Source: Reyranella aquatilis (GTDB lineage: Bacteria > Pseudomonadota > Alphaproteobacteria > Reyranellales > Reyranellaceae). Taken from it: DNA of 64,000 bases. Made by a program: the position numbers and the translations under genes. The stretch covers positions 806,001-870,000 of the forward strand of contig NZ_JAJISD010000001.1 of assembly GCF_020880995.1 (NCBI RefSeq), in the 5' to 3' direction. Below the pieces are notes generated by a model. It searched no databases. It saw only the letters and a program-made list of their open reading frames with translations, and was not told the origin of the DNA. Below, piece after piece: positions 1 to 64,000 of the stretch (position 1 is the first letter of the stretch; each line of letters begins with the position of its first letter).

Positions 1-345
1 GGGCACCTGTTTTCCAAGATGCGCTTCCTGTCGGCCCAGCTCGAAGCCTACCTGACCGACGGTCTCTGGCTCGCCAACGCCAATCACGCCAATGCCATGG
101 CGCGCCGCCTGGTGGCAGGCCTGACGACGCTCAAGGGGACGCAGCTGCTCTACCCGGTCGACGCCAACGAGATCTTCGTCATCCTGCCGCCGCGCATGCA
201 TGATGCGCTCCAGGCCGCGGGGGCGCAGTATCATCCCTGGCCTTCGGACCGGCCGGGCGAGCGGGCGTACCGCCTCGTCACGGCCTTCGACACCGAACAG
301 ACGACCGTCGACCGCTTCCTGAGCATCGCCAAGAAAGCAGCGTGA
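1..345 (+). CDS. L-threonine aldolase, C-terminal part (5' end outside window)
   Basis: The reading frame is open from base 1 and encodes the last ~114 residues of a fold-type I PLP enzyme of the low-specificity threonine aldolase family, which cleaves L-threonine (or allo-threonine) to glycine and acetaldehyde. The visible part begins GHLFSKMRFLSAQLEAYL and continues through the small C-terminal domain (WLANANHANAMARRL, then a YPVDANEIFV strand). The PLP lysine lies upstream of the window. The stop is 7 bp before the next gene, so the two are probably cotranscribed. Family assignment is by recognition of this C-terminal region only. Confidence 0.8.
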   Translation, partial: GHLFSKMRFLSAQLEAYLTDGLWLANANHANAMARRLVAGLTTLKGTQLLYPVDANEIFVILPPRMHDALQAAGAQYHPWPSDRPGERAYRLVTAFDTEQTTVDRFLSIAKKAA

Positions 346-352
346 GCGTTCC

Positions 353-2650
353 ATGATCCATCAGCGCACCCTGACCGCCGCCCACTGGGGCGTCTACGAA
401 GTCGAATACGACGACAAGGGCCAGGCGACGAAACTCCATCCCTTCTCGAAGGATCCAGATCCATCGCCGATCGGCCTGCACATGCTGTCCGACGAGGTTG
501 CGCGGATGCGCGTACGGCGCCCCTCCTTCCGCAAGAGCTGGCTCGAGCACGGCCCCGGATCGAACAGCGACAAGCGCGGCCAGGAGCCCTTCGTCGAAGT
601 GCCGTGGGACGAGGCGCTCGACATGGTGTCTGCCGAGCTGAAGCGCGTGAAGCACGCATACTCGAATCGCGCAATCTTCGGCGGCTCCTACGGCTGGTCG
701 AGCGCGGGCCGATTCCATCATGCACAGAGCCAGGTCCATCGCTTCCTGAATGCGCTGGGCGGCTATGTCCGCCACCAGGATTCCTACAGCCTGGGTGCGG
801 CGCGCGTGCTCATGCCGCACATCCTGGCCAGCATGGAAGACCTGATGGCCATGCACACGACCTGGGACGTGCTGGCAGACCACTGCAGGCTGTTCGTCAC
901 CTTCGGCGGCGCGCCGCACAAGAACGCCCAGATCAGCGCCGGCGGCGCGATGGTGCACCGCCTCAAGGACGGGCTCTACGGCATGCGCGCCAAGGGCGTA
1001 CGCTTCATCAACATCACGCCGACCGCCGAGGATCTCGACACCGGCGGCGACATCGAATGGCTGCCGATCAGGCCCAATACCGACGCGGCCATGATCCTGG
1101 CGCTCTGCCACGTGCTCTACACCGAGAAGCTCTACGACCGTGACTTCCTCGACCGCTGCACGGTGGGCTTCGACAGGTTCGCGCCGTCTCTGGCGGACAA
1201 GACGCCGGAATGGGCCGAGAAGATCACGGGCATCTCCGCCGTGCGCATCCGCGCCCTGGCGCGTGAAATGGCGGCGACCCGCACGACGGTCAACATCAAC
1301 TGGTCGCTGCAGCGCTCGCATCACGGCGAGCAGCCTTTCTGGGCACTGGTGACGCTCGCCTGCATGCTGGGCCAGATCGGCCTGCCGGGCGGCGGGTTCG
1401 GCGCCAGCTACGGCCCGACCAATGGCATGGGCAGCGACGCGCCGTTGCTCGCCGGTCCGACGCTGTCGCAGGGCACCAACCAGGTCCCCGACTTCATCCC
1501 CGTCGCGCGCTTCACCGACATGCTGCTCAATCCCGGCGGCAAGGTTCACTACAACGGGAAGGAGCTCACCTATCCCGACATCAAGCTGATCTACTGGGCG
1601 GGCGGCAATCCGTTCCATCACCATCAGGATCTCAACCGACTCCGGATGGCCTGGGCGAAGCCCGAGACGATCATCTTCAACGAGCAGTTCTGGACGCCGG
1701 CGGCGAAGATGGCCGACATCGTGCTGCCCGCTACGACAGGCCTCGAGCGCGACGACATCGGCTACGCGCGGCGCGAGCCCTTCCTGATCGCCATGAAGAA
1801 GGCGCGCGAGCCGATCGGCGAGGCGCGCGACGACTACTGGATCTTCTCGGAGATCACCCGCCGCCTCGGCGCCGACGACGTCTACACCGAAGGCCGGGAT
1901 GCCATGCAGTGGCTGACCCACATGTATGAGGAAGGCCGCCAGAAGTCGGCTCGCATGGGTGTGGACCTGCCGCCATTCGATGCCTTCTGGGAAGCCGGCA
2001 TCGCCAAGGTGCCCGGCCCCAACACCGAGCCGGTGATGCTGGCGAAGTTCCGCGCCGATCCGGCCGCGAATCCGCTCAAGACGCCCTCCGGCAAGATAGA
2101 GATCTTCTCGGAGAAGATCGCTTCGTTCGGCTACGACGACTGCCCCGGCCACGCCGTGTGGATGGAGCCCATCGAGTGGCTGGGCTCCAGGACGGCCAAG
2201 CGCTATCCGCTGCACATGCTGTCGGACCAGCCGACCGACAAGCTGCATAGCCAGCTCGACCACAGCCCGCACGCCAAGGCCACCAAGGTGAAGGGCCGCC
2301 AGCCGGTCACGATGCATCCGGAAGACGCCGCCGCGCGCGGCATCGCCGACGGCGACCTGCTGCGCGTCTTCAACGACCGCGGCGCCTGCCTCGCCTCCGC
2401 GCGGCTGTCTGATCGCATCCGGCGCGGCGTCGTGCGGCTGTCCACCGGCGCCTGGTTCGATCCGCAGGACTCCGGCTCCAACACGCCACTGGAGAAGCAC
2501 GGCAACCCGAACGCCCTGACGCTCGACATCGGGTCGTCGAAGCTCAGCCAGGGCTGCATCGCGCAGACCTGCCTGGTCGAGATCGAGCGCTTCGATGGGC
2601 CGGCTCCTCCGATCACGGCGCACCAGCTCCCCGCTTTCTCGCAACGCTGA
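353..2650 (+). CDS. Molybdopterin oxidoreductase, BisC/TorA type (DMSO reductase family)
   Basis: A 765-residue bis-MGD molybdenum enzyme. The motif GGSYGWSSAGR near residues 110-120 carries the serine that ligates Mo in the DMSO/TMAO/biotin sulfoxide reductase subgroup. No N-terminal cysteine cluster is present, as expected for this group. There is also no Tat signal: the protein starts MIHQRTLTAAHWG, pointing to a cytoplasmic BisC-like enzyme that reduces biotin or methionine sulfoxide, rather than periplasmic TorA or DorA. The C-terminal molydopterin-dinucleotide-binding domain is recognisable (MLSDQPTDKLHSQLDH; later GAWFDPQDSGS). The substrate is inferred. It follows the threonine aldolase gene after 7 bp; no electron-transfer partner gene is adjacent. 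Confidence 0.85.
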   Translation: MIHQRTLTAAHWGVYEVEYDDKGQATKLHPFSKDPDPSPIGLHMLSDEVARMRVRRPSFRKSWLEHGPGSNSDKRGQEPFVEVPWDEALDMVSAELKRVKHAYSNRAIFGGSYGWSSAGRFHHAQSQVHRFLNALGGYVRHQDSYSLGAARVLMPHILASMEDLMAMHTTWDVLADHCRLFVTFGGAPHKNAQISAGGAMVHRLKDGLYGMRAKGVRFINITPTAEDLDTGGDIEWLPIRPNTDAAMILALCHVLYTEKLYDRDFLDRCTVGFDRFAPSLADKTPEWAEKITGISAVRIRALAREMAATRTTVNINWSLQRSHHGEQPFWALVTLACMLGQIGLPGGGFGASYGPTNGMGSDAPLLAGPTLSQGTNQVPDFIPVARFTDMLLNPGGKVHYNGKELTYPDIKLIYWAGGNPFHHHQDLNRLRMAWAKPETIIFNEQFWTPAAKMADIVLPATTGLERDDIGYARREPFLIAMKKAREPIGEARDDYWIFSEITRRLGADDVYTEGRDAMQWLTHMYEEGRQKSARMGVDLPPFDAFWEAGIAKVPGPNTEPVMLAKFRADPAANPLKTPSGKIEIFSEKIASFGYDDCPGHAVWMEPIEWLGSRTAKRYPLHMLSDQPTDKLHSQLDHSPHAKATKVKGRQPVTMHPEDAAARGIADGDLLRVFNDRGACLASARLSDRIRRGVVRLSTGAWFDPQDSGSNTPLEKHGNPNALTLDIGSSKLSQGCIAQTCLVEIERFDGPAPPITAHQLPAFSQR

Positions 2651-2681
2651 GGAAGGCGGCGTTACGATCGTCGCTTCGGTG

Positions 2682-2725
2682 TTGACAAGACGTGTTCTTT
2701 ATTTGCAAATGCGAGTGACTTGCAA
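2682..2725 (+). promoter_or_regulatory. Probable iron-responsive operator/promoter of hemP
   Basis: Two copies of the self-complementary hexamer TTGCAA lie at 2703-2708 and 2720-2725, separated by 11 bp, so the whole element is a dyad just upstream of hemP. A TTGACA -35-like hexamer is at 2682-2687. The position and the TGCAA half-sites fit a Fur/Mur-type site in alphaproteobacteria. Which regulator binds is inference. Confidence 0.45.
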
Positions 2726-2744
2726 CTAACCAAGCGAGGCGAAG

Positions 2745-2927
2745 ATGGACCAGACGATGATGCTGCATTCCACCGGTGAGTCCTCCCGGGTGAAGCCGGA
2801 GCGCGATGCGTCCAGCGTCGATAGCAGCCAGCTCATGGCCGGCCGCCGCGAACTCCTCATCCGCCACGGCGCCAGCACCTACCGGCTGCGCGTGACGGCT
2901 TCCGAGAAGCTCATTCTGACGAAGTGA
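2745..2927 (+). CDS. hemP: Hemin uptake protein HemP
   Basis: A 60-residue protein with the HemP signature in its C-terminal half: GRRELLIRHGASTYRLRVT followed by ...KLILTK. HemP (HmuP) proteins are small cytoplasmic factors found beside haem uptake genes; in rhizobia they are needed for expression of the haem receptor. No haem transporter genes follow here, so this copy stands alone. The last 17 bp overlap the 3' end of the convergent AraC-family gene. The TTGCAA dyad upstream suggests iron control. Confidence 0.85.
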   Translation: MDQTMMLHSTGESSRVKPERDASSVDSSQLMAGRRELLIRHGASTYRLRVTASEKLILTK

Positions 2928-3945
2928 ACCTGCCTGCGCCGGCGGCGGCCCGAGCCCGTGGCGTCGAACGAGCACCCGCCTCCAACCCGGCGCGGCGGGC
3001 CTCTTGCGGACCGATACCGTACCGCCGCTTGAACATGCGGCCGAACGACGACAAATCCGAGAAGCCGCACTGCAGCGCCAGTTCGCCGATCGTCATTCCC
3101 ACCCCTGCGGCGGTGCTCAGTTCCCGATGCACGCGCTCCAGACGGGCCTGCCAGATGGCTTCCGCGACACCCTGGTCGCGGATGGCAAAGAGTCGATAGA
3201 GAGATGCGCGCGAGCAGCCGACCATGAGTGCGATCCGCTCCGGCGACAGGTCCGGATCGGCACAGTGCAGTTCTATGACGGCCAACGCGGACCGGTAGAG
3301 CCCCTCGCCCAACTGATCGGGATCAGCGGCCCCGAAACGCATGTTCTGCAGCACCACCAACATCATATCGGCCAGCGTCCTTACCGCGCCGATGCGCTGC
3401 TCGGTGGACATGTAGGGAGCCTCATCCAGCGCGACGGTCATGTGCGCACGTACCACCGCGCCGAGCCCACGTGCGTACAGGCGATGCCCGCCCAGCCTCG
3501 AAAGATCTGCTCCGAACACCTCTTTCACGCTACGGCGCGAGAGCACGACGCCGCAGGCCCTGTGTCGCGAGCGTTCGGTTCGAAAGGGCAGCGCGTAGTC
3601 GACCAGCCACATGTCGCCGGCCTTAAGCCGATGCTCGCCATTGTGGGTGAGATTGGACGTACCTCTGCGCATCAATTCGATTGCGATGTCATCACCCCCC
3701 TCGAAGCGCGTGCGTCCCGACGCGCGACCTGAGACGATGCTTTCGGACGCATGTTCGATGAGTTCGACGTCAGGAAGAACGATGCGTCGCAGGCGCGCGG
3801 TGAACGGGCCTGTGGCTGGCACGGCCTCGGGTCTGGTACGGCGCAGAACGGCGTCGCGCCAGTAACCGAACCGGTCGCGTGCAGCGACATTGTCTGTCGT
3901 CAGGTCGACAAGACGACCGTGTTCCTGAGACGCCGGGTCAAGCAT
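2911..3945 (-). CDS. AraC family transcriptional regulator
   Basis: About 344 residues. The C-terminal third is an AraC/XylS double helix-turn-helix: first helix pair around SPERIALMVGCSRASLYRLF, second around ELALQCGFSDLSSFGRMFKRRYG followed by the GPQEARR tail. The N-terminal region resembles the AraC_binding_2 ligand domain (RFGYWRDAV, then a cupin-like LKAGDMWLVDYALPF). The frame is open back to 3999; the start at 3945 (MLDPASQEHG) is chosen because the preceding 18 residues look non-coding, without a decisive ribosome site. It is convergent with hemP and divergent from the porin gene, which may be its target. The effector is unknown. Confidence 0.85.
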   Translation of the reverse strand: MLDPASQEHGRLVDLTTDNVAARDRFGYWRDAVLRRTRPEAVPATGPFTARLRRIVLPDVELIEHASESIVSGRASGRTRFEGGDDIAIELMRRGTSNLTHNGEHRLKAGDMWLVDYALPFRTERSRHRACGVVLSRRSVKEVFGADLSRLGGHRLYARGLGAVVRAHMTVALDEAPYMSTEQRIGAVRTLADMMLVVLQNMRFGAADPDQLGEGLYRSALAVIELHCADPDLSPERIALMVGCSRASLYRLFAIRDQGVAEAIWQARLERVHRELSTAAGVGMTIGELALQCGFSDLSSFGRMFKRRYGIGPQEARRAGLEAGARSTPRARAAAGAGRFTSSE

Positions 3946-4042
3946 CCACCATACCGATTGAGACGTACGGCAATACCGCACGCTCTTTCCCCACTGCAAT
4001 AATGCCAGTGAAAGCTTGGTTGCGCGAGCGCGAGTTCAGCAA

Positions 4043-5407
4043 ATGCAATTCAAGGTGGGCCCGTCCCAAAAGGAATTTCGCCGGCAGGGCGCTTCCAGTG
4101 CAGTCGATGTGCATCGCCCGTCGGAAGGTACTCGGCTGGTCGCCTTGGCCCTCATGGTCATTGGCCTTGCCCTATCAATCTCGGCAGGACGAGCGCATGC
4201 GCAGGCCTCGCCAGCAATCAGCGGCAATCCCTCCGCAACGGATTATTCGGTCGTCGGCACGGGCTGGCTCGGCCGGCAACTCGGCCTGAAGGACGACTGG
4301 GGCCTGAAACTCGGCGGCCTTTGGCTGGCCGACACCAACCTCGTGGTCGCGGGCGGCTCGGTGCCTGGCGGCTGGACCAACAACCAGGCGTTCTTCCTCG
4401 GCCTCGCCATTGACGCAAACAAGCTGGTCGGATGGCGCGGAGCCTCCTTCGGCTTTCAGTTCCTCCAGTTCAATGGCGCGGACACGAACGAACAGGCCGG
4501 CAGCGTCGCCGGCTACAACGGTATCGTCGGCCACACCCCCTACAGCCGTACGGAGCTGCTGGAGGCCTACTATCTCCAGGAAATGATCAAGGAGGTGCTC
4601 TCCATCCGGATGGGCCGGACGATCCCGACGTACGACTTCGGCAATGTCCTGCGGCCCGTCGTCATGTCCGACGCCAACCAGAACATCCCGGCCGTCAGTG
4701 GCCTGTTGTGGACCCCGATCTTCGTCAATGCATCGATGATCGGCGCCATGATGGGCTACCACAATCCAGGCAATGGCGTGACCGTGAACTTCACGCCGAG
4801 TTCCTCTTTCTACCTCAACATTGGCGTCTACGACGGCAACCGCGCGCGCGGCGTCCAGACCGGCGTCAGCCCGCCCCAGTTCAACGGATACTGGTTCAAT
4901 ATTGCCGAGGTCGGGGTCGACTGGCAGATCGGCCCTGGCGGCCATCCTGGCCAATTGGGCATCGGCCTATGGCGGCAAACCGGTGAGCTGGCCGTCCAGG
5001 GTGTCACCGAAAACGGCACCGGTGGCTTTTATCTGTTCGGATCGCAGCGCATCGTTCGCGCCGTCCATTCAGCTGCACCCGACTCATCCATCTCGGTGTT
5101 CTTCCAGTTCGGCGCGAACGCCTCAGTCACACTGCCGATCACTCAGTACTACGGCATCGGCGCCACCTTCTTCGGCCTGATTCCACGGCGTGCCCAGGAT
5201 TCCTTCGGCATTGGCGCGGGACTGTCCCGGATGAACCAGCTCCTGTTCCAGAGACCGAGTGAGGTCATGGTCCAGGCGTACTACCAGGCGCATCTGTTCG
5301 CCTCGACCTTCCTGCAACCCACCGTCACCTACATCCCGACGCCCGCGTTGGCGCCCGACCTGCCGGGCGCGCTGGCGACGACGATGCGGCTCACGGTGCT
5401 TTTCTAG
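4043..5407 (+). CDS. OprB-like outer-membrane carbohydrate porin
   Basis: About 454 residues from the ATG at 4043; a TTG at 4016 is also possible. A hydrophobic signal segment ends at AGRAHAQA. The rest is rich in alternating aromatic/polar strands and glycine, and it ends in LTVLF, the terminal phenylalanine typical of BAM-assembled beta-barrels. WGLKLGGLWLADTN near the N-terminus, the YLQEMIKEVLSIRMGR strand with TIPTYDFGN after it, and QAYYQAHLF near the end fit the OprB carbohydrate-selective porin family. The transported substrate is unknown. It is divergent from the AraC gene and is followed after about 30 bp by a substrate-binding protein gene. Confidence 0.75.
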   Translation: MQFKVGPSQKEFRRQGASSAVDVHRPSEGTRLVALALMVIGLALSISAGRAHAQASPAISGNPSATDYSVVGTGWLGRQLGLKDDWGLKLGGLWLADTNLVVAGGSVPGGWTNNQAFFLGLAIDANKLVGWRGASFGFQFLQFNGADTNEQAGSVAGYNGIVGHTPYSRTELLEAYYLQEMIKEVLSIRMGRTIPTYDFGNVLRPVVMSDANQNIPAVSGLLWTPIFVNASMIGAMMGYHNPGNGVTVNFTPSSSFYLNIGVYDGNRARGVQTGVSPPQFNGYWFNIAEVGVDWQIGPGGHPGQLGIGLWRQTGELAVQGVTENGTGGFYLFGSQRIVRAVHSAAPDSSISVFFQFGANASVTLPITQYYGIGATFFGLIPRRAQDSFGIGAGLSRMNQLLFQRPSEVMVQAYYQAHLFASTFLQPTVTYIPTPALAPDLPGALATTMRLTVLF

Positions 5408-5439
5408 CCGGTGAATTGCCCGCCCATGGAGATGCTCCC

Positions 5440-6435
5440 GTGAAACGAAGACTGCTCCTCGCCTCCCCTTTCATCGCGGCAACCGCGTGGCCGCAGGCGA
5501 CACGAGCCCAATCCCGGTCCGTGCCGAGAATCGCGTTCCTGCACGGCAACAAACGGGATGGGGATGCCGGCGCGGTCGTCGGCATCAAGGAAGGTTTGAG
5601 GCAGGCGGGCTTCGTCGACGGGCAGAACGTGACATTCGACTATCGCTGGGCCGAAAACGACTTCAGCCGTCTGCCAGCTCTGGCGGCCGAGCTGGTTGCG
5701 CTGCGCCCTGCCGTCATCGTCGTCGGGGGCGGTTCGGCCGCCGCGGTGGCTGCAAAGAGCGCAACCTCGACCATCCCGATCGTTCTCGCCTTCGGCTCCG
5801 ATCCGGTCGAACTCGGACTTGCTACAAGCCTGGAGCGGCCCGGCGGCAACATCACAGGGGTGATCTTCCCCGGTCAGTACGCCGCCGAGCGCGTCAGGTT
5901 GCTGACGACGATGGCCCCTCAGGTCAGGACAATCGGCTACCTACGGACAGGCCCCGCTCATTCCAATGCCGTGACCGAGCAGCAGACCGCCAACGTCGAT
6001 GCTGCGGCGCGCGCGTTGGGGCGGCAACTCGTGCCCTTCAAGGTCGACAGTCGCGCCGAGATCGATGCAGCGATGACGGCAATAGTCGACCGGAAGATCG
6101 GCGCGCTCGACATAGCCGCCCACCCCTTCTTCGACGACGACGCCACCATCGCCGGGCTGGCCGTTCGCACGCTTCGCGCGAAGCTGCCGGCCATCTTCAT
6201 CCAGGAAGCCTTCCCGAATGCCGGCGGCCTCATGAGCTACGGCGAGAGCTATGCCGAGGGCTTCCGGCATGCAGGCCAGTACGTCGCGAGGATCCTGAAG
6301 AGCGAGAAGCCGGCCGTCATGCCGTTCGACCAGACGACGAAAGTCGAACTGATCATCAACCGCGCCACGGCACGCGCCCTCGGGCTGGCCATACCCGAAT
6401 CGCTCGCCGCTCGCGCAACACAGGTTATCGGATGA
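5440..6435 (+). CDS. ABC_sub_bind-type periplasmic substrate-binding protein
   Basis: About 331 residues from the GTG at 5440, preceded by GGAG at 5428-5431. The start is chosen because it places KRRLLLASPFIAATAWPQA as a signal peptide. The mature domain has the signatures of the ABC_sub_bind family (PF04392): RIAFLHGNKRDGD, GFVDGQNVTFDYRWAEND, IVLAFGSDPVELGL, RPGGNITG, GGLMSYGESYAEGFRHAGQYVARIL, and the C-terminal TKVELIINRATARALGL. This family binds small ligands (a few members bind tryptophan), but most are uncharacterised. No permease or ATPase gene is adjacent, so it is an orphan. Confidence 0.85.
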   Translation: MKRRLLLASPFIAATAWPQATRAQSRSVPRIAFLHGNKRDGDAGAVVGIKEGLRQAGFVDGQNVTFDYRWAENDFSRLPALAAELVALRPAVIVVGGGSAAAVAAKSATSTIPIVLAFGSDPVELGLATSLERPGGNITGVIFPGQYAAERVRLLTTMAPQVRTIGYLRTGPAHSNAVTEQQTANVDAAARALGRQLVPFKVDSRAEIDAAMTAIVDRKIGALDIAAHPFFDDDATIAGLAVRTLRAKLPAIFIQEAFPNAGGLMSYGESYAEGFRHAGQYVARILKSEKPAVMPFDQTTKVELIINRATARALGLAIPESLAARATQVIG

Positions 6436-6504
6436 GGCAGCGCGGGTACGGCAACCCGGTCGTCGAAGGGGCGCCGGTCTTCGCAAATTCGCTTGGGGGC
6501 ATGA

Positions 6505-8157
6505 ATGGATAGCAAATCACGACAGGATGGGCGCGGACCCTCCCGTTCGTCCGCGACGGGCTTGCCGAGGCGATACCTGCTGAACGGCGGGACCGCCCTG
6601 GGCGCCACTTTGATCCTCTCGCGCGGGGCGGAAGCACAACATCAGCATCCCGCGCCACCACCTCCACCGCTCCAGCAAACGCAGGCGCAACCCCGCCCGA
6701 CATCGCACCCGCATGACCATGCGGCCATGGGACTGGACCCCGGACCGGTCGTCGAGCCGGCCCCGCCGGCCATGGATCAGCCGCTCGTCGAGCCGGAGGT
6801 GAGGCAGTCAGTCAAGGGCGTGCTGCAAACGACGCTGGCCTGCCGCTACGCCTACAAGAACATCGGCGGCCAGCGGCTCTACCTGAGAAGCTACGAAGGA
6901 GCGCCGTTCGGCCCCACCCTGCGGATGAAGCCGGGCGAGACGCTGAAAATCCGGCTGACGAACGATTTTCCGCCGAATCGCGATCCCATGCCGGCGAACA
7001 TGGCGATCCCCCACCAGTTCAACAATACGAACTTCCATTTCCACGGCGCGCACTGCAGTCCGAGCGGCATCGCCGACAATGTCATGCGCTCGATGGTACC
7101 GGGCAAGAAGTACGACATCGAGATCACGCTGCCGAAGGACCATACCTGCGGCACCTACTGGTATCACCCGCATCACCATGGCGGCGCAGATGTGCAGATG
7201 GCGAGCGGCATGTCCGGTGCCATCATCGTCGAGGGGGACTTCGCCGACGTCCCGGAGATCACCGCCGCACGGGAGCGCGTCATGCTGATGGCCCAGGTGG
7301 TCTTCGACGCCTTCGGCATGATCGAGAATTTCTCCACGCTGTTTCCGGAGACGGCGACGCGCTTCCTCGCAATCAATGGCCAGCGGCGCCCGACGATCGA
7401 CATGCGCCCGGGCGAGGTGCAGCGCTGGCGGCTGATCGGCTCGCAATACCAGGACGACATGATGCTGGAGTTGGAGAGGCACGACCTCCACGTTATCGCA
7501 TACGACGGCATTCCCGTGCGCAACATGCAGTCGATGAAGAAGCTCCTGTTCGCACCCGGACAGCGGGCCGACATCCTGGTGCAGGCCGGTGCGCCCGGAA
7601 CGTACGAGTTCCGTGCGCTGCCCCATGACCAGGGTCATCCTTCCCCGGTCGGTCCACTGGCACGGGTCGTGGTCTCCGGAGACTCCATGCCGATGAAGCT
7701 GCCGGCACGCCTGCCCAAGCCGCCGCTGGAGGATATCAAGGACAGCGAACTCACCGGCGGCCGCACGCTGGTGCTGTCGGCGACCGCGCCGGAAGCCGAC
7801 GCGGCGGGCCACTGGCAGGAATTCAGTTTCCTGATCGACGGCAAGTCCTTCGACCCCCACCGCATAGACCAGCGGGTGAAGCTCGGCGCGGTCGAGGAAT
7901 GGACGATCATCAACACCCACGAGCACGACGACCACGTCTTCCACATCCACACCAACCCGTTTCAGGTAACGCAGATCAACGGCGTGCCGCAGAAGGAACC
8001 GCTGTGGCGGGATTCGGTCATCGTGGAGCGGAAGGGAGGCAGTGTCGTCTTCCGCTCCCGGTTTCTGGACTACACCGGAATCTTCATGCTCCACTGCCAC
8101 ATGATGAACCATGAAGAGATGGGCATGATGCAGACCGTCGAGGTCTACAAGGAATGA
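6505..8157 (+). CDS. Multicopper oxidase, probably Tat-exported
   Basis: A 550-residue three-cupredoxin oxidase. All four copper motifs are visible: NFHFHGAHC, YWYHPHHHG, HVFHIHTNPFQV and MLHCHMMNHEEMGMM. The last supplies the T1 ligands His, Cys, His and Met plus two T3 histidines. The N-terminus has a twin-arginine-like segment (RRYLLNGGTALGA), then a linker rich in Pro, Gln and His (QHQHPAPPPPPLQQ; HPHDHAAMG). The oxidase should therefore act in the periplasm on metal ions or phenolics. The next gene starts 7 bp downstream and belongs to a molybdenum hydroxylase, suggesting cotranscription. The substrate cannot be read from the sequence. Confidence 0.9.
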   Translation: MDSKSRQDGRGPSRSSATGLPRRYLLNGGTALGATLILSRGAEAQHQHPAPPPPPLQQTQAQPRPTSHPHDHAAMGLDPGPVVEPAPPAMDQPLVEPEVRQSVKGVLQTTLACRYAYKNIGGQRLYLRSYEGAPFGPTLRMKPGETLKIRLTNDFPPNRDPMPANMAIPHQFNNTNFHFHGAHCSPSGIADNVMRSMVPGKKYDIEITLPKDHTCGTYWYHPHHHGGADVQMASGMSGAIIVEGDFADVPEITAARERVMLMAQVVFDAFGMIENFSTLFPETATRFLAINGQRRPTIDMRPGEVQRWRLIGSQYQDDMMLELERHDLHVIAYDGIPVRNMQSMKKLLFAPGQRADILVQAGAPGTYEFRALPHDQGHPSPVGPLARVVVSGDSMPMKLPARLPKPPLEDIKDSELTGGRTLVLSATAPEADAAGHWQEFSFLIDGKSFDPHRIDQRVKLGAVEEWTIINTHEHDDHVFHIHTNPFQVTQINGVPQKEPLWRDSVIVERKGGSVVFRSRFLDYTGIFMLHCHMMNHEEMGMMQTVEVYKE

Positions 8158-8164
8158 TGGTCCG

Positions 8165-8980
8165 ATGAATCTAAACACCGTCACCAAGATCAGGCGGCCG
8201 GGCTCCCTCGACGAGATCGGCTCATGGCGGCCCAGCTATGCGTGGCTAGCGGGAGGGACATGGCTCTTTTCCGAGCCGCAGATCGCGACCGATACGCTGA
8301 TCGACCTCGATTCGCTGGGCTGGACTCCGCTCACGGCAACGCCGGACGGGCTCGAGATCGCCGCCACCTGCCGGGTGGCCGACCTGCATGCCTTCAAGGG
8401 TCCGCCCGAATGGAAGGCGGTGCCTCTCTTTCGCGACTGCATCGATGCGTTTCTGATGTCCTTCAAGATATGGAACGCCGCCACGATCGGCGGAAACATC
8501 GTGATGTCGCTGCCGGCCGGCGCGATGATCTCCCTGACGGCCGCCCTCGAAGGCGTCTGCACGCTGTGGCCGCGAGACGGTGCCCCCCGGACGGTTCCGA
8601 TCGTCGACTTCGTCACCGGCAACCACAGGAATGTCCTGCAGCCGGGAGAACTGTTGCGCTCGATCCATCTGCCGGCGACGGCGCTTGCCAAGCGATACGC
8701 CATGCGCCAGATGTCCCTGACCCGTCTTGGCCAGTCGGCCGCCCTGATCGTCGCGACCGTCGACGACGACGGACGGGATTTCCTGCTGACCATCACCGCA
8801 TCGACACCCCGGCCCATCCATCTGCGGTTCGAGCGCATTCCGACGGCGGCCGAGCTACGCCACGCCATCGACGAGAGATTGCCGGCCGACGGCTACTTTC
8901 AGGACGTTCATGGCTCGGCCGCCTACAAGCAGCACGTCACCGCCTACTTCGCCGAACAGATCCGCGCGGAGCTCGCATGA
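8165..8980 (+). CDS. Molybdenum hydroxylase FAD-binding subunit (XdhC/CoxM-like)
   Basis: A 271-residue FAD_binding_5 protein of the xanthine dehydrogenase family. FAD-binding motifs are visible at AGGTWLF (about residue 30) and NAATIGGNIVMSLPAGAM (about residues 100-117), with the CO_deh_flav_C domain after it (AMRQMSLTRLGQSAALI). It passes electrons from the iron-sulfur centres of its partner to NAD or a quinone. Its stop overlaps the start of the fused FeS/Mo subunit gene by 4 bp (ATGA at 8977-8980), which supports one complex. Confidence 0.88.
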   Translation: MNLNTVTKIRRPGSLDEIGSWRPSYAWLAGGTWLFSEPQIATDTLIDLDSLGWTPLTATPDGLEIAATCRVADLHAFKGPPEWKAVPLFRDCIDAFLMSFKIWNAATIGGNIVMSLPAGAMISLTAALEGVCTLWPRDGAPRTVPIVDFVTGNHRNVLQPGELLRSIHLPATALAKRYAMRQMSLTRLGQSAALIVATVDDDGRDFLLTITASTPRPIHLRFERIPTAAELRHAIDERLPADGYFQDVHGSAAYKQHVTAYFAEQIRAELA

Positions 8981-11679
8981 GCAGATACGAAATCAACGGG
9001 CACCTCTTCGCGGCGGAGCCCAAACCCGGGCAATGCCTCCGCACCTTCCTCCGCGACCTCGAGGTCTTCGGTGTCAAGAAGGGCTGCGACGCGGGCGACT
9101 GCGGCGCCTGCACCGTGTGGATTGATGGCAAGCCCTTCCATTCCTGCCTCGTGCCCGCGTTTCGCGCCGAAGGGCGCAAGGTCACGACCATCGAGGGGCT
9201 CGCTTCCTCCGGGGAGATGCACCCGGTCCAGAAGGCCTTCCACGACGCCCAGGCCTTCCAGTGCGGCTATTGTGCCGCCGGCATGGTGATGACGGTCGCG
9301 AGCATGGGCGCGAATCAGAAGGCCGACCTGCCACATGCGCTTAAGGGCAACCTCTGCCGCTGCACCGGCTATCGCTCGATCACGGATGCGCTGAACGGCA
9401 AGTGCAACATCGAGTCGGACGTCGCGGGCAAGGCGTGCGGCGCCAGCCTGCCCAATCCCTTCACCGACGACATCCTGACCGGCAAGGCACGGTACACGAT
9501 GGACGTGGCAATGCCCGGCATGCTTCACCTCAAGGTGCTGCGGTCGCCTCACGCCCATGCCCGCATCGTCGGCATCGACAGGACCGCAGCACTCGCCGTA
9601 CCGGGCGTGGTCGCCGTTTATACGTGGGAAGACGTGCCGCGCCGGCTCTACAGTACGGCGCTCCACGAGGATCACCTGGTCGATCCCGACGATACCTACA
9701 TGCTGGACAACGTCGCCCGCTTCGCCGGACAGCGCGTTGCCGCCGTGGTCGCCGAGAGCGAGGGCGCAGCGGAAGCCGGGTGCCGGGCGATCCATGTCGA
9801 GTACGAAGTGCTGCCTGCAGTCTTCGATCCGGTGGAGGCGATGGAACCGGGGGCTCCCCTGCTCCACGACAAGGATGTGCTCACCAAGGAAGGCAACGTC
9901 TACTGCGACCTGAAGGGAGAGATTGGAAACATCGCGCGGGGATTCGAGGAGGCGCATGCGATTCACGAGCTGACCTACTCGACGTCGCGCGTGCAGCACG
10001 TGCATCTGGAGACCCACGGGTCGATCGCCTGGCGGGGCGAGGACAATCGCTGGCACGTGCGGACCAGTTCGCAGGGGCCGTTCGCCGCCCAGAAGAAGCT
10101 CTGCTACCTGATGGGCCTCAAGGCCCGCGACCTCCACGTGTTCACCGAGCGAGTCGGCGGCGGCTTCGGCGGCAAGCAGGAAATGATCTCGGAGGATCTC
10201 GTCCTGTTCGCCGCCATGAAGCTCGGCCGACCGGTCAAATGGGAATGGACGCGCGAGGACGAGTTCCTGGGCGGCACGACGCGACATCAGATGACCACGC
10301 ACGTCAAGCTTGGCGCCCGCAAGGACGGTACGCTGACCGCCATGGACGTGCGGGTCGTCTCCAATACCGGCGCCTACGGCAATCACGGAAGTGAGACCCT
10401 GGCGGCGGCCATGGGCAGCCCGATCGCCGCCTATCGCTGCGATAACAAGCGGGGCGCGGGTTACGCGGTCTACACCAACATGGTGCCGGGCGGCGGCTTT
10501 CGCGGCTACGGCGCGTCCCAGACGACCTTCGCCATCGAATGCGCCATCGACGAACTGGCACGCCTTCTCGCGATCGATCCGATGGAGATGCGCCGCAGGA
10601 ACGTCGTTCGCCCCGGCGACAACATCGAATCGATCTGGCAGGAGCCGAGCGATGCCAGCTTCGGCAGCTACGGCATTCTGGAGTGCCTGGAGATCGTCGA
10701 GCGCGAGCTGGCCAAGGGCAACGGCGTCGCGAAGCCGGGCGGAGACCATTGGGCGGAGGGCACGGGCGTGGCGCTGGCCATGCTGGAATGCGGCCCGCCC
10801 ACCGAGCATCGCTCCGGCGCGGAGATGCGGCTTCTGGCCGACGGGACCTATCATCTGGCCGTCGGCTCGTCGGAGATGGGCAACGGCATCACCACCGCGC
10901 ACAAGCAGATGGCCGCCGCCGTCCTCGGCGTGCGCGCCACCGACATCGCGATCATCAATGCCGACACGGACCGTACGCCCTACGATACCGGCACATTCGC
11001 CAGCACGGGCACGGTCGTGGCCGGCAAGGCGGTCCATATTGCTGCGGAGGCGATGCGCGACGACATCCTGGCCTTCGCATCGCGCCATACCGGAATGGAT
11101 CCGGTGCAATGTCGCCTGGAGAACGATGCGGTGGTCTGCGGCGACAAGCGGATCCCGCTCGATGCTCTGCACGCCGCCGGGGCGAAGACCGATCATCACT
11201 TCGCGGTAAGCCGCAAGGCCTACCTGTCGCCGCGCACGATCGCCTTCAACGTGCAGGGCGTACGGCTCGCGGTCCATCGCGTCACCGGGGAGATCCGCAT
11301 CCTGCACAGCGTGCACGCCGCCGACATCGGCAGGCCGATCAATCCGATGCAGTGCCGCGGCCAGCTCGACGGGGCGGTGGCGATGGGATACGGCTGGGCC
11401 CTCACCGAGAACATGGTTCACGAGGCCGGCCACATGGTGAACCCGCAGCTTCGCAACTATCGCATCCCGGCCTACGCCGACACCCCCCACACCGACATCT
11501 TCTTCGCCGACACGGTCGATTCGATCGGGCCGCTCGGCGCCAAATCCCAGGGCGAATGCGGCATCAACCCGGTCGCCCCCGCGGTCGCGAATGCTCTCGC
11601 GGACGCCACCGGCATCCGCTTCGCCCATCTGCCCTTCACGCCGGACAGGATCTTCGCGGAGCTCGCGGAAAAGCCATGA
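8977..11679 (+). CDS. Fused [2Fe-2S]/molybdopterin subunit, xanthine dehydrogenase family
   Basis: 900 residues. Residues 1-150 hold two [2Fe-2S] domains: Cys37, 42, 45 and 57 form the plant-type cluster; Cys96 and 99 with Cys127 and 129 form the second. The CxxC-to-CxC spacing is 27 residues, slightly shorter than usual. The rest is the Mo-pterin hydroxylase: GGGFGGKQE, GGGFRGYGASQTTFAIE, and the catalytic glutamate at about residue 860 in SQGECGINPVAP. The order FeS-FeS-Mo in about 900 residues matches Desulfovibrio aldehyde oxidoreductase, but here a separate FAD subunit precedes it. The start is the ATG at 8977 overlapping the upstream stop, although the frame is open further upstream. 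Substrate is unknown; xanthine or another N-heterocycle or an aldehyde are all possible. Confidence 0.88.
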   Translation: MSRYEINGHLFAAEPKPGQCLRTFLRDLEVFGVKKGCDAGDCGACTVWIDGKPFHSCLVPAFRAEGRKVTTIEGLASSGEMHPVQKAFHDAQAFQCGYCAAGMVMTVASMGANQKADLPHALKGNLCRCTGYRSITDALNGKCNIESDVAGKACGASLPNPFTDDILTGKARYTMDVAMPGMLHLKVLRSPHAHARIVGIDRTAALAVPGVVAVYTWEDVPRRLYSTALHEDHLVDPDDTYMLDNVARFAGQRVAAVVAESEGAAEAGCRAIHVEYEVLPAVFDPVEAMEPGAPLLHDKDVLTKEGNVYCDLKGEIGNIARGFEEAHAIHELTYSTSRVQHVHLETHGSIAWRGEDNRWHVRTSSQGPFAAQKKLCYLMGLKARDLHVFTERVGGGFGGKQEMISEDLVLFAAMKLGRPVKWEWTREDEFLGGTTRHQMTTHVKLGARKDGTLTAMDVRVVSNTGAYGNHGSETLAAAMGSPIAAYRCDNKRGAGYAVYTNMVPGGGFRGYGASQTTFAIECAIDELARLLAIDPMEMRRRNVVRPGDNIESIWQEPSDASFGSYGILECLEIVERELAKGNGVAKPGGDHWAEGTGVALAMLECGPPTEHRSGAEMRLLADGTYHLAVGSSEMGNGITTAHKQMAAAVLGVRATDIAIINADTDRTPYDTGTFASTGTVVAGKAVHIAAEAMRDDILAFASRHTGMDPVQCRLENDAVVCGDKRIPLDALHAAGAKTDHHFAVSRKAYLSPRTIAFNVQGVRLAVHRVTGEIRILHSVHAADIGRPINPMQCRGQLDGAVAMGYGWALTENMVHEAGHMVNPQLRNYRIPAYADTPHTDIFFADTVDSIGPLGAKSQGECGINPVAPAVANALADATGIRFAHLPFTPDRIFAELAEKP

Positions 11680-12641
11680 GCACGAGCACGGCGACTTCGG
11701 CGCGCAGCATCAGCATCGTGACGCAGACCTGCGTGCGACCCGAGTGCGCCGAAGACTTCGCACGCTGGCAGGGCGAGACCAGCAGCCTCATCCATGACTT
11801 CCCCGGCTTCATCGAGCAGCGCCTCCTGCCGCCGGATCCGCCGCTGCAGGTGGACTGGGTGATCCTGCAGCGCTTCGCCACGCTCGCCGATGCCCAGCGC
11901 TGGCTGGGTTCGCCCGAGCGGCAGAAGCGCATCACCGGCGCCGCCCCCATGCTGGTCGGCCGGGACGACGTCCACATCGTCCAGGACGAAACCAGCGGCA
12001 TCAAGCCGGCGCCAGTCTCGGCCATCATTTCCACGCGGGTGAAGCCCGGCCACGAAGCCGCCTATCGAGCCTGGGAGCACAAGATCGCGGCGGCCCAGTC
12101 GAAGGCGCCGGGCCTCCAAGGCTACCGGTTCGAGCCACCCGTGCCGGGGATCCAGGAGGACTACGTCGCCATCCTGCGGTTCGACACCGAGACCAACCTC
12201 AAGGCGTGGTTGGACTCGCCCGTCCGCAAGGCGCTGGTCGCGGAAGCCGCGCCCCTCACCGAGGAATTCCACTCCCGTATCGCCAGCTCCGGGTTCGAGC
12301 AATGGTTCCGCGACGACGACGCTGCGGGCGCGTCGCTACCAGCTTGGAAGATGAACATGCTCGTCCTCCTCATGCTGTACCCGGTCGTCATGCTGTTCGG
12401 CGTCTTCGTCGGCACCCCCGTCTTCGACCGCATGTTCCATCTCCCCTTTGCCGTGTCGCTCTTCCTCGGGAACGTGGTCAGTGTCGTCATCACAGGGGCC
12501 CTGGTTCCCTGGGTCGCCGGCCATTTCCGCTGGTGGCTGCGGCCGGCGACGGGCCGCGAACGGTGGGTCGGTCTCCAGGGCGCAGCTCTCCTCCTGGCGG
12601 CCTATGGGGCCATGGTCCTGATTTTCCTGCGCCTACTCTGA
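11676..12641 (+). CDS. Double ABM-domain protein with C-terminal membrane helices
   Basis: 321 residues. Residues about 10-100 and 110-205 are two related ferredoxin-like ABM (antibiotic biosynthesis monooxygenase) domains: ISIVTQTCVRPECAEDFARW matches the start of the second, SAIISTRVKPGHEAAYRAW. After them come three hydrophobic segments (MLVLLMLYPVVMLFGVFVG, FAVSLFLGNVVSVVITGALV, LQGAALLLAAYGAMVLIFL). The start ATG overlaps the stop of the molybdenum hydroxylase subunit by 4 bp. Such proteins are usually annotated as ABM superfamily enzymes; the real reaction is unknown. Co-translation with the oxidase suggests a membrane-side partner or an accessory oxygenase. Confidence 0.75.
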   Translation: MSTSTATSARSISIVTQTCVRPECAEDFARWQGETSSLIHDFPGFIEQRLLPPDPPLQVDWVILQRFATLADAQRWLGSPERQKRITGAAPMLVGRDDVHIVQDETSGIKPAPVSAIISTRVKPGHEAAYRAWEHKIAAAQSKAPGLQGYRFEPPVPGIQEDYVAILRFDTETNLKAWLDSPVRKALVAEAAPLTEEFHSRIASSGFEQWFRDDDAAGASLPAWKMNMLVLLMLYPVVMLFGVFVGTPVFDRMFHLPFAVSLFLGNVVSVVITGALVPWVAGHFRWWLRPATGRERWVGLQGAALLLAAYGAMVLIFLRLL

Positions 12642-12709
12642 TCCTGACGGAAAGCCAGCGGGCGGCGCGGCCGTGCGCTATTGTCAGGAATACGGAGAGG
12701 AGACGCAGA

Positions 12710-13714
12710 ATGCCGGAACCCCAGCGCCTCGATACGACGCGGCTGCAGAAGATCGCCCAGGCCTATTGGGAGAGTGCCGCCCTGATGGCTGCGGTCGAGC
12801 TCGAGGTCTTCACCGCCATCGCGCATCGCCACGACACGATCCCCGCCGTGGCGCAGGCCACCGGCATATCGGAGCGTAACGCCGAGAGACTGCTGACGGT
12901 GCTGGCCGCCATGACATTGCTGACGCGAGAGGGCGAGCACTTCGCAAATGCTGCAGACGTCCAGCGCTTCCTCGTGAAGGACGGCGAACGCTACGCCGGT
13001 CCTTGGATCCTGTTCACCAAGCCGCGCTGGAAAGCCTTCGGTGAACTCTCGGAACGACTGCGCGACCCGCAGGAGAACAGGCTCGGCGCCTACGTGAACT
13101 TCACGGTCGAGGATGCGCGACGCTATCACGCCGCCACCTACTCGATCGGCATGGGCGCCGCCCGCCTGTTCAGCCGCAGCGTCGACCTTTCGGGCCGAAA
13201 ACTGATGCTTGATCTCGGCGGCGGTTCGGGGGCCTACAGCATCGTCGCGACCAGGACCTTTCCGGGGCTCAAGGCCATCGTTCTCGATCTGCCACCTGTC
13301 ACGGTCGTGGCCGACGAGTACATCTCAGCCAATGGCGCAGCGGAGCGCGTCAGCACGCTTCCCGGCGACTTCACCGAGACGGCGTTTCCGCAGGGCGTCG
13401 ACGTGGTCGTGATGGCGAGCAACCTGCCGCAATACGAGCCGGCGCTGATCGGCCTGGTCGTGGCGAAGGCGTTCGCCGCCCTCGTGCCGGGGGGCGAGAT
13501 GCACCTGATCGGCGAGACGCTGCACGACGACCGGACGGGCCCGCTCTCGGCCGCCCTGTGGGGACTGAACGAAGCGATCCAGAACAGCACGGGGCGCGCC
13601 CACACCGAGTCGGAGGTGAAGGGCTACTTGGAGGACGCTGGCTTCGTGGATGTGACCGTCCATCCCTTCGTGCCGGGCGTGCTGTCGCGGATTACGGGGC
13701 GCAAGCCGGGCTGA
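12710..13714 (+). CDS. SAM-dependent methyltransferase, O-methyltransferase-like
   Basis: 334 residues from the ATG at 12710, preceded by a strong GGAGAGGA at 12694-12701. The N-terminal ~95 residues form a winged-helix dimerisation domain (AYWESAALMAAVELEVFTAI; VAQATGISERNAERLL), as in plant-type and antibiotic O-methyltransferases. The Rossmann domain carries the SAM loop LMLDLGGGSGAYS, then IVLDLPPV and the C-terminal GYLEDAGFVDVTV. The acceptor is unknown. It lies 68 bp after the ABM protein gene and 64 bp before the PhyH gene, in the same direction. Confidence 0.82.
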   Translation: MPEPQRLDTTRLQKIAQAYWESAALMAAVELEVFTAIAHRHDTIPAVAQATGISERNAERLLTVLAAMTLLTREGEHFANAADVQRFLVKDGERYAGPWILFTKPRWKAFGELSERLRDPQENRLGAYVNFTVEDARRYHAATYSIGMGAARLFSRSVDLSGRKLMLDLGGGSGAYSIVATRTFPGLKAIVLDLPPVTVVADEYISANGAAERVSTLPGDFTETAFPQGVDVVVMASNLPQYEPALIGLVVAKAFAALVPGGEMHLIGETLHDDRTGPLSAALWGLNEAIQNSTGRAHTESEVKGYLEDAGFVDVTVHPFVPGVLSRITGRKPG

Positions 13715-13778
13715 GGCCCACCGTCTTGCGCCCGTCCTGCACGGCCGCCACAGTTGTGCATCCAGGAAGGGAAACGCC

Positions 13779-14612
13779 ATGAAAAAGCGTCTCACGGAAG
13801 GCGAGGTCGACCGCTATCGCCGCGACGGCTTCCACTTCCCCGTCCGCGTACTGTCGGCCGAGGAAGCCCGCTCTTGTCGCGACCGGCTCGAGCAGCATGA
13901 GCGGACCACGGGCGGCCCGATCGCCGGCAACATGCGCCACAAGGTGCATCTTCTCTTCACCTGGGCAAACAATCTCGCCTGTCATCCCGCCATTCTCGAC
14001 GCGGTGGAGGACCTGATCGGCCCGGACATCCTGTGCTGGAGCAGTACCTTCTTCATCAAGGAGGCGCGCTCGCCCTCCTTCGTGTCGTGGCACCAGGACG
14101 CCACCTACTGGGGACTAAGCACCGACGAGGTCGTCACCGCCTGGGTCGCCTTCGCCGATGCACCGGTCGAAAGCGGCGCCATGAGGTTCTGGCCCGGCAG
14201 CCATCTCAGGAACCAGCTCGAGCACCGCGATACGTTCGACGAGAACAACCTGCTGAGCCGCGGCCAGGAGATCGCGGTCGACGTGCCGGAGGGCGCCGGC
14301 GTCGACGTCCCGCTGCGCGCGGGCGAAATGTCCCTGCACCACGTACTGCTGGCCCACGCCTCCGGACCCAACACGACCGACGACCGGCGCATTGGGCTCG
14401 CGCTGCGCTACATCCCGCCGCATGTGCGCCAACTCAAGGTGCGCGATTCCGCGACCCTCGTCCGCGGCCGCGATCCGTTCGGGAATTTCGATCCCGAGCC
14501 GGCGCCCAAGGCCGATCTCGATGCCGAAGCTCTCATTGCGCATCGCGAGGCAGTCGAACGCTCGGCCAAGGCGCTCTATTCGGGCACCGACCGTACGGCT
14601 TTCCGGGCCTGA
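13779..14612 (+). CDS. Phytanoyl-CoA dioxygenase (PhyH) family oxygenase
   Basis: 277 residues of an Fe(II)/2-oxoglutarate-dependent oxygenase. The iron-binding triad is visible: His105 and Asp107 in SWHQDATYWG, and His193 in LLAHASGPN, with the 2-oxoglutarate-binding arginine close by at about 204 (DDRRIGLALRYIP). The N-terminus (LTEGEVDRYRRDGFHFPVRVL) is the usual PhyH opening. Substrates of this family include fatty acyl-CoAs, chlorinated compounds and small secondary metabolites; the sequence does not decide. Starts from ATG with AGGAAGGG upstream. Confidence 0.85.
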   Translation: MKKRLTEGEVDRYRRDGFHFPVRVLSAEEARSCRDRLEQHERTTGGPIAGNMRHKVHLLFTWANNLACHPAILDAVEDLIGPDILCWSSTFFIKEARSPSFVSWHQDATYWGLSTDEVVTAWVAFADAPVESGAMRFWPGSHLRNQLEHRDTFDENNLLSRGQEIAVDVPEGAGVDVPLRAGEMSLHHVLLAHASGPNTTDDRRIGLALRYIPPHVRQLKVRDSATLVRGRDPFGNFDPEPAPKADLDAEALIAHREAVERSAKALYSGTDRTAFRA

Positions 14613-14629
14613 CGCGGCAGGAGCAGATC

Positions 14630-15100
14630 TTGGATTTGAAACAATCGGGCCGTCGCTTCTTCGTGGGAGCCGCCCTCCTCGTGGCCTTCACCGCCACGCA
14701 GGCCGCGGCGCAGGCTCCGACGGCGCAGGCCTTCGTCGAGGGCATCTACCGGCCCTATCTGCAGCAGGGCTTCGCGGGGCAGCCCTACGAACAGACGGCG
14801 CGCTTCTTTGCGCCGGCGCTGGCGCAGGCCATGGAGCGCGACTTTCGCGAGGCCAAGCGCCGGAGCGAGCCGCCCACTCTGAATGGCGATCCCTTCGTCG
14901 ACGCGCAGGATTGGGAGATCGCGAAACTGGCGATCGATGTCACGACAAACGCAGACACGGCGACGGCGCGGGTCTCGTTTCAGAACGCCGGAGCACCGAA
15001 GCGAGTCGTCCTCGAACTGGTGCGCACACCCGCAGGCTGGCGCATCGCCGAGATCAAGGCGCCCAGCGGCTCGCTGAAGGCGCTCTACAGACTCAAGTAG
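14630..15100 (+). CDS. Small exported protein, DUF3828-like
   Basis: 156 residues from a TTG at 14630, chosen because AGGAG lies at 14619-14623 and because it gives a signal peptide (RRFFVGAALLVAFTATQAAAQA). The mature part (FVEGIYRPYLQQG, DPFVDAQDWEIAKLAIDV, WRIAEIKAPSGSLKALYR) resembles the DUF3828 family of periplasmic proteins with a cystatin/NTF2-like fold. No function is known. It is the last plus-strand gene of this run and is convergent with the aldolase gene. Confidence 0.65.
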   Translation: MDLKQSGRRFFVGAALLVAFTATQAAAQAPTAQAFVEGIYRPYLQQGFAGQPYEQTARFFAPALAQAMERDFREAKRRSEPPTLNGDPFVDAQDWEIAKLAIDVTTNADTATARVSFQNAGAPKRVVLELVRTPAGWRIAEIKAPSGSLKALYRLK

Positions 15101-15103
15101 AGG

Positions 15104-15907
15104 TCAGTGCCGCCAGCTCGTGTCGGTCTTGTCGAGCTTGCGCACCAGCGCCGCGAACTCGAGATCGCCGATGCCCACCGCGGATTCCATCTCGGAGAAG
15201 CGGTCCATGTCGGCGCCCGACTTGGCGGCCAGATTGTCACCCATGACGTTGAGCGTGCCCGCGGCGGCGGCATCGAGCTGGATCTGGCAGGCGCGTTCCA
15301 GGCGGTAGAGGCGCAGGAAGGCTTCCGGCACCGAACGCCCGGTCGTCAGCAGGCCGTGGTTGCGCAGCATCATCGCCTGGTTGTCGCCGAGGTTCTTCAG
15401 CAGCCTTTCGCGCTCGTCGAGATCGAGGCTCGGGCCTTCATAGTCGTGATAGGAGAGCTTGCCGTGGAACGCCGTCGAGACCATCGACACCGGCAGCAGC
15501 CCGTCCTTCAGCGCGCACACCGCCATGCCGGCCCGCGTATGAGTATGCATCACGACCTTGTGGCGGTCGGCATGGGCCATGTGGACGGCCGAGTGGATGA
15601 CGAAGCCGGCGTAGTTCACGGGATGCGGGCTCGGCTCGACGATGTTGCCGTCGAGATCGATCTTCACCAGGTTCGAAGCGGTGACCTCATCGTAGTTGAG
15701 CCCGTAGGGATTGATCAGGAAGTGCGGCGCCTCGCCCGGCACGCGCGCCGTGAGATGGCCGTAGATCAGCTCGGTCCAGCCAAAATGGTCGACCAGCCGG
15801 TAGGCCGCCGCGAGCTGCCGGCGCAGCACCCACTCGCCGTCGGCCGGCGGCAGCGAGTTCACGTCGATGCCGGTCAGCGGCAGTTCGGAAGCGAGCGGCA
15901 TGTCCAT
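15104..15907 (-). CDS. Class II aldolase/adducin family protein
   Basis: 267 residues. Zinc-binding histidines of the family are visible in VMHTHTRAGMAV and in the later MMLRNHGLLTTG. The early YGHLTARVPG corresponds to the phosphate/substrate loop. Relatives include L-fuculose-phosphate aldolase and many decarboxylase-like enzymes; this longer C-terminal form (with LYRLERACQIQLDAAAAG) is the version usually left without a substrate. The start at 15907 is supported by GGAGGA at 15915-15920 on the minus strand, although the frame is open much further upstream. Confidence 0.85.
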   Translation of the reverse strand: MDMPLASELPLTGIDVNSLPPADGEWVLRRQLAAAYRLVDHFGWTELIYGHLTARVPGEAPHFLINPYGLNYDEVTASNLVKIDLDGNIVEPSPHPVNYAGFVIHSAVHMAHADRHKVVMHTHTRAGMAVCALKDGLLPVSMVSTAFHGKLSYHDYEGPSLDLDERERLLKNLGDNQAMMLRNHGLLTTGRSVPEAFLRLYRLERACQIQLDAAAAGTLNVMGDNLAAKSGADMDRFSEMESAVGIGDLEFAALVRKLDKTDTSWRH

Positions 15908-15939
15908 GGCGTTGTCCTCCAGCAGGATTTTAACCCAGC

Positions 15940-17181
15940 CTATCGGGCGTATTCCTCGGCCGCGATGGCGAAGTTGATGTTCTGGGCGTCGCGGATCATG
16001 AAGGTCGTGATGCCGATCAGGTTGCCCTGGGCATCGAACAGGCCGCCGCCCGACGATCCTCGCGAGATCGGCGCAGAGGTCTGCAGCAGGCGTTCGCCCT
16101 CCTTCACGCGCTTGGAGGAGATGATGCCCTCGGCGAGGGTCAGCTCCAGCCCGCGCGGTGTGCCGATCGTGAACACGCGCTCGCCGACCTTGACGTCGGC
16201 ATAGGGGCGCACGCGCACCCAATTGGGCAGCGGCGGCGCCGTCGCGGCGATCCTCAGCACGCAGCGGTCGGCGTTCGCGTTCGCCGAAACGACGTTGGCC
16301 GGGAAGCGCACGCCCTCCCGCTCCAGCGTTACCGTGGTGGCGCTCTCGACGACGTGGCAGTTGGTGAGCAGATCGCGCTCGCCCACGGCGATCGCCGACC
16401 CCTGCGACCTCTCTGCCTTCACGATGTAGACGGCGCCGCTCGACTTCTCGAACACCTGGTGCGGCTTCAGTTCGGTCCCGTCGCCAAGGATCAGCCGGAT
16501 CGCACTGGTCTTGCCCGACCGATCGGCGACGTTCGGCGCGCTGGGTGGCCGCGGTTGCGGCGCCGAGGCTTGGGGCTGGGGCTGCGACGGCATGAGCGGC
16601 GGGGCCGACGGAGTCGGGGCGGGGGCCGGGGGCGCGGGAGGCGACGTCACGGCGGACGTCGACGTGCCCGGAGGCGTGCCGGAGCCACCGCCGTAGCGCG
16701 CAGTACAGTTCAGGACCTCGGAGAGAGCCGCATAGGTCCCGTCCAGATTGAAGGCGTAGGTGTTGCCCATGGCGCGCACGGTCATCCGGTTGCCCCGGCG
16801 CATCACATCGAACAGTTCCTCCTTCGCCGGCAACTCGGCAAGCGCGAGGTTCTCGGTCGCGGCCACGGCCTTCAACGGGAACGGGCCCGCATTGTCGACG
16901 AGCAGCGTGAGATCGACGGTCTGCCCCTTGGTGAACCGCCAGGATTCGTGGGTCCAGCCCACGCGCCAGCTCTGGTCGCCGGAGACCGAGAACAGCATGC
17001 GGATGCCGCTCTTGTAGGGCGCCGAGATCGCGCAATGGGAAAACTTGCCCGCCCGATCATGGGCGCTGAGCGACCAGCCCCCGACCGTGGTGCGCGACCC
17101 CGGAATCAAATCTGCCTTCGCGGGCGTCTGCCAGGAGCAGACGGCGACCAGGGCGATGGCTAGGGCGCAGACGCGCTTCAT
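15940..17181 (-). CDS. Exported trypsin-like (S1C) serine protease with N-terminal IalB-like domain
   Basis: About 413 residues from the ATG at 17181; an ATG 12 bp upstream is possible. It begins with a signal peptide (MKRVCALAIALVAVCSW...AKA). Residues ~25-150 (GGWSLSAHDRAGKFSHCAIS, YKSGIRMLFSVSGDQSW) resemble the invasion-associated locus B domain. A Pro/Ala/Gln linker of about 50 residues follows, then a trypsin_2 protease domain. The triad is His in LLTNCHVV, Asp in ANADRCVLRI and Ser in ISRGSSGGGLFDAQGN. No PDZ domain is present, so it is not DegP. It probably acts in the periplasm or outside the cell. Target unknown. Confidence 0.8.
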   Translation of the reverse strand: MKRVCALAIALVAVCSWQTPAKADLIPGSRTTVGGWSLSAHDRAGKFSHCAISAPYKSGIRMLFSVSGDQSWRVGWTHESWRFTKGQTVDLTLLVDNAGPFPLKAVAATENLALAELPAKEELFDVMRRGNRMTVRAMGNTYAFNLDGTYAALSEVLNCTARYGGGSGTPPGTSTSAVTSPPAPPAPAPTPSAPPLMPSQPQPQASAPQPRPPSAPNVADRSGKTSAIRLILGDGTELKPHQVFEKSSGAVYIVKAERSQGSAIAVGERDLLTNCHVVESATTVTLEREGVRFPANVVSANANADRCVLRIAATAPPLPNWVRVRPYADVKVGERVFTIGTPRGLELTLAEGIISSKRVKEGERLLQTSAPISRGSSGGGLFDAQGNLIGITTFMIRDAQNINFAIAAEEYAR

Positions 17182-17369
17182 ACGCAATTCCATATGCAGG
17201 ACGGCTGTCGAGAGCCGCAGAAAGTCTGCCACAGATACCGGAAGAGTCGAGCCGCATGAGCCCGACCGCCGCTGGCTGCGCGGGCGCGATTCTGATGCGG
17301 GATTGCGGCCGAAATCAGCGGGGTTGCGCTGGAGCGGCCATTCGACTATCAACCCCGCTTCTGGCCCTG

Positions 17370-17445
17370 GCTCCCTTCGTCTAGAGGCCTAGGACGTGGC
17401 CCTCTCAAGGCTAAAACACGGGTTCGAATCCCGTAGGGAGCGCCA
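17370..17445 (+). tRNA. tRNA-Glu (anticodon CUC)
   Basis: A 76-nt cloverleaf with encoded CCA. The acceptor stem pairs GCTCCCT (17370-17376) with AGGGAGC (17435-17441), with discriminator G at 17442. The TTCGTCTAGAGGCC... D-arm region is typical of tRNA-Glu. The anticodon stem TGGCC/GGCTA holds loop CTCTCAA, giving anticodon CTC. The T arm is ACGGG-TTCGAAT-CCCGT. Confidence 0.95.
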
Positions 17446-17494
17446 GCCGGCCGCCTGACCGCCTTTTGCGGCCTGTGTCGATCGGCTGTCACTT

Positions 17495-19186
17495 TTGGCC
17501 CTATCCGCTTTCCTCCCAGTGACCGAAGAACGGCCGACAGGCCGCCTTGTCGATCTCGCCCTGCTCGTGATCGGCAGCAGCGCGGTCCTCATCGGGATCA
17601 TCCTGTGGTTCGACAATGCGCAGGGCGGGCTGACGGGCAACGGCGTCTTCAAGAGCCTCGAATTGAAGCCGTGGGTGCTCGATCCGGCAAACGCGCCCCT
17701 CTACGCCTCGAACTATCTCTTCTATCCGGTCTATGGCGCGCTCTGCCGCCTGCTCGACCTGCTGGGCGTCTTCGCCGGCGATCCCCGCCGGCAGCTCACG
17801 ATCCTGAACGCGCTCAGCGCCAGCCTGTCGGTCGGCGTCGCCTATCTGCTGGCCCGGGCGATCACCGGCAACCGCCCGATCGCCGTGCTCACGGGGGGGT
17901 TCCATCTCGCGACCAGCCACGTGATGTTCCTCGCGATCGTCAACGAGGACATCATGCCGAGCTACACGGTGATGTTCGCGGCGATGGCGCTGGGCGCGGT
18001 CTGGCTCGCACGCCCCACCGCCCCGCGCGTGATCGCCGTCTCGGTCCTCTTCTCCCTGGGCTGGCTGTTCGAATGGCGGCTGATGTTCCCCACCCTGCCC
18101 GCAATGCTGGCCGCCCTGTGGCTGTGCGAGCGGCGCTGGGCGCTGCGCCTGGCCTGGATCACGCTGTTCTGCGCCACCGTGGTCGCGACCGCGACGCTCG
18201 TGGCGCTCGCCTGGCAGGGCCATGCAGGCGCCGTTGGGCCATTCGATCTGATCTGGACGGGCAAGGCGGTGCGCTCGGTGTGGGCCGGCTTCACCTGGCC
18301 CAAGGTCGGCTATCTGTGGGACGGCATCGTGGCCTACCTGCTGGGCACCGGTATCACGACGTTCGATGCTCTCCCCGGCTGGGACCTCTGGCGCTTCGCC
18401 ACCAGCTTCTGGCTGATCGGCATGGCCTGGATCGCGGGCTCGATCCTGTGGCGCACACGGGACGGCAGCCGGGCGCGCGCGCTTGCGGCCGTATTCGGCG
18501 TCACGTTCGTCGCGGGCGAGGTGTTCAACCTCTACTCCCAGCCACAGGATCCACAGATGCAGATCAACGTCATGGCATGGGTCACGCCCGCCTGGGCCCT
18601 GACCCTGGTGGCGGTCGGGCGGCGATGGCCGGCACGCGGCCTCGCCACGATGGTCGGCCTGACCGTCGTGCTGTTCGCCTACAACGTCTGGAGCATCGCC
18701 CCCCTGCGCGGGCTCGACAGCAAATGGCGGCAGGCCATCGAGCGGCTGGAGCAGCAGGGCGACCCGACCCGCACCGTGTTCCTGCTGCACGATTTCGACT
18801 GGACGATGGTCTATGCCTCCCTGCACTGGGGCACGGCGGAGCCTGGCGTATCGCAGCTCGGACCGGCGCCGCAGGCACAGCCGAAGTTCAAGTGGATCGG
18901 CTTCACCGGCAACGTGCTGCGCCATCCAGACTGGAGCACCGAGCGGCATGTTGCAGCACTGCGCCAGCAGATCGACCGCGCGCTGGAGCTCGGCTACGAG
19001 GTGGTTGTGGTGCGCCTCTGGGACATTCCCGAGGCTCAACTGCTGACCGAGACCGGCATGGTGGCCGATTCCGCCCGCCTCAGTGCGCTGCAACGCATGC
19101 TGCGCACCGACTATGTCGCGACGCCGGTCTCTGTCGATCCGGTCGCCGGGTCCATCTACCGGCTGCAGCGAACAGCCGGTCGCTGA
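17495..19186 (+). CDS. Polytopic membrane protein, possible GT-C glycosyltransferase-like
   Basis: 563 residues from a TTG start 49 bp after the tRNA gene. There are about ten hydrophobic spans across residues 20-400 (LVDLALLVIGSSAVLIGIIL is the first) and a soluble C-terminal domain of about 160 residues (TRTVFLLHDFDWTMVYASLHW). The arrangement, with an acidic motif after the fourth or fifth span (IVNEDIMPSY), recalls GT-C lipid-sugar transferases, but no family is certain. It is convergent with the Ldh_2 gene, 4 bp apart. Function is unknown. Confidence 0.7.
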   Translation: MALSAFLPVTEERPTGRLVDLALLVIGSSAVLIGIILWFDNAQGGLTGNGVFKSLELKPWVLDPANAPLYASNYLFYPVYGALCRLLDLLGVFAGDPRRQLTILNALSASLSVGVAYLLARAITGNRPIAVLTGGFHLATSHVMFLAIVNEDIMPSYTVMFAAMALGAVWLARPTAPRVIAVSVLFSLGWLFEWRLMFPTLPAMLAALWLCERRWALRLAWITLFCATVVATATLVALAWQGHAGAVGPFDLIWTGKAVRSVWAGFTWPKVGYLWDGIVAYLLGTGITTFDALPGWDLWRFATSFWLIGMAWIAGSILWRTRDGSRARALAAVFGVTFVAGEVFNLYSQPQDPQMQINVMAWVTPAWALTLVAVGRRWPARGLATMVGLTVVLFAYNVWSIAPLRGLDSKWRQAIERLEQQGDPTRTVFLLHDFDWTMVYASLHWGTAEPGVSQLGPAPQAQPKFKWIGFTGNVLRHPDWSTERHVAALRQQIDRALELGYEVVVVRLWDIPEAQLLTETGMVADSARLSALQRMLRTDYVATPVSVDPVAGSIYRLQRTAGR

Positions 19187-19190
19187 CGAG

Positions 19191-20285
19191 CTACATCGTG
19201 GCCTGCTGGATGCGCCTCTCGTCGAGTCCGACCGAGCGCGCCGTTTCCACGATGGCGGCCCAGGTATCGTCCGGCAGGGGCACGCCCTCGGCCAGACGCT
19301 TCGTGCGGGTGCGCGATTCCTGCTCGCCCGGCACTAGGATCTCGACACCCGGAGTCGCAGGCTTGGAGCCCTTCACGAACGAGACGTACTTGGCGATGTC
19401 CGTCGGGAAGAAGCCCTCGGCGTCGAACACCTTGGGATCGACGTAGAAGGACAGCATGCCGTTGGCGAAGCGCCCGCGCTTGGGATCGGTCGCGCCGGTG
19501 CCCGAGAGCGATCCGCCCAGGATCTCGCACATGAAGGCGAGGCCCGAGCCCTTATGGTCGCCAAAGGCCCGGATGGCGCCGGTACCCTTGCTGTGGTCGC
19601 GCGGACCCGTCGGCGTGTAGTCGCCGTAGAGCAGGTGCGGATCGGCGCTGGGCTTGCCGTCCGGGCCGATCAGCGCGCCGTCCGGCAGCTTCTTGCCGCC
19701 CTGGCTGGTCACCAGCACCTTGCCCTCAGCCACGATCGACGTCGCGAAATCGAGGACCAGCGGATCCTCGCCCGGCCTCGGCACGCCCACGCAATACGGC
19801 GCGGTCGAGAAGCGCCGCTCGACGCCGCCGAACGGCGCCACAAGGACGCTGCCGGAAGCGTTGACGAAGTGTACCGAGACGAGACCCGCCTCGGCCGCCA
19901 TCTCCGCCCAGTCGCCGACCCGGCCGACATGACCGGCATTGCGCAGCGTCACCGCCGACAGACCGTTCTTCAGGCACTTTTCGATGCCGATCTGTACCGC
20001 CTGCGGCGTCACCGTCTGCCCGAAGCCGTATTTGCCATCGACTACGGCGATCACCGGCGTATCGACCAGCACATCGACCTTCACGTCGGCGATCACGGTG
20101 CCGGTCTTCTTCTGCGAGGCGTAGCGCGGCACGCGCACGACGCCGTGGCTGTCATGGCCCGACAGGTTGGCGCTCACGAGATAGCGGCCGATGCGCCCGC
20201 CCTCATCCTTCGAGCAACCGGCGGCGGCAAAGATGTCCGCGACGAAGGATTCCAGTTCCTTCGCCTTGATCGTCACGTTGCCCAT
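19191..20285 (-). CDS. Malate/L-lactate dehydrogenase family (Ldh_2) oxidoreductase
   Basis: 364 residues of the PF02615 NAD(P)-dependent 2-hydroxyacid (or delta1-piperideine-2-carboxylate) dehydrogenase family, unrelated to classical LDH. Signatures: VSANLSGHDSHGVVRVPRY with the catalytic histidine, VTLRNAGHVGRVGDWAEMA, and FGDHKGSGLAFMCEILGG. It is the last gene of the minus-strand transporter operon, 1 bp after the SDR stop. A role in oxidising the imported sugar acid or hydroxyacid is inferred from context. Confidence 0.87.
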   Translation of the reverse strand: MGNVTIKAKELESFVADIFAAAGCSKDEGGRIGRYLVSANLSGHDSHGVVRVPRYASQKKTGTVIADVKVDVLVDTPVIAVVDGKYGFGQTVTPQAVQIGIEKCLKNGLSAVTLRNAGHVGRVGDWAEMAAEAGLVSVHFVNASGSVLVAPFGGVERRFSTAPYCVGVPRPGEDPLVLDFATSIVAEGKVLVTSQGGKKLPDGALIGPDGKPSADPHLLYGDYTPTGPRDHSKGTGAIRAFGDHKGSGLAFMCEILGGSLSGTGATDPKRGRFANGMLSFYVDPKVFDAEGFFPTDIAKYVSFVKGSKPATPGVEILVPGEQESRTRTKRLAEGVPLPDDTWAAIVETARSVGLDERRIQQATM

Positions 20286-20286
20286 G

Positions 20287-21051
20287 TCAGGACTTGCCGC
20301 GCTGCAGACTCGCGACGTAGCCGCGGTTCCACGTCGGGTTGATCATCACCTCGTTGATGACGATGTGCGGCGGCAGGCAGGCGATGTAGCGGATCAGGTC
20401 GCCGACATCTTCCGACTGCGCCATGCGCTTGCGCTCGGCCGGCGTGATCGGGATCGGCCGCTTGTCCAGGATGGGCGTCGCCACCTCGCCCGGGCAAACC
20501 ACGCAGGAGCGGACGCCGTTGACGCATTCCTCCATGTTGATCGTGTGGCTCATCGCCACCACGCCATGCTTGGCCGCCGAGTAGGCCGGGCCCGAGAGCA
20601 GGCTCGGCACCTTGCCGGCGACCGAGGAGGTGTGGATCAGAACGCCGCCCTTGTTCTTGCGCATCAGCGGCAGCACCGCCGAGGTGCAGTAGAAGGCGCT
20701 CGACAGGTTGCCGTGCACGACCTCGTCGACACCCTTGGGCGTCAGCTGCTTCCAGCTCCGCTTCTGGATGTTGAGGCCGGCATTGTTGACCAGAATGTCG
20801 ATGCGGCGGTGCTTCTTGGCGATCGCCGCGACGGTCTTCTCGACCGCGGAGGACTTCATGAGGTCCGCCGGCTTCACCTCGGCCGTGCCGCCCGCCTTAC
20901 GGACCATCTCGGCCGTCTCTTCGAGCGGCTGCCGTCGACGGCCGGTGAGGATGACCGTCGCCCCGTCCTTCGCCAGGGCCACCGCCGCCGCCTGACCAAT
21001 ACCCGAGCCCGCACCGGTCACCCAAGCGACCTTGCCCGTCAACGCACCCAT
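20287..21051 (-). CDS. Short-chain dehydrogenase/reductase (SDR)
   Basis: 254 residues, classical SDR. The cofactor loop is TGAGSGIG (residues ~13-20), followed by NNAG (about 90), the catalytic serine in HTSSVAG and the catalytic YxxxK in YSAAKHG. ILTGRRR after the second beta strand suggests an NADP preference, but this is weak. The C-terminus is the common NEVMINPTWNRGY type. It lies 30 bp downstream of the ATPase gene and 1 bp upstream of the Ldh_2 gene, so it probably acts with them on the transported compound. Confidence 0.87.
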   Translation of the reverse strand: MGALTGKVAWVTGAGSGIGQAAAVALAKDGATVILTGRRRQPLEETAEMVRKAGGTAEVKPADLMKSSAVEKTVAAIAKKHRRIDILVNNAGLNIQKRSWKQLTPKGVDEVVHGNLSSAFYCTSAVLPLMRKNKGGVLIHTSSVAGKVPSLLSGPAYSAAKHGVVAMSHTINMEECVNGVRSCVVCPGEVATPILDKRPIPITPAERKRMAQSEDVGDLIRYIACLPPHIVINEVMINPTWNRGYVASLQRGKS

Positions 21052-21081
21052 GAATTTCTCCTCAACGCCGAAAGGCGGCGA

Positions 21082-22182
<1,101 letters not shown>

Positions 22183-22189
22183 GTGTCGA

Positions 22190-23098
22190 CTATCCCTTTG
22201 TCGCGCCCGCGGTGAGACCCGCGATGTAGTAATCCATGAGGAAGGCGTAGATGATGAGCGGCGGCGCGGCGCCCAGCAGCGCGCCGGTCATGATCTGCCC
22301 CCAGTTGAAGACGTCGCCCTTGATCAGAGTGGTGATGATGCCCACCGGCAGCACCAGTTCGCTGGTCGAGGTGGTGAAGGCCAGCGGGTAGAGGAACTGT
22401 GCCCACGCGACCGTGAAGGTGAAGATCGTGGCCGCGATGATCCCCGGCAGGGCCACCGGAATGAAGATCTTGGTCAGGGTCTGCATCCAGGTCGCGCCGT
22501 CGATCAGCGCCGCCTCGTCGAGCTCCTTCGGGATCGACGCGAAGTAGCCGATCATGATCCAGGTGGCGAACGGCACCGTCAGCGTCGGGTAGAGGATGAT
22601 CATCGTCCACCAATGGTTCATCAGCTGGACGCCGAACGTCTCGTTCACCCAGGCGAACATCTTGAACAGCGGGATGAACAGCAGCGTTTCGGGGATCAGG
22701 TAGGTGAGGAAGACCCCGGTGGCCAGCGTGGCCGATCCCCAGAACTTCATGCGGGCGAGCGCAAAGGCCGCGATCACGCTGATCATCATGGTCAGGATCA
22801 CGACGCAGATCGACACGATCGCCGAGTTCCGGAAGAAGACCAGGAACTGGTTCTGCGAGAGCAGGTCGATGTAGTTCTGCAGGGTCGGATTGCTGATCCA
22901 CCACGGGTTGGTCGCGGCCGAGATCTCCGCGCTGGTCTTCAGCGAGGTGATCAGCATGTACACCGGCGGCATCAGGAAGAAGATGGCGAACAGCACGAGG
23001 AAGAAATAGGACCAGCGGAGCGCCCAGGCCCTGTCCCGGCTCATGCTTCCGTACCTGGGGCGACTCGGCGCCCCGTTGGCGATCGATGCGTCGGCCAT
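22190..23098 (-). CDS. ABC transporter permease, MalG-like
   Basis: 302 residues with six predicted membrane spans. A cytoplasmic N-terminus precedes the first span (WSYFFLVLFAIFFLMPPVYML). The coupling-helix EAA-type loop reads KELDEAALIDGATWMQTLTKIFIPVALPG, a CUT1 family sugar permease signature. Its start codon shares one base with the stop of the MalF-like gene upstream (TGATG at 23098), implying translational coupling. Confidence 0.92.
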   Translation of the reverse strand: MADASIANGAPSRPRYGSMSRDRAWALRWSYFFLVLFAIFFLMPPVYMLITSLKTSAEISAATNPWWISNPTLQNYIDLLSQNQFLVFFRNSAIVSICVVILTMMISVIAAFALARMKFWGSATLATGVFLTYLIPETLLFIPLFKMFAWVNETFGVQLMNHWWTMIILYPTLTVPFATWIMIGYFASIPKELDEAALIDGATWMQTLTKIFIPVALPGIIAATIFTFTVAWAQFLYPLAFTTSTSELVLPVGIITTLIKGDVFNWGQIMTGALLGAAPPLIIYAFLMDYYIAGLTAGATKG

Positions 23099-24027
23099 CA
23101 GACTTCACTCCCCCGCTTGGTGATGTCGCGCAGGATGAAGGTCGCGGCGACGGCCAGGATGGGCACCATGAAGAGCGACACGGCGGCACCGAGCGGGATG
23201 TCGCCGCCCTCGATGCCGACGCGGAACGCCCAGGTGCCGAAAATGTGGGTGCTGTTGAGCGGACCGCCCGCCGTCAGCACGCGGACGATGTCGAAGTTCG
23301 CGAACGTCACGATCAGCGAGAACAGGGCCGTGATCGCGATGATGTTGCGCATCATCGGCAGGGTCACGTACCAGATGCGCTGCCACCAGGTGGCGCCGTC
23401 GATCGAGGCCGCCTCGTAGAGTTGGTCGGGCACCGACTTCAGCGCCGCGAGATACATGATCATGAAGAACGGCGAGCCGATCCACACGTTCACCAGGATG
23501 ACGGAGAAGCGGGCCCATCCCGCCTCGCCGGTCCAGGGAATGCCCTCGATGCCGAAGATCGCCAGGAGCCAGTTCAACGCGCTGTAGGACGGATCAAACA
23601 GCCACAGCCAGGCGAGCGTGCTCATGGCCGGCGGGATGACCCACGGCACGAGGAGCATGCCGCGCCACTTGCGCTGGCCCTTCGAGGGAATGTTGTGGAC
23701 GAAGTGGGCGACCACGAAGCCGATGATCGCCTTGAAGATCACCGCGGTGATGGCGAACAGGCAGGACTGGTAGACGACCAGCCAGAAGGTGTCGCGGCCG
23801 AACAGGAACTCGAAGTTTCCAAAGCCTACGAAGCGGGTCATCCCCTTGTTGAGGGTCGCGAGATAGACCGCGTAGCCCGCCGGATAGGCGACCAGGATCG
23901 CGATCAGCAGGATCAGCGGCAGGGCCATCAGGAAGGCGATGGTCGACTTGCGCTGCATGAGCTTGTGAAGGCCGCTGCGCGGCTGTGCGGAAAGAGCGGC
24001 CGGGTTGCGGGCGGCGACATCTGCCAT
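23098..24027 (-). CDS. ABC transporter permease, MalF-like
   Basis: 309 residues with six spans; the first is TIAFLMALPLILLIAILVAYPAGY without the extra periplasmic loop of enteric MalF. The EAA motif is QLYEAASIDGATWWQRIWYVTLPMM. It forms the heterodimeric channel with the MalG-like protein. The start is ATG at 24027 (MADVAARNPA), 214 bp downstream of the binding-protein gene; that gap carries two hairpins. Confidence 0.92.
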   Translation of the reverse strand: MADVAARNPAALSAQPRSGLHKLMQRKSTIAFLMALPLILLIAILVAYPAGYAVYLATLNKGMTRFVGFGNFEFLFGRDTFWLVVYQSCLFAITAVIFKAIIGFVVAHFVHNIPSKGQRKWRGMLLVPWVIPPAMSTLAWLWLFDPSYSALNWLLAIFGIEGIPWTGEAGWARFSVILVNVWIGSPFFMIMYLAALKSVPDQLYEAASIDGATWWQRIWYVTLPMMRNIIAITALFSLIVTFANFDIVRVLTAGGPLNSTHIFGTWAFRVGIEGGDIPLGAAVSLFMVPILAVAATFILRDITKRGSEV

Positions 24028-24126
24028 CGGGTACTCCAGGCCCGTCGGGCCGAGCGGATAACACCAGGTTGAAGAACGCTAGAAGAAGAACGCCGGGATC
24101 GGGCCGTCACGTCGAACCCAGGGGCG

Positions 24127-24144
24127 CCCCGCCTTAAGGCGGGG
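24127..24144. repeat. Perfect 18-bp palindrome between binding-protein and permease genes
   Basis: CCCCGCCTTAAGGCGGGG is exactly self-complementary. It is followed on the plus strand by an imperfect tandem repeat (TCCGTGGGACCGG then TCCATGGGACCGG, about 24153-24179). In the minus-strand transcript it would fold downstream of the binding-protein stop. No U-run follows, so it is more likely a stabiliser or attenuator than a full terminator. Confidence 0.5.
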
Positions 24145-24199
24145 CCACCGGGTCCGTGGGACCGGTCCATGGGACCGGCCCGGACGCCCACCCCGAAGC

Positions 24200-24234
24200 C
24201 GACCGCCGATCCCTTTTGACGGGTCCGGCGGTCG
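24200..24234 (-). other. mRNA hairpin just after the binding-protein stop codon
   Basis: CGACCGCCG (24200-24208) pairs with CGGCGGTCG (24226-24234). Inside, CCC pairs with GGG around a 7-nt loop. It begins 7 bp after the stop of the binding-protein gene. Such 3' hairpins in transporter operons protect the upstream message and give more binding protein than permease; that role here is inferred. Confidence 0.55.
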
Positions 24235-24241
24235 TCTCGGC

Positions 24242-25582
24242 TCAGTTGCGGGTGAAGCCCTCGAGCTCCTTGGCCGCCCAGTCGAGCGTCTTGTCCATGG
24301 CCTCGCCCTTGGCGTAGCGCACGACCATCTGGGTCTGGATGGCCTGGGTGTAGATCTGCTCGGCGATCTTGTGCGGCGCGGGCGCGGCGGCGATCGAGAG
24401 CGTCTGGTGGTTGTGCGGGTTCGGGTAGTGATAGAGCGTGCCCTTCGGGGGCGACTCTTCCGCCCAAACCTTGAAGGTGGTGAGCTTCTCGAACGACGGC
24501 AGGTCGTAACCCTGCGAGGCATTCGTCATCTTCTCCGCCGAGCTCGGCTGCGAGAGGAAGGTGATCAGGCTCTTGGCCGCTGCCTGGTTCTTGCTGAAGT
24601 TCCAGATACCCCAGAAATACGGCAGGAACGGCGCGTAGCGGCCCTTCGGCCCGACCGGGAAGCCGTGCGTCCAGAGCTGCTCGGCGACCTGCGGCGCGTC
24701 GCGCTTGGCGACGGCCCAGGCGCTGGGCGGGTTCATGATCAGCGAGCCCTGGCCCGACACCAGGAACTTGTTGTTGGAAGCGTCGTCCCACGACGGCACG
24801 TCGGCCGGCAGGAATTGCATCAGCTTCTTGTAGTAGTCCAGCACCTGGCGGACCTGGTCGTTCTTCACGACGATGTCGCCCTTGGCGTTGACGAGCTGCG
24901 CGCCGAAGGCATGGAACAGCGCGCCCGCTGTATCGACGCTATCCGACGTGGTGCCAAGGCCGATACCGAAGGGATTGCCGCCCTTCTGGCAGGCTTCGGC
25001 CGCCTTGAGGAAGTTGTCGAGGTTCCAGGCGTCCGCCTTCGGAGCACCACCGACCGGGTACATCGCCTGGATGTCGATTCCGGCATGCTTCTTCAGGAGG
25101 TCAATCCGGGAGCACGGGCCCTTGATCTGGCTACCCGAAGTGGCGGGGACAGCAAGCCACTTGCCATTCAGCTTGCCGAGATACTCGACGGTGCCGTTGA
25201 CCGCGCCATTCTCCTTGATGAGCGGCTCCATGACATCGTTCATCGGAACGAGCTGCTCGGAGTAGCGGGCGGGAAGCCAGGTCGAGAAGGCGAGCACGTC
25301 GTGGCCCGACTTGGCCTGCGATTCCGCGGCGGTTGTGAGCAGCAGCTTGTTGCCCTGCGAGGTGATGAAGTCCATCGAGACTTCGACCTTGTTCTTCTCG
25401 CCCCACTCCTTCACGAGGGCCTCGGTCGCCTTGTTGGCGCCTGGCACCCAGTGATCCCAGAAACCGACGGAGAGCTTGCCGGCGGCATTGGCTCCACGGA
25501 CGAACGGGGCGGCCACGAAGGCTGCCGATGCGACAGCGGTACCAGCCACGAAACGACGACGACCGACTTTCCTCGAGATCAT
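24242..25582 (-). CDS. ABC sugar-type substrate-binding protein, Tat-like signal
   Basis: 446 residues, family-1 (CUT1) extracellular solute-binding protein. The N-terminus has a twin-arginine-like signal (RKVGRRRFVAGTAVASAAFVA, cleaved after ANA). The body has KLSVGFWDHWVPGANKATEALVKEW at the N-lobe, GQGSLIMNPPSAWAV and PFLPYFWGIWNFSKN later, typical of maltose/glycerol-3-phosphate-type binders. It is the promoter-proximal gene of the operon (ribosome site GAGGAGG before the ATG). The ligand is unknown; the SDR and Ldh_2 genes downstream hint at a polyol or sugar acid. Confidence 0.88.
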   Translation of the reverse strand: MISRKVGRRRFVAGTAVASAAFVAAPFVRGANAAGKLSVGFWDHWVPGANKATEALVKEWGEKNKVEVSMDFITSQGNKLLLTTAAESQAKSGHDVLAFSTWLPARYSEQLVPMNDVMEPLIKENGAVNGTVEYLGKLNGKWLAVPATSGSQIKGPCSRIDLLKKHAGIDIQAMYPVGGAPKADAWNLDNFLKAAEACQKGGNPFGIGLGTTSDSVDTAGALFHAFGAQLVNAKGDIVVKNDQVRQVLDYYKKLMQFLPADVPSWDDASNNKFLVSGQGSLIMNPPSAWAVAKRDAPQVAEQLWTHGFPVGPKGRYAPFLPYFWGIWNFSKNQAAAKSLITFLSQPSSAEKMTNASQGYDLPSFEKLTTFKVWAEESPPKGTLYHYPNPHNHQTLSIAAAPAPHKIAEQIYTQAIQTQMVVRYAKGEAMDKTLDWAAKELEGFTRN

Positions 25583-25857
25583 GTTTCCTCCTCAGAGCCG
25601 TTTCGAACGGCCGATTGAACCAGCCTGGATCGATGCCAAGGCGATGGCCCTCAGCGGGGCCTTGCGGGCGATGCTATGCACAAGACGCCGGGCAAGCAAT
25701 TCATTTTGACATGCAAGGGCGTTGGAGGCCGGATTTGACAGGCTGCGGTGAGACTTGGATGCTCCGCGGCTCTTCGCCGGAGTGGCCTCGCCGCTCTTGC
25801 GAAAATCGACTGTAGAATAGGTTCGCCAGGCTCAACGAAAGAAGCGCACGCCTCCTC

Positions 25858-27036
25858 ATGCATACCGTTCCGAACGTCAATCCGTGGCTCGCCGCCGTCG
25901 CCCCCTCTCCCATCGGCGAGACCAAGCGCTGGGTCCTCGCCCGCACCTTCCCCTCGGAACGTCCCCTGATCGATCTCAGCCAGGCGGTGCCGGGTTACCC
26001 GCCGGCCCTCGAATTGCGCCGGCACCTGGGCGAACTGCTGCTCGATCCGACCATGCACGGCTACACGCCGATCCTCGGCACGCCGGTGCTGCGCGAGACC
26101 TACGCCGATCATCTCACCGCATTCTACGGCGCGCCGATCACGCCGGCAGAGGTCGGCATCACATCGGGATGCAACCAGGCCTTCTGCCTGGCCCTGATGA
26201 GCATCGCCAAGGCCGGCGACCAGGTGATCCTGCCGCGGCCACACTACTTCAACCACGATATGTGGATGCGCATGCAGGGCGTCGAGCCGGTTTCGCTCGA
26301 CTTCCGTCCGGGGTCAGGCGCCGTGCCGAGCGCGGAAGATGCCGAGAAGCTGATCGGCCCTCGGACCCGCGCCATCGTCCTGATCTCGCCCAACAATCCG
26401 ACGGGCGCGGTCTATCCGCCGGAGACGATCCACGCCTTCTTCGAACTGGCGAAGAAGCACGGGATCGCCCTGCTGCTCGACGAGACCTACAAGGATTTCC
26501 TTCCCGAGGGGACGCGACCGCACGATCTCTTCAGCCGGCCGGATTGGCGCGGCACGCTGGTCCATCTCTACAGTTTCTCCAAGGTCTTCGCGCTGACGGG
26601 CTATCGTGTCGGCGCCGTCACCGCTGGAACGGAATTGATGGCCGAGATCGAGAAGGCCATGGACTGCGTCTCGATCTGTCCTCCCCGCCTCGCCCAGGAG
26701 GGCGCGCTTTATGGACTGCGCCATCTCCTGCCGTGGGCCCGGAACAACACTGCCGGCCTGAAGGCGCGGGCGGACCTGCTTGGCCAGGGGCTGGAACGCT
26801 CCAACCGCTGGCGCCTCGTCAGCATCGGCGCCTACTTCGCCTATGTGGAGCATCCCTTCGCCGGCACGCCATCAACCGAGGTATCGAAGCGCATGGCCGA
26901 CGAGGAGAATCTTCTCACCATCCCCGGCGACATGTTCGGGGCGGGCCAGGAGCGCTTCATCCGCATCGCCTTCGCCAACGTCACGGACGACAAGATCCCG
27001 ACCGTGCTGGAGCGGCTGGAGCGGTTCGGCGTGTAA
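25858..27036 (+). CDS. Class I/II pyridoxal-phosphate aminotransferase
   Basis: 392 residues, fold-type I aminotransferase. Motifs in order: GYTPILGTPVLRETYADH, ITSGCNQAFCLALM, the SPNNPTGAVYPPE loop, DETYKDF, and the PLP lysine in YSFSKVFALTGYRVG; the C-terminal arginine for the substrate carboxylate is in RFIRIAFANV. Substrate unknown. It is divergent from the sugar-type transporter operon; the 275-bp gap between them must hold both promoters, but no clear element was recognised there. Confidence 0.88.
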   Translation: MHTVPNVNPWLAAVAPSPIGETKRWVLARTFPSERPLIDLSQAVPGYPPALELRRHLGELLLDPTMHGYTPILGTPVLRETYADHLTAFYGAPITPAEVGITSGCNQAFCLALMSIAKAGDQVILPRPHYFNHDMWMRMQGVEPVSLDFRPGSGAVPSAEDAEKLIGPRTRAIVLISPNNPTGAVYPPETIHAFFELAKKHGIALLLDETYKDFLPEGTRPHDLFSRPDWRGTLVHLYSFSKVFALTGYRVGAVTAGTELMAEIEKAMDCVSICPPRLAQEGALYGLRHLLPWARNNTAGLKARADLLGQGLERSNRWRLVSIGAYFAYVEHPFAGTPSTEVSKRMADEENLLTIPGDMFGAGQERFIRIAFANVTDDKIPTVLERLERFGV

Positions 27037-27052
27037 GTCGACGGCGGCCGCG

Positions 27053-27405
27053 TCACGCCGTCCGCAGGATTTTCTCCATCGGCTTGCCCTTGGTGAGTTC
27101 GTCGACCAGTTTGTCGAGATAGCGGATCTCACGCATGATCGGCTCCTCGATGGCCTCGACGCGCACGCCGCAGACGACACCCTTGATGAGAATGCGCGAC
27201 GGGTTGGGCTTCGGCGCCTCGGAAAAGAAAGTCTCGACGTCGGCATCCCTCGCCAGCTGGGCCTCCAGTGCCTTGGCGCCGTAGCCCGTCAGCCACGAGA
27301 TGATGCGGTCGACCTCCGCCTTGCCCCGCCCCTTCCTTCAGCCTTCGCGACCAAGGCCGTGTAAACCCGCGCGAAGCTCATCGTGTAGATGCGGTGCTTT
27401 GCCAT
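27053..27405 (-). pseudogene. DUF2200 gene with a -1 frameshift
   Basis: Read on the minus strand from the ATG at 27405, the frame gives [24 protein letters not shown], the conserved opening of DUF2200. It then runs into a stop. From about 27330 the family sequence continues in another frame: [17 protein letters not shown], then a stretch ending PMEKILRTA and a stop at 27053. The total length of 353 nt is one short of 118 codons, consistent with loss of one base in the G-rich stretch near 27324-27335. It may be a real inactivating mutation or a sequencing error. The family is a small cytoplasmic protein of unknown function. Confidence 0.75.
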
Positions 27406-27463
27406 GGGCGCGATGCTAGCCTATCGGCCAACACCTTCAACCGAGCAGACGAGGATTCGCACC

Positions 27464-28336
27464 ATGCCTCATGCAATCACTCCCGACGGCGTGAAGCTCT
27501 ACTACGAAGAAGCAGGCAGCGGGACGCCGATCCTGTTCGTCCATGAATACTGTGGTGACTGGCGCAGCTGGGAGCCGCAGATGCGCTTTTTCTCGCGCAG
27601 GCACCGCTGCATCACCTACTCCTTCCGAGGTTATCCCGGCTCGGATGTGCCGCTGGCGGCCGACATGTATGGCCAGCAGCATGCGGTCGAAGATGCGAAG
27701 AACGTGCTCGACCACCTGCAGATTCCGAAGGCGCATATCGTCGGCCTGTCGCAGGGCGCTTTCGCGACGGCACATTTTGGCCGCTGCTACGCGGACCGCG
27801 CCTTGTCGCTCACCCTGGCGGGTGTCGGCTCCGGCGCCGGCCGCGATGGGCACGAGCAGTTCAAGAAGGACGCGGTGACGACGGCCGGGCTGATCCGCAA
27901 GGACGGAATGGCACGGTATGCCGAGAGCCTGACGACCAACCCCACGCGTTCGCGCTTCAAGCTGAAGGACCCGCGCGGCTTCGCCGAATTCACGAAGCAC
28001 CTTGCCGAGCATCCCAATCTCGGCGCAGCGAACACGATGGAGAACTACCAGGGCAAGCGGCCGTCGCTTTACGACTTCGAGAAGGAATGGAAGACCCTCG
28101 ACGTCCCGACGCTGATCATCTGCGGCGACGAGGACGATCCTTGCCTGCAGCCGAGCCTCTACCTGAAGCGCGTCCTGCCCAATGCCGGGCTGGCGATGTT
28201 CGCCAAGACCGGCCATGCGGTGAACATCGAGGAGCCCGATGCGTTCAACCGCGAGCTCTGGAACTTCATCGTCATGAGCGAGGCCGGCAAATGGACCGGC
28301 CGGCTGCCGGTCGCCGCGGGCGCCGGGCTCATCTGA
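27464..28336 (+). CDS. Alpha/beta hydrolase
   Basis: 290 residues. The nucleophile elbow is GLSQGA (Ser about residue 97), the acid is probably Asp in CGDEDDPC, and the histidine is in KTGHAVNIEEP. The oxyanion region FVHEYCGDWRSW and YSFRGYPGSD are typical of haloperoxidase/esterase-like members. The start at 27464 (MPHAITPDGVKLYY) is preferred over an upstream in-frame codon because it opens on the conserved first strand. The end overlaps the convergent thiD gene by 8 bp. Substrate unknown. Confidence 0.87.
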   Translation: MPHAITPDGVKLYYEEAGSGTPILFVHEYCGDWRSWEPQMRFFSRRHRCITYSFRGYPGSDVPLAADMYGQQHAVEDAKNVLDHLQIPKAHIVGLSQGAFATAHFGRCYADRALSLTLAGVGSGAGRDGHEQFKKDAVTTAGLIRKDGMARYAESLTTNPTRSRFKLKDPRGFAEFTKHLAEHPNLGAANTMENYQGKRPSLYDFEKEWKTLDVPTLIICGDEDDPCLQPSLYLKRVLPNAGLAMFAKTGHAVNIEEPDAFNRELWNFIVMSEAGKWTGRLPVAAGAGLI

Positions 28337-29120
28337 CGGTAACCGCGTGATTGAGCGGCCCGTGCCCGCGTCCGTAACCGGGCGCGGTCTCGATGGCCCG
28401 GCGGACGTAGTCGCGCGCCCGCGCCACGGCATCACGCAGCGTCATCCTCTGGGCGAGCCCGGCGGCAATGGCCGAAGCCAGGGTACAGCCGGTCCCATGC
28501 GTGCTGCGGCTGGGGATGCGGGCATCCTCGAAACGGTCGAAGCGCCCCTCGTGGAACAGCAGGTCGACGACGCGGTCACCTTCGAGATGGCCACCCTTCA
28601 TCAGCACCGCCCCCGCCCCCAGAATCGCCAGCCGTTCTGCCGCGCGCTTCATGTCGGCTTCGACACGCACGGGAAATCCCACCAACACCTCTGCCTCGGG
28701 CAGGTTGGGCGTTACCAGCGCCGCCATCGGCAGCAACGTGTCACGCAGGGCGGCTTCCGCCTCGGTCAGCAGCAGCCTGTGCCCGCCCTTGGCGACCATC
28801 ACCGGATCGACCACCAGTGGCGCACCGGCGGCGTGCCGGGCGATTGCCGCCGCCACGACCTCGATCACCTCGGCGCTGTGCAGCATGCCGGTCTTGAGCG
28901 CATCGGCGCCGATGTCGGTGAGCACCACCTCGATCTGCTGCGCGATGAAGGCCGGCTCGATACCGACGACCCCATGCACGCCTTCGGTGTTCTGCGCCGT
29001 CAGCGCCGTTATCGCGGTCGCGGCGAAACCGTTCATGGCGGTGACGGCCTTGATGTCGGCCTGGATTCCCGCGCCGCCCCCGGAATCCGATCCGGCAACG
29101 ATCAGCACCCGACCGTTCAT
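28329..29120 (-). CDS. thiD: Hydroxymethylpyrimidine/phosphomethylpyrimidine kinase
   Basis: 263 residues, ribokinase-like. It phosphorylates HMP and HMP-P in thiamine biosynthesis. Visible signatures: [18 protein letters not shown] at the N-terminus, [32 protein letters not shown], and the anion-hole motif [16 protein letters not shown] at the end. Its start overlaps the glmM stop by 4 bp, so it is the distal gene of the folP-glmM operon rather than part of a thi cluster. Confidence 0.94.
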
Positions 29121-30466
29121 GCGGCCTGCCGGGGCAGCGCCTCGATGATCTCGTCGACGACGCTGCGAACCAGATCCGAATCGTCGCCTTCGGCCATCAC
29201 GCGGATCAGCGGTTCCGTGCCCGACTTGCGCACCAGGATCCGGCCGCTCTTCCCGAGCCTGGCCTCTCCCGAGGCGATCGCCCTGGCCACCGGCGCCGAG
29301 TCGAGGGCGGCCGTCGCGTCGTCGACCCGGACATTCTTGAGAAGCTGCGGCACCGGCTCGAAGGCCCGAAACAGCTCGGAGGCCGGCTTGCCGGTCTGGA
29401 TCAGCGCGGCCAGCGCCTGAAGCGCCGCCATCAGCCCGTCGCCGGTGGTGGCGTGGTCGGTCATGATGATGTGACCGGACTGTTCACCGCCCAGATTGTA
29501 GCCGTCGGCCCGCATGCGCTCGAGAACGTAGCGGTCGCCGACCTGGGTGCGCACGAGCCGCAGCTTGCGCGCGTCGAGATAGCGTTCGAGGCCGAGGTTC
29601 GACATGACCGTGGCAACGACACCGCCACCCGACAGACGGCCGGCCTGCATCCACTGGTCCGCAATGGTCGCCATCAGCTGGTCGCCGTCGATCACCTGGC
29701 CGTTCTCGGCGACCATGATGACGCGATCGGCATCGCCGTCGAGGCAGATGCCGATATGGGCGTGATGGGCGACCACCTGCTCCTGCAGGACGCCGGGGTG
29801 AGTCGAGCCGCAGTTGCCGTTGATGTTGAAGCCATCGGGCGACACGCCGACCCGAACCACCTCCGCACCGAGTTCCGATAGAACGGTCGGCGCAACCCGG
29901 TAGGCGGCACCATTGGCGCAATCGACGACGACCTTCAGGTCGCTGAGATCCAGTCCGCGCGGCGCCGACGCCTTGACGGCCTCAATGTATCGCCCCTGAA
30001 CGTCATCCAGGCGTTTGGCCCGCCCGATGGCGGCGGCGTCCGCAAGCGTCATGTTCGATGGCGACATCACGAGCGCCTGTATCCGGCTCTCGACGGCATC
30101 CGACAGCTTGAAGCCATCCGGACCGAACAGCTTGATGCCATTGTCCTCGTACGGATTGTGCGATGCCGAAATCATGACCCCCACATCGGCGCGCATGGAT
30201 CGCGTGAGGAAGCCGACGGCGGGCGTCGGGATCGGCCCCAGGAGAAAGACGTCGACGCCGACCGACAGGAATCCGGCCGTCAGCGCCTGCTCCAGCATGT
30301 AACCGGACAGACGCGTATCCTTGCCGATGACGGCGCGATTGCGATGGGCACCGCGGCGGAACACCTGGCCCGCAGCCATACCGATGCGCATCGCCATCTC
30401 GGCGGTCATCGGAGCGGTGTTGGCCCGACCGCGAACGCCGTCCGTGCCGAAAAGTGAACGAACCAT
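29117..30466 (-). CDS. glmM: Phosphoglucosamine mutase
   Basis: 449 residues from the ATG at 30466 ([13 protein letters not shown]). It converts glucosamine-6-phosphate to glucosamine-1-phosphate for UDP-GlcNAc. The phosphoserine loop is [17 protein letters not shown] (Ser about 104), the metal loop is DGDADRVIM, the sugar loop is GGEQSGHII, and the phosphate-binding loop is [15 protein letters not shown]. The start at this ATG is fixed by family length. It is 10 bp downstream of folP. Confidence 0.96.
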
Positions 30467-30476
30467 GACGGCGGTT

Positions 30477-31291
30477 TTACCGCATCGCCTCGAAGACGGC
30501 GAGAGCCTGGCGGGTGGCCGGGACATTGTGCACCCGCACGATGGAAGCTCCGTGGCGCACGGCCTCGACGGCCAGAAAGGCCGAAGCGGGATCGCGATCC
30601 GCCGCCGCCTCGACTCCCGTGAGACGGCCGATGAAGCTCTTGCGCGAGGAGCCGATCAGCACCGGGTAGCCCGCATCTGCGAGCCGTCCTGCGCCCTTGA
30701 TCAAGGCCAGTTCCTCGTCGACCTTCTTGCCGAACCCCAGGCCGGGATCCAGGGCGATGCTCCGGCGATCGACGCCAGCGCCCACGCAGGTGGCGGCCCG
30801 ATCGAGCAGGAAGCGCCGGACGTCCTCGACGACGTTTTCATAGGGCGAGCCCGCGTATCGATCCTCCGGCCGCCCTCGCCGGTGCATCAGCACGACGGCC
30901 GCTCCGGCCCGTGCGATCAGCGGCAACATCGCCGCGTCGTCCCGCAGAGCCGAGACGTCGTTCACGATCCGCGCACCCGCGGCGAGCCCTGCCTCGGCAA
31001 CGCTGGCACGACGCGTGTCGAGTGAAACAATTGCGCCCTGACGGGCGAGTGCGTCCACCACGGGAAGAACGCGGCGGCGCTCTTCGTCAGGAGAGACAGC
31101 CACCGAGCCCGGCCTCGTCGATTCGCCGCCGACATCCAGGATGTCGGCGCCTTCCGCGACGAAGCGCAAGCCATCGTCGATGGCCCGCGCCGGGTCGAAG
31201 CGTTCACCGCCGTCAGAGAAGGAGTCGGGCGTCACGTTCACGATCGCCATCACAAGAGGGCGATCGAGGGCGAATCCCGCGAAGCGTCGCG

Positions 31292-31295
<4 letters not shown>
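30477..31295 (-). CDS. folP: Dihydropteroate synthase
   Basis: 272 residues, TIM barrel of folate synthesis joining pABA and the pterin pyrophosphate. Motifs: [51 protein letters not shown], and [12 protein letters not shown] near the C-terminal pABA/sulfonamide site. The MHRRG loop has Arg where most members have Met. It starts within the last four bases of ftsH (ATGA). Confidence 0.95.
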
Positions 31296-33229
<1,934 letters not shown>

Positions 33230-33246
33230 TTAGGGGCTTCCGTTAG

Positions 33247-34332
33247 CTAGGGCCAAGTCCAAAGATGGGTTGCGGCCGCCGGGTCGCAAGCGAAAAATGC
33301 AGCGGGAATCAGGGGCTGCCCGCCTTTCCTGCCACTTTCGGCGCGGACAATCCACACAAGCCGCCGCGAGCCGGCCGCCTGACGCAGTGCGAACTGACAT
33401 CCTGACAGCGTGAAATCCCGTTCCCGGCCCGACTTCCCGCGCTCCAGCGAGCCCGACAACCGGCCCAGCGCGCGGTCCAGCCGCTCCCGCCGCGGTGGAT
33501 GGCGCCCGCCGCCGATGGACCTGACGAGATGGCTCAGAAGCCGTTGTCGCAGCCCGATGGACAGCCGTCCGAACTCGTCGGGATCGAGCGTCACGGCACC
33601 GTCGTCGCGAGCCTCGATCAGCGCAACTCCGGCCTTCGCAGCAGCCACTTCGCGGTCGGTCCGCATAGGGTCTGCAACCCTTCTGGCACTGTCGGGCACG
33701 CCGGCCAACCGTAACCGGGCCCGCTCGAAGCGGGGGTCGGCGTTGGAGGGATCGTCGATCCACGCGATCCCGCGAGCCGCCAGCGTCGCCGTCAGCCTCG
33801 CCCGCCGTACCGCCAGCAAAGGGCGCAGCAGTCGCACCTCCGCCCATTCGACGAGGGCCGCCATGCCGGCGAGTCCATCCGGGCCGCTTGCCCGAGCCGC
33901 GCGCATCGCGATGGTCTCATCCTGATCGTCGGCGTGATGCGCCACCAGCAGGTGAAGGATGCCCCGCTCACGGCAAGCCTGCCGCAACAGCCGGTATCGG
34001 GCCTCGCGCGCGGCCTCTTGCAGGCCGGTCACCGGCTTGGGGCCGTCCCAGCACAGCACGACGCTGTCGAGTCCCTGTCGTGCGAGCAGTCGGGCGGTCG
34101 CCCGGGCTTCTTCGGCCGCCTCCACCCGCAGCCCATGATCGACGATCAGCGCGATGGCCCGACCGCCGCGATCGGCGGCCCACTCCTTCGCAAGCACCGC
34201 CAGGCTGAGCGAATCGCGACCGCCGGAAACCGCGACGGCAAGATCTGGATTGGTCTCGAACGGCCCGAACGGGGCCATCAGGCGCGCGAAGGCCGCTCCG
34301 TCGACGGGCGCCGTGATCGCATGGTGGCTCAC
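33247..34332 (-). CDS. tilS: tRNA(Ile)-lysidine synthetase
   Basis: 361 residues. It converts the wobble C of tRNA-Ile(CAU) to lysidine. The N-type ATP pyrophosphatase loop AVSGGRDSLSLAVLA is at residues ~34-48. HHADDQDETIAMR is the second family motif. It is shorter than the E. coli enzyme (432 residues), lacking most of the C-terminal domains, as in many alphaproteobacteria. It overlaps the cpoB stop by 4 bp. Confidence 0.93.
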   Translation of the reverse strand: MSHHAITAPVDGAAFARLMAPFGPFETNPDLAVAVSGGRDSLSLAVLAKEWAADRGGRAIALIVDHGLRVEAAEEARATARLLARQGLDSVVLCWDGPKPVTGLQEAAREARYRLLRQACRERGILHLLVAHHADDQDETIAMRAARASGPDGLAGMAALVEWAEVRLLRPLLAVRRARLTATLAARGIAWIDDPSNADPRFERARLRLAGVPDSARRVADPMRTDREVAAAKAGVALIEARDDGAVTLDPDEFGRLSIGLRQRLLSHLVRSIGGGRHPPRRERLDRALGRLSGSLERGKSGRERDFTLSGCQFALRQAAGSRRLVWIVRAESGRKGGQPLIPAAFFACDPAAATHLWTWP

Positions 34333-35069
34333 CCGCAGCTGTTCTTCTGCCGCTCCTGTTCGATGCGGCGCTTCTGCAGGTCCGTCGCGCGCGGATAATC
34401 CTGGTTGAAGCGGGCGAAGACGGCGCAGGCGTCGGACTTGCGGCCCAGGTTCGACATCGTGATCCCGAGCTTCAGGAGATTGTCCGGTCCCTTCGGGCTG
34501 GTCTTGTAGACCTTGTAGCCCTCGGCAAACGCCGTCAGCGCGTTGTTGTAGTCGCGCCGGGCGTAATAGGTCTCGCCCAGCCAGTACTGCGCGTTGCCGG
34601 CGAGCTTGTTCTGGGGATTGCGCTGCACGAAGGTCTTGAAGCCGCGTTCGGCGGCGGCGTAGTCGCCCTCCTGAAGCTTCTTGAAAGCCTCGTCGTAGAG
34701 TTGCTCGCCGGCCGCCCCGCCAGGCGCGGCCCCGCCCGGTGTGGGCGCCGGAGTCGGTGAGGCTGGACCGGCAGGCGCGGCGGCGAGACCGCCCGGACGC
34801 GGTCCCGCGCCGCCCGGCTTGCCGCCTCCACCCTTCTCCAGCTGGTCGATGCGGTACTCGTAGTCGGCCTGCATCTTCTCCATCTGCTGCTGCAGCGACG
34901 CGTTGCGATGCTGAAGCTGCTCGATCTGGCCGGTCATCATCGTCAGCGTCTGCTGCAGCTGGTTCAGCCGGTCCTCGATGTAGACGGCGTCGCCGCCGCG
35001 TTGCGCCGCGGCGGCGGTCGGCAGGGCAAGTGCCAACAGGAAGGCAAACCGGGGCGAAAGGATCTTCAT
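34329..35069 (-). CDS. cpoB: Tol-Pal system protein CpoB (YbgF)
   Basis: About 246 residues from the ATG at 35069 (35081 also possible). A signal peptide ends at ALPTAAAAQ. An N-terminal coiled coil follows (QLQQTLTMMTGQIEQLQHRN) for trimerisation, then a Gly/Pro/Ala linker and a C-terminal domain of TPR repeats (YDEAFKKLQEGDYAAAERGF; YWLGETYYARRDYNNALTAF). It coordinates PBP1B activity with outer-membrane constriction through Tol. A terminator separates it from pal, so it needs its own promoter and is cotranslated with tilS instead. Confidence 0.92.
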   Translation of the reverse strand: MKILSPRFAFLLALALPTAAAAQRGGDAVYIEDRLNQLQQTLTMMTGQIEQLQHRNASLQQQMEKMQADYEYRIDQLEKGGGGKPGGAGPRPGGLAAAPAGPASPTPAPTPGGAAPGGAAGEQLYDEAFKKLQEGDYAAAERGFKTFVQRNPQNKLAGNAQYWLGETYYARRDYNNALTAFAEGYKVYKTSPKGPDNLLKLGITMSNLGRKSDACAVFARFNQDYPRATDLQKRRIEQERQKNSCG

Positions 35070-35150
35070 GAGTGACGCCATCTTCACATCAAACGCGGCC
35101 ATTTTCAGGCATGACCGCCCTGCTTCCAAACGAAAAGGCTCCAAACGAAA

Positions 35151-35174
35151 ACGCCGGTCGCATGCGACCGGCGT
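35151..35174 (-). terminator. Rho-independent terminator after pal
   Basis: A perfect 24-bp palindrome (ACGCCGGTCGCA joined to its complement) whose minus-strand transcript is followed by UUUCGUUU. It lies about 30 bp after the pal stop and ends the tol-pal operon before cpoB. A short direct repeat (TCCAAACGAAAA, twice) sits on its downstream side. Confidence 0.75.
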
Positions 35175-35204
35175 CTCCTGCTCGCCTCGGGGTGAGGCGG
35201 GTCC

Positions 35205-35666
35205 CTACTCCAGCGCGGTGATGGCGCGGCGGTTGCGTGCCCAGGCAGCCTCATCGGAGCCGACCGGATCCGGTCGTTCCTTGCCGTAGCTGACGGTCTT
35301 GAGGCGCGCGGCCGGGATGCCCTGCGCGATCAGGTACTGGCGCGCAGCGTTGGCGCGGCGCTCACCGAGCGCCAGGTTGTACTCGCGCGTGCCGCGCTCG
35401 TCGCAATGGCCCTCGATGGTGATCTGGTAGTTCGTGTACTTCTTCAGCCATTCGGCCTGACGGTTGAGAGTCTGGCGGCCGTCTTCACGGACGGTCGAGG
35501 AGTCGGTGTCGAAGAACACGCGGTCGCCGACATTCTGCCGGAAGTCGCCCACCGAGCCGGGCGTTACGGACGTGCTGGCGGCAGAGGCGGTCTGGTTGTC
35601 GTTGTTGCTGCAGGCCGCGATGAGGAACATCGCCGCGAGGGCCGACAAGGCCTTGATCATGCTCAT
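35205..35666 (-). CDS. pal: Peptidoglycan-associated lipoprotein Pal
   Basis: About 153 residues. The lipobox FLIAAC gives the lipidated Cys at residue 19 of the form starting at 35666 (MSMIKALSALAAMF). The C-terminal OmpA-like domain holds VFFDTDSSTV, TIEGHCDERGTREYNLALGERRA and VSYGKERP, the meso-DAP-binding fold. It anchors the outer membrane to peptidoglycan and binds TolB. An upstream start at 35714 would spoil the lipoprotein signal. Confidence 0.95.
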   Translation of the reverse strand: MSMIKALSALAAMFLIAACSNNDNQTASAASTSVTPGSVGDFRQNVGDRVFFDTDSSTVREDGRQTLNRQAEWLKKYTNYQITIEGHCDERGTREYNLALGERRANAARQYLIAQGIPAARLKTVSYGKERPDPVGSDEAAWARNRRAITALE

Positions 35667-35742
35667 CTTTCGATCCACTCCCTGACAGAATCGACCCGGG
35701 CGCAGGGTACGCACGGGTCGACAGAAAAGATCATATATTTCG

Positions 35743-37080
35743 CTACTGCGGAATCAAGGGCGACCAGGCCGGATCCGAGGCGTCGGTCGGCGTCGGCACC
35801 TGCCGCTCGAAGCGACCGGTGATGTCGACCTGGTGCAGCGACGCCGAACCCGCACGCCCCCCCGAGCTGGGCTGCTGGCGGAAGAACATCAGCACTCGTC
35901 CGTTGGGCGCCCAGGTCGGGCCTTCCACGAGGAAGCCGTTGGCCAGCATGCGCTCGCCGCTGCCGTCCGACCGCATCACGCCGATGCCGAAGCTGCCGGC
36001 CGAGATCTTGGTGAAGGCGATGAAGTCGCCGCGCGGTGACCAGACCGGCGTGGCATACCGGCCCTCGCCGAAGCTGATGCGCCGCTCACCGCCGCCGCCG
36101 GCGCTCATGATGTAGAGCTGCTGGGCGCCGCCGCGGTCGGAGTTGAAGACGATCTGCGAACCGTCGGCGGAGAAGCAGGGCGAAGTATCGATCGCCGGCG
36201 AGTTGGTCAGGCGGCGGAGCTGCCGGCCGCGCACGTCCATCTCGTAGATGTTGGTGCGGCCGTTCTCCGCAATGCTCATGACGACCTTGCTGCCGTCCGG
36301 CGAGAAGCGCGGCGCGAAGCTCATGCCGGGGAAATTGCCCAGCAGTTCGCGGCGTCCGCTGTCGACGTTCTGCAGATAAACGCGCGGCGGGCCGTTGTTC
36401 TCGCCATAGGCCATGTAGACGATTTCCTGCAGCGTCGGCGAGAAACGCGGCGTCAGCGCAATGGTCCTGCCGTCGGTGATGTAGCGATTGTTGGCGCCGT
36501 CCTGATCCATGATGGCGATGCGCTTGACGCGGGCGTTGGCCGGGCCGGTCTCCGAGACATAGGCGACGCGGGTGTCGAAGTAGCCCTCCTCGCCGGTCAC
36601 GCGCTTGTAGATCGCGTCGGAGATGATGTGCGCGAGGCGCCGCCAGTTGCTGGGCTGGCTGGTGAAGGAAAGGCCAGTGGCCTGCTGGCTCGTCACGACG
36701 TCCCAGAGCCGGAAATCGACCTTGATGTTGCCGCCGACCGACGTGACCTGACCGACGACAAGGCCGGCGGCACCGACGATTCGCCAGTCCTGGAAACGCG
36801 GCGGCGAGGTCGCGTCGACATCCTTCTGGATGTAGGCGCTCGAGGGGATGACGCGAAACAGTCCGCAGTTCTGCAGGTTGTTGCGGATGACCCCCGCCAT
36901 CTGCGCACCGACCGCGTCGCCCTTGAAATCGACGACGGCGATCGGCACCGGCTCGAAGCTCGGTCGGGTCATGTCGATAGTAAGCTGTGCGCGAGCCGTG
37001 CTCGCAGTGCCAACCGCGGCGAGCGCAACGCCGCCCAGCAGGGTCGTCCGTCGGGGAAGCATCATGTCGGACCTCTTCAT
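35743..37080 (-). CDS. tolB: Tol-Pal system beta-propeller protein TolB
   Basis: 445 residues. A signal peptide (RRTTLLGGVALAAVGTASTARAQ) precedes an N-terminal domain (PIAVVDFKGD; GLFRVIPSSAYIQ) and a six-bladed WD40-like propeller with repeated PRFSPDGSKV, PCFSADGSQIVFNSDRGG, TPVWSPRGDFIAF and PTWAPNGRVLMF blades. It is periplasmic and links Pal to TolA. It lies 27 bp after tolA. Confidence 0.96.
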   Translation of the reverse strand: MKRSDMMLPRRTTLLGGVALAAVGTASTARAQLTIDMTRPSFEPVPIAVVDFKGDAVGAQMAGVIRNNLQNCGLFRVIPSSAYIQKDVDATSPPRFQDWRIVGAAGLVVGQVTSVGGNIKVDFRLWDVVTSQQATGLSFTSQPSNWRRLAHIISDAIYKRVTGEEGYFDTRVAYVSETGPANARVKRIAIMDQDGANNRYITDGRTIALTPRFSPTLQEIVYMAYGENNGPPRVYLQNVDSGRRELLGNFPGMSFAPRFSPDGSKVVMSIAENGRTNIYEMDVRGRQLRRLTNSPAIDTSPCFSADGSQIVFNSDRGGAQQLYIMSAGGGGERRISFGEGRYATPVWSPRGDFIAFTKISAGSFGIGVMRSDGSGERMLANGFLVEGPTWAPNGRVLMFFRQQPSSGGRAGSASLHQVDITGRFERQVPTPTDASDPAWSPLIPQ

Positions 37081-37107
37081 CTCAAGGTTTCTATAGGGTG
37101 GAGGGGC

Positions 37108-38064
37108 CTAGTAGTCGCGTGGGTCGAAATTGAAGGTGATGGTCTTCCAGCTGGTGAACTTTTCTGGCGAAAGCGGCCAAGGCTGGCAACGCGGATTCAT
37201 GATTGCACGGTGGGCGGCGTCGGCGGCGGCGCGATAGACCGGATCGCTATTGTAGCGGCCGGGATCGCGCAGTTCAGCCTTCACCGGTGTGCCGTTCTGG
37301 TTCATTTCCACGACGAGCGTAATGATCATCGCTTGGTCACGGGCACCGCCCTGCGTATTCCAGCAAGGCCGGATCTTCTGGCGCACACCCTCGATCTCGC
37401 TGGCCGTTACCACGGCGGCAAGGTTGGGCGCGGCCGGGGCCTGGCGCGTGACCTGCTGCACGGGCTTCGGCTGCTGCTCGGGTGTCTGCACCTTCGACGG
37501 CGACTGCTTGTTCTTGAGGATGTCGTCGATCATCGAATCGACGCTCTGCTTGGGCGGCGTCGGCTTCGGCGGCGGCGGCTTGGGCGGCTCAGGCTTCTTC
37601 ACCTCGGGCGCAGGCTTCGGCGGCTCCGGCGGCTTCTCCACCTTCGGTGGTTCCGGCTCCTTGGGCTTCAGCGCCACGAGATCCTCGACCGGCTTCGCGG
37701 CCTCCGTCTTCGGTTTCTCCTCCGGCTTCGGCGGCGCCGGCGGCTTGGGCGGCTCGGCGACCTCGGGCGGCTTGGGAGTTGGCGGCGACGGCGGCGGCTC
37801 AGCCGACTTCGGAGGCGGCGCCTTCGTCGTCTCCTTGTCGATCGGCACGTCCTTGGGCTGCGGCGGCGGATTGCCTACCGTCGGCGCCGCGGCCTTCGCG
37901 GCAATGGCCTCGAACTCGACCATCACCGGCTCGGGTTCCATCGGCGGCGGCTTGCCGAAGAAGTCGAGGTTCAGCACCGCCGCCCCCAGCACGAAGACGT
38001 GCACCATCGCCGACACGATCGCCGGTGTGCGCATCTCGATGCTGGAAGGGTGACGCTGAGCCAT
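37108..38064 (-). CDS. tolA: TolA-like energy-transducing protein
   Basis: 318 residues. One N-terminal membrane anchor (AIVSAMVHVFVLGAAVLNLDF) is followed by about 150 residues dominated by Pro, Lys and Glu (PPKPEEKPK, EPPKVEKPPEPPKPAPEV). The C-terminal domain (IRPCWNTQGGARDQAMIITL; VYRAAADAAHRAIMNPRCQPW) is the TolA III fold. The proline-rich middle differs from the alanine helix of enteric TolA but is usual in alphaproteobacteria. It transmits proton-motive force from TolQR to TolB/Pal. Confidence 0.92.
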   Translation of the reverse strand: MAQRHPSSIEMRTPAIVSAMVHVFVLGAAVLNLDFFGKPPPMEPEPVMVEFEAIAAKAAAPTVGNPPPQPKDVPIDKETTKAPPPKSAEPPPSPPTPKPPEVAEPPKPPAPPKPEEKPKTEAAKPVEDLVALKPKEPEPPKVEKPPEPPKPAPEVKKPEPPKPPPPKPTPPKQSVDSMIDDILKNKQSPSKVQTPEQQPKPVQQVTRQAPAAPNLAAVVTASEIEGVRQKIRPCWNTQGGARDQAMIITLVVEMNQNGTPVKAELRDPGRYNSDPVYRAAADAAHRAIMNPRCQPWPLSPEKFTSWKTITFNFDPRDY

Positions 38065-38083
38065 CGCCTGCTTCGGATCCGTG

Positions 38084-38628
<545 letters not shown>

Positions 38629-38629
<1 letters not shown>

Positions 38630-39363
38630 CAGACCTGCTCCTCGAGCTGACGCGACAGGATCGTGATGAATTCACCCGCGAACGCCTCGAGCTGCTGCGC
38701 GTAGCGCGACACCTGCCCCGACAGGATGTTGTAGGCGCCGGCGGCGGGAATGGCGGCGACCAAGCCGATCGCGGTGGCGAACAGCGCTTCCGAGATGCCG
38801 GGCGCCACCACCGCCAGCGACGTGTTCTTCGACTGCGCGATATGGCTGAAGCTGTTCATGATGCCCCATACCGTGCCGAACAGGCCCACGAAGGTGGCAT
38901 TGGCGCCTACCGTGGCGAGGAAGCCCAGCCGCTTCTCGATCGCCTCCATCTCGCGCTGGATGGTGACACTCATCACCTGCTCGATGCGCTGGCGCAAAGC
39001 CGCCCGCGCGGTGGCGCTCGAGGCGAGCCCCTTGGACACCGACCGTCGCCACTCGCGCATGGCGGCCGAGAAAATGCTCGACATCGGATCGTCGGGCTTC
39101 GCACCGACGCGGTCATAGAGATCCTCGAGCGAGACGCCCGACCAGAACGTGTCCTCGAAGCTCTGGGCGCTGCGCTTGAGCGAACGGAGACGGAGAACCT
39201 TCTCGAAGATGATGGCCCACGACCAGAAAGAGGCCATCAGCAGAAGGATCATGATGGCTTTCACCACCCAGTCGGCCTGCATGAACAGGCCGTATACGGA
39301 CATGTCGATAGTCCCAGTGCCGCCGCCGAGGGGGGCTCCGGCGACCTGCGCAAACGCGTCCAT
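38629..39363 (-). CDS. tolQ: Tol-Pal system protein TolQ
   Basis: 244 residues of the MotA/TolQ/ExbB proton channel family with three spans: WVVKAIMILLLMASFWSWAII, LGFLATVGANATFVGLFGTVW, and ISEALFATAIGLVAAIPAAGAY. The conserved GLFGTVWGIMNSF and ATAIGLVAAIPA segments are intact. It is 17 bp after ybgC and forms the motor complex with TolR. Confidence 0.96.
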
Positions 39364-39380
39364 TTATGTTCTCCGTTGGT

Positions 39381-39860
39381 TCAAGAGGGTTGTATCCGAA
39401 TATGGCGTGAGCGGGGCGAACCGCTCACCGCAACCTGGGCCAGGGCAGTCCGCACGAGCGGCGGCAATCGGACAGGCCGACCGCCCTCGCCCATGCAGGC
39501 GACGACGAGTTCGGCTCGAACCAGGATCTCTTCACCGCGGCGCGCATGCTGGAGCATGTCCAGCGAGGCGCCGCGCAATTCCCCGCAGGCCGTGACGATT
39601 TCGATCGTATCGTCCAGCCGGGCGGGCTTCAGGTAGTCGATGGCGCAGCGGCGCACCACCCAGTTGACGCCACGTTCCTCGCGCAGTGCCGTATGCTGCT
39701 GCCCAAGAAGCCGCAGGAGTTCGGTGCGGCCACGCTCGAGAAAACGCAGCCAGTTCGCGTAATAGACGATGCCGGCGGCATCGGTGTCTTCATAGTAGAC
39801 GCGCAGCGGCAGCACGTGGGTGCCGGCGTCGATGCGGCCCGAGGTCGGCCCCGCGGTCAT
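39381..39860 (-). CDS. ybgC: Tol-Pal system-associated acyl-CoA thioesterase YbgC
   Basis: 159 residues, hotdog fold. The catalytic signature [25 protein letters not shown] contains the key Asp/Tyr positions, followed by [14 protein letters not shown]. It hydrolyses acyl-CoA or acyl-ACP and is associated with the Tol operon. Its start overlaps the ruvB stop by 4 bp, joining the Holliday-junction genes to tol. Confidence 0.93.
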
Positions 39861-40915
39861 GCCTCCTCCGCCGGGCCGCCGCCCACCAGCAGATCGAGCT
39901 GCTGCTTCTGGCCCTTCGGAATCGACAGGCCGAGATGGCGGTACCCGCCTTCCGACAGCAACCGGCCGCGCGGGGTGCGCATCAAGAGCCCGAGTTGCAT
40001 CAGGTAGGGCTCGATCACGTCTTCGATGACGTCGCGCTGTTCCGCGAGCGCCGCCGCCAGCGTCTCGGCGCCCACGGGGCCGCCGCCGTAATTCTCGGCG
40101 ATGCAGGCGAGGTAGCGGCGGTCCATGGCGTCGAGACCGCGGTCGTCGACCTCCAGGCGCGTCAGGGCCGCATCGGCGATCCTGGCATCGACACCGGCAT
40201 TTCCCGCGACGGCGGCGAAATCCCGGACCCGGCGCAGCAACCGGTTCGCGACACGGGGCGTCCCGCGCGAGCGTTTGGCGATCTCGGCGCTGCCGTCCGG
40301 AGCCAGTGACATCTTCAGGACACGTGCGGCGCGCTGCACGATCGTCTCGAGTTCGTCCGGCGTATAGAAGATCATGCGCAGCGGGATGCCGAAGCGCTCG
40401 CGCAGCGGCCGCGTCATCAAGCCCGAACGTGTCGTGGCCCCGACCAGGGTGAACGGCGGCAGCTCGATGCGCACCGAGCGTGCAGCGGGTCCCTCGCCGA
40501 TCATCAGGTCGAGCTGGAAGTCCTCCATCGCGGGATAGAGAACTTCCTCGATTGCAGGATTGAGACGATGGATCTCGTCGATGAACAGCACATCGTGCGG
40601 CTGTAGATTCGTCAGCTGCGCCGCGAGATCGCCGGCCTTCTGGATCACCGGGCCGGAGGTCGCGCGGAATCCAACGCCCATCTCGCGGGCAACGATTTGG
40701 GCCATCGTGGTCTTGCCGAGGCCGGGCGGGCCATGCAGCAGCACGTGGTCCAGCGCCTCGCCGCGCCCCTTGGCGGCGGCAATGAAGATCTTGAGGTTCT
40801 CCCGGACCTGCTTCTGGCCGATGAAATCGTCGAGGGTCTGCGGACGCAGGGCGAGTTCCGCGGCATCCTCCTCGGCGCGCTTGCCGGTCACCAGGCGCTC
40901 GGGGGCGGCGTTCAT
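39857..40915 (-). CDS. ruvB: Holliday junction branch migration ATPase RuvB
   Basis: 352 residues from the ATG at 40915, which overlaps the ruvA stop. Motifs: [18 protein letters not shown], Walker [13 protein letters not shown], Walker [24 protein letters not shown], sensor 1 [18 protein letters not shown] and sensor 2 [15 protein letters not shown]. The winged-helix C-terminus ends [18 protein letters not shown]. The frame is open about 700 bp further upstream, but that part is antisense or out-of-frame noise over ruvA. Confidence 0.97.
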
Positions 40916-41526
40916 CGCGCCAGCTCCTGCAGGCCCGCCCGGATCACGGCGTCGAGCTTGGCCTCGGCTCCGAGACGCTGGGTGACGCGGGCGACCGCGC
41001 CGAAGGCCTCGACGCGCTTGTAGCCAAGGTTGACGAGGGCGGAGATGGCGTCCTCGTTGATCGAACCGGCAGCCGCGACCGGCACGCCCGTCTTGCTTTC
41101 CGACACGGGCGCCGCCGCGATGCCGAAGGCGGCGGCCTTGTCCTTCAGTTCGGTCGCGAGCCGTGCGGCCAGCTTCGGACCGACACCGGCCGGCCGCGAG
41201 AGCGTGCCCTTGTCCTGCGCGGCGATGGCGCGCGCGATCTCGTCCGGCGACAGGGTCGAGAGGATCGACAGGGCCACGCGGGCTCCCACGCCCTGCACCG
41301 TCGTGAGGATGCGGAACCAGTCGCGCTCGGCGGTGTCCAGGAAGCCGTACAGAGAGATCGCGTCCTCGCGCACGATCGTCTCGACCAGCATGGTGGCCTG
41401 CCCGCCGACCGCCAGATCGCGCAGCGTACGCGCCGACGCCGACACGAGATAGCCGACGCCGCCCACGTCGATGACGGCGCTGTCGGTGTCGACCGAGTCG
41501 ACGAGCCCCTTCAGCTTGGCGATCAC
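40912..41526 (-). CDS. ruvA: Holliday junction DNA-binding protein RuvA
   Basis: 204 residues. N-terminal OB domain ([27 protein letters not shown]), then tandem HhH motifs ([32 protein letters not shown]), and C-terminal RuvB-binding domain III ([20 protein letters not shown]). It targets RuvB to junctions. It overlaps both neighbours, ruvC and ruvB, by ATGA. Confidence 0.96.
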
Positions 41527-42014
41527 AGGGCAGCCTCGATGCGCCGCGCCGTGGCGCGGTGATGGGCATGGCAGATGGCGACGGCCAGGGCGTCGGCCGC
41601 GTCGGCCCTGGCATCGACACCGGGCAGCAGCCGGCTCACCATCATGGCGATCTGATTCTTGTCGGCGTGGCCCGCGCCGACCACCGATTTCTTCACCAGG
41701 TTCGCGGAATACTCGAATACTTTGAGGCCCGCGCGCGCCGGCGCCAGCATGACCACGCCGCGCGCCTGGCCGAGCTTCAGGGTCGAACCGGGATTGACGT
41801 TCACGAAGGTCTCCTCGACCGCGGCCTCGATCGGGCGCTGCGCTTCGATGACGCCGGCGACGCCGTCGAACAACTCTCTCAGCCGCTCCGCCAGCGTGCC
41901 CGACGTGGCGACTTTCACGACACCGTGCGCCACATGGCGCAGCCGATTGCCCTCGACCTCGATCACACCCCAGCCGGTCAACCGCAGACCGGGGTCGAGG
42001 CCGATCAATCTCAT
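41523..42014 (-). CDS. ruvC: Holliday junction resolvase RuvC
   Basis: 163 residues from the ATG at 42014 ([16 protein letters not shown]). Acidic catalytic residues are in GLDPG, in [11 protein letters not shown], and in the C-terminal [14 protein letters not shown] cluster. It cleaves Holliday junctions symmetrically. Upstream in-frame codons extend the reading frame, but they encode no family sequence. It lies 10 bp after the yebC stop. Confidence 0.96.
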
Positions 42015-42024
42015 CCCGCCCGGC

Positions 42025-42783
42025 TCAGGCCGCGAACTTCGCGAGCGCGTCGTCCGAAACCTCGAAGTTGGCGTAGACATTCTGGACGTCGTCGTTGTCT
42101 TCAAGCGCGGCGATCAGATCGAGCAGGGTCTGCACCGTCTCACCCTCGATCGGCGCCCCGGTCTTCGGACGCCAGGTCAGCTTGGCGACGCTGGGCTGCC
42201 CGAGCGACTTCTCCAGCGCCTCGCGCACCAGATTGAAATCGTCCTGCGCGCAGTAGATCTCGTGGACCGCGCCCTCACCCTCGCCGCTCACCACGTCGTC
42301 GGCACCGGCCTCAATCGCCTTCTCCATCACCTCGTCGGCCGTGCCGACGCTGAGCGGGAAGCGGAACTCGCCCAGCCGGTCAAACATGAACGACACGCTG
42401 TTGGACTCCCCCAGGTTGCCGCCGTGCTTGGAGAAGATCGAGCGGACCTCGCCTGCGGTACGGTTGCGGTTGTTGGTCAGCGCCTCGACGATCACGGCGA
42501 CGCCCGCCGGGCCGTAGCCCTCGTAGCGCACCTCGTCGTAGTTCGCGTCCGCGTCCGGTCCCGAACCGCGCTTGATCGCGCGGTCGATTGTGTCGCGGGT
42601 CATGTTGGCATCGCGGGCGGCGATCACGGCGGCGCGCAGGCGCGGGTTCGAGGCGGGATCGGCGGCGCCCAGCCGGGCGGCTGTCGTGATCTCGCGGATC
42701 AGCTTGGTGAAGATCTTGGCCCGCACGGCGTCCTGACGCCCCTTGCGGTGCATGATGTTCTTGAATTGGGAATGCCCCGCCAT
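42025..42783 (-). CDS. yebC: YebC/PmpR family DNA-binding regulator
   Basis: 252 residues from the ATG at 42783. The N-terminus [19 protein letters not shown] is the hallmark of this family. It continues with [21 protein letters not shown] and, in the second domain, [19 protein letters not shown]. The protein regulates transcription and, in some bacteria, relieves ribosome stalling. It opens the ruvCAB-tol block. It is preceded by two tandem terminators belonging to an upstream transcript. Confidence 0.95.
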
Positions 42784-42876
42784 CGCCGACAACCAGATTA
42801 GGTAACGAGAAGAGCCGCCTATACCACTTCTCGTGGGTTTTGGCAGGCTAGAGACGTCCCAACGGCCCATCGGGAC

Positions 42877-42904
42877 AAAAAAAGGCGGGGGCCGAAGCCC
42901 CCGC
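42877..42904 (-). terminator. Rho-independent terminator (second of a tandem pair)
   Basis: Stem GCGGGGGC/GCCCCCGC (42885-42892 with 42897-42904) with a UUCG tetraloop on the minus strand, then seven U residues (A7 at 42877-42883). It is a textbook intrinsic terminator reading towards yebC. Confidence 0.9.
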
Positions 42905-42985
42905 TAAAAAACGTCGGAACCTTGATTCCGACGCCCCCTCTAACCTAGAAGACCGTTCGCCCAAGATGGCGAAAAACTCTTTAAC
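42885..42985 (-). ncRNA. Candidate small RNA between ymdB-like gene and yebC
   Basis: The 301-bp interval 42784-43084 has no credible gene. On the minus strand it has a promoter-like TTGACG (43015-43020), a 17-bp spacer and CATCCT (42992-42997), predicting a start near 42985. Three hairpins follow: TTCGCC/GGCGAA (42956-42961 with 42968-42973), then the two terminators. That makes an 80-100 nt transcript with three stem-loops. No known RNA family was recognised. The alternative is that the terminators merely end the upstream mRNA. Confidence 0.4.
42906..42933 (-). terminator. Rho-independent terminator (first of a tandem pair)
   Basis: Stem CGTCGGAA/TTCCGACG (42912-42919 with 42926-42933) with a 6-nt loop, followed on the minus strand by six U residues (42906-42911). 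It lies one base before the next terminator. Confidence 0.88.
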
Positions 42986-43084
42986 TTCAAAAGGATGCCG
43001 GTTTTTCCCCAGGCCGTCAACGACGCTTTTCAAGCCACTCCTAATAGGTGTGCAGGGTGCGTGCCGGATACCAGATACGGGAAA

Positions 43085-43891
43085 TCAGGCGGTCTGAGCC
43101 AGGCGCCCCCCCACCCTGACCGGGCGGATCGACTTCGCCAGCCCCGTTCGGTCGTCGGTTTCGACAACCGCCGCGCACAAAGTCCCCTCGCCCTCAGCAG
43201 GCGAGAGCCGCTCACCCGGCATTTTCCGGATGAACCGCTGCATCGCGACTTCCTTTTTCATGCCGATCACGCTGTCATAGTCGCCGCACATCCCGACGTC
43301 GGTCTGGTAGGCCGTGCCGCCCGGCAGCACCCAGCCATCGGCCGTCGGCACGTGGCTGTGGCTGCCCAGCACCGCCGAGGCCCGGCCGTCGCAGAAATGA
43401 CCGATCGACTGCTTCTCGCTGGTCGCCTCGCCATGGACGTCGACCAGAATCAGCTGGGCCCCACGCCCCAATGCGTACTTCGAGAGTTCTGCGTCGAGCG
43501 CCCGGAAAGGATCGTCGAGCGCGTCCATGAACAGGCGGCACATCACATTGATCACGACGACCTTCTGGCCACGCGGGGTCTGGAACAGATTGGCGCCCCA
43601 CCCCGGCGTGCCGGGCGGGAAATTGATCGGCCGCAACAGACGTTTGTCCTGCGCGATGTAGGGGATGATCTCGCGCTGGTCCCAGGCGTGGTTGCCGGTG
43701 GTGATGCAGTCTACGCCCGCCTCGTGCAGCTCTGCACAGATCTTTGCAGTGATCCCGAAGCCGGCCGCCGCGTTCTCGCCGTTCACCACGACGAAATCGA
43801 GCCCGAGTTCGCGCCGCAGCCGGGGCACTTCCTTGACGACCGCGTCGCGGCCGGCGCGGCCGACGATGTCGCCGCAAAACATGATCTTCAT
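43085..43891 (-). CDS. YmdB-type metallophosphoesterase (TIGR00282)
   Basis: 268 residues. Dimetal motifs: MFCGDIVGRAGRDAV (Asp), VVNGENAAAGFGIT (Asn/Glu), TTGNHAWDQREI (Asn-His), LVDVHGEATSEKQ, and GSHSHVPTADG. The last two supply the remaining metal-binding histidines. Bacillus YmdB and Deinococcus homologues hydrolyse 2',3'-cAMP and affect gene expression. Its start is 3 bp after the 5-FCL stop, so the two are cotranslated. Confidence 0.9.
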   Translation of the reverse strand: MKIMFCGDIVGRAGRDAVVKEVPRLRRELGLDFVVVNGENAAAGFGITAKICAELHEAGVDCITTGNHAWDQREIIPYIAQDKRLLRPINFPPGTPGWGANLFQTPRGQKVVVINVMCRLFMDALDDPFRALDAELSKYALGRGAQLILVDVHGEATSEKQSIGHFCDGRASAVLGSHSHVPTADGWVLPGGTAYQTDVGMCGDYDSVIGMKKEVAMQRFIRKMPGERLSPAEGEGTLCAAVVETDDRTGLAKSIRPVRVGGRLAQTA

Positions 43892-43894
43892 GCG

Positions 43895-44470
43895 CTAGAC
43901 AAAGGCGCAAGCGCGCCGGTCGGTCAACAGCCAATCAAGCCGCTGGTCGTCGGCGCCATGCGGGACCTCCGGCACGAGTTGCAGGTCGAACCCGACGCCG
44001 ATTGCCGTCACGCTGCGGCGGCTGCGCAGGTCCGCGAGCGTGCGATCGTAGAAGCCGCCGCCATAGCCCAGCCGCCACCCCTCGCCGTCGCAGGCCAGCA
44101 TCGGCACGAGCAGCGCATCCGGTTCGCGGGTTTCCGACGAAGCCGGCGGCTGCAAGGTACCGAACACGCCCGCCTCCAGCGGCTCGCCCGGTCGCCAGGC
44201 ACGAAACAACAGACGCTGCCCCCGGCCCTGTACGACCGGCAGTACCAGCTGGGCGCCCGCGTCGACCAGGGCGTCCATCAGTGGACGAACGTCGATCTCG
44301 TCCCGGATCGGCCAGAAGCCGGAAACCACAGCCGGCAGGCGGATCGGTGCTTCGAGGAAAAACAGGTCCCGCAGGCTGGCGGCGGCGGCGCGGCGCATCG
44401 ATTCGCCGAGACTTTGGCGCCTGGCCGCCATGTCGGCACGCAGGGCCCGTTTGGTGTCGATCAGGGTCAT
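43895..44470 (-). CDS. 5-formyltetrahydrofolate cyclo-ligase
   Basis: 191 residues from the ATG at 44470 (MTLIDTKRALRADMAARRQSL). It converts 5-formyl-THF to 5,10-methenyl-THF with ATP. Signatures: FWPIRDEIDVRPLMDAL, LLVPMLACDGEGWRLGYGGGFYDRTL, and GVGFDLQLV near the end. The frame is open 36 bp upstream (GTG at 44506), without family sequence. The neighbouring zapA and 6S RNA genes match the classical ygfA locus. Confidence 0.92.
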   Translation of the reverse strand: MTLIDTKRALRADMAARRQSLGESMRRAAAASLRDLFFLEAPIRLPAVVSGFWPIRDEIDVRPLMDALVDAGAQLVLPVVQGRGQRLLFRAWRPGEPLEAGVFGTLQPPASSETREPDALLVPMLACDGEGWRLGYGGGFYDRTLADLRSRRSVTAIGVGFDLQLVPEVPHGADDQRLDWLLTDRRACAFV

Positions 44471-44519
44471 ACTGCGGTTGCCGGAAAGCGAGTGGGGCGG
44501 CTCCACGATGGGCCGTGAT

Positions 44520-44660
44520 TCGTAGAACCACCAAGGCCTGCAAAAGCAGGTGGGCGTCGTGTGGCCAAGACCAGGGTCAAGGCCAGGTACAACTCCCAGG
44601 AGTTCTTATTGGCCCCGGGGTTTTAAGCGAACTACGCGCCGCGCAGAAATCCGCCCCACC
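44520..44660 (-). ncRNA. ssrS: Probable 6S RNA (ssrS)
   Basis: It lies between zapA and the cyclo-ligase gene, where 6S RNA sits in many proteobacteria. The minus strand has a promoter-like TTGCGG (44686-44691), 16-bp spacer and TTAGAT (44664-44669), predicting a start near 44658. The transcript can fold as a rod: an outer stem (44548-44556 with about 44652-44661, one bulge), an asymmetric bubble, an inner stem GGCCAA/TTGGCC (44563-44568 with 44609-44614) and an apical hairpin AACTCC/GGAGTT (44591-44604). A further CCTGC/GCAGG hairpin lies at the 3' side. The ends are approximate, and the call rests on position and fold. Confidence 0.6.
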
Positions 44661-44710
44661 CCTATCTAAGCACTCGGACCGGCCACCGCAATGCGCGCCG
44701 CCGTTCCGTT

Positions 44711-45043
44711 TCAGGCGGCGCCGCTCACCTTCTTGGACATCTTGTCGACACGCGCCGTAATCAGGTCCTCGAGCGCGGTGGCGAGCGTCTCGGCGCTGTC
44801 GGTGGCGGTCGCACGCGCGGTTTCCGCGGCCTTGGCGGCGCCGCGCGCTTCACGGCTTTCCTCGGCCAGCAGAAGCGATGCGAAGACGAGAAGCTTGAAT
44901 TCGGGAGTACCCGGCAGCTGGCGACGAAGATCCGTCACCTTCTCATCGACGTACGCGGCCAACTCCTGGACGCGCGCTTCTTCGCCGTCGCCACAGGCGA
45001 GTTCATAGGTGCGGCCGGCGATCTGAACCGAAACTTGCGGCAT
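44711..45043 (-). CDS. zapA: Cell division protein ZapA
   Basis: 110 residues. The N-terminal domain reads MPQVSVQIAGRTYELACGDGEE, ARVQELAAYVDEKVTDLRRQ, and FKLLVFASLLLAEE, followed by a long C-terminal coiled-coil helix. ZapA bundles FtsZ filaments at the division site. Preceded on the minus strand by the coiled-coil gene at 45158-45391. Confidence 0.92.
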   Translation of the reverse strand: MPQVSVQIAGRTYELACGDGEEARVQELAAYVDEKVTDLRRQLPGTPEFKLLVFASLLLAEESREARGAAKAAETARATATDSAETLATALEDLITARVDKMSKKVSGAA

Positions 45044-45157
45044 TTTCCGCTTCTCCTGCTTTTTGCGCCTTACCCGGCGTCCGAGGGGACATGCACTTTG
45101 CCATGCCGGCAGCGGCCACGCACGTCCGGGCTGGGGAGTAAATCCGACGTCAGGGTG

Positions 45158-45391
45158 TCAGGACTGATCGGCGGCGAGCAGCGAGCGGATGTATTCCATC
45201 GCCCGTTCGAGACGGGCTTCGACTTCCACGGCCACACGCTTCAGCTCTTCATGCTCGGCTTCGACCTTCGCGAGCCGTGCGGCGAGGGCTTCCGAGTGCT
45301 CCCGTTCGATGCGCAGGCGCTCGTCGACCATCGACTCGAGCCGGCTGAGTGCGCTGTCGACACGGTCCTTTGCGGTGGCTGCCCTGGACAT
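45158..45391 (-). CDS. Small coiled-coil protein upstream of zapA (DUF4164-like)
   Basis: 77 residues from the ATG at 45391, chosen for the GGGGGAG just before it; an ATG at 45442 would add 17 residues. The sequence is nearly all heptad-pattern helix (RVDSALSRLESMVDERLRIE; LAKVEAEHEELKRVAVEVEA). A coiled-coil gene of this size commonly precedes zapA in alphaproteobacteria. A division role is inferred from the neighbour. Confidence 0.7.
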   Translation of the reverse strand: MSRAATAKDRVDSALSRLESMVDERLRIEREHSEALAARLAKVEAEHEELKRVAVEVEARLERAMEYIRSLLAADQS

Positions 45392-45606
45392 TGCTCCCCC
45401 GACAGCGGATCGCCGTTCAGAGACCGGCTGAATCTGCTCCATCGACCGAGGATAAGAGGTGTGCCTGTGAGCGGTCAACATCTTGCCCCGGAAGCGGCTG
45501 AAAGACCTCAATATGTTGGCCTTCCCACCGGTTTTGCGCATTGACGCGCCAATGGGTGGTCGTCATGTTGCGCGCCATTCGAAAAACCACACGGTACAAG
45601 CCCAAA

Positions 45607-47595
45607 ATGACCGATCAGACCGCTGCCCCGCGCGACATGGCGAACGCCATCAGGGCCTTGGCCATGGACGCCGTGCAGCAGGCGGATTCGGGGCATCCCG
45701 GCATGCCCATGGGCATGGCCGATGTGGCCACCGTCCTGTTCTCCAAGTTCCTGAAGTTCGACGCCTCCGAGCCCAACTGGCCCGATCGCGACCGCTTCAT
45801 CCTGTCGGCCGGCCACGGCTCGATGCTGCTCTATTCGCTGCTGCATCTCACCGGCTACGCCGACATGACCCTGGACGAGCTGAAGAAGTTCCGCCAGCTC
45901 GGCGCCCGCACCGCGGGCCATCCCGAATACGGCCATGCGAGCGGCATCGAGACGACGACCGGCCCGCTCGGCCAGGGCCTCGGCAACTCGGTGGGCTTCG
46001 CGCTGGCCGAGCGTGCGCTCAGCGAGCGGTTCGGCCGCGATATCGTCGACCACTTCACCTACGTCATCGCCGGCGACGGCTGCCTGATGGAGGGCGTCGG
46101 CCAGGAAGCAATCACCCTGGCCGGCCATCTGGGCCTCGGCCGCCTCATCGTGCTGTTCGACGACAACGGCATCTCGATCGACGGCCCGACCTCGCTGTCG
46201 ACCTCGGAAGACCACAAGAAGCGCTTCGCCGCCGCCGGCTGGCACGTGCTTTCGGTCGATGGCCACGACGCCGAGGCCGTCACCCGCGCCATCCGCAAGG
46301 CGCGCAACGTCACCGACAAGCCCTCGCTGATCGCCTGCAAGACGGTGATCGGCTACGGCGCCCCGACCAAGGCCGGCACCGCCGCCACGCACGGCTCGCC
46401 GCTGGGCAAGGACGAGATCGCCGGCGCCCGCGCCAAGCTCGGCTGGAACCACGGCCCGTTCGACATCCCCGAGGCGATCTTCTCGGCCTGGCGCAAGATC
46501 GGCGCCCGCGGCAAGTCCGCCCGCCGCAAGTGGAACAAGAACCTCGCCGCCATGGCGCCCGAGGATCGCGCCGAGTTCGACCGCCGCCAGAAGGGCGACC
46601 TGCCCCCGGCCGTCGGCGAGGCGATCGCCGCCTTCAAGGCGAAGCTCGCCAGCGACAAGCCGTCCTGGGCCACGCGCAAGTCGAGCCAGGAGGCGCTCGA
46701 GGTCATCAACCCGGTGCTGCCCGACACGATCGGCGGCTCGGCCGACCTGACCGGCTCCAACAACACCAAGACGGCCACGCTCAAGGGCGCCTCGCGCACC
46801 GATACTGCCGGCCGCTACATCTATTACGGCATCCGCGAGCACGCGATGGCCGCGGCCATGAACGGGATGGCGCTGCATGGGGGTGTGATTCCCTATGGGG
46901 GCACCTTCATGGTGTTCACCGATTACTGCCGTCCCTCGATCCGCCTCTCGGCGCTGATGGGCGTCCGGGTGATCTACGTCATGACGCACGATTCGATCGG
47001 CCTCGGCGAGGACGGTCCGACCCATCAGCCGGTCGAGCACCTCCCCGCCCTGCGCGCCATTCCCAACCTTCAGGTGCTTCGTCCCGCCGACGCCATCGAG
47101 ACGGCGGAATGCTGGCAGATCGCGCTGGAGGCCAAGCACGTACCGAGCGTTCTCGCGCTGACGCGCCAGAACCTGCCGACCGTGCGCGGCGCCGGCGACG
47201 AGAACCTGTGCGCCAAGGGTGCCTACATCCTGGCCGGCGACGAGTCGGCACCGATCCGCCTGATCGCATCGGGCTCGGAGGTGCAGCTCGCCCTCGCGGC
47301 GCGCGATCTCCTGGCGCAGGAAGGCAAAGCGGCAGCCGTGGTGTCGATGCCATCGTGGGAGCTGTTCGCGGCCCAGGACGACAGTTATCGCACCAAGGTC
47401 ATGGGCGGCGACGGCACAGTCCGCGTGGCCTGCGAGGCCGCGACCGGCTTCGGCTGGGAGCGCTGGCTCGGTTCGAAGGGCGCATTCGTCGGCATGAAGG
47501 GCTTCGGCGCGTCCGCCAAGGCCTCGGATCTCTATAAGCATTTCGGCATCACGGCCGAGGCGATCGCTGAAGCGGTGCGCAGGCTCGCGCAATAA
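45607..47595 (+). CDS. tkt: Transketolase
   Basis: 662 residues from the ATG at 45607 ([20 protein letters not shown]), chosen over an in-frame ATG 66 bp upstream that adds non-family sequence. The thiamine-diphosphate motif runs [13 protein letters not shown] to [11 protein letters not shown]. Other signatures are [35 protein letters not shown], the catalytic [21 protein letters not shown], and LTRQNLP. It moves two-carbon ketol units in the pentose phosphate or Calvin pathway. It is 14 bp upstream of gap. Confidence 0.96.
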
Positions 47596-47609
47596 CGGAG
47601 GGAAAGAAG

Positions 47610-48614
<1,005 letters not shown>

Positions 48615-48641
48615 GGCAGCTCGACGCCTCTCAGTTCGAAC

Positions 48642-48667
48642 GGGCGCCCTACGGGGCGCCCGTTTTC
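48642..48667 (+). terminator. Rho-independent terminator after gap
   Basis: Perfect 9-bp stem CGGGCGCCC/GGGCGCCCG (48642-48650 with 48655-48663), loop TACG, followed by TTTTCGTT. It lies 27 bp after the gap stop. Confidence 0.88.
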
Positions 48668-48695
48668 GTTGAGCGCCCGTCCCAGTAAGCCCGTC

Positions 48696-49679
48696 CTACT
48701 CGATCAGTTCGTCGGCGCGCACGAGTATGCTGGGCGGGATGATGATGCCGAGGGCCTTCGCGGTCTTGAGATTGACGGCATAGACGAACTCAGAGGGCTG
48801 CTCGATCGGCAGATCGCCGGGCGAGGCCCCCCTCAGGATCCGGTCGACGTAACTGGCCGATCTCATGAACAGCGCCTGGATGTTCACGCCGTAGGACATC
48901 AGCCCGCCGTTGCGGCACTGATCGACGGCCCCCACCAGCGGAATCCGCTGCCCGATGGCGAGGGCGGCGAGCTCCTGCGCATTGGCGCCCAGCGCGAAAA
49001 CAGAATGGTCGTGCGAGATCACGGCCTGCGCCTTCCGGTCCCGCCAGGCGGCGAACGCGGCCGCGAATTCCGGCGCCCCGCGCACCTCAATCGGCATCAG
49101 CTCGATACCGAGTGCAGCCGCCGTTTCCCCCATCCTGTCGTAAATTGGTGGATTCGCCGGATGGGACTTGTAGAGGAGTACGCCTACCCGGCGCACGGCC
49201 GGATCGACTTCTCGCAGCAACTCCAGCCGCTTGGCCATGATTTCCGCGACGAAGATCGTGAGCCCCGTCACGTTGCCGCCCGGCTTCGCAATGCTCCTGG
49301 CGATGCCGACTGCCACGGGATCCGGGCCAGCCACCTGCACGATCGGAATCCGGTCTGTGAACTGGCGGGCGACCGACGCACCGGATGTATAGGTCACGAT
49401 CAAGTCCACCGGGCGCTCCACGAGCTGGCGCGCCATCACCGGCAGCCGCTCGGCGTTGCCATCGGTGTACCTGTACTCGAACGCGATATTGCGCCCTTCG
49501 ACGTAGCCGAGGTCTCGCAGCGCCGCCTGGAAGATATCGATGTCGCGCTTCAGCGCCGGAGCCGTGTCCGGCATCAGCATGCCGAGCCGCCACACTCTCT
49601 GGGCCGGCTGGGCCGCAGCATGTGCGGTGAGGCTTGCCGAAGCCGCGAGCGCCGCCAACAGAATACGCCGCTTCATCAC
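48696..49679 (-). CDS. ABC_sub_bind-type substrate-binding protein, last gene of signalling operon
   Basis: 327 residues with a signal peptide (MMKRRILLAALAASASLTAHA). Family signatures: RLGMLMPDTAPALKRDIDIF, GYVEGRNIAFEYRYTDGNAERLP, DPVAVGIARSIAKPGGNVTGL, GGLMSYGVNIQALFMRSASYV and the tail [25 protein letters not shown]. No permease or ATPase is encoded nearby. It abuts the cyclase-regulator stop without a gap, so it is cotranslated with signalling genes and may be a sensor component. Ligand unknown. Confidence 0.87.
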   Translation of the reverse strand: MMKRRILLAALAASASLTAHAAAQPAQRVWRLGMLMPDTAPALKRDIDIFQAALRDLGYVEGRNIAFEYRYTDGNAERLPVMARQLVERPVDLIVTYTSGASVARQFTDRIPIVQVAGPDPVAVGIARSIAKPGGNVTGLTIFVAEIMAKRLELLREVDPAVRRVGVLLYKSHPANPPIYDRMGETAAALGIELMPIEVRGAPEFAAAFAAWRDRKAQAVISHDHSVFALGANAQELAALAIGQRIPLVGAVDQCRNGGLMSYGVNIQALFMRSASYVDRILRGASPGDLPIEQPSEFVYAVNLKTAKALGIIIPPSILVRADELIE

Positions 49680-50798
49680 CTACTCCCGCGCACCCATTTC
49701 CGGGACGATCCTGACCCCGCGCAGTCTCGCGACCGACGCCGGTCGCGCCATGCCTCGGAGTTGCCGTTCGCCAAGATCCTCGACCTCGGAGATCGCCTCG
49801 ATGGCAGCCGCGAGCCGGCCACTCACCAGCACCTCGCCGTCGCTTGCCTCCGCGCACAGCCGTGCCGCCAGGTTGATCACCGCGCCGATGGCGGTGTAGT
49901 CGAAGCGATCCTCGAAACCGATACGGCCCAGCGTGGCATAGCCTTGCGCCATGCCGATGCCGAGACCCAGCCGGTGCCCCCGCTTCTGCCAGCGCGGCAC
50001 GAGCGATGCCACGGCGTCACGCATCTCTATGGCCAGCCGTGCGGCACGATCGGGTGCGTCCTCGCAGGGAAGCGGATCGTTGAAGAACACGAGCATGCCG
50101 TCGCCCGTGAAACGGTCGAGCGTGCCTTCATACTTGCGGATCAGCGGCCCCACCGCGCCGTGATACTCGGCGAGGACAGCCATGATGTCCTCGGGCTCCG
50201 CGGTCTCGGAAAAGGAAGTGAAGCCGCGAAGGTCGCAGAACATCGCCACGACCTCGCGTCGGTGATTCTCCAGGATCTTCTCGTCGCCCGAAGACACGAT
50301 CGCCTGTGCGAGCTGCGGCGCCAGGAAGCCGCGCAGACGACCGACGCGCTGGAGCTCGTCGACCTGCGCAGCCACCTTCGCCTCCAGCTGGCGGTTCATC
50401 TCCTGGATTTCGTCATGGAGCGCCTTGATGCGCAGCATTGCCCGCACCCGAACGATCAGCGCCGCATGGTCGACCGGCTTGGCGAGATAGTCGTCACCGC
50501 CCGCTTCGAGGCCGGCGACGACGTCCTTCGGCGTGGTCCTGGCGGTGACCATGATGACCGGGATGAACGGCAGGCTGCGATCGGCCTTGAGCCGGCGTAC
50601 CACCTCCAGCCCGTCGATCCCCGGCATCATGACGTCGAGCAGAATCAGGTCCGGCTGCGCCTCATGCGCCATCGCGAGCCCCTGCTCGCCGTCCGCCGCC
50701 GTCACGATCTCATAACCCAGGCTTTCGAGACGCATCCGAAGGATCTCGACATTGTCGGGAACATCGTCGACGACGAGGATGCGGGCGGGATCGCGCAT
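49680..50798 (-). CDS. Response regulator with class III adenylate/guanylate cyclase output
   Basis: 372 residues. Residues 1-120 are a receiver domain: acidic DD at 11-12, phosphoacceptor Asp55 in LILLDVMMPGIDG, Thr in MVTAR and Lys107 in LAKPVDH. A coiled-coil linker (residues ~125-170) leads to a class III cyclase domain. Its metal aspartates are in MFCDLRGFTSFSE and RFTGDGMLVFFNDP, and RLGLGIGMAQGYATLGRIG follows. It should make cAMP or cGMP when phosphorylated. It lies 3 bp after the single-domain regulator. Confidence 0.92.
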   Translation of the reverse strand: MRDPARILVVDDVPDNVEILRMRLESLGYEIVTAADGEQGLAMAHEAQPDLILLDVMMPGIDGLEVVRRLKADRSLPFIPVIMVTARTTPKDVVAGLEAGGDDYLAKPVDHAALIVRVRAMLRIKALHDEIQEMNRQLEAKVAAQVDELQRVGRLRGFLAPQLAQAIVSSGDEKILENHRREVVAMFCDLRGFTSFSETAEPEDIMAVLAEYHGAVGPLIRKYEGTLDRFTGDGMLVFFNDPLPCEDAPDRAARLAIEMRDAVASLVPRWQKRGHRLGLGIGMAQGYATLGRIGFEDRFDYTAIGAVINLAARLCAEASDGEVLVSGRLAAAIEAISEVEDLGERQLRGMARPASVARLRGVRIVPEMGARE

Positions 50799-50801
50799 GG
50801 T

Positions 50802-51167
50802 TCAGCCTATGATCTCGCGGACTTTGGCCAGAAGCTGGCGCGGGCTGTAGGGCTTGGCGATGTAGGCGTCGCAACCGGCTTCACGCGTGCGGGCCTCGTC
50901 TCCCGAAAGGGCGTAGGACGTTACCGCGACCACCGGAATCGTCCGAAGCTCGGGAATGGCCTTGATGCGACGTGTCGCCTCGTAGCCATCCATCACCGGC
51001 ATCTGGATGTCCATCAGGATGAGGTCCGGCCGGTGCCGTTCCGCCATGGCCACCCCCTCGGCGCCGTCATGTGCCTCGATCATTTCGTATCCGGCCATGT
51101 CGAGCAGATCGCGGAGAATCTGCCGGTTGTCCTCTGTGTCCTCGACCACCAGTATTTTTTTGCTCAT
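50802..51167 (-). CDS. Single-domain response regulator (DivK-like)
   Basis: 121 residues, receiver domain only: [12 protein letters not shown], phosphoacceptor Asp53 in [29 protein letters not shown], and Lys105 in [12 protein letters not shown]. It overlaps the kinase stop by 4 bp. It may shuttle phosphate between the kinase and the cyclase regulator, or act on another target. Its family resembles DivK and the receiver parts of hybrid kinases. Confidence 0.93.
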
Positions 51168-54016
51168 TGCGCGGCACTCCCCGCAGACGGTGCCTGGATC
51201 GGCAGTGTGATCCTGAAGGTCGAACCCTTGCCTTCCTCAGACTCGACGCCGATGCGCCCGCCGTGCAATTCGACGATACGGCGCGAGATCGACAGCCCCA
51301 GTCCGGTACCGCCCTTCTTGCGCGTGCTTGAATTGTCGACCTGCTGGAACTCCTCGAAGATCTTCGCCTGATCCGCCGGTGCGATGCCGAACCCCGTATC
51401 GACGACCGATATCTCGAACATTTCTCCGATTTTCTCCGCCCGCACTTCGACGGACCCACTGTCCGTGAACTTGATGGCATTTCCCACGAGGTTGAGAAGC
51501 ACCTGCGTGAGGCGGCGTGCGTCTCCAGTACCGGTTGGCAAGCCGGACGCAACGGTTGATCCGAGGACAAGTCCCTTGGCCCGCGCCAACGATTCCGTGG
51601 ACGCCAGCACCGAGGCAACGACGTCGGCGACGCTGTAGGGCTCGCTCGAAAGCACAAGCTGACCCGCCTCGATCTTCGACAGGTCAAGCACGTCATTGAT
51701 CAAGTCGAGCAGGTGCCGCCCGTTCTTCTGGACGCGCTCCAGAACCGCCGCCGCCTTCTCCGACACCTCGCCGTAGAGCCCGTCGGCCATCATCTCGGTG
51801 TAACCGATGATCGCATTCAGCGGCGTACGGAGTTCATGGCTCATGTTGGCGAGAAACTGAGACTTGTGCTGGCTCGCGATCTCGAGCTGGCGGCTCTTCT
51901 CCTGGATCTCCGTGAACAGCCGCACATTCTCGATGGCGATCACCGCCTGCGCGGCGAAGGTCTCCAGGAGTTCGATCTGGCGTGCCGTGAAGGGACCGGG
52001 CTCCGTCTTGCGCAGCATGATGGTTCCCGCAGGCGAACCCTCGCAAAGCATCGGAACCGCGAGCGCCGCGCGCCATCCACGTTCACGCGATATCGCGAGC
52101 GTTCCGGCAAAATCGCCTGGATCCAGGTCCGCCACGTCCGGGACATGCACGGTTTTCTCGTCGATGATCGCGCGGCCGCTGACATTGCTGCGGTCGATCG
52201 CACGACGTCGACCGATCTCGGCATGCAGGGCACCGTCATGCGCCGCCGTAACCAGTTGGTCGCCCTCGCGCAGGTCGATCATCACGTCGGAGGCACCGCA
52301 GAATCGCAGCGCAGACTCGGCAACGACCTTGAGGACCGGCTTCACATCCGTGGGCGACTGGGAGATCACGCGCAGCACATCGGCCGTCGCGGTCTGCTGC
52401 TCCAGGGCCTCGCGCAGCTCAGAGAAAAGTCGCGCATTCTCGATGGCGATCACGCCCTGCGCGGCGAAAGTTTCGAGCAACTCGACCTGCCGCGGCGTGA
52501 AGGCGCCCGGCTCCGTCTTGCGAAGCACGATGCAGCCGATCGCGGCACCCTCCCTCAACATGGGTGCCACCAGGTTCGCTCGCCACTTGTGGCGATGCGC
52601 CATCGCGATCGCCGCCGCGAATTCGACCGGGTCGAGTGCATCGATATCCGGCGTGTGCACGGTCTGGCCGTCGACGATGGCGCGCCCTGTGGTGCTGGCC
52701 CTATCGAGGGGGCGTCGTTCACCCACCCAGGCCGACAAAGGACCGTCATGAGCGGCACCGACCAGCTCTTCGCCATCGCGCAAAACGATCGCCGCATCGG
52801 AGGCGCCGCAGAAGCGGCGTGCCGCCGCCACCACGACATCGAGGACGGGCCGCACGTCGGTCGGGGACTTCGAAATGGCCCTCAGTATCTCCGAAGTCGC
52901 CGTCTGCTGCTCGAGAGATTCGCTTAGTTCCCGCGTCCGATCTTCGACACGGTTCTCCAGCGTCGCGTAGGAATCCTCCAGTGCCTCGGCGGTCCTGTTG
53001 AACTGATTTGCGAGTGCCTCGAGTTCGTCTCCGGTGCGGATGTCGAGCCGGTGGTGGAGTTCGCCGCTGCCGATCCGCTGGGCACCGGCCCGCAGGGCGC
53101 GGATCGGCACCACCATGCGTCGCGCCAGCAGCGCCGCGGCGAGCGCTGCAATGATCAGACCGAGCACAAGCAGCGCCAGCGCGCGCAGTCCGGCATTGAT
53201 CGCCGGCAGTTCCGCTTCCGACGTCGGAAGCTCCACGAAGACGATCCACCCGAGCGCCGGGATGGACGCATGGGCAGAGAGGACGGAGACACCCGAAAGG
53301 TTGCGCGTATCCAGGGCCGCCCCCGCGTCCCGGTCACGCAATGCCGCGGCGACCTGCGGAAGCCCCTTCATCTCGGTACCCCTCAGCACCAGGGAGATGT
53401 CGGGGTGCGCGACCAGCCGGCCCAACCTGTCGACGACGTAGGCATACCCGTCGCGGCCGACCTTGATCTGCGAGACGACGTCCCAGATGAGCTTGAGGTT
53501 TACCTCGGCGACCGTGACTCCGCCGCGAGCGCCGTGGCTCACGGCCATGGTGAAGTAGGGCTCGCTGCCCTGCCGGAAATACACGGGGCCGAAATAGACT
53601 TTGTGGGCCATGGCTCCGACGAAGGCAGCCTCGGCCGAACGGTCGGTACCGGCCCCGACCACGTCCATCGCGAGGCGCGAAACGCTGAGTTGCTCGCGTC
53701 CCTCGCGGTCGAGTTGCACCAGTTCGGTGATCGCCGGCACCTGGCGCATCAGCCGGACATAGTCGAACCGCCGCTGGTCGGCCGGGAGGGACGCCCATTG
53801 GGCCTGGGCGACCCAGCCAATCTGCCGCTCTATCTCCCGAACGAAGGATTCGATCCGCTGCGCTGCGGCCTCGGCCTTCTCACGCTGGACCTCGATCGAG
53901 GCGCGGCGGTTCTCCTGGTACACGAAGTAGAGGTCGAGCGCGGCGTTTATGACCAGAACGCCACCAACGAGGCCCACGAACAGTACGACGTACTTGAGAA
54001 AGAGGCCCCGCTTCAC
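51164..54016 (-). CDS. Membrane sensor histidine kinase with periplasmic domain, HAMP and two GAF domains
   Basis: 950 residues. TM1 at 8-32, periplasmic Cache-like domain 35-270 ([20 protein letters not shown]), TM2 at 277-297, HAMP 298-350, a helix, GAF1 ~387-530, GAF2 ~557-700, HisKA with His727 in [17 protein letters not shown], then HATPase_c ([36 protein letters not shown]). The two GAF domains are close copies of each other. It overlaps the upstream binding-protein stop and the downstream regulator start by 4 bp each. Confidence 0.94.
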
Positions 54017-54954
54017 TCGATGACCTCATCGACGCGCGCAAGGAAGAGCGGCGGCAAGTCGATGCCGAGCGCCTTGGCGGTCTTCTGGTTTACGACCAGC
54101 TCGAAGCGCGACGATTGCTGAACCGGCAGATCGGCCGGCCGGGCACCCTTCAGGATACGATCGACGTATCCCGCAACCGCCCGCATGTTGTCGGCCTGAC
54201 TGGCCCCGTAGGCCATGAGGCCCCCCGCCGCCGCGAATTCCCGACGAAAGGAAACCGCCGGCAGCCGGTTGCGAAGGGCGAGTTCAGCCGTGCGTTCGAA
54301 CCCCAGACTGGGCTGCACCATCACCCCCGCCACGCCCGCCCGCGCGGCCGCCTCGAAGGCATCCGTCAGATCGCCGGGCGCGTCGACCGGTATGGGAAGC
54401 AGTCCGATGCCCTGCGCGGCTGCGGACGCCTCCACCTCCCGGCGCAAGGACACGCTGAATGGATCGCGATTATTCAGCACGAGGCCGAAAAGGCGCGTCT
54501 CGCGCCGGATTTCGGCGAACAGCTGGAGGCCTTTCGCGGCCACCGCCGCGCTGGGACTGAACACCCCCGTGAGGTTGCCTTCCGGCCGGGCGACGTTGCT
54601 GATCCCGCCGATCTCGGGCGCCGCCCCAAAGAAGACGATGGGGATATCCTGTGTAGCCTTACGTGCCGCCACGATCGCCTGCGACAGAACCGCGACGACG
54701 ACATCGGGCTGCGCTGCAACGAGAGACTGGGCAAGCGAGTCGATGGCGCCACTGTTTACCCCGGCATCGCGAAAGTCGAAGAAGACCGTCCGGCCTTCGA
54801 CGTAGCCCAGCTCGGACATGGCCGTGCGGAACGGCAGCCAGCTCGGGCCGGCTTCCCCGGACACGAGGAAGCCCACACGGGGAGGCTTCTGTGCAAGGGC
54901 CGCAGTGGAAAGGCCGGCGGCACCGAAACCCAGGAGCAGCGCGCGCCGCCTCAA
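54013..54954 (-). CDS. ABC_sub_bind-type substrate-binding protein, first gene of signalling operon
   Basis: 313 residues. A signal peptide ([21 protein letters not shown]) precedes [62 protein letters not shown] and [21 protein letters not shown], ending with [19 protein letters not shown]. It differs clearly from the second binding protein in the operon. The absence of transport genes and the ATGA overlap with the kinase suggest it hands ligand to the kinase periplasmic domain. Confidence 0.87.
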
Positions 54955-55102
54955 TCAACTCTCCTCACCCGATCGCGTCCTGATTCCGGAGGACGAGCGC
55001 AGTCTAGCGCACCGTCCTCCACGGTCCAGAGCAACGGGAGTCACGCAGTGGATTGCGTTGGCAGTGACTTGATGAGGCGTGCCGCATCACAGTCAATGCA
55101 AT

Positions 55103-55840
55103 TCAAGGTCTTCGTGAGCCTGTTGATTGAGCGGGCTGACCGTCTATGCCCCGAAAAGCTACCTGCAGATCCACGGGCTGATTGCGCGCCGGGCGCCCGG
55201 CCTGGAGGTCAACCAGACCTGTAAGGTGACCGAGCATGAGCTTCGCCGCGCGGTCGGCCCTGCCGCTCAGGATCGCTTCGGCGATGTCGCCGTGATCGTG
55301 GGGCCCGGCACAATTGGTGAACTGCTGTGGCGCGGCGATCGAGAAGTGCATCGTCGAGCGGATGAGCAGGCCACGGAGCAGCCGCGTCAGCTCGTCGTTG
55401 CCACACAGTTCGGCGAGCAGAACGTGAAACTCGCCCGACAGCTCGAACAGGCGGCCACGATCGGCGCGGCGAGTTGCCGCCTTCTCCTCGGCAACGTGCG
55501 CCTTGAGTCGCCTGGCCGCCACCGCCGAATGGCTCTCGCTCAGCCGACGCACGATCGCCCCCTCCAGCATCGAGCGCACGTCGTAGATCTCGCGCATTTC
55601 CTCCACGGTGAGCGAAGGCACAAAAGTGCCGCGATTGGGAATGGCGGTCAGCCAGCCCTCGTGCACCAGCCGGTGCAGAGCCTTGCGCACGCGCTCGCGG
55701 CTGACGCCCAGCACGCGCGCCAGCGCCGGCTCCTGCAGCTTCGTTCCGGGCGACAGCCGGCCCATGTGCATCGCCCGCCGGATTGCGCCGTATACCGCCT
55801 CGTCGGCGGCAACGTCGCCCTTTCTCGGCTTACGCGGCAT
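55103..55840 (-). CDS. GntR family transcriptional regulator, FCD type
   Basis: 245 residues from the ATG at 55840, preceded by GGAGGAGAT. The winged helix is at residues ~10-75 (AVYGAIRRAMHMGRLSPG; LARVLGVSRERVRKALHRL; AIPNRGTFVPS). The FCD domain follows with metal- or ligand-binding residues in FHVLLAEL and PHDHGDIAEAILSGRADRA. The start overlaps the amidohydrolase gene by 11 bp, so both come from the divergent promoter at 57.1 kb, making it probably autoregulated. Effector likely a ureide-pathway metabolite (inferred). Confidence 0.9.
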   Translation of the reverse strand: MPRKPRKGDVAADEAVYGAIRRAMHMGRLSPGTKLQEPALARVLGVSRERVRKALHRLVHEGWLTAIPNRGTFVPSLTVEEMREIYDVRSMLEGAIVRRLSESHSAVAARRLKAHVAEEKAATRRADRGRLFELSGEFHVLLAELCGNDELTRLLRGLLIRSTMHFSIAAPQQFTNCAGPHDHGDIAEAILSGRADRAAKLMLGHLTGLVDLQAGRPARNQPVDLQVAFRGIDGQPAQSTGSRRP

Positions 55841-57110
55841 CGATCTCCTCCACCGCGGCAACGAGCAGCCTGAGGCCCTGCGCGAAGTCCGTGAGTTCCA
55901 TCGCCTCGTCGGGATTGTGGCTGCCATGGTCGTTGCGGATGAAGATCATCGCCGTCGGCACGCCCATGATGCCGAACACCGCCGCGTCGTGTCCCGCCCC
56001 GCTCGCCATCGGCAGCGCGTCGATGCCGAGCTCGGCCGCCAGCCGCTCGAGACGCACGCGATGCGCGGGGTCGATTGGACCGGGCTTCGCGTTGGTGAAA
56101 GCACCGAGATCGATGGTCACGCCGCGCCCTGCGCCGATCTCCTCTGCGATCTGGCGCAGCCGCCGGTCGACCGCGAGCAGCACTTCGTTGTCCTCGCTGC
56201 GGATGTCCATCGAGAACCAGACCTCGCCGGGGATCTTCGTCATGGTGTGGACGGCCGTGTCGGTATGGAACTGCCCCACCGTACAGACAAGGTCCTTGCC
56301 GGCCGCCTCGTGTTGCAGCCACAGCGCCTCGAGGCGCGACACGAATTCGACTCCCGCCATAACAGCGTCGTTGCGGGAAAGCCGCGGCTCAGCGCCGGCA
56401 TGGCCGTAGCGCCCGACGATGTGAGGATCGCGGTATCGCAGGTTCCCGCGGATCCCAGTGACTATGCCCACGGGCAGTCCGCGATCCACCAGCATCGGCC
56501 CCTGCTCGATATGCAGTTCCAGGAAGCAGGCGATCCGCGCCGGATCGAGCTGCCGCTCGCGGGCACGAATGCGCTCCGGCGCGAAGCCCGCGCCCTTCAT
56601 GTGCTCGGCCAGCGTCCTGCCGGTATCGGGTCGCCTGCACGCGTCGAGCGCCTCCGGCTCCAGCAGTCCGAAGGCCGCGCGGCTGCCGATATACGGAGCC
56701 GGAAACCAGGACAACTCCTCGGCGCGCACGCCCATTACCGTTATGTCGCGCTTCGGCTTGCGGCCGGCACGATGCCAGCGGGCCAGCATGGCCATGCCGG
56801 CGACCACGCCCGCCGCACCGTCGTAGTTGCCGCCCTCCGGCACCGTATCGAGATGCGAGCCCGTCATGATCGCGGGCAGCGAGCGGTCCTGCCCTGCGAG
56901 GGTCAGATAGAGGTTGCCGGCGGCATCGGTGCGCGTCTTGAGCCCGAGCGACTGGCCGATGGCTTGCATCAGGTCGTGCGCCATCTGCTCGCCCTCGCCG
57001 TAGGACGCGCGGGTGACGCCGAGGCGGCTCTTCGAATGCGTGCGCAGATGTTCGAACAACCGGCCCGCCAAGGCGGTTTCGGGATCGAGGTCACGGTCGA
57101 GGTCGGTCAT
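55830..57110 (-). CDS. M20-family amidohydrolase (allantoate amidohydrolase / N-carbamoyl amino acid hydrolase type)
   Basis: 426 residues from the ATG at 57110 (MTDLDRDLDPETAL). Zinc-binding motifs of the hydantoinase/carbamoylase subfamily are visible: MTGSHLDTVPEGGNYDGAAGV, RAEELSWFPAPYIGSRA and LELHIEQGPMLVD, and the last dimetal histidine is in ASGAGHDAAVFG. Members include AllC (allantoate to ureidoglycolate plus ammonia) and L-carbamoylases. The neighbouring AllA and PuuE genes favour allantoate, by inference. Confidence 0.87.
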   Translation of the reverse strand: MTDLDRDLDPETALAGRLFEHLRTHSKSRLGVTRASYGEGEQMAHDLMQAIGQSLGLKTRTDAAGNLYLTLAGQDRSLPAIMTGSHLDTVPEGGNYDGAAGVVAGMAMLARWHRAGRKPKRDITVMGVRAEELSWFPAPYIGSRAAFGLLEPEALDACRRPDTGRTLAEHMKGAGFAPERIRARERQLDPARIACFLELHIEQGPMLVDRGLPVGIVTGIRGNLRYRDPHIVGRYGHAGAEPRLSRNDAVMAGVEFVSRLEALWLQHEAAGKDLVCTVGQFHTDTAVHTMTKIPGEVWFSMDIRSEDNEVLLAVDRRLRQIAEEIGAGRGVTIDLGAFTNAKPGPIDPAHRVRLERLAAELGIDALPMASGAGHDAAVFGIMGVPTAMIFIRNDHGSHNPDEAMELTDFAQGLRLLVAAVEEIDAA

Positions 57111-57135
57111 GGGCCTGCCGGCGGTTGGTAAAATT

Positions 57136-57166
57136 ATGTGCACATAACGTCAAGAAATGTGCACAT
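57136..57166. promoter_or_regulatory. Twin-palindrome operator in the divergent promoter
   Basis: The self-complementary decamer ATGTGCACAT occurs at 57136-57145 and again, identically, at 57157-57166. The centres are 21 bp apart, two helical turns, so both face the same side of DNA. TGTGCACA matches the inverted GT-N-AC pattern of FCD-type GntR operators. The site lies between the start codons of the amidohydrolase (57110) and the deacetylase-like gene (57184), so binding could control both directions. Confidence 0.7.
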
Positions 57167-57183
57167 TCTGTTGGAGGAAAGAC

Positions 57184-58098
57184 ATGCAAGGCCTGAGCCA
57201 GACGCGTGACCTGGTGGGCTACGGCGGCACGCCGCCGGCCTGGAAGCTGCCCGGCGGGGCCAAACTCGCGGTCTCCCTGGTGATCAACTTCGAGGAGGGC
57301 GCGGAGTTCGCCGTCAGCGACGGCGACCCGCAGGCCGAGAAGATCTCCGAAGTGGTGAGCGTGGTACCGCCCGGCCGTTGGGACCAGGGCAACGAGCAGA
57401 TCTTCGCCTACGGCATGCGGGCCGGCATCTGGCGCATGCTGGCGGCATTGGAGAAGCACCGCCGGGCTGTCACCTTCTACATGTGTGGTCGCGCGGTCGA
57501 GCGCTTGCCCCAGGTTGCCCGACGCATCGTCGAGGCCGGACATGAGGCCGCCTGTCACGGGTGGCTGTGGCGGCCGCACGCCGACTACACGGATCGGGAC
57601 AGCGAACTGAACGATGTCAGGCGCTGTGTCGAGGTGATGGAAACGGCCACCGGGCAACGCCCGACAGGCTTCTTCTGCCGTGGCAGCGAGAGCCCCCAAA
57701 CGCGCTCGATCCTGCGCGAACTGGGGTTCGGCTATGCCAGCAACGGCTTCGACGACGACCTGCCCTACTGGGACATGTCCGATCCGCAGCATCCCCTGAT
57801 GGTCGTGCCGTATGCGCTCGACAGCAACGACATGAAGTTCTTCCATCCCAACGGCTTCGTGCGAGCCGACGAGATGGTGGACTATGTCCGAGATGCCATC
57901 GACATGCTGTTGGAGGAAGGCGAGGCCGGACATCCCAAGCTTCTGAACATCGGCTGGCACCTGCGCATCGCCGGCCGCCCCGGCCGCTTCGCCGCCTTCA
58001 AGCGCGTGCTCGCCCTGCTCGACTCCTACGGGCATCGCCTGTGGGTCGCCCGCCGCGACGCCATCGCCGCGTCGTGGCGCAGCCAGTTCCCGGCCTGA
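57184..58098 (+). CDS. Polysaccharide deacetylase-fold protein, divergent PuuE homologue
   Basis: 304 residues from the ATG at 57184, with GGAGGAAAG just upstream. NodB-fold motifs: LVINFEEGAEFAV in place of the catalytic TFDDG, EAACHGWLWRPHADY (His...His) and LNIGWHLRIAGRPGR. These match the PuuE allantoinase group, but the opening (RDLVGYGGTPPAWKLPGGAK) and the loop PPGRWDQGNEQ differ from the two PuuE genes downstream. Likely a ureide or cyclic amide hydrolase; the exact substrate is unknown. Confidence 0.8.
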   Translation: MQGLSQTRDLVGYGGTPPAWKLPGGAKLAVSLVINFEEGAEFAVSDGDPQAEKISEVVSVVPPGRWDQGNEQIFAYGMRAGIWRMLAALEKHRRAVTFYMCGRAVERLPQVARRIVEAGHEAACHGWLWRPHADYTDRDSELNDVRRCVEVMETATGQRPTGFFCRGSESPQTRSILRELGFGYASNGFDDDLPYWDMSDPQHPLMVVPYALDSNDMKFFHPNGFVRADEMVDYVRDAIDMLLEEGEAGHPKLLNIGWHLRIAGRPGRFAAFKRVLALLDSYGHRLWVARRDAIAASWRSQFPA

Positions 58099-58156
58099 AG
58101 CGCCCCCAACTGGTTGGCATGCCCCTTGCGTTTGCAGTCTGAGGGAGGCGGCAGAC

Positions 58157-59251
58157 TTGCAGGACGCATCGAAAGCCAAGGCGGCACGCACGCTGGACGT
58201 GGAGGACCTGACGGTCCGCTACGGGACGTCCACGGCGGTCGATGGCGTGACGCTCGCCATCGAGCCGGGCGAGGTCGTCGCGTTGCTGGGCCCCTCGGGC
58301 TGCGGCAAGACCACCCTGCTGCGCGTCATCGCGGGCTTCGTGCGCCAGGCAGCCGGCCGCGTGCGCGTCGACGGCACCGTGATCGACCACCTCCCGCCGA
58401 ACCAGCGCAACATCGGGATCGTGTTCCAGAATTACGCGCTGTTCCCCCACATGACCGTGGCGGAGAACGTCGCCTACGGCCTGCGCGCGCGCGGGATCGG
58501 CGGCCCCGAAGTCGCGGCCCGCGTCAGCCGCTTCCTTGAGATCGTGCAGCTGGGCGGCTTCAAGGAGCGCCTGCCGCGCCAGCTTTCCGGCGGCCAGCAG
58601 CAACGCGTCGCGATCGCCCGGGCGCTGGCCGTCGAGCCGCAGATCCTGCTGCTCGACGAGCCCTTCGCCGCCCTCGATCGCAATCTGCGCCTCGACATGC
58701 AGATCGAGGTGAAGCGGCTGCAACGCACGCTCGGCCTCACCACCATCCTGGTGACACACGACCAGGACGAGGCGATGAGCGTCGCCGACCGCATCGCCGT
58801 GATGAACAAGGGCAAGGTCGAGCAGTTCGACAGCCCCGTCGCGATCTACGACCGGCCGCAGACGCTGTTCGTGAACGGCTTCATCGGCACCACCAACCTT
58901 ATGCCCGGACGGATCACGTCGCTGCAGGACGGCACCGCGACCGTCTCGCTGGATGCCGGCGCCAGCCTCCTCCTGCCGGCACCGCAGGGCCTGGGCGCCG
59001 GCCAGCCGATTCTCCTGTCGGTGCGGCCCGAGCAGCTCGCCCTTTCCTCCGCTGCCGGCCCCGAAGCCTGGAAGGTCGATCCCGGCCTCAGTCTGCCGAT
59101 CGGCGCCCAACTCGTACACGAGGCGCGCACGGCCGACGGCGCGGCCCTGAAGATCGTCGAACCGCGCCGTCCCACCGGCGCGGAACCCGGTCGCATCTAC
59201 TGCACGCTGACCGCCGATGCCCGCCCATCCTTGTTTCCGCGTCCCGCCTGA
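58157..59251 (+). CDS. ABC transporter ATPase, PotA type
   Basis: 364 residues from a TTG at 58157, with GGGAGG upstream. Walker A GPSGCGKTT (about 45), Q-loop VFQNYALFPHMTV, signature LSGGQQQRVAIARAL, Walker B LLLDEPFAALD and H-loop LVTHDQDEAM. The C-terminal TOBE_2 domain (FIGTTNLMPGRI; VRPEQLAL) is that of spermidine/putrescine-type importers. It pairs with the binding protein and two permeases that follow. Confidence 0.92.
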   Translation: MQDASKAKAARTLDVEDLTVRYGTSTAVDGVTLAIEPGEVVALLGPSGCGKTTLLRVIAGFVRQAAGRVRVDGTVIDHLPPNQRNIGIVFQNYALFPHMTVAENVAYGLRARGIGGPEVAARVSRFLEIVQLGGFKERLPRQLSGGQQQRVAIARALAVEPQILLLDEPFAALDRNLRLDMQIEVKRLQRTLGLTTILVTHDQDEAMSVADRIAVMNKGKVEQFDSPVAIYDRPQTLFVNGFIGTTNLMPGRITSLQDGTATVSLDAGASLLLPAPQGLGAGQPILLSVRPEQLALSSAAGPEAWKVDPGLSLPIGAQLVHEARTADGAALKIVEPRRPTGAEPGRIYCTLTADARPSLFPRPA

Positions 59252-59281
59252 CCCATCCAACGAACCAACGGAGTAGCCCTC

Positions 59282-60301
59282 ATGTTCAGTCGCAGACATT
59301 TTCTCGCCGGCACGACGGCACTGGGCGGCGCTTCGCTCCTGCCCTCGATCGCCCATGCCAAGGGCAGCGTCGCCGCGGCCATCTACCCGGGCACCTGGGA
59401 GGAGGCGTTCCGCGCCATCGTCGCTCCGGCACTGAAGAAGAAGGACAGTGTCGACCTCGAGCTGCAGCCGCTGTTCGCCGTCGACCAGGTCGCCAAGGCC
59501 AAGGCCGCGCGCGGCGCGCCGCCGTTCGACGCCTTCGTGCTCGACCCGGGCCCGCGCATCACCGCGATCCAGGATGGTCTGTTCGACAAGATCGACATCA
59601 AGAAAATCAGCAATGCTTCCAAGCTGCCGGCCGGCCTCGTGGACGAATGGGGCATCGGCGTCAACGCGCAGGTCGTGGGCATCGCCTACAATCCGAAGAA
59701 GGTGCCCGCCCCCAAGGGTTGGAAGGACCTGTTCACGGATCCCTGGGTATCCCGGCTTGGCATCACGGGCTTCCAGACCACTTTCGGCACGGTGTCCCTG
59801 ATCGAGATCGCCAAGGTGTTCGGCGGCTCGGAGACCAACATCGAGCCGGCGCTCGTCGAGCTCAAGAAGGTGCTGCCGAAGATCGCGGCGGTCGGCCAAC
59901 CGGCGGCCATGCCCGGTCTGTTCCAGCAGGGTCAATGCGACGTGATCTACACCAACACCCAGACCGTTGCGACGCTCAAGGGCCGCGGCGTCGACATCGA
60001 GTTCGTCAAGCCCGAGACCGGTGCCATCACCTTCCTCACCACCCTTCACATCGCCAAGGGCGCCGCCGAAGTCGAGAACGCCTACAAGTACCTCGACATC
60101 GTCGCCGGCAAGGAAGTCCAGGAGGCACTCACCAAGCCGCCGTACAACTTCATCCCGGTCAACAAGGACGTGCCGCTTCCCGACTACCTGCCGATGAAGA
60201 ACCTCGACGAAATGTCCAATTTCGTCCGCCACGACTGGGCGAAGATCAATCCGCTCCGCGCCGGCTGGATCGAGAAGTTCAACAAGGAAATGGCGAAGTG
60301 A
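59282..60301 (+). CDS. ABC substrate-binding protein, PotD type
   Basis: 339 residues. A signal segment (RRHFLAGTTALGGASLLPSIAHA) is followed by SVAAAIYPGTWEEAFRAIV, FDAFVLDPGPRITAIQDG, VGIAYNPKKVPAPKGWKDLF and GQCDVIYTNTQTVATLKGRG, with TGAITFLTTLHIAKGA in the C-lobe. This is family-1/PotD-like. Substrates of such systems include polyamines, amino acids and, in this context, probably a ureide such as allantoin (inferred). Stop overlaps the next start by 4 bp. Confidence 0.88.
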   Translation: MFSRRHFLAGTTALGGASLLPSIAHAKGSVAAAIYPGTWEEAFRAIVAPALKKKDSVDLELQPLFAVDQVAKAKAARGAPPFDAFVLDPGPRITAIQDGLFDKIDIKKISNASKLPAGLVDEWGIGVNAQVVGIAYNPKKVPAPKGWKDLFTDPWVSRLGITGFQTTFGTVSLIEIAKVFGGSETNIEPALVELKKVLPKIAAVGQPAAMPGLFQQGQCDVIYTNTQTVATLKGRGVDIEFVKPETGAITFLTTLHIAKGAAEVENAYKYLDIVAGKEVQEALTKPPYNFIPVNKDVPLPDYLPMKNLDEMSNFVRHDWAKINPLRAGWIEKFNKEMAK

Positions 60302-61137
60302 GGAAGCTAGCGGAGTGGCAGCTCGCGCTGCCGCTCGCGCTGGCCTTTGCATCGATCTTCCTGGCGCCGCTCCTCATGCTGGTCGGCGTCAGCTTCTTCA
60401 ACGACGACAAGATCAGCCAGCCGGGCTTCGGCCAGTGGGCCAAGTTCCTCGGCGATCCCTTCAGCTACAAGGTGATCGCCGACACGATGCTGCTCGGACT
60501 CAAGACCGTCTGCGCCACCATCGTGATCGGCTACCCGCTGGCCCTGATCTATCTCGACGCCTCGCCCCGCCTGCAGAAGGTGCTGATCTTCATCATCGTG
60601 ATGCCGCTGCTGCTTTCCGTGGTCGTCCGCACATTCGCCTGGATCGTCGTGCTCGGCCGCGAGGGAGTCGTGAACACGATTCTGCTTCAACTCGGCATCA
60701 TCTCCGAGCCGCTGCGTCTGCTGCAGACCGAACTCGGCCTCGTGATCTCCCTCACCCAGATCGAAATGCCGCTGATGCTGCTGCCGCTGATCAGCGTTAT
60801 GTCGCGCCTAGATCCGAACCTGCGCGACGCCTCTTCCGCGCTCGGCGCCTCGCGCTGGAGGACCTTGTTCAAGGTGATCGTGCCGCTCAGCATGCCGGGT
60901 CTCGTCGCGGGCTGCCTGCTCGTCTTCGCGAGTTCCACCACCGCATTCATCTCGCAGACCGTGATCGGCGGCGTCCGACTGATCTACCTGCCGCTGCTGA
61001 TCTGGCAGCAGTCTCTGGTGGTCTTCAACTGGCCCTTCGCCGCCGTTGTTTCGCTCACGCTGCTGGTCTCGGTGCTGACCGTGGTGAGCGCACTGTCGTA
61101 TCTCGGACGCCGCACCGGAGGCTATGTCCATGGGTAG
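60298..61137 (+). CDS. ABC transporter permease, PotB type
   Basis: 279 residues from the GTG at 60298, which overlaps the binding-protein stop (GTGA). Six spans begin with LALPLALAFASIFLAPLLMLV. The EAA loop is LRDASSALGASRWRTLFKVIVPLSMPG. The frame is open for 650 bp upstream of this start, but that part is antisense-like noise over the binding-protein gene. Confidence 0.92.
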   Translation: MRKLAEWQLALPLALAFASIFLAPLLMLVGVSFFNDDKISQPGFGQWAKFLGDPFSYKVIADTMLLGLKTVCATIVIGYPLALIYLDASPRLQKVLIFIIVMPLLLSVVVRTFAWIVVLGREGVVNTILLQLGIISEPLRLLQTELGLVISLTQIEMPLMLLPLISVMSRLDPNLRDASSALGASRWRTLFKVIVPLSMPGLVAGCLLVFASSTTAFISQTVIGGVRLIYLPLLIWQQSLVVFNWPFAAVVSLTLLVSVLTVVSALSYLGRRTGGYVHG

Positions 61138-61951
61138 GCGCCGCAGCTTCGCCGACCTCTCTTATGCCCTTGTCATCGGCAGCCTGGCGGCGTTGGCGTT
61201 GCTGATCATCGTCGCACCGGTTGTCATCGTGCTGACGACCTCCTTCACCGAGGGACGATCGCTCAAGTTCCCCCCGACCGGCTTCTCCCTGCAATGGTAC
61301 GAAGCCCTGTTCGATCCATCGAAGTCGAGGCAGATCCATCGCGCCGTCCAGAACTCGCTGGAAGTGGCTGCCTGGTCGACCGGCTTCGGCATCCTGTTCG
61401 GCAGCATGGCGTCGCTCGGGATCGCCCGCAATCGCCACAGGCTGGCGCGGATCGCCGACGGTCTGTTCCTGTCGCCACTGGTCCTGCCGGGCCTCACCTT
61501 CGGCCTCGCGGCGCTGATGTACTTCACACTGATCGGCTTCCGGCCCTCGCTGAACCTGATCATCGCCGGGCACATGATCGTGACTGTCCCGTTCATCCTT
61601 CGCACGACGTCCGCCAGCCTTTCGCAGCTGGATCCCGCCCTGAACGACAGTTCCCAGAGCCTGGGCGCGAGTTGGTTCTACACGCTGCGCCGCGTGACCC
61701 TGCCGCTGATCGCGCCCGGCATCTTCGCCGGCGCGTTCCTCGCCTTCATGGCCTCGATCGACAACGTTCCGGTGTCGCTGTTCCTGTCGACGGCGCGCAC
61801 CGACATGCTGCCCATCCGCATGTGGGGGATGATGGAATCGACGCTCGACCCGCGCATCGCCGCCGTGTCGGGCGTGTTGATCGCCGCGGCCTTCCTGTTG
61901 ATGCTGGTCATGGAATGGACGGTGGGATTGACCCGCCGCATGCGCGATTGA
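61124..61951 (+). CDS. ABC transporter permease, PotC type
   Basis: 275 residues from the ATG at 61124, with GGAGG immediately upstream, overlapping the PotB-type gene by 14 bp. Six spans begin YALVIGSLAALALLIIVAPVVIVL. The EAA loop is LNDSSQSLGASWFYTLRRVTLPLIAPG. It forms the second half of the import channel. Confidence 0.92.
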   Translation: MSMGRRRSFADLSYALVIGSLAALALLIIVAPVVIVLTTSFTEGRSLKFPPTGFSLQWYEALFDPSKSRQIHRAVQNSLEVAAWSTGFGILFGSMASLGIARNRHRLARIADGLFLSPLVLPGLTFGLAALMYFTLIGFRPSLNLIIAGHMIVTVPFILRTTSASLSQLDPALNDSSQSLGASWFYTLRRVTLPLIAPGIFAGAFLAFMASIDNVPVSLFLSTARTDMLPIRMWGMMESTLDPRIAAVSGVLIAAAFLLMLVMEWTVGLTRRMRD

Positions 61952-61961
61952 GGACCCGCCG

Positions 61962-62435
61962 ATGGAACTGATCCCCCAGCCGCTCACCAAGGAAGCCTTC
62001 GCCCCGTTCGGCGACGTGATCGACGTTCCCGACGTGGCCGGCCGCACCTACTACGAGGATGCGCTGGGCAACCTGCGTCCGACGGCCCACGCCAGCCTCT
62101 CGGTCAGCCTGAAGGCCGAGACGCCGGACCGACCGCTGCGCAGCGATTACCTGGAACGCCACGAATTCTCCTCGCAGACCTTCATGCCGCTCGACGTCAG
62201 TCGCTACCTGATCGTGGTGGCGCCGCACGCCGCGACCGGCGGCCCCGATTTCGCGGGCGTGCGGGCCTTCATCGCCACCGGCAAGCAGGGCGTCACATAC
62301 CGGCCCAACACGTGGCACCACGGCCTCACCGTGCTCGACCGTCCTGGCCGCTTTGCCGTCTTCATGTGGCGCGACGGCGGCAAAGGCGACGAGGAGTTCG
62401 TGCCCGTTCCTCCGTTCACCGTCCGCATTCCCTGA
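61962..62435 (+). CDS. allA: Ureidoglycolate lyase (AllA)
   Basis: 157 residues. It splits ureidoglycolate to glyoxylate and urea, the last step of allantoin breakdown. Signatures: PLTKEAFAPFGDVID near the N-terminus, YLERHEFSSQTFMPLDVSRYLIVVAP in the middle, and GVTYRPNTWHHGLTVLD with FAVFMWRDG at the end of the cupin fold. It lies 10 bp after the PotC-type gene. Confidence 0.93.
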   Translation: MELIPQPLTKEAFAPFGDVIDVPDVAGRTYYEDALGNLRPTAHASLSVSLKAETPDRPLRSDYLERHEFSSQTFMPLDVSRYLIVVAPHAATGGPDFAGVRAFIATGKQGVTYRPNTWHHGLTVLDRPGRFAVFMWRDGGKGDEEFVPVPPFTVRIP

Positions 62436-62448
62436 TCCGGAGCCCCAG

Positions 62449-63372
62449 ATGCCCTACGAGGTTCGCCGCGATTTCATCGGCTACGGCGCCAACCCGCCCG
62501 ATCCGAAATGGCCCAACGGGGCGCGCATCGCGGTCAACTTCGTCATGAACTACGAGGAAGGCTCCGAGCCTTCCATCCAGGATGGCGAGGGCCATACCGA
62601 GATCGGCCTCAGCGACGCCGCCGGCATGGGGCAGTCGATCACTGGCCGCGATCTCGCCGCCGAAGGCCTGTTCGAATATGGCAGCCGGGTCGGCTTCTGG
62701 CGGCTGATGCGGCTCTTCCAGGAGCGCGGCCTGCCGATGACGATCTTCGGCTGCGGCCTCGCGATGGAGCGAAATCCCGAGGCCTCGGCCGCCATCGCCG
62801 AGTCGGGCTTCGACGTCTGCTCGCATGGCTGGCGCTGGATCAAGCACTACGAACTCGACGAGGCCACGGAGCGCGAACACATCCGCAAGGCAATTGCCGC
62901 CATCCAGAAGATGACCGGCGAGCGCCCGCTCGGCTGGTACTGCCGCTATGGGCCGGGCGTGAACACGCGGCGTCTCGTCGTCGAGGAAGGCGGCTTCCTC
63001 TACGACAGCGACTATTACGGCGAGGAGCTGCCCTTCTGGGTCACCGTCGACGGCAAGCCGCAGCTCGTCGTGCCCTATTCCGTCACCAACAACGACGGCC
63101 AGTTCGGCGCCTCGATCGGTACGTCGGACCAGTGGTTCTCATTCGTGCGCGATGCGTTCGACATGCTCTACAAGGAGGGCGCGACGCAGCCGAAGATGAT
63201 GTCGATCGGCCTGCACATGCGGCTGATCGGCCATCCCGCGCGCGCCGTCGGCCTGCAGCGCCTGCTCGACCACATCCAGAAACACGAGGGCGTCTGGGTG
63301 ACCCGTCGCCTCGACATCGCCCGTCACTGGATCAAGACCCATCCCTATCCGGGCAAGGGCCTGAATGAGTAG
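62449..63372 (+). CDS. puuE: Allantoinase PuuE
   Basis: 307 residues from the ATG at 62449. A polysaccharide-deacetylase-fold allantoinase of the PuuE type: FIGYGANPPDPKWPNGARIA, MNYEEGSEPS, FDVCSHGWRWIKHYEL, GWYCRYGPGVNTRRLVVEEGG, YDSDYYGEELPFW and SIGLHMRLIGHPARA. PuuE enzymes hydrolyse allantoin to allantoate without the metal site of classical allantoinases. It begins 13 bp after allA. Confidence 0.93.
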   Translation: MPYEVRRDFIGYGANPPDPKWPNGARIAVNFVMNYEEGSEPSIQDGEGHTEIGLSDAAGMGQSITGRDLAAEGLFEYGSRVGFWRLMRLFQERGLPMTIFGCGLAMERNPEASAAIAESGFDVCSHGWRWIKHYELDEATEREHIRKAIAAIQKMTGERPLGWYCRYGPGVNTRRLVVEEGGFLYDSDYYGEELPFWVTVDGKPQLVVPYSVTNNDGQFGASIGTSDQWFSFVRDAFDMLYKEGATQPKMMSIGLHMRLIGHPARAVGLQRLLDHIQKHEGVWVTRRLDIARHWIKTHPYPGKGLNE

Positions 63373-63383
63373 TATCGCGCGTC

Positions 63384-63716
63384 ATGGCAGGCGAGACCAT
63401 CCTGGTACGCGATTGGAGGCAGACCAAGGCGGCGCTGCTGGCCGCGCGCGCCGCGGGCACGGCGCCGGTGCTGCTGACGCCTGAGGATGCCGCCTCGTAC
63501 TACGGCGCGGGCTATCTCGGGGCGCTGCAGCAGCGGGCCCGGGAGGAATTCCCGGATGTTGACTTCACGCTCATCGTCGATTGCGGCGATGCGCCCGGCT
63601 ATGCGCTGGCCTGCCTGCGCGCCGGGGTGCGTACCCTCTCGATGCGCACCTGGAACGACAAGATTGCCGACATCGCCCGTCAGATGGGCGCCGAACTGGT
63701 GAGGAGACCTTCATGA
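63384..63716 (+). CDS. Uncharacterised 110-residue protein between two puuE genes
   Basis: No signal peptide or membrane segment. The sequence suggests a small alpha/beta protein: VLLTPEDAASYYGAGYLGAL, then VDFTLIVDCGDAPGYALACLRAG and VRTLSMRTWNDKIADIARQ. I do not recognise the family. It starts 11 bp after the first puuE stop, and its stop overlaps the next puuE start by 4 bp, so it is tied to ureide breakdown. It could be a small carrier, regulator or accessory subunit. Confidence 0.65.
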   Translation: MAGETILVRDWRQTKAALLAARAAGTAPVLLTPEDAASYYGAGYLGALQQRAREEFPDVDFTLIVDCGDAPGYALACLRAGVRTLSMRTWNDKIADIARQMGAELVRRPS

Positions 63717-64000
63717 GCTGGCAACCGAAACGCGACCTCGTCGGCTACGGCGCCAATCCGCCCGACCCGAAGTGGCCGGGCGGCGCGCGCATCGCCATCA
63801 ACTTCGTCGTGAACTACGAGGAAGGCTCGGAGCCTTCGGTCCAGGATGGCGAGGGCTACACCGAGACCGGCCTCACCGAATCGAGCACCTCCTCGATCGG
63901 CCTGAAGGGCCGCGATCTCGCCGGCGAGGGCATGTTCGAATATGGCAGCCGCGTCGGCTTCTGGCGCATCCACCGAGCCTTCCAGGAACGCGGCCTGCCG
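63713..64000 (+). CDS. Second PuuE-type allantoinase, N-terminal part (3' end outside window)
   Basis: 96 residues visible from the ATG at 63713. RDLVGYGANPPDPKWPGGAR, VVNYEEGSEPSVQDGEG and FEYGSRVGFWRIHRAF align closely with the PuuE gene at 62449 (which has MNYEEGSEPS and FEYGSRVGFWRLMRLF). It is therefore a paralogue in the same operon, cut by the end of the window. It differs in the loop TETGLTESSTSSIGLKGRD. Confidence 0.9.
   Translation, partial: MSWQPKRDLVGYGANPPDPKWPGGARIAINFVVNYEEGSEPSVQDGEGYTETGLTESSTSSIGLKGRDLAGEGMFEYGSRVGFWRIHRAFQERGLP

Follow-up and report, generated by a model that had tools for sequence, protein, structure and literature searches.

A predicted small RNA downstream of ymdB in the Reyranellaceae, with conserved complementary sites in ybjN and ftsL mRNAs

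The window considered here is a stretch of 64,000 nt of the alphaproteobacterium Reyranella aquatilis, whose genus occurs in soil and water, corresponding to positions 806001–870000 of contig 1 of the genome designated G000. On its minus strand follow, in this order, a 6S RNA, an open reading frame (44506–43895), ymdB, a gap of 301 nt between the stop codon of ymdB and the ATG of yebC, yebC itself and more genes. The 6S RNA (44496–44652; Rfam RF00013, 52.4 bits) lies upstream of the genes of the ymdB operon, and the open reading frame and the 6S match overlap at the end of the latter. Upstream of the 6S RNA, the sequences GCATTGC and TTAGATAG are conserved in 54 Reyranella sequences. The product of ymdB (43085–43891, minus strand) is a YmdB-like phosphoesterase (Pfam PF13277, E = 8e-100); that of yebC (42025–42783, minus strand) belongs to the TACO1/YebC family (PF01709, PF20772). 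The predicted RNA discussed below is encoded between these two genes, downstream of ymdB and upstream of yebC.

The gap contains several elements, all on the minus strand. A −35 box, TTGACG (43015–43020), is separated by 17 nt from a −10 box, CATCCT (42992–42997). Further along is a 5′ hairpin, TTCGCC-ATCTTG-GGCGAA (42956–42973), and beyond it a pairing region, AGAGGGGGCGUCGGAA (42926–42941), which comprises a single-stranded linker and the 5′ arm of the first terminator; its core, GAGGGGGCGUCG (42940–42929), spans linker and first terminator arm. Terminator 1 (T1; 42906–42933) consists of CGTCGGAA and TTCCGACG (42933–42912), which form eight perfect pairs around six intervening nucleotides, and of TTTTTT (42911–42906). 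After a single A (42905) follows terminator 2 (T2; 42877–42904), composed of GCGGGGGC-TTCG-GCCCCCGC (42904–42885), a C and TTTTTTT (42883–42877), with eight G–C pairs and a UUCG loop. Both have the form of Rho-independent terminators with a U tract. The initial annotation, made from the sequence of the window, had pointed out the promoter-like pair, the hairpin and the two terminators one base apart, and all of these are present on the minus strand where it placed them. Its estimate of an RNA of 80–100 nt can be refined with comparative support: the best reading is either a short form of about 80 nt that stops at T1, near 42906, or a long form of about 109 nt (42877–42985), with the start predicted from the −10 box.

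Taken singly, these elements are not beyond chance. In a simple scan of 801 bases no sigma70 promoter was reported, and T2 was the single terminator-like site, with 0.8 expected in shuffled sequences. They exceed chance because they are conserved: TTGACG, with its 17-nt spacing, is identical in 62 of 62 distinct ymdB–yebC gaps, and T1 and T2 are nearly invariant. These 62 gaps, which were aligned, are 298–304 nt long except for two (324 and 400 nt). They were taken from 167 loci by a rule on length, identity and the presence of both genes, which left out L057, L074/L116, L118, L013/L086, duplicates and the genera g26, g27 and g29; L158, of genus g28, was included. Mean pairwise identity is 0.80 over the whole gap, 1.0 in the −35 box, 0.94 in the −10 box, 0.92 in the 5′ unpaired stretch and 0.74 in the variable 5′ hairpin, and reaches 0.964 in the linker, 0.974 in T1 and 0.997 in T2. 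Over the 31 nt after T2 it falls to 0.50. As yardsticks, fourfold-degenerate sites give 0.63 in ymdB (89 sites, 56 sequences) and 0.60 in yebC (67 sites, 61 sequences), and the neighbouring 6S RNA gives 0.88 (54 aligned rows); the linker and the terminators are thus more conserved than the 6S RNA.

Other parts of the gap are conserved as well. An upstream element (43069–43076, minus strand), ATCTTGT in most species and ATCTGGT here, has a mean pairwise identity of 0.91 versus 0.46 for the adjoining 43066–43050, and a TTGTA-like sequence occurs at about the same distance in g26 and g27. A second element with dyad symmetry, CCTATTAGNNGTG (43037–43049, minus strand), has an identity of 0.84 over the 62 gaps. 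With their fixed spacing, (A)TCTTGTATCC and CCTATTAGNNGTG (together 43037–43076) are candidate regulator sites. A possible upstream promoter, TTGTAT-N20-CTATTA, was rejected; its spacing is too long and it is not kept in g26. On the yebC side, a block at 42818–42844 (minus strand; identity 0.92) with the extended −10 sequence GTGGTATAG resembles a promoter and may act as one for yebC. This block, CCAAAACCCACGAGAAGTGGTATAG, has an extended −10, no clear −35 and a CCAC/GTGG dyad; it is possibly activator-dependent. Since yebC has this conserved promoter-like block of its own (42844–42818), the earlier proposal that the double terminator insulates yebC is plausible.

The predicted 109-nt RNA folds with −50.1 kcal/mol (z = −5.2), and none of 200 shuffled sequences was as stable. 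In three relatives z ranges from −4.6 to −6.8, again with 0 of 200 shuffles as stable in each; for a longer stretch of 215 nt it is only −1.6. The covariation that the initial annotation had suggested as a check is of little help, as the sequences are too conserved to prove the fold: among 29 predicted pairs one shows a two-sided change, a G–C pair of T1 that is A–U in 2 of 58 sequences.

Could the conserved gap encode a protein instead? An open reading frame starting with TTG (43033–42848) could yield up to 61 amino acids, and AGGAG precedes the TTG. The start is not conserved, however; indels of 1 nt in and after the 5′ hairpin break the frame, and the reading frame crosses both terminators. 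The coding stretch was rejected on these grounds, and a small protein is scarcely credible.

A covariance model, R1, built from 58 distinct sequences, matches 73 of the 76 genomes of the order, including all 51 of good quality, and places the RNA in all five genera of the Reyranellaceae. There is one full-strength match per genome; in G098 a short contig carries an additional, partial copy. The three genomes missed by R1 are G026, with ymdB at a contig end, G033, in which no ymdB was found (both incomplete assemblies), and G061, the sole sister-family genome in the order. G061 lacks the RNA as well as the ybjN and ftsL sites described below.

The copies in g26 and g27 are diverged (71–77 bits) and lie 170–370 nt downstream of ymdB. 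Here the distance to yebC exceeds 1 kb, or yebC is outside the stretch read, and the RNA still follows ymdB; it therefore appears to travel with ymdB and has room for a promoter of its own. A cis-acting leader of yebC was rejected, as in these genera the RNA is not directly upstream of that gene. The −35 box is present in all eight aligned g26/g27 copies, at nearly the same distance from a conserved ACGGTTTTT; a −10 box is not recognisable at 17 nt from it. Of the putative promoter proposed initially, TTGACG is kept family-wide; the −10, which reads CATCNT in most of g1, is conserved only in g1, g28 and g29. Much the same holds for the 5′ hairpin: TTCGCC/GGCGAA is found in the near-identical copies of g1, g28 and g29, and a different one, GAACGG../..CGTTC, replaces it in g26 and g27. 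Terminator 2 is GGCGGGGGU..ACCCCCGCC in these two genera, with a different loop. What all copies of the family share is TTGACG, a U-rich stretch, T1, T2 and GTTAGAGGGGGCGTCGGAA, the last altered at one or two bases in a few species.

These data bear on another explanation, according to which the gap contains only the double terminator, that is, the 3′ untranslated region (3′UTR) of the ymdB operon, which insulates yebC and gives no independent RNA. As this would require, the two hairpins make good intrinsic terminators, and in the aligned genomes they follow ymdB. Termination alone, though, would call for neither the invariant linker nor the invariant TTGACG situated about 90 nt before T1; the distance from ymdB to the start of the RNA is some 320–370 nt in g26, and linker and T1 arm have conserved complements in ybjN and ftsL. 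A mere terminator region is accordingly an improbable reading, and an independent RNA is preferred.

Outside the family the RNA seems to be absent. A search of the class gave 35 of 289 genomes at E ≤ 0.1, including four of the family itself, and the best match outside scored 31.8 bits versus 71–149 bits inside; only 12 first-look candidates per genome were scored, so that diverged relatives could be missed. Among 17 loci from the class (L179–L195), ymdB is nearby only in L179, a locus of the family itself, and the others are therefore read as chance terminators. No plasmid relatives were found, and viral contigs gave no exact 19-mer. The view that it matches no known family holds for Rfam 15, which gives no match at the gathering threshold over this stretch; two further copies of the RNA, one from g26 and one from g27, match no family either. 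The best Rfam score, 26.9 bits for ncS025 (RF02869, Burkholderia sRNA 25), is far below the gathering score of 46, and membership was rejected.

In many Reyranella genomes 16 nt of the RNA, AGAGGGGGCGTCGGAA, are found again downstream of an uncharacterised gene with a ybjN domain (PF10722); the search for targets was pattern-based, and the ybjN site surfaced from this recurring repeat. As AGAGGGGGCGTCGGAA is on the strand opposite ybjN, the ybjN mRNA carries its complement, usually 10–20 nt past the stop codon (range 4–49). In g1 the stop codon is followed by GGACC-N-UCCGACGCCCCCUCU (some sequences lack the N), by a stretch rich in A, by GUUCGGAU-N-GUCC or a similar sequence and by a GC-rich hairpin, so that the site precedes ybjN's own GC-rich hairpin/terminator. 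The alignment comprises 30 distinct sequences from 38 loci, the others being duplicates or off-pattern. In most of the 30, lgt is the next gene, with a CTATAA box near its ATG; this box, very close to the ATG (L232 and relatives), suggests that the lgt leader is short or absent. The ybjN 3′UTR is otherwise different in g26 and g27, yet g26 has kept UCCGACGCCCCCUC with one or two mismatches in 15 and g27 has kept UUCCGACGCCCCCUC with none in 15.

The ybjN gene was read in 56 of the 76 genomes of the order, namely 55 Reyranellaceae and G061. The core, CGACGCCCCCUC, is exact in 51 of the 55 (50 by script, and G057 by eye; the latter scored five mismatches only from unread bases before the site and is exact in the alignment). 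G041, G046 and G085 have one mismatch, in G085 a G–U variant that keeps pairing; G004, with 7% contamination, has three, and G061 has four. No ybjN match was found in G029, G048, G051 and G094; many genomes of the order outside the set of 56 show the 21-mer. Out of 1000 shuffled sites, none equalled the observed match in g26, g27 or g28 and 2 did so in g29, compared with 285 of 1000 in G061, where ybjN directly precedes a reading frame that, from its translation, is presumably proC. When all 15-mers of the RNA were compared, the best complement in the ybjN 3′UTR was this very piece in g26 and g28, one base over in g27 and two bases away from it in g29.

The second partner is a coding sequence. 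A search with the core in 13 genomes, and the reading of 18 contexts, led to a gene which, from the translations, we take to be ftsL and which follows one taken to be rsmH; the usual order is MraZ–RsmH–FtsL–FtsI. The gene was then read in 30 genomes, picked so that all six genera were represented. Every one of the 29 Reyranellaceae among them has the 12-nt core without a mismatch (mean mismatch 0.0). The median over all 12-mers of the RNA is 3.9, and the best same-sense 12-mer reaches 2.7; among 22 windows of other g1 DNA the minimum mean mismatch is 3.0, and 0 of 200 shuffled sites matched as well. With at most one mismatch allowed, 28 of the 29 genomes have two sites, G085 has one and G061 none. 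The twin sites are about 104–110 nt apart in g1 and g28, and 18 nt apart in g26, g27 and g29.

The first site in g1 and g28, CGACGUCCCCUC, retains a G–U pair; the exact one, GGACCCACGACGCCCCCTCG, is read as TTPPRPA. The other g1 site and the sites in g26, g27 and g29 are read in another frame (DVPS, DAPS). That the same nucleotides serve two frames points to selection on the RNA, not on the peptide. Across 21 g1 genomes the exact-site columns are 1.0 identical (0.985 with the preceding GGACCC), versus 0.74 in the flanking coding sequence. FtsL has 172–199 amino acids in the family and 119 in G061; since the latter is shorter and without sites, the sites appear to lie in a family-specific C-terminal extension. 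This extension (L314–L343) is of low complexity and holds the twin sites. Local duplexes between the RNA and ftsL have energies of −28 to −39 kcal/mol in three genera, and 0–1 of 1000 shuffles are as low. In g26 and g27 one ftsL site can fold into a perfect hairpin, as can the ybjN site in g26.

The presence of one 12–16-nt sequence at three loci of one family would look alike if it were a DNA-level motif bound by a protein, without RNA–RNA complementarity, and the perfect hairpins just mentioned could be taken in the same sense. All copies, however, are situated where transcription is expected, in antisense orientation relative to the RNA; exact copies are few per genome, so that this is no genome-wide motif, and the flanks on the target side vary freely. 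A DNA motif is for these reasons a very improbable explanation. What is found, namely a conserved pairing region complementary to unlinked mRNAs in five genera, is typical of a trans-acting RNA.

This picture is qualified by several results. Local pairing is strong; whole-length duplex energies are no better than with shuffled UTRs. Because the pairing region does not vary, RNA and targets show hardly any covariation, and the variants (G–U) only keep pairing. T1 contains part of this region and must be opened for pairing. A wider regulon is not supported by 79 site contexts from five genomes. The complement of the 12-mer, GUUAGAGGGGGC, gave fewer matches than a reversed control, and near-sites with one mismatch in G000 number 37, against about 28–38 expected from Markov models, so that there is no general excess. 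Within the 79 contexts, the genes shared between genomes at the site are ftsL, nrdA (in two g27 genomes only) and one conserved coding stretch whose site has mismatches (L360/L373); the other matches listed are weak. In g27, exact sites for CCGACGCCCCCTC (L296, L297, L299/L303, L302) occur in or near genes which, judging by their translations, are presumably dnaA, gcvT, nrdA and a parA-like gene. The dnaA site is inside the gene, that of gcvT is at the start codon, that of nrdA is close to the 3′ end and that of the parA-like gene close to the start. All four are absent from G000 and G011 at up to one mismatch and are leads only. An exact site in G042 (L306) stands beside an apparent inverted repeat, CCTCTCCCCCTAGCGGGGGAGAGG, probably by chance.

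Taken together, the comparison of genomes makes it probable that a trans-acting small RNA (sRNA), transcribed independently and specific to the Reyranellaceae, is encoded in the gap, with the ybjN 3′UTR and ftsL as its partners. In favour of this are the conservation of the RNA, that of the complementary sites, their joint presence or absence (the latter in one sister-family genome) and the use of several reading frames. Transcription, direct pairing and the direction and sign of regulation are inferred, and an RNA chaperone such as Hfq or ProQ, frequent but not obligatory for sRNAs of this class, may take part. Transcription would start just past TTGACG/CATCNT and end after about 80 nt, at T1, or after about 109 nt, at T2, and the RNA would present its single-stranded, G-rich linker, GUUAGAGGGGG, beside T1. 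Single-stranded AGAGGGGG could then nucleate on a CCCCCUC stretch of the target mRNA, which in g26 and g27 would often be the loop of a target hairpin, and pairing would zip into CGUCGG of the 5′ arm of T1 to give 12–16 contiguous pairs. The ybjN and ftsL sites are off the ribosome-binding sites, and simple translation block therefore does not apply; given their location in a 3′UTR and in coding sequence, the RNA would more likely control mRNA decay than block initiation. The likely outcome would be post-transcriptional control, via mRNA stability or decay, of the division gene ftsL and of ybjN.

Regulation might also run in the reverse direction: the ybjN 3′UTR, a fragment of the ftsL mRNA or both could sponge or destabilise the sRNA, with its main targets elsewhere. 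The position of the sites suits a sponge, as that in ybjN is in the 3′UTR before the gene's own hairpin/terminator, those in ftsL are in coding sequence and neither is at a start codon. There is precedent from the same gene cluster in E. coli, where FtsO, cut from ftsI, is described as a sponge of RybB (PMC7815308), and a stable ftsL-derived fragment is reported (PMC6156199). Against it, a third conserved target was not found, which leaves the sRNA without known alternative regulation, and this direction is unlikely. A three-RNA circuit, in which the sRNA docks at the ftsL twin sites and the ybjN 3′UTR competes for the G-rich linker, is put forward tentatively. If true, selection would shape a part of ftsL for RNA docking in whichever frame the protein tolerates, and the level of ybjN mRNA would set the action of the sRNA on ftsL and hence on division.

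The preferred reading, an sRNA acting on ybjN and ftsL, would add a so far undescribed sRNA family with two partners backed by deep conservation. Titles and the beginnings of abstracts in the literature revealed no Reyranella sRNA and no sRNA acting on ybjN in Alphaproteobacteria. What makes ftsL unusual is that coding sites in different frames separate selection for RNA pairing from selection on the protein, and the link between an sRNA and cell division can be tested.

Among known systems, the present RNA may be likened to alphaproteobacterial trans-acting sRNAs such as EcpR1 of Sinorhizobium meliloti, with other neighbours and another motif. EcpR1 binds the cell-cycle mRNAs gcrA and dnaA, with several sites in one mRNA (PMC4414408). 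Like the RNA predicted here, it is an intergenic alphaproteobacterial trans-sRNA with a conserved GC-rich pairing motif and strong GC pairing. EcpR1 is located downstream of divK-pleD in Rhizobiales, whereas the present RNA is downstream of ymdB with yebC beyond; its loop motif, UCCGCCGCAUCU, is absent from the present RNA, which has GAGGGGGCGUCG instead; and its confirmed sites are in 5′ regions, in contrast to candidate sites in a 3′UTR and in coding sequence here. The E. coli FtsO and ftsL-derived RNAs (PMC7815308, PMC6156199) likewise combine division-gene coding RNA with an sRNA-pairing site conserved above the rest of the gene. FtsO differs in that the coding-sequence fragment itself regulates, as the RybB sponge (PMC7815308); here the RNA is separate and intergenic, and the host gene of the site is ftsL. 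Lastly, UpsM of Rhodobacter sphaeroides is the 5′ leader of the cluster itself (PMC5089854), whereas the RNA predicted here has no linkage to that cluster.
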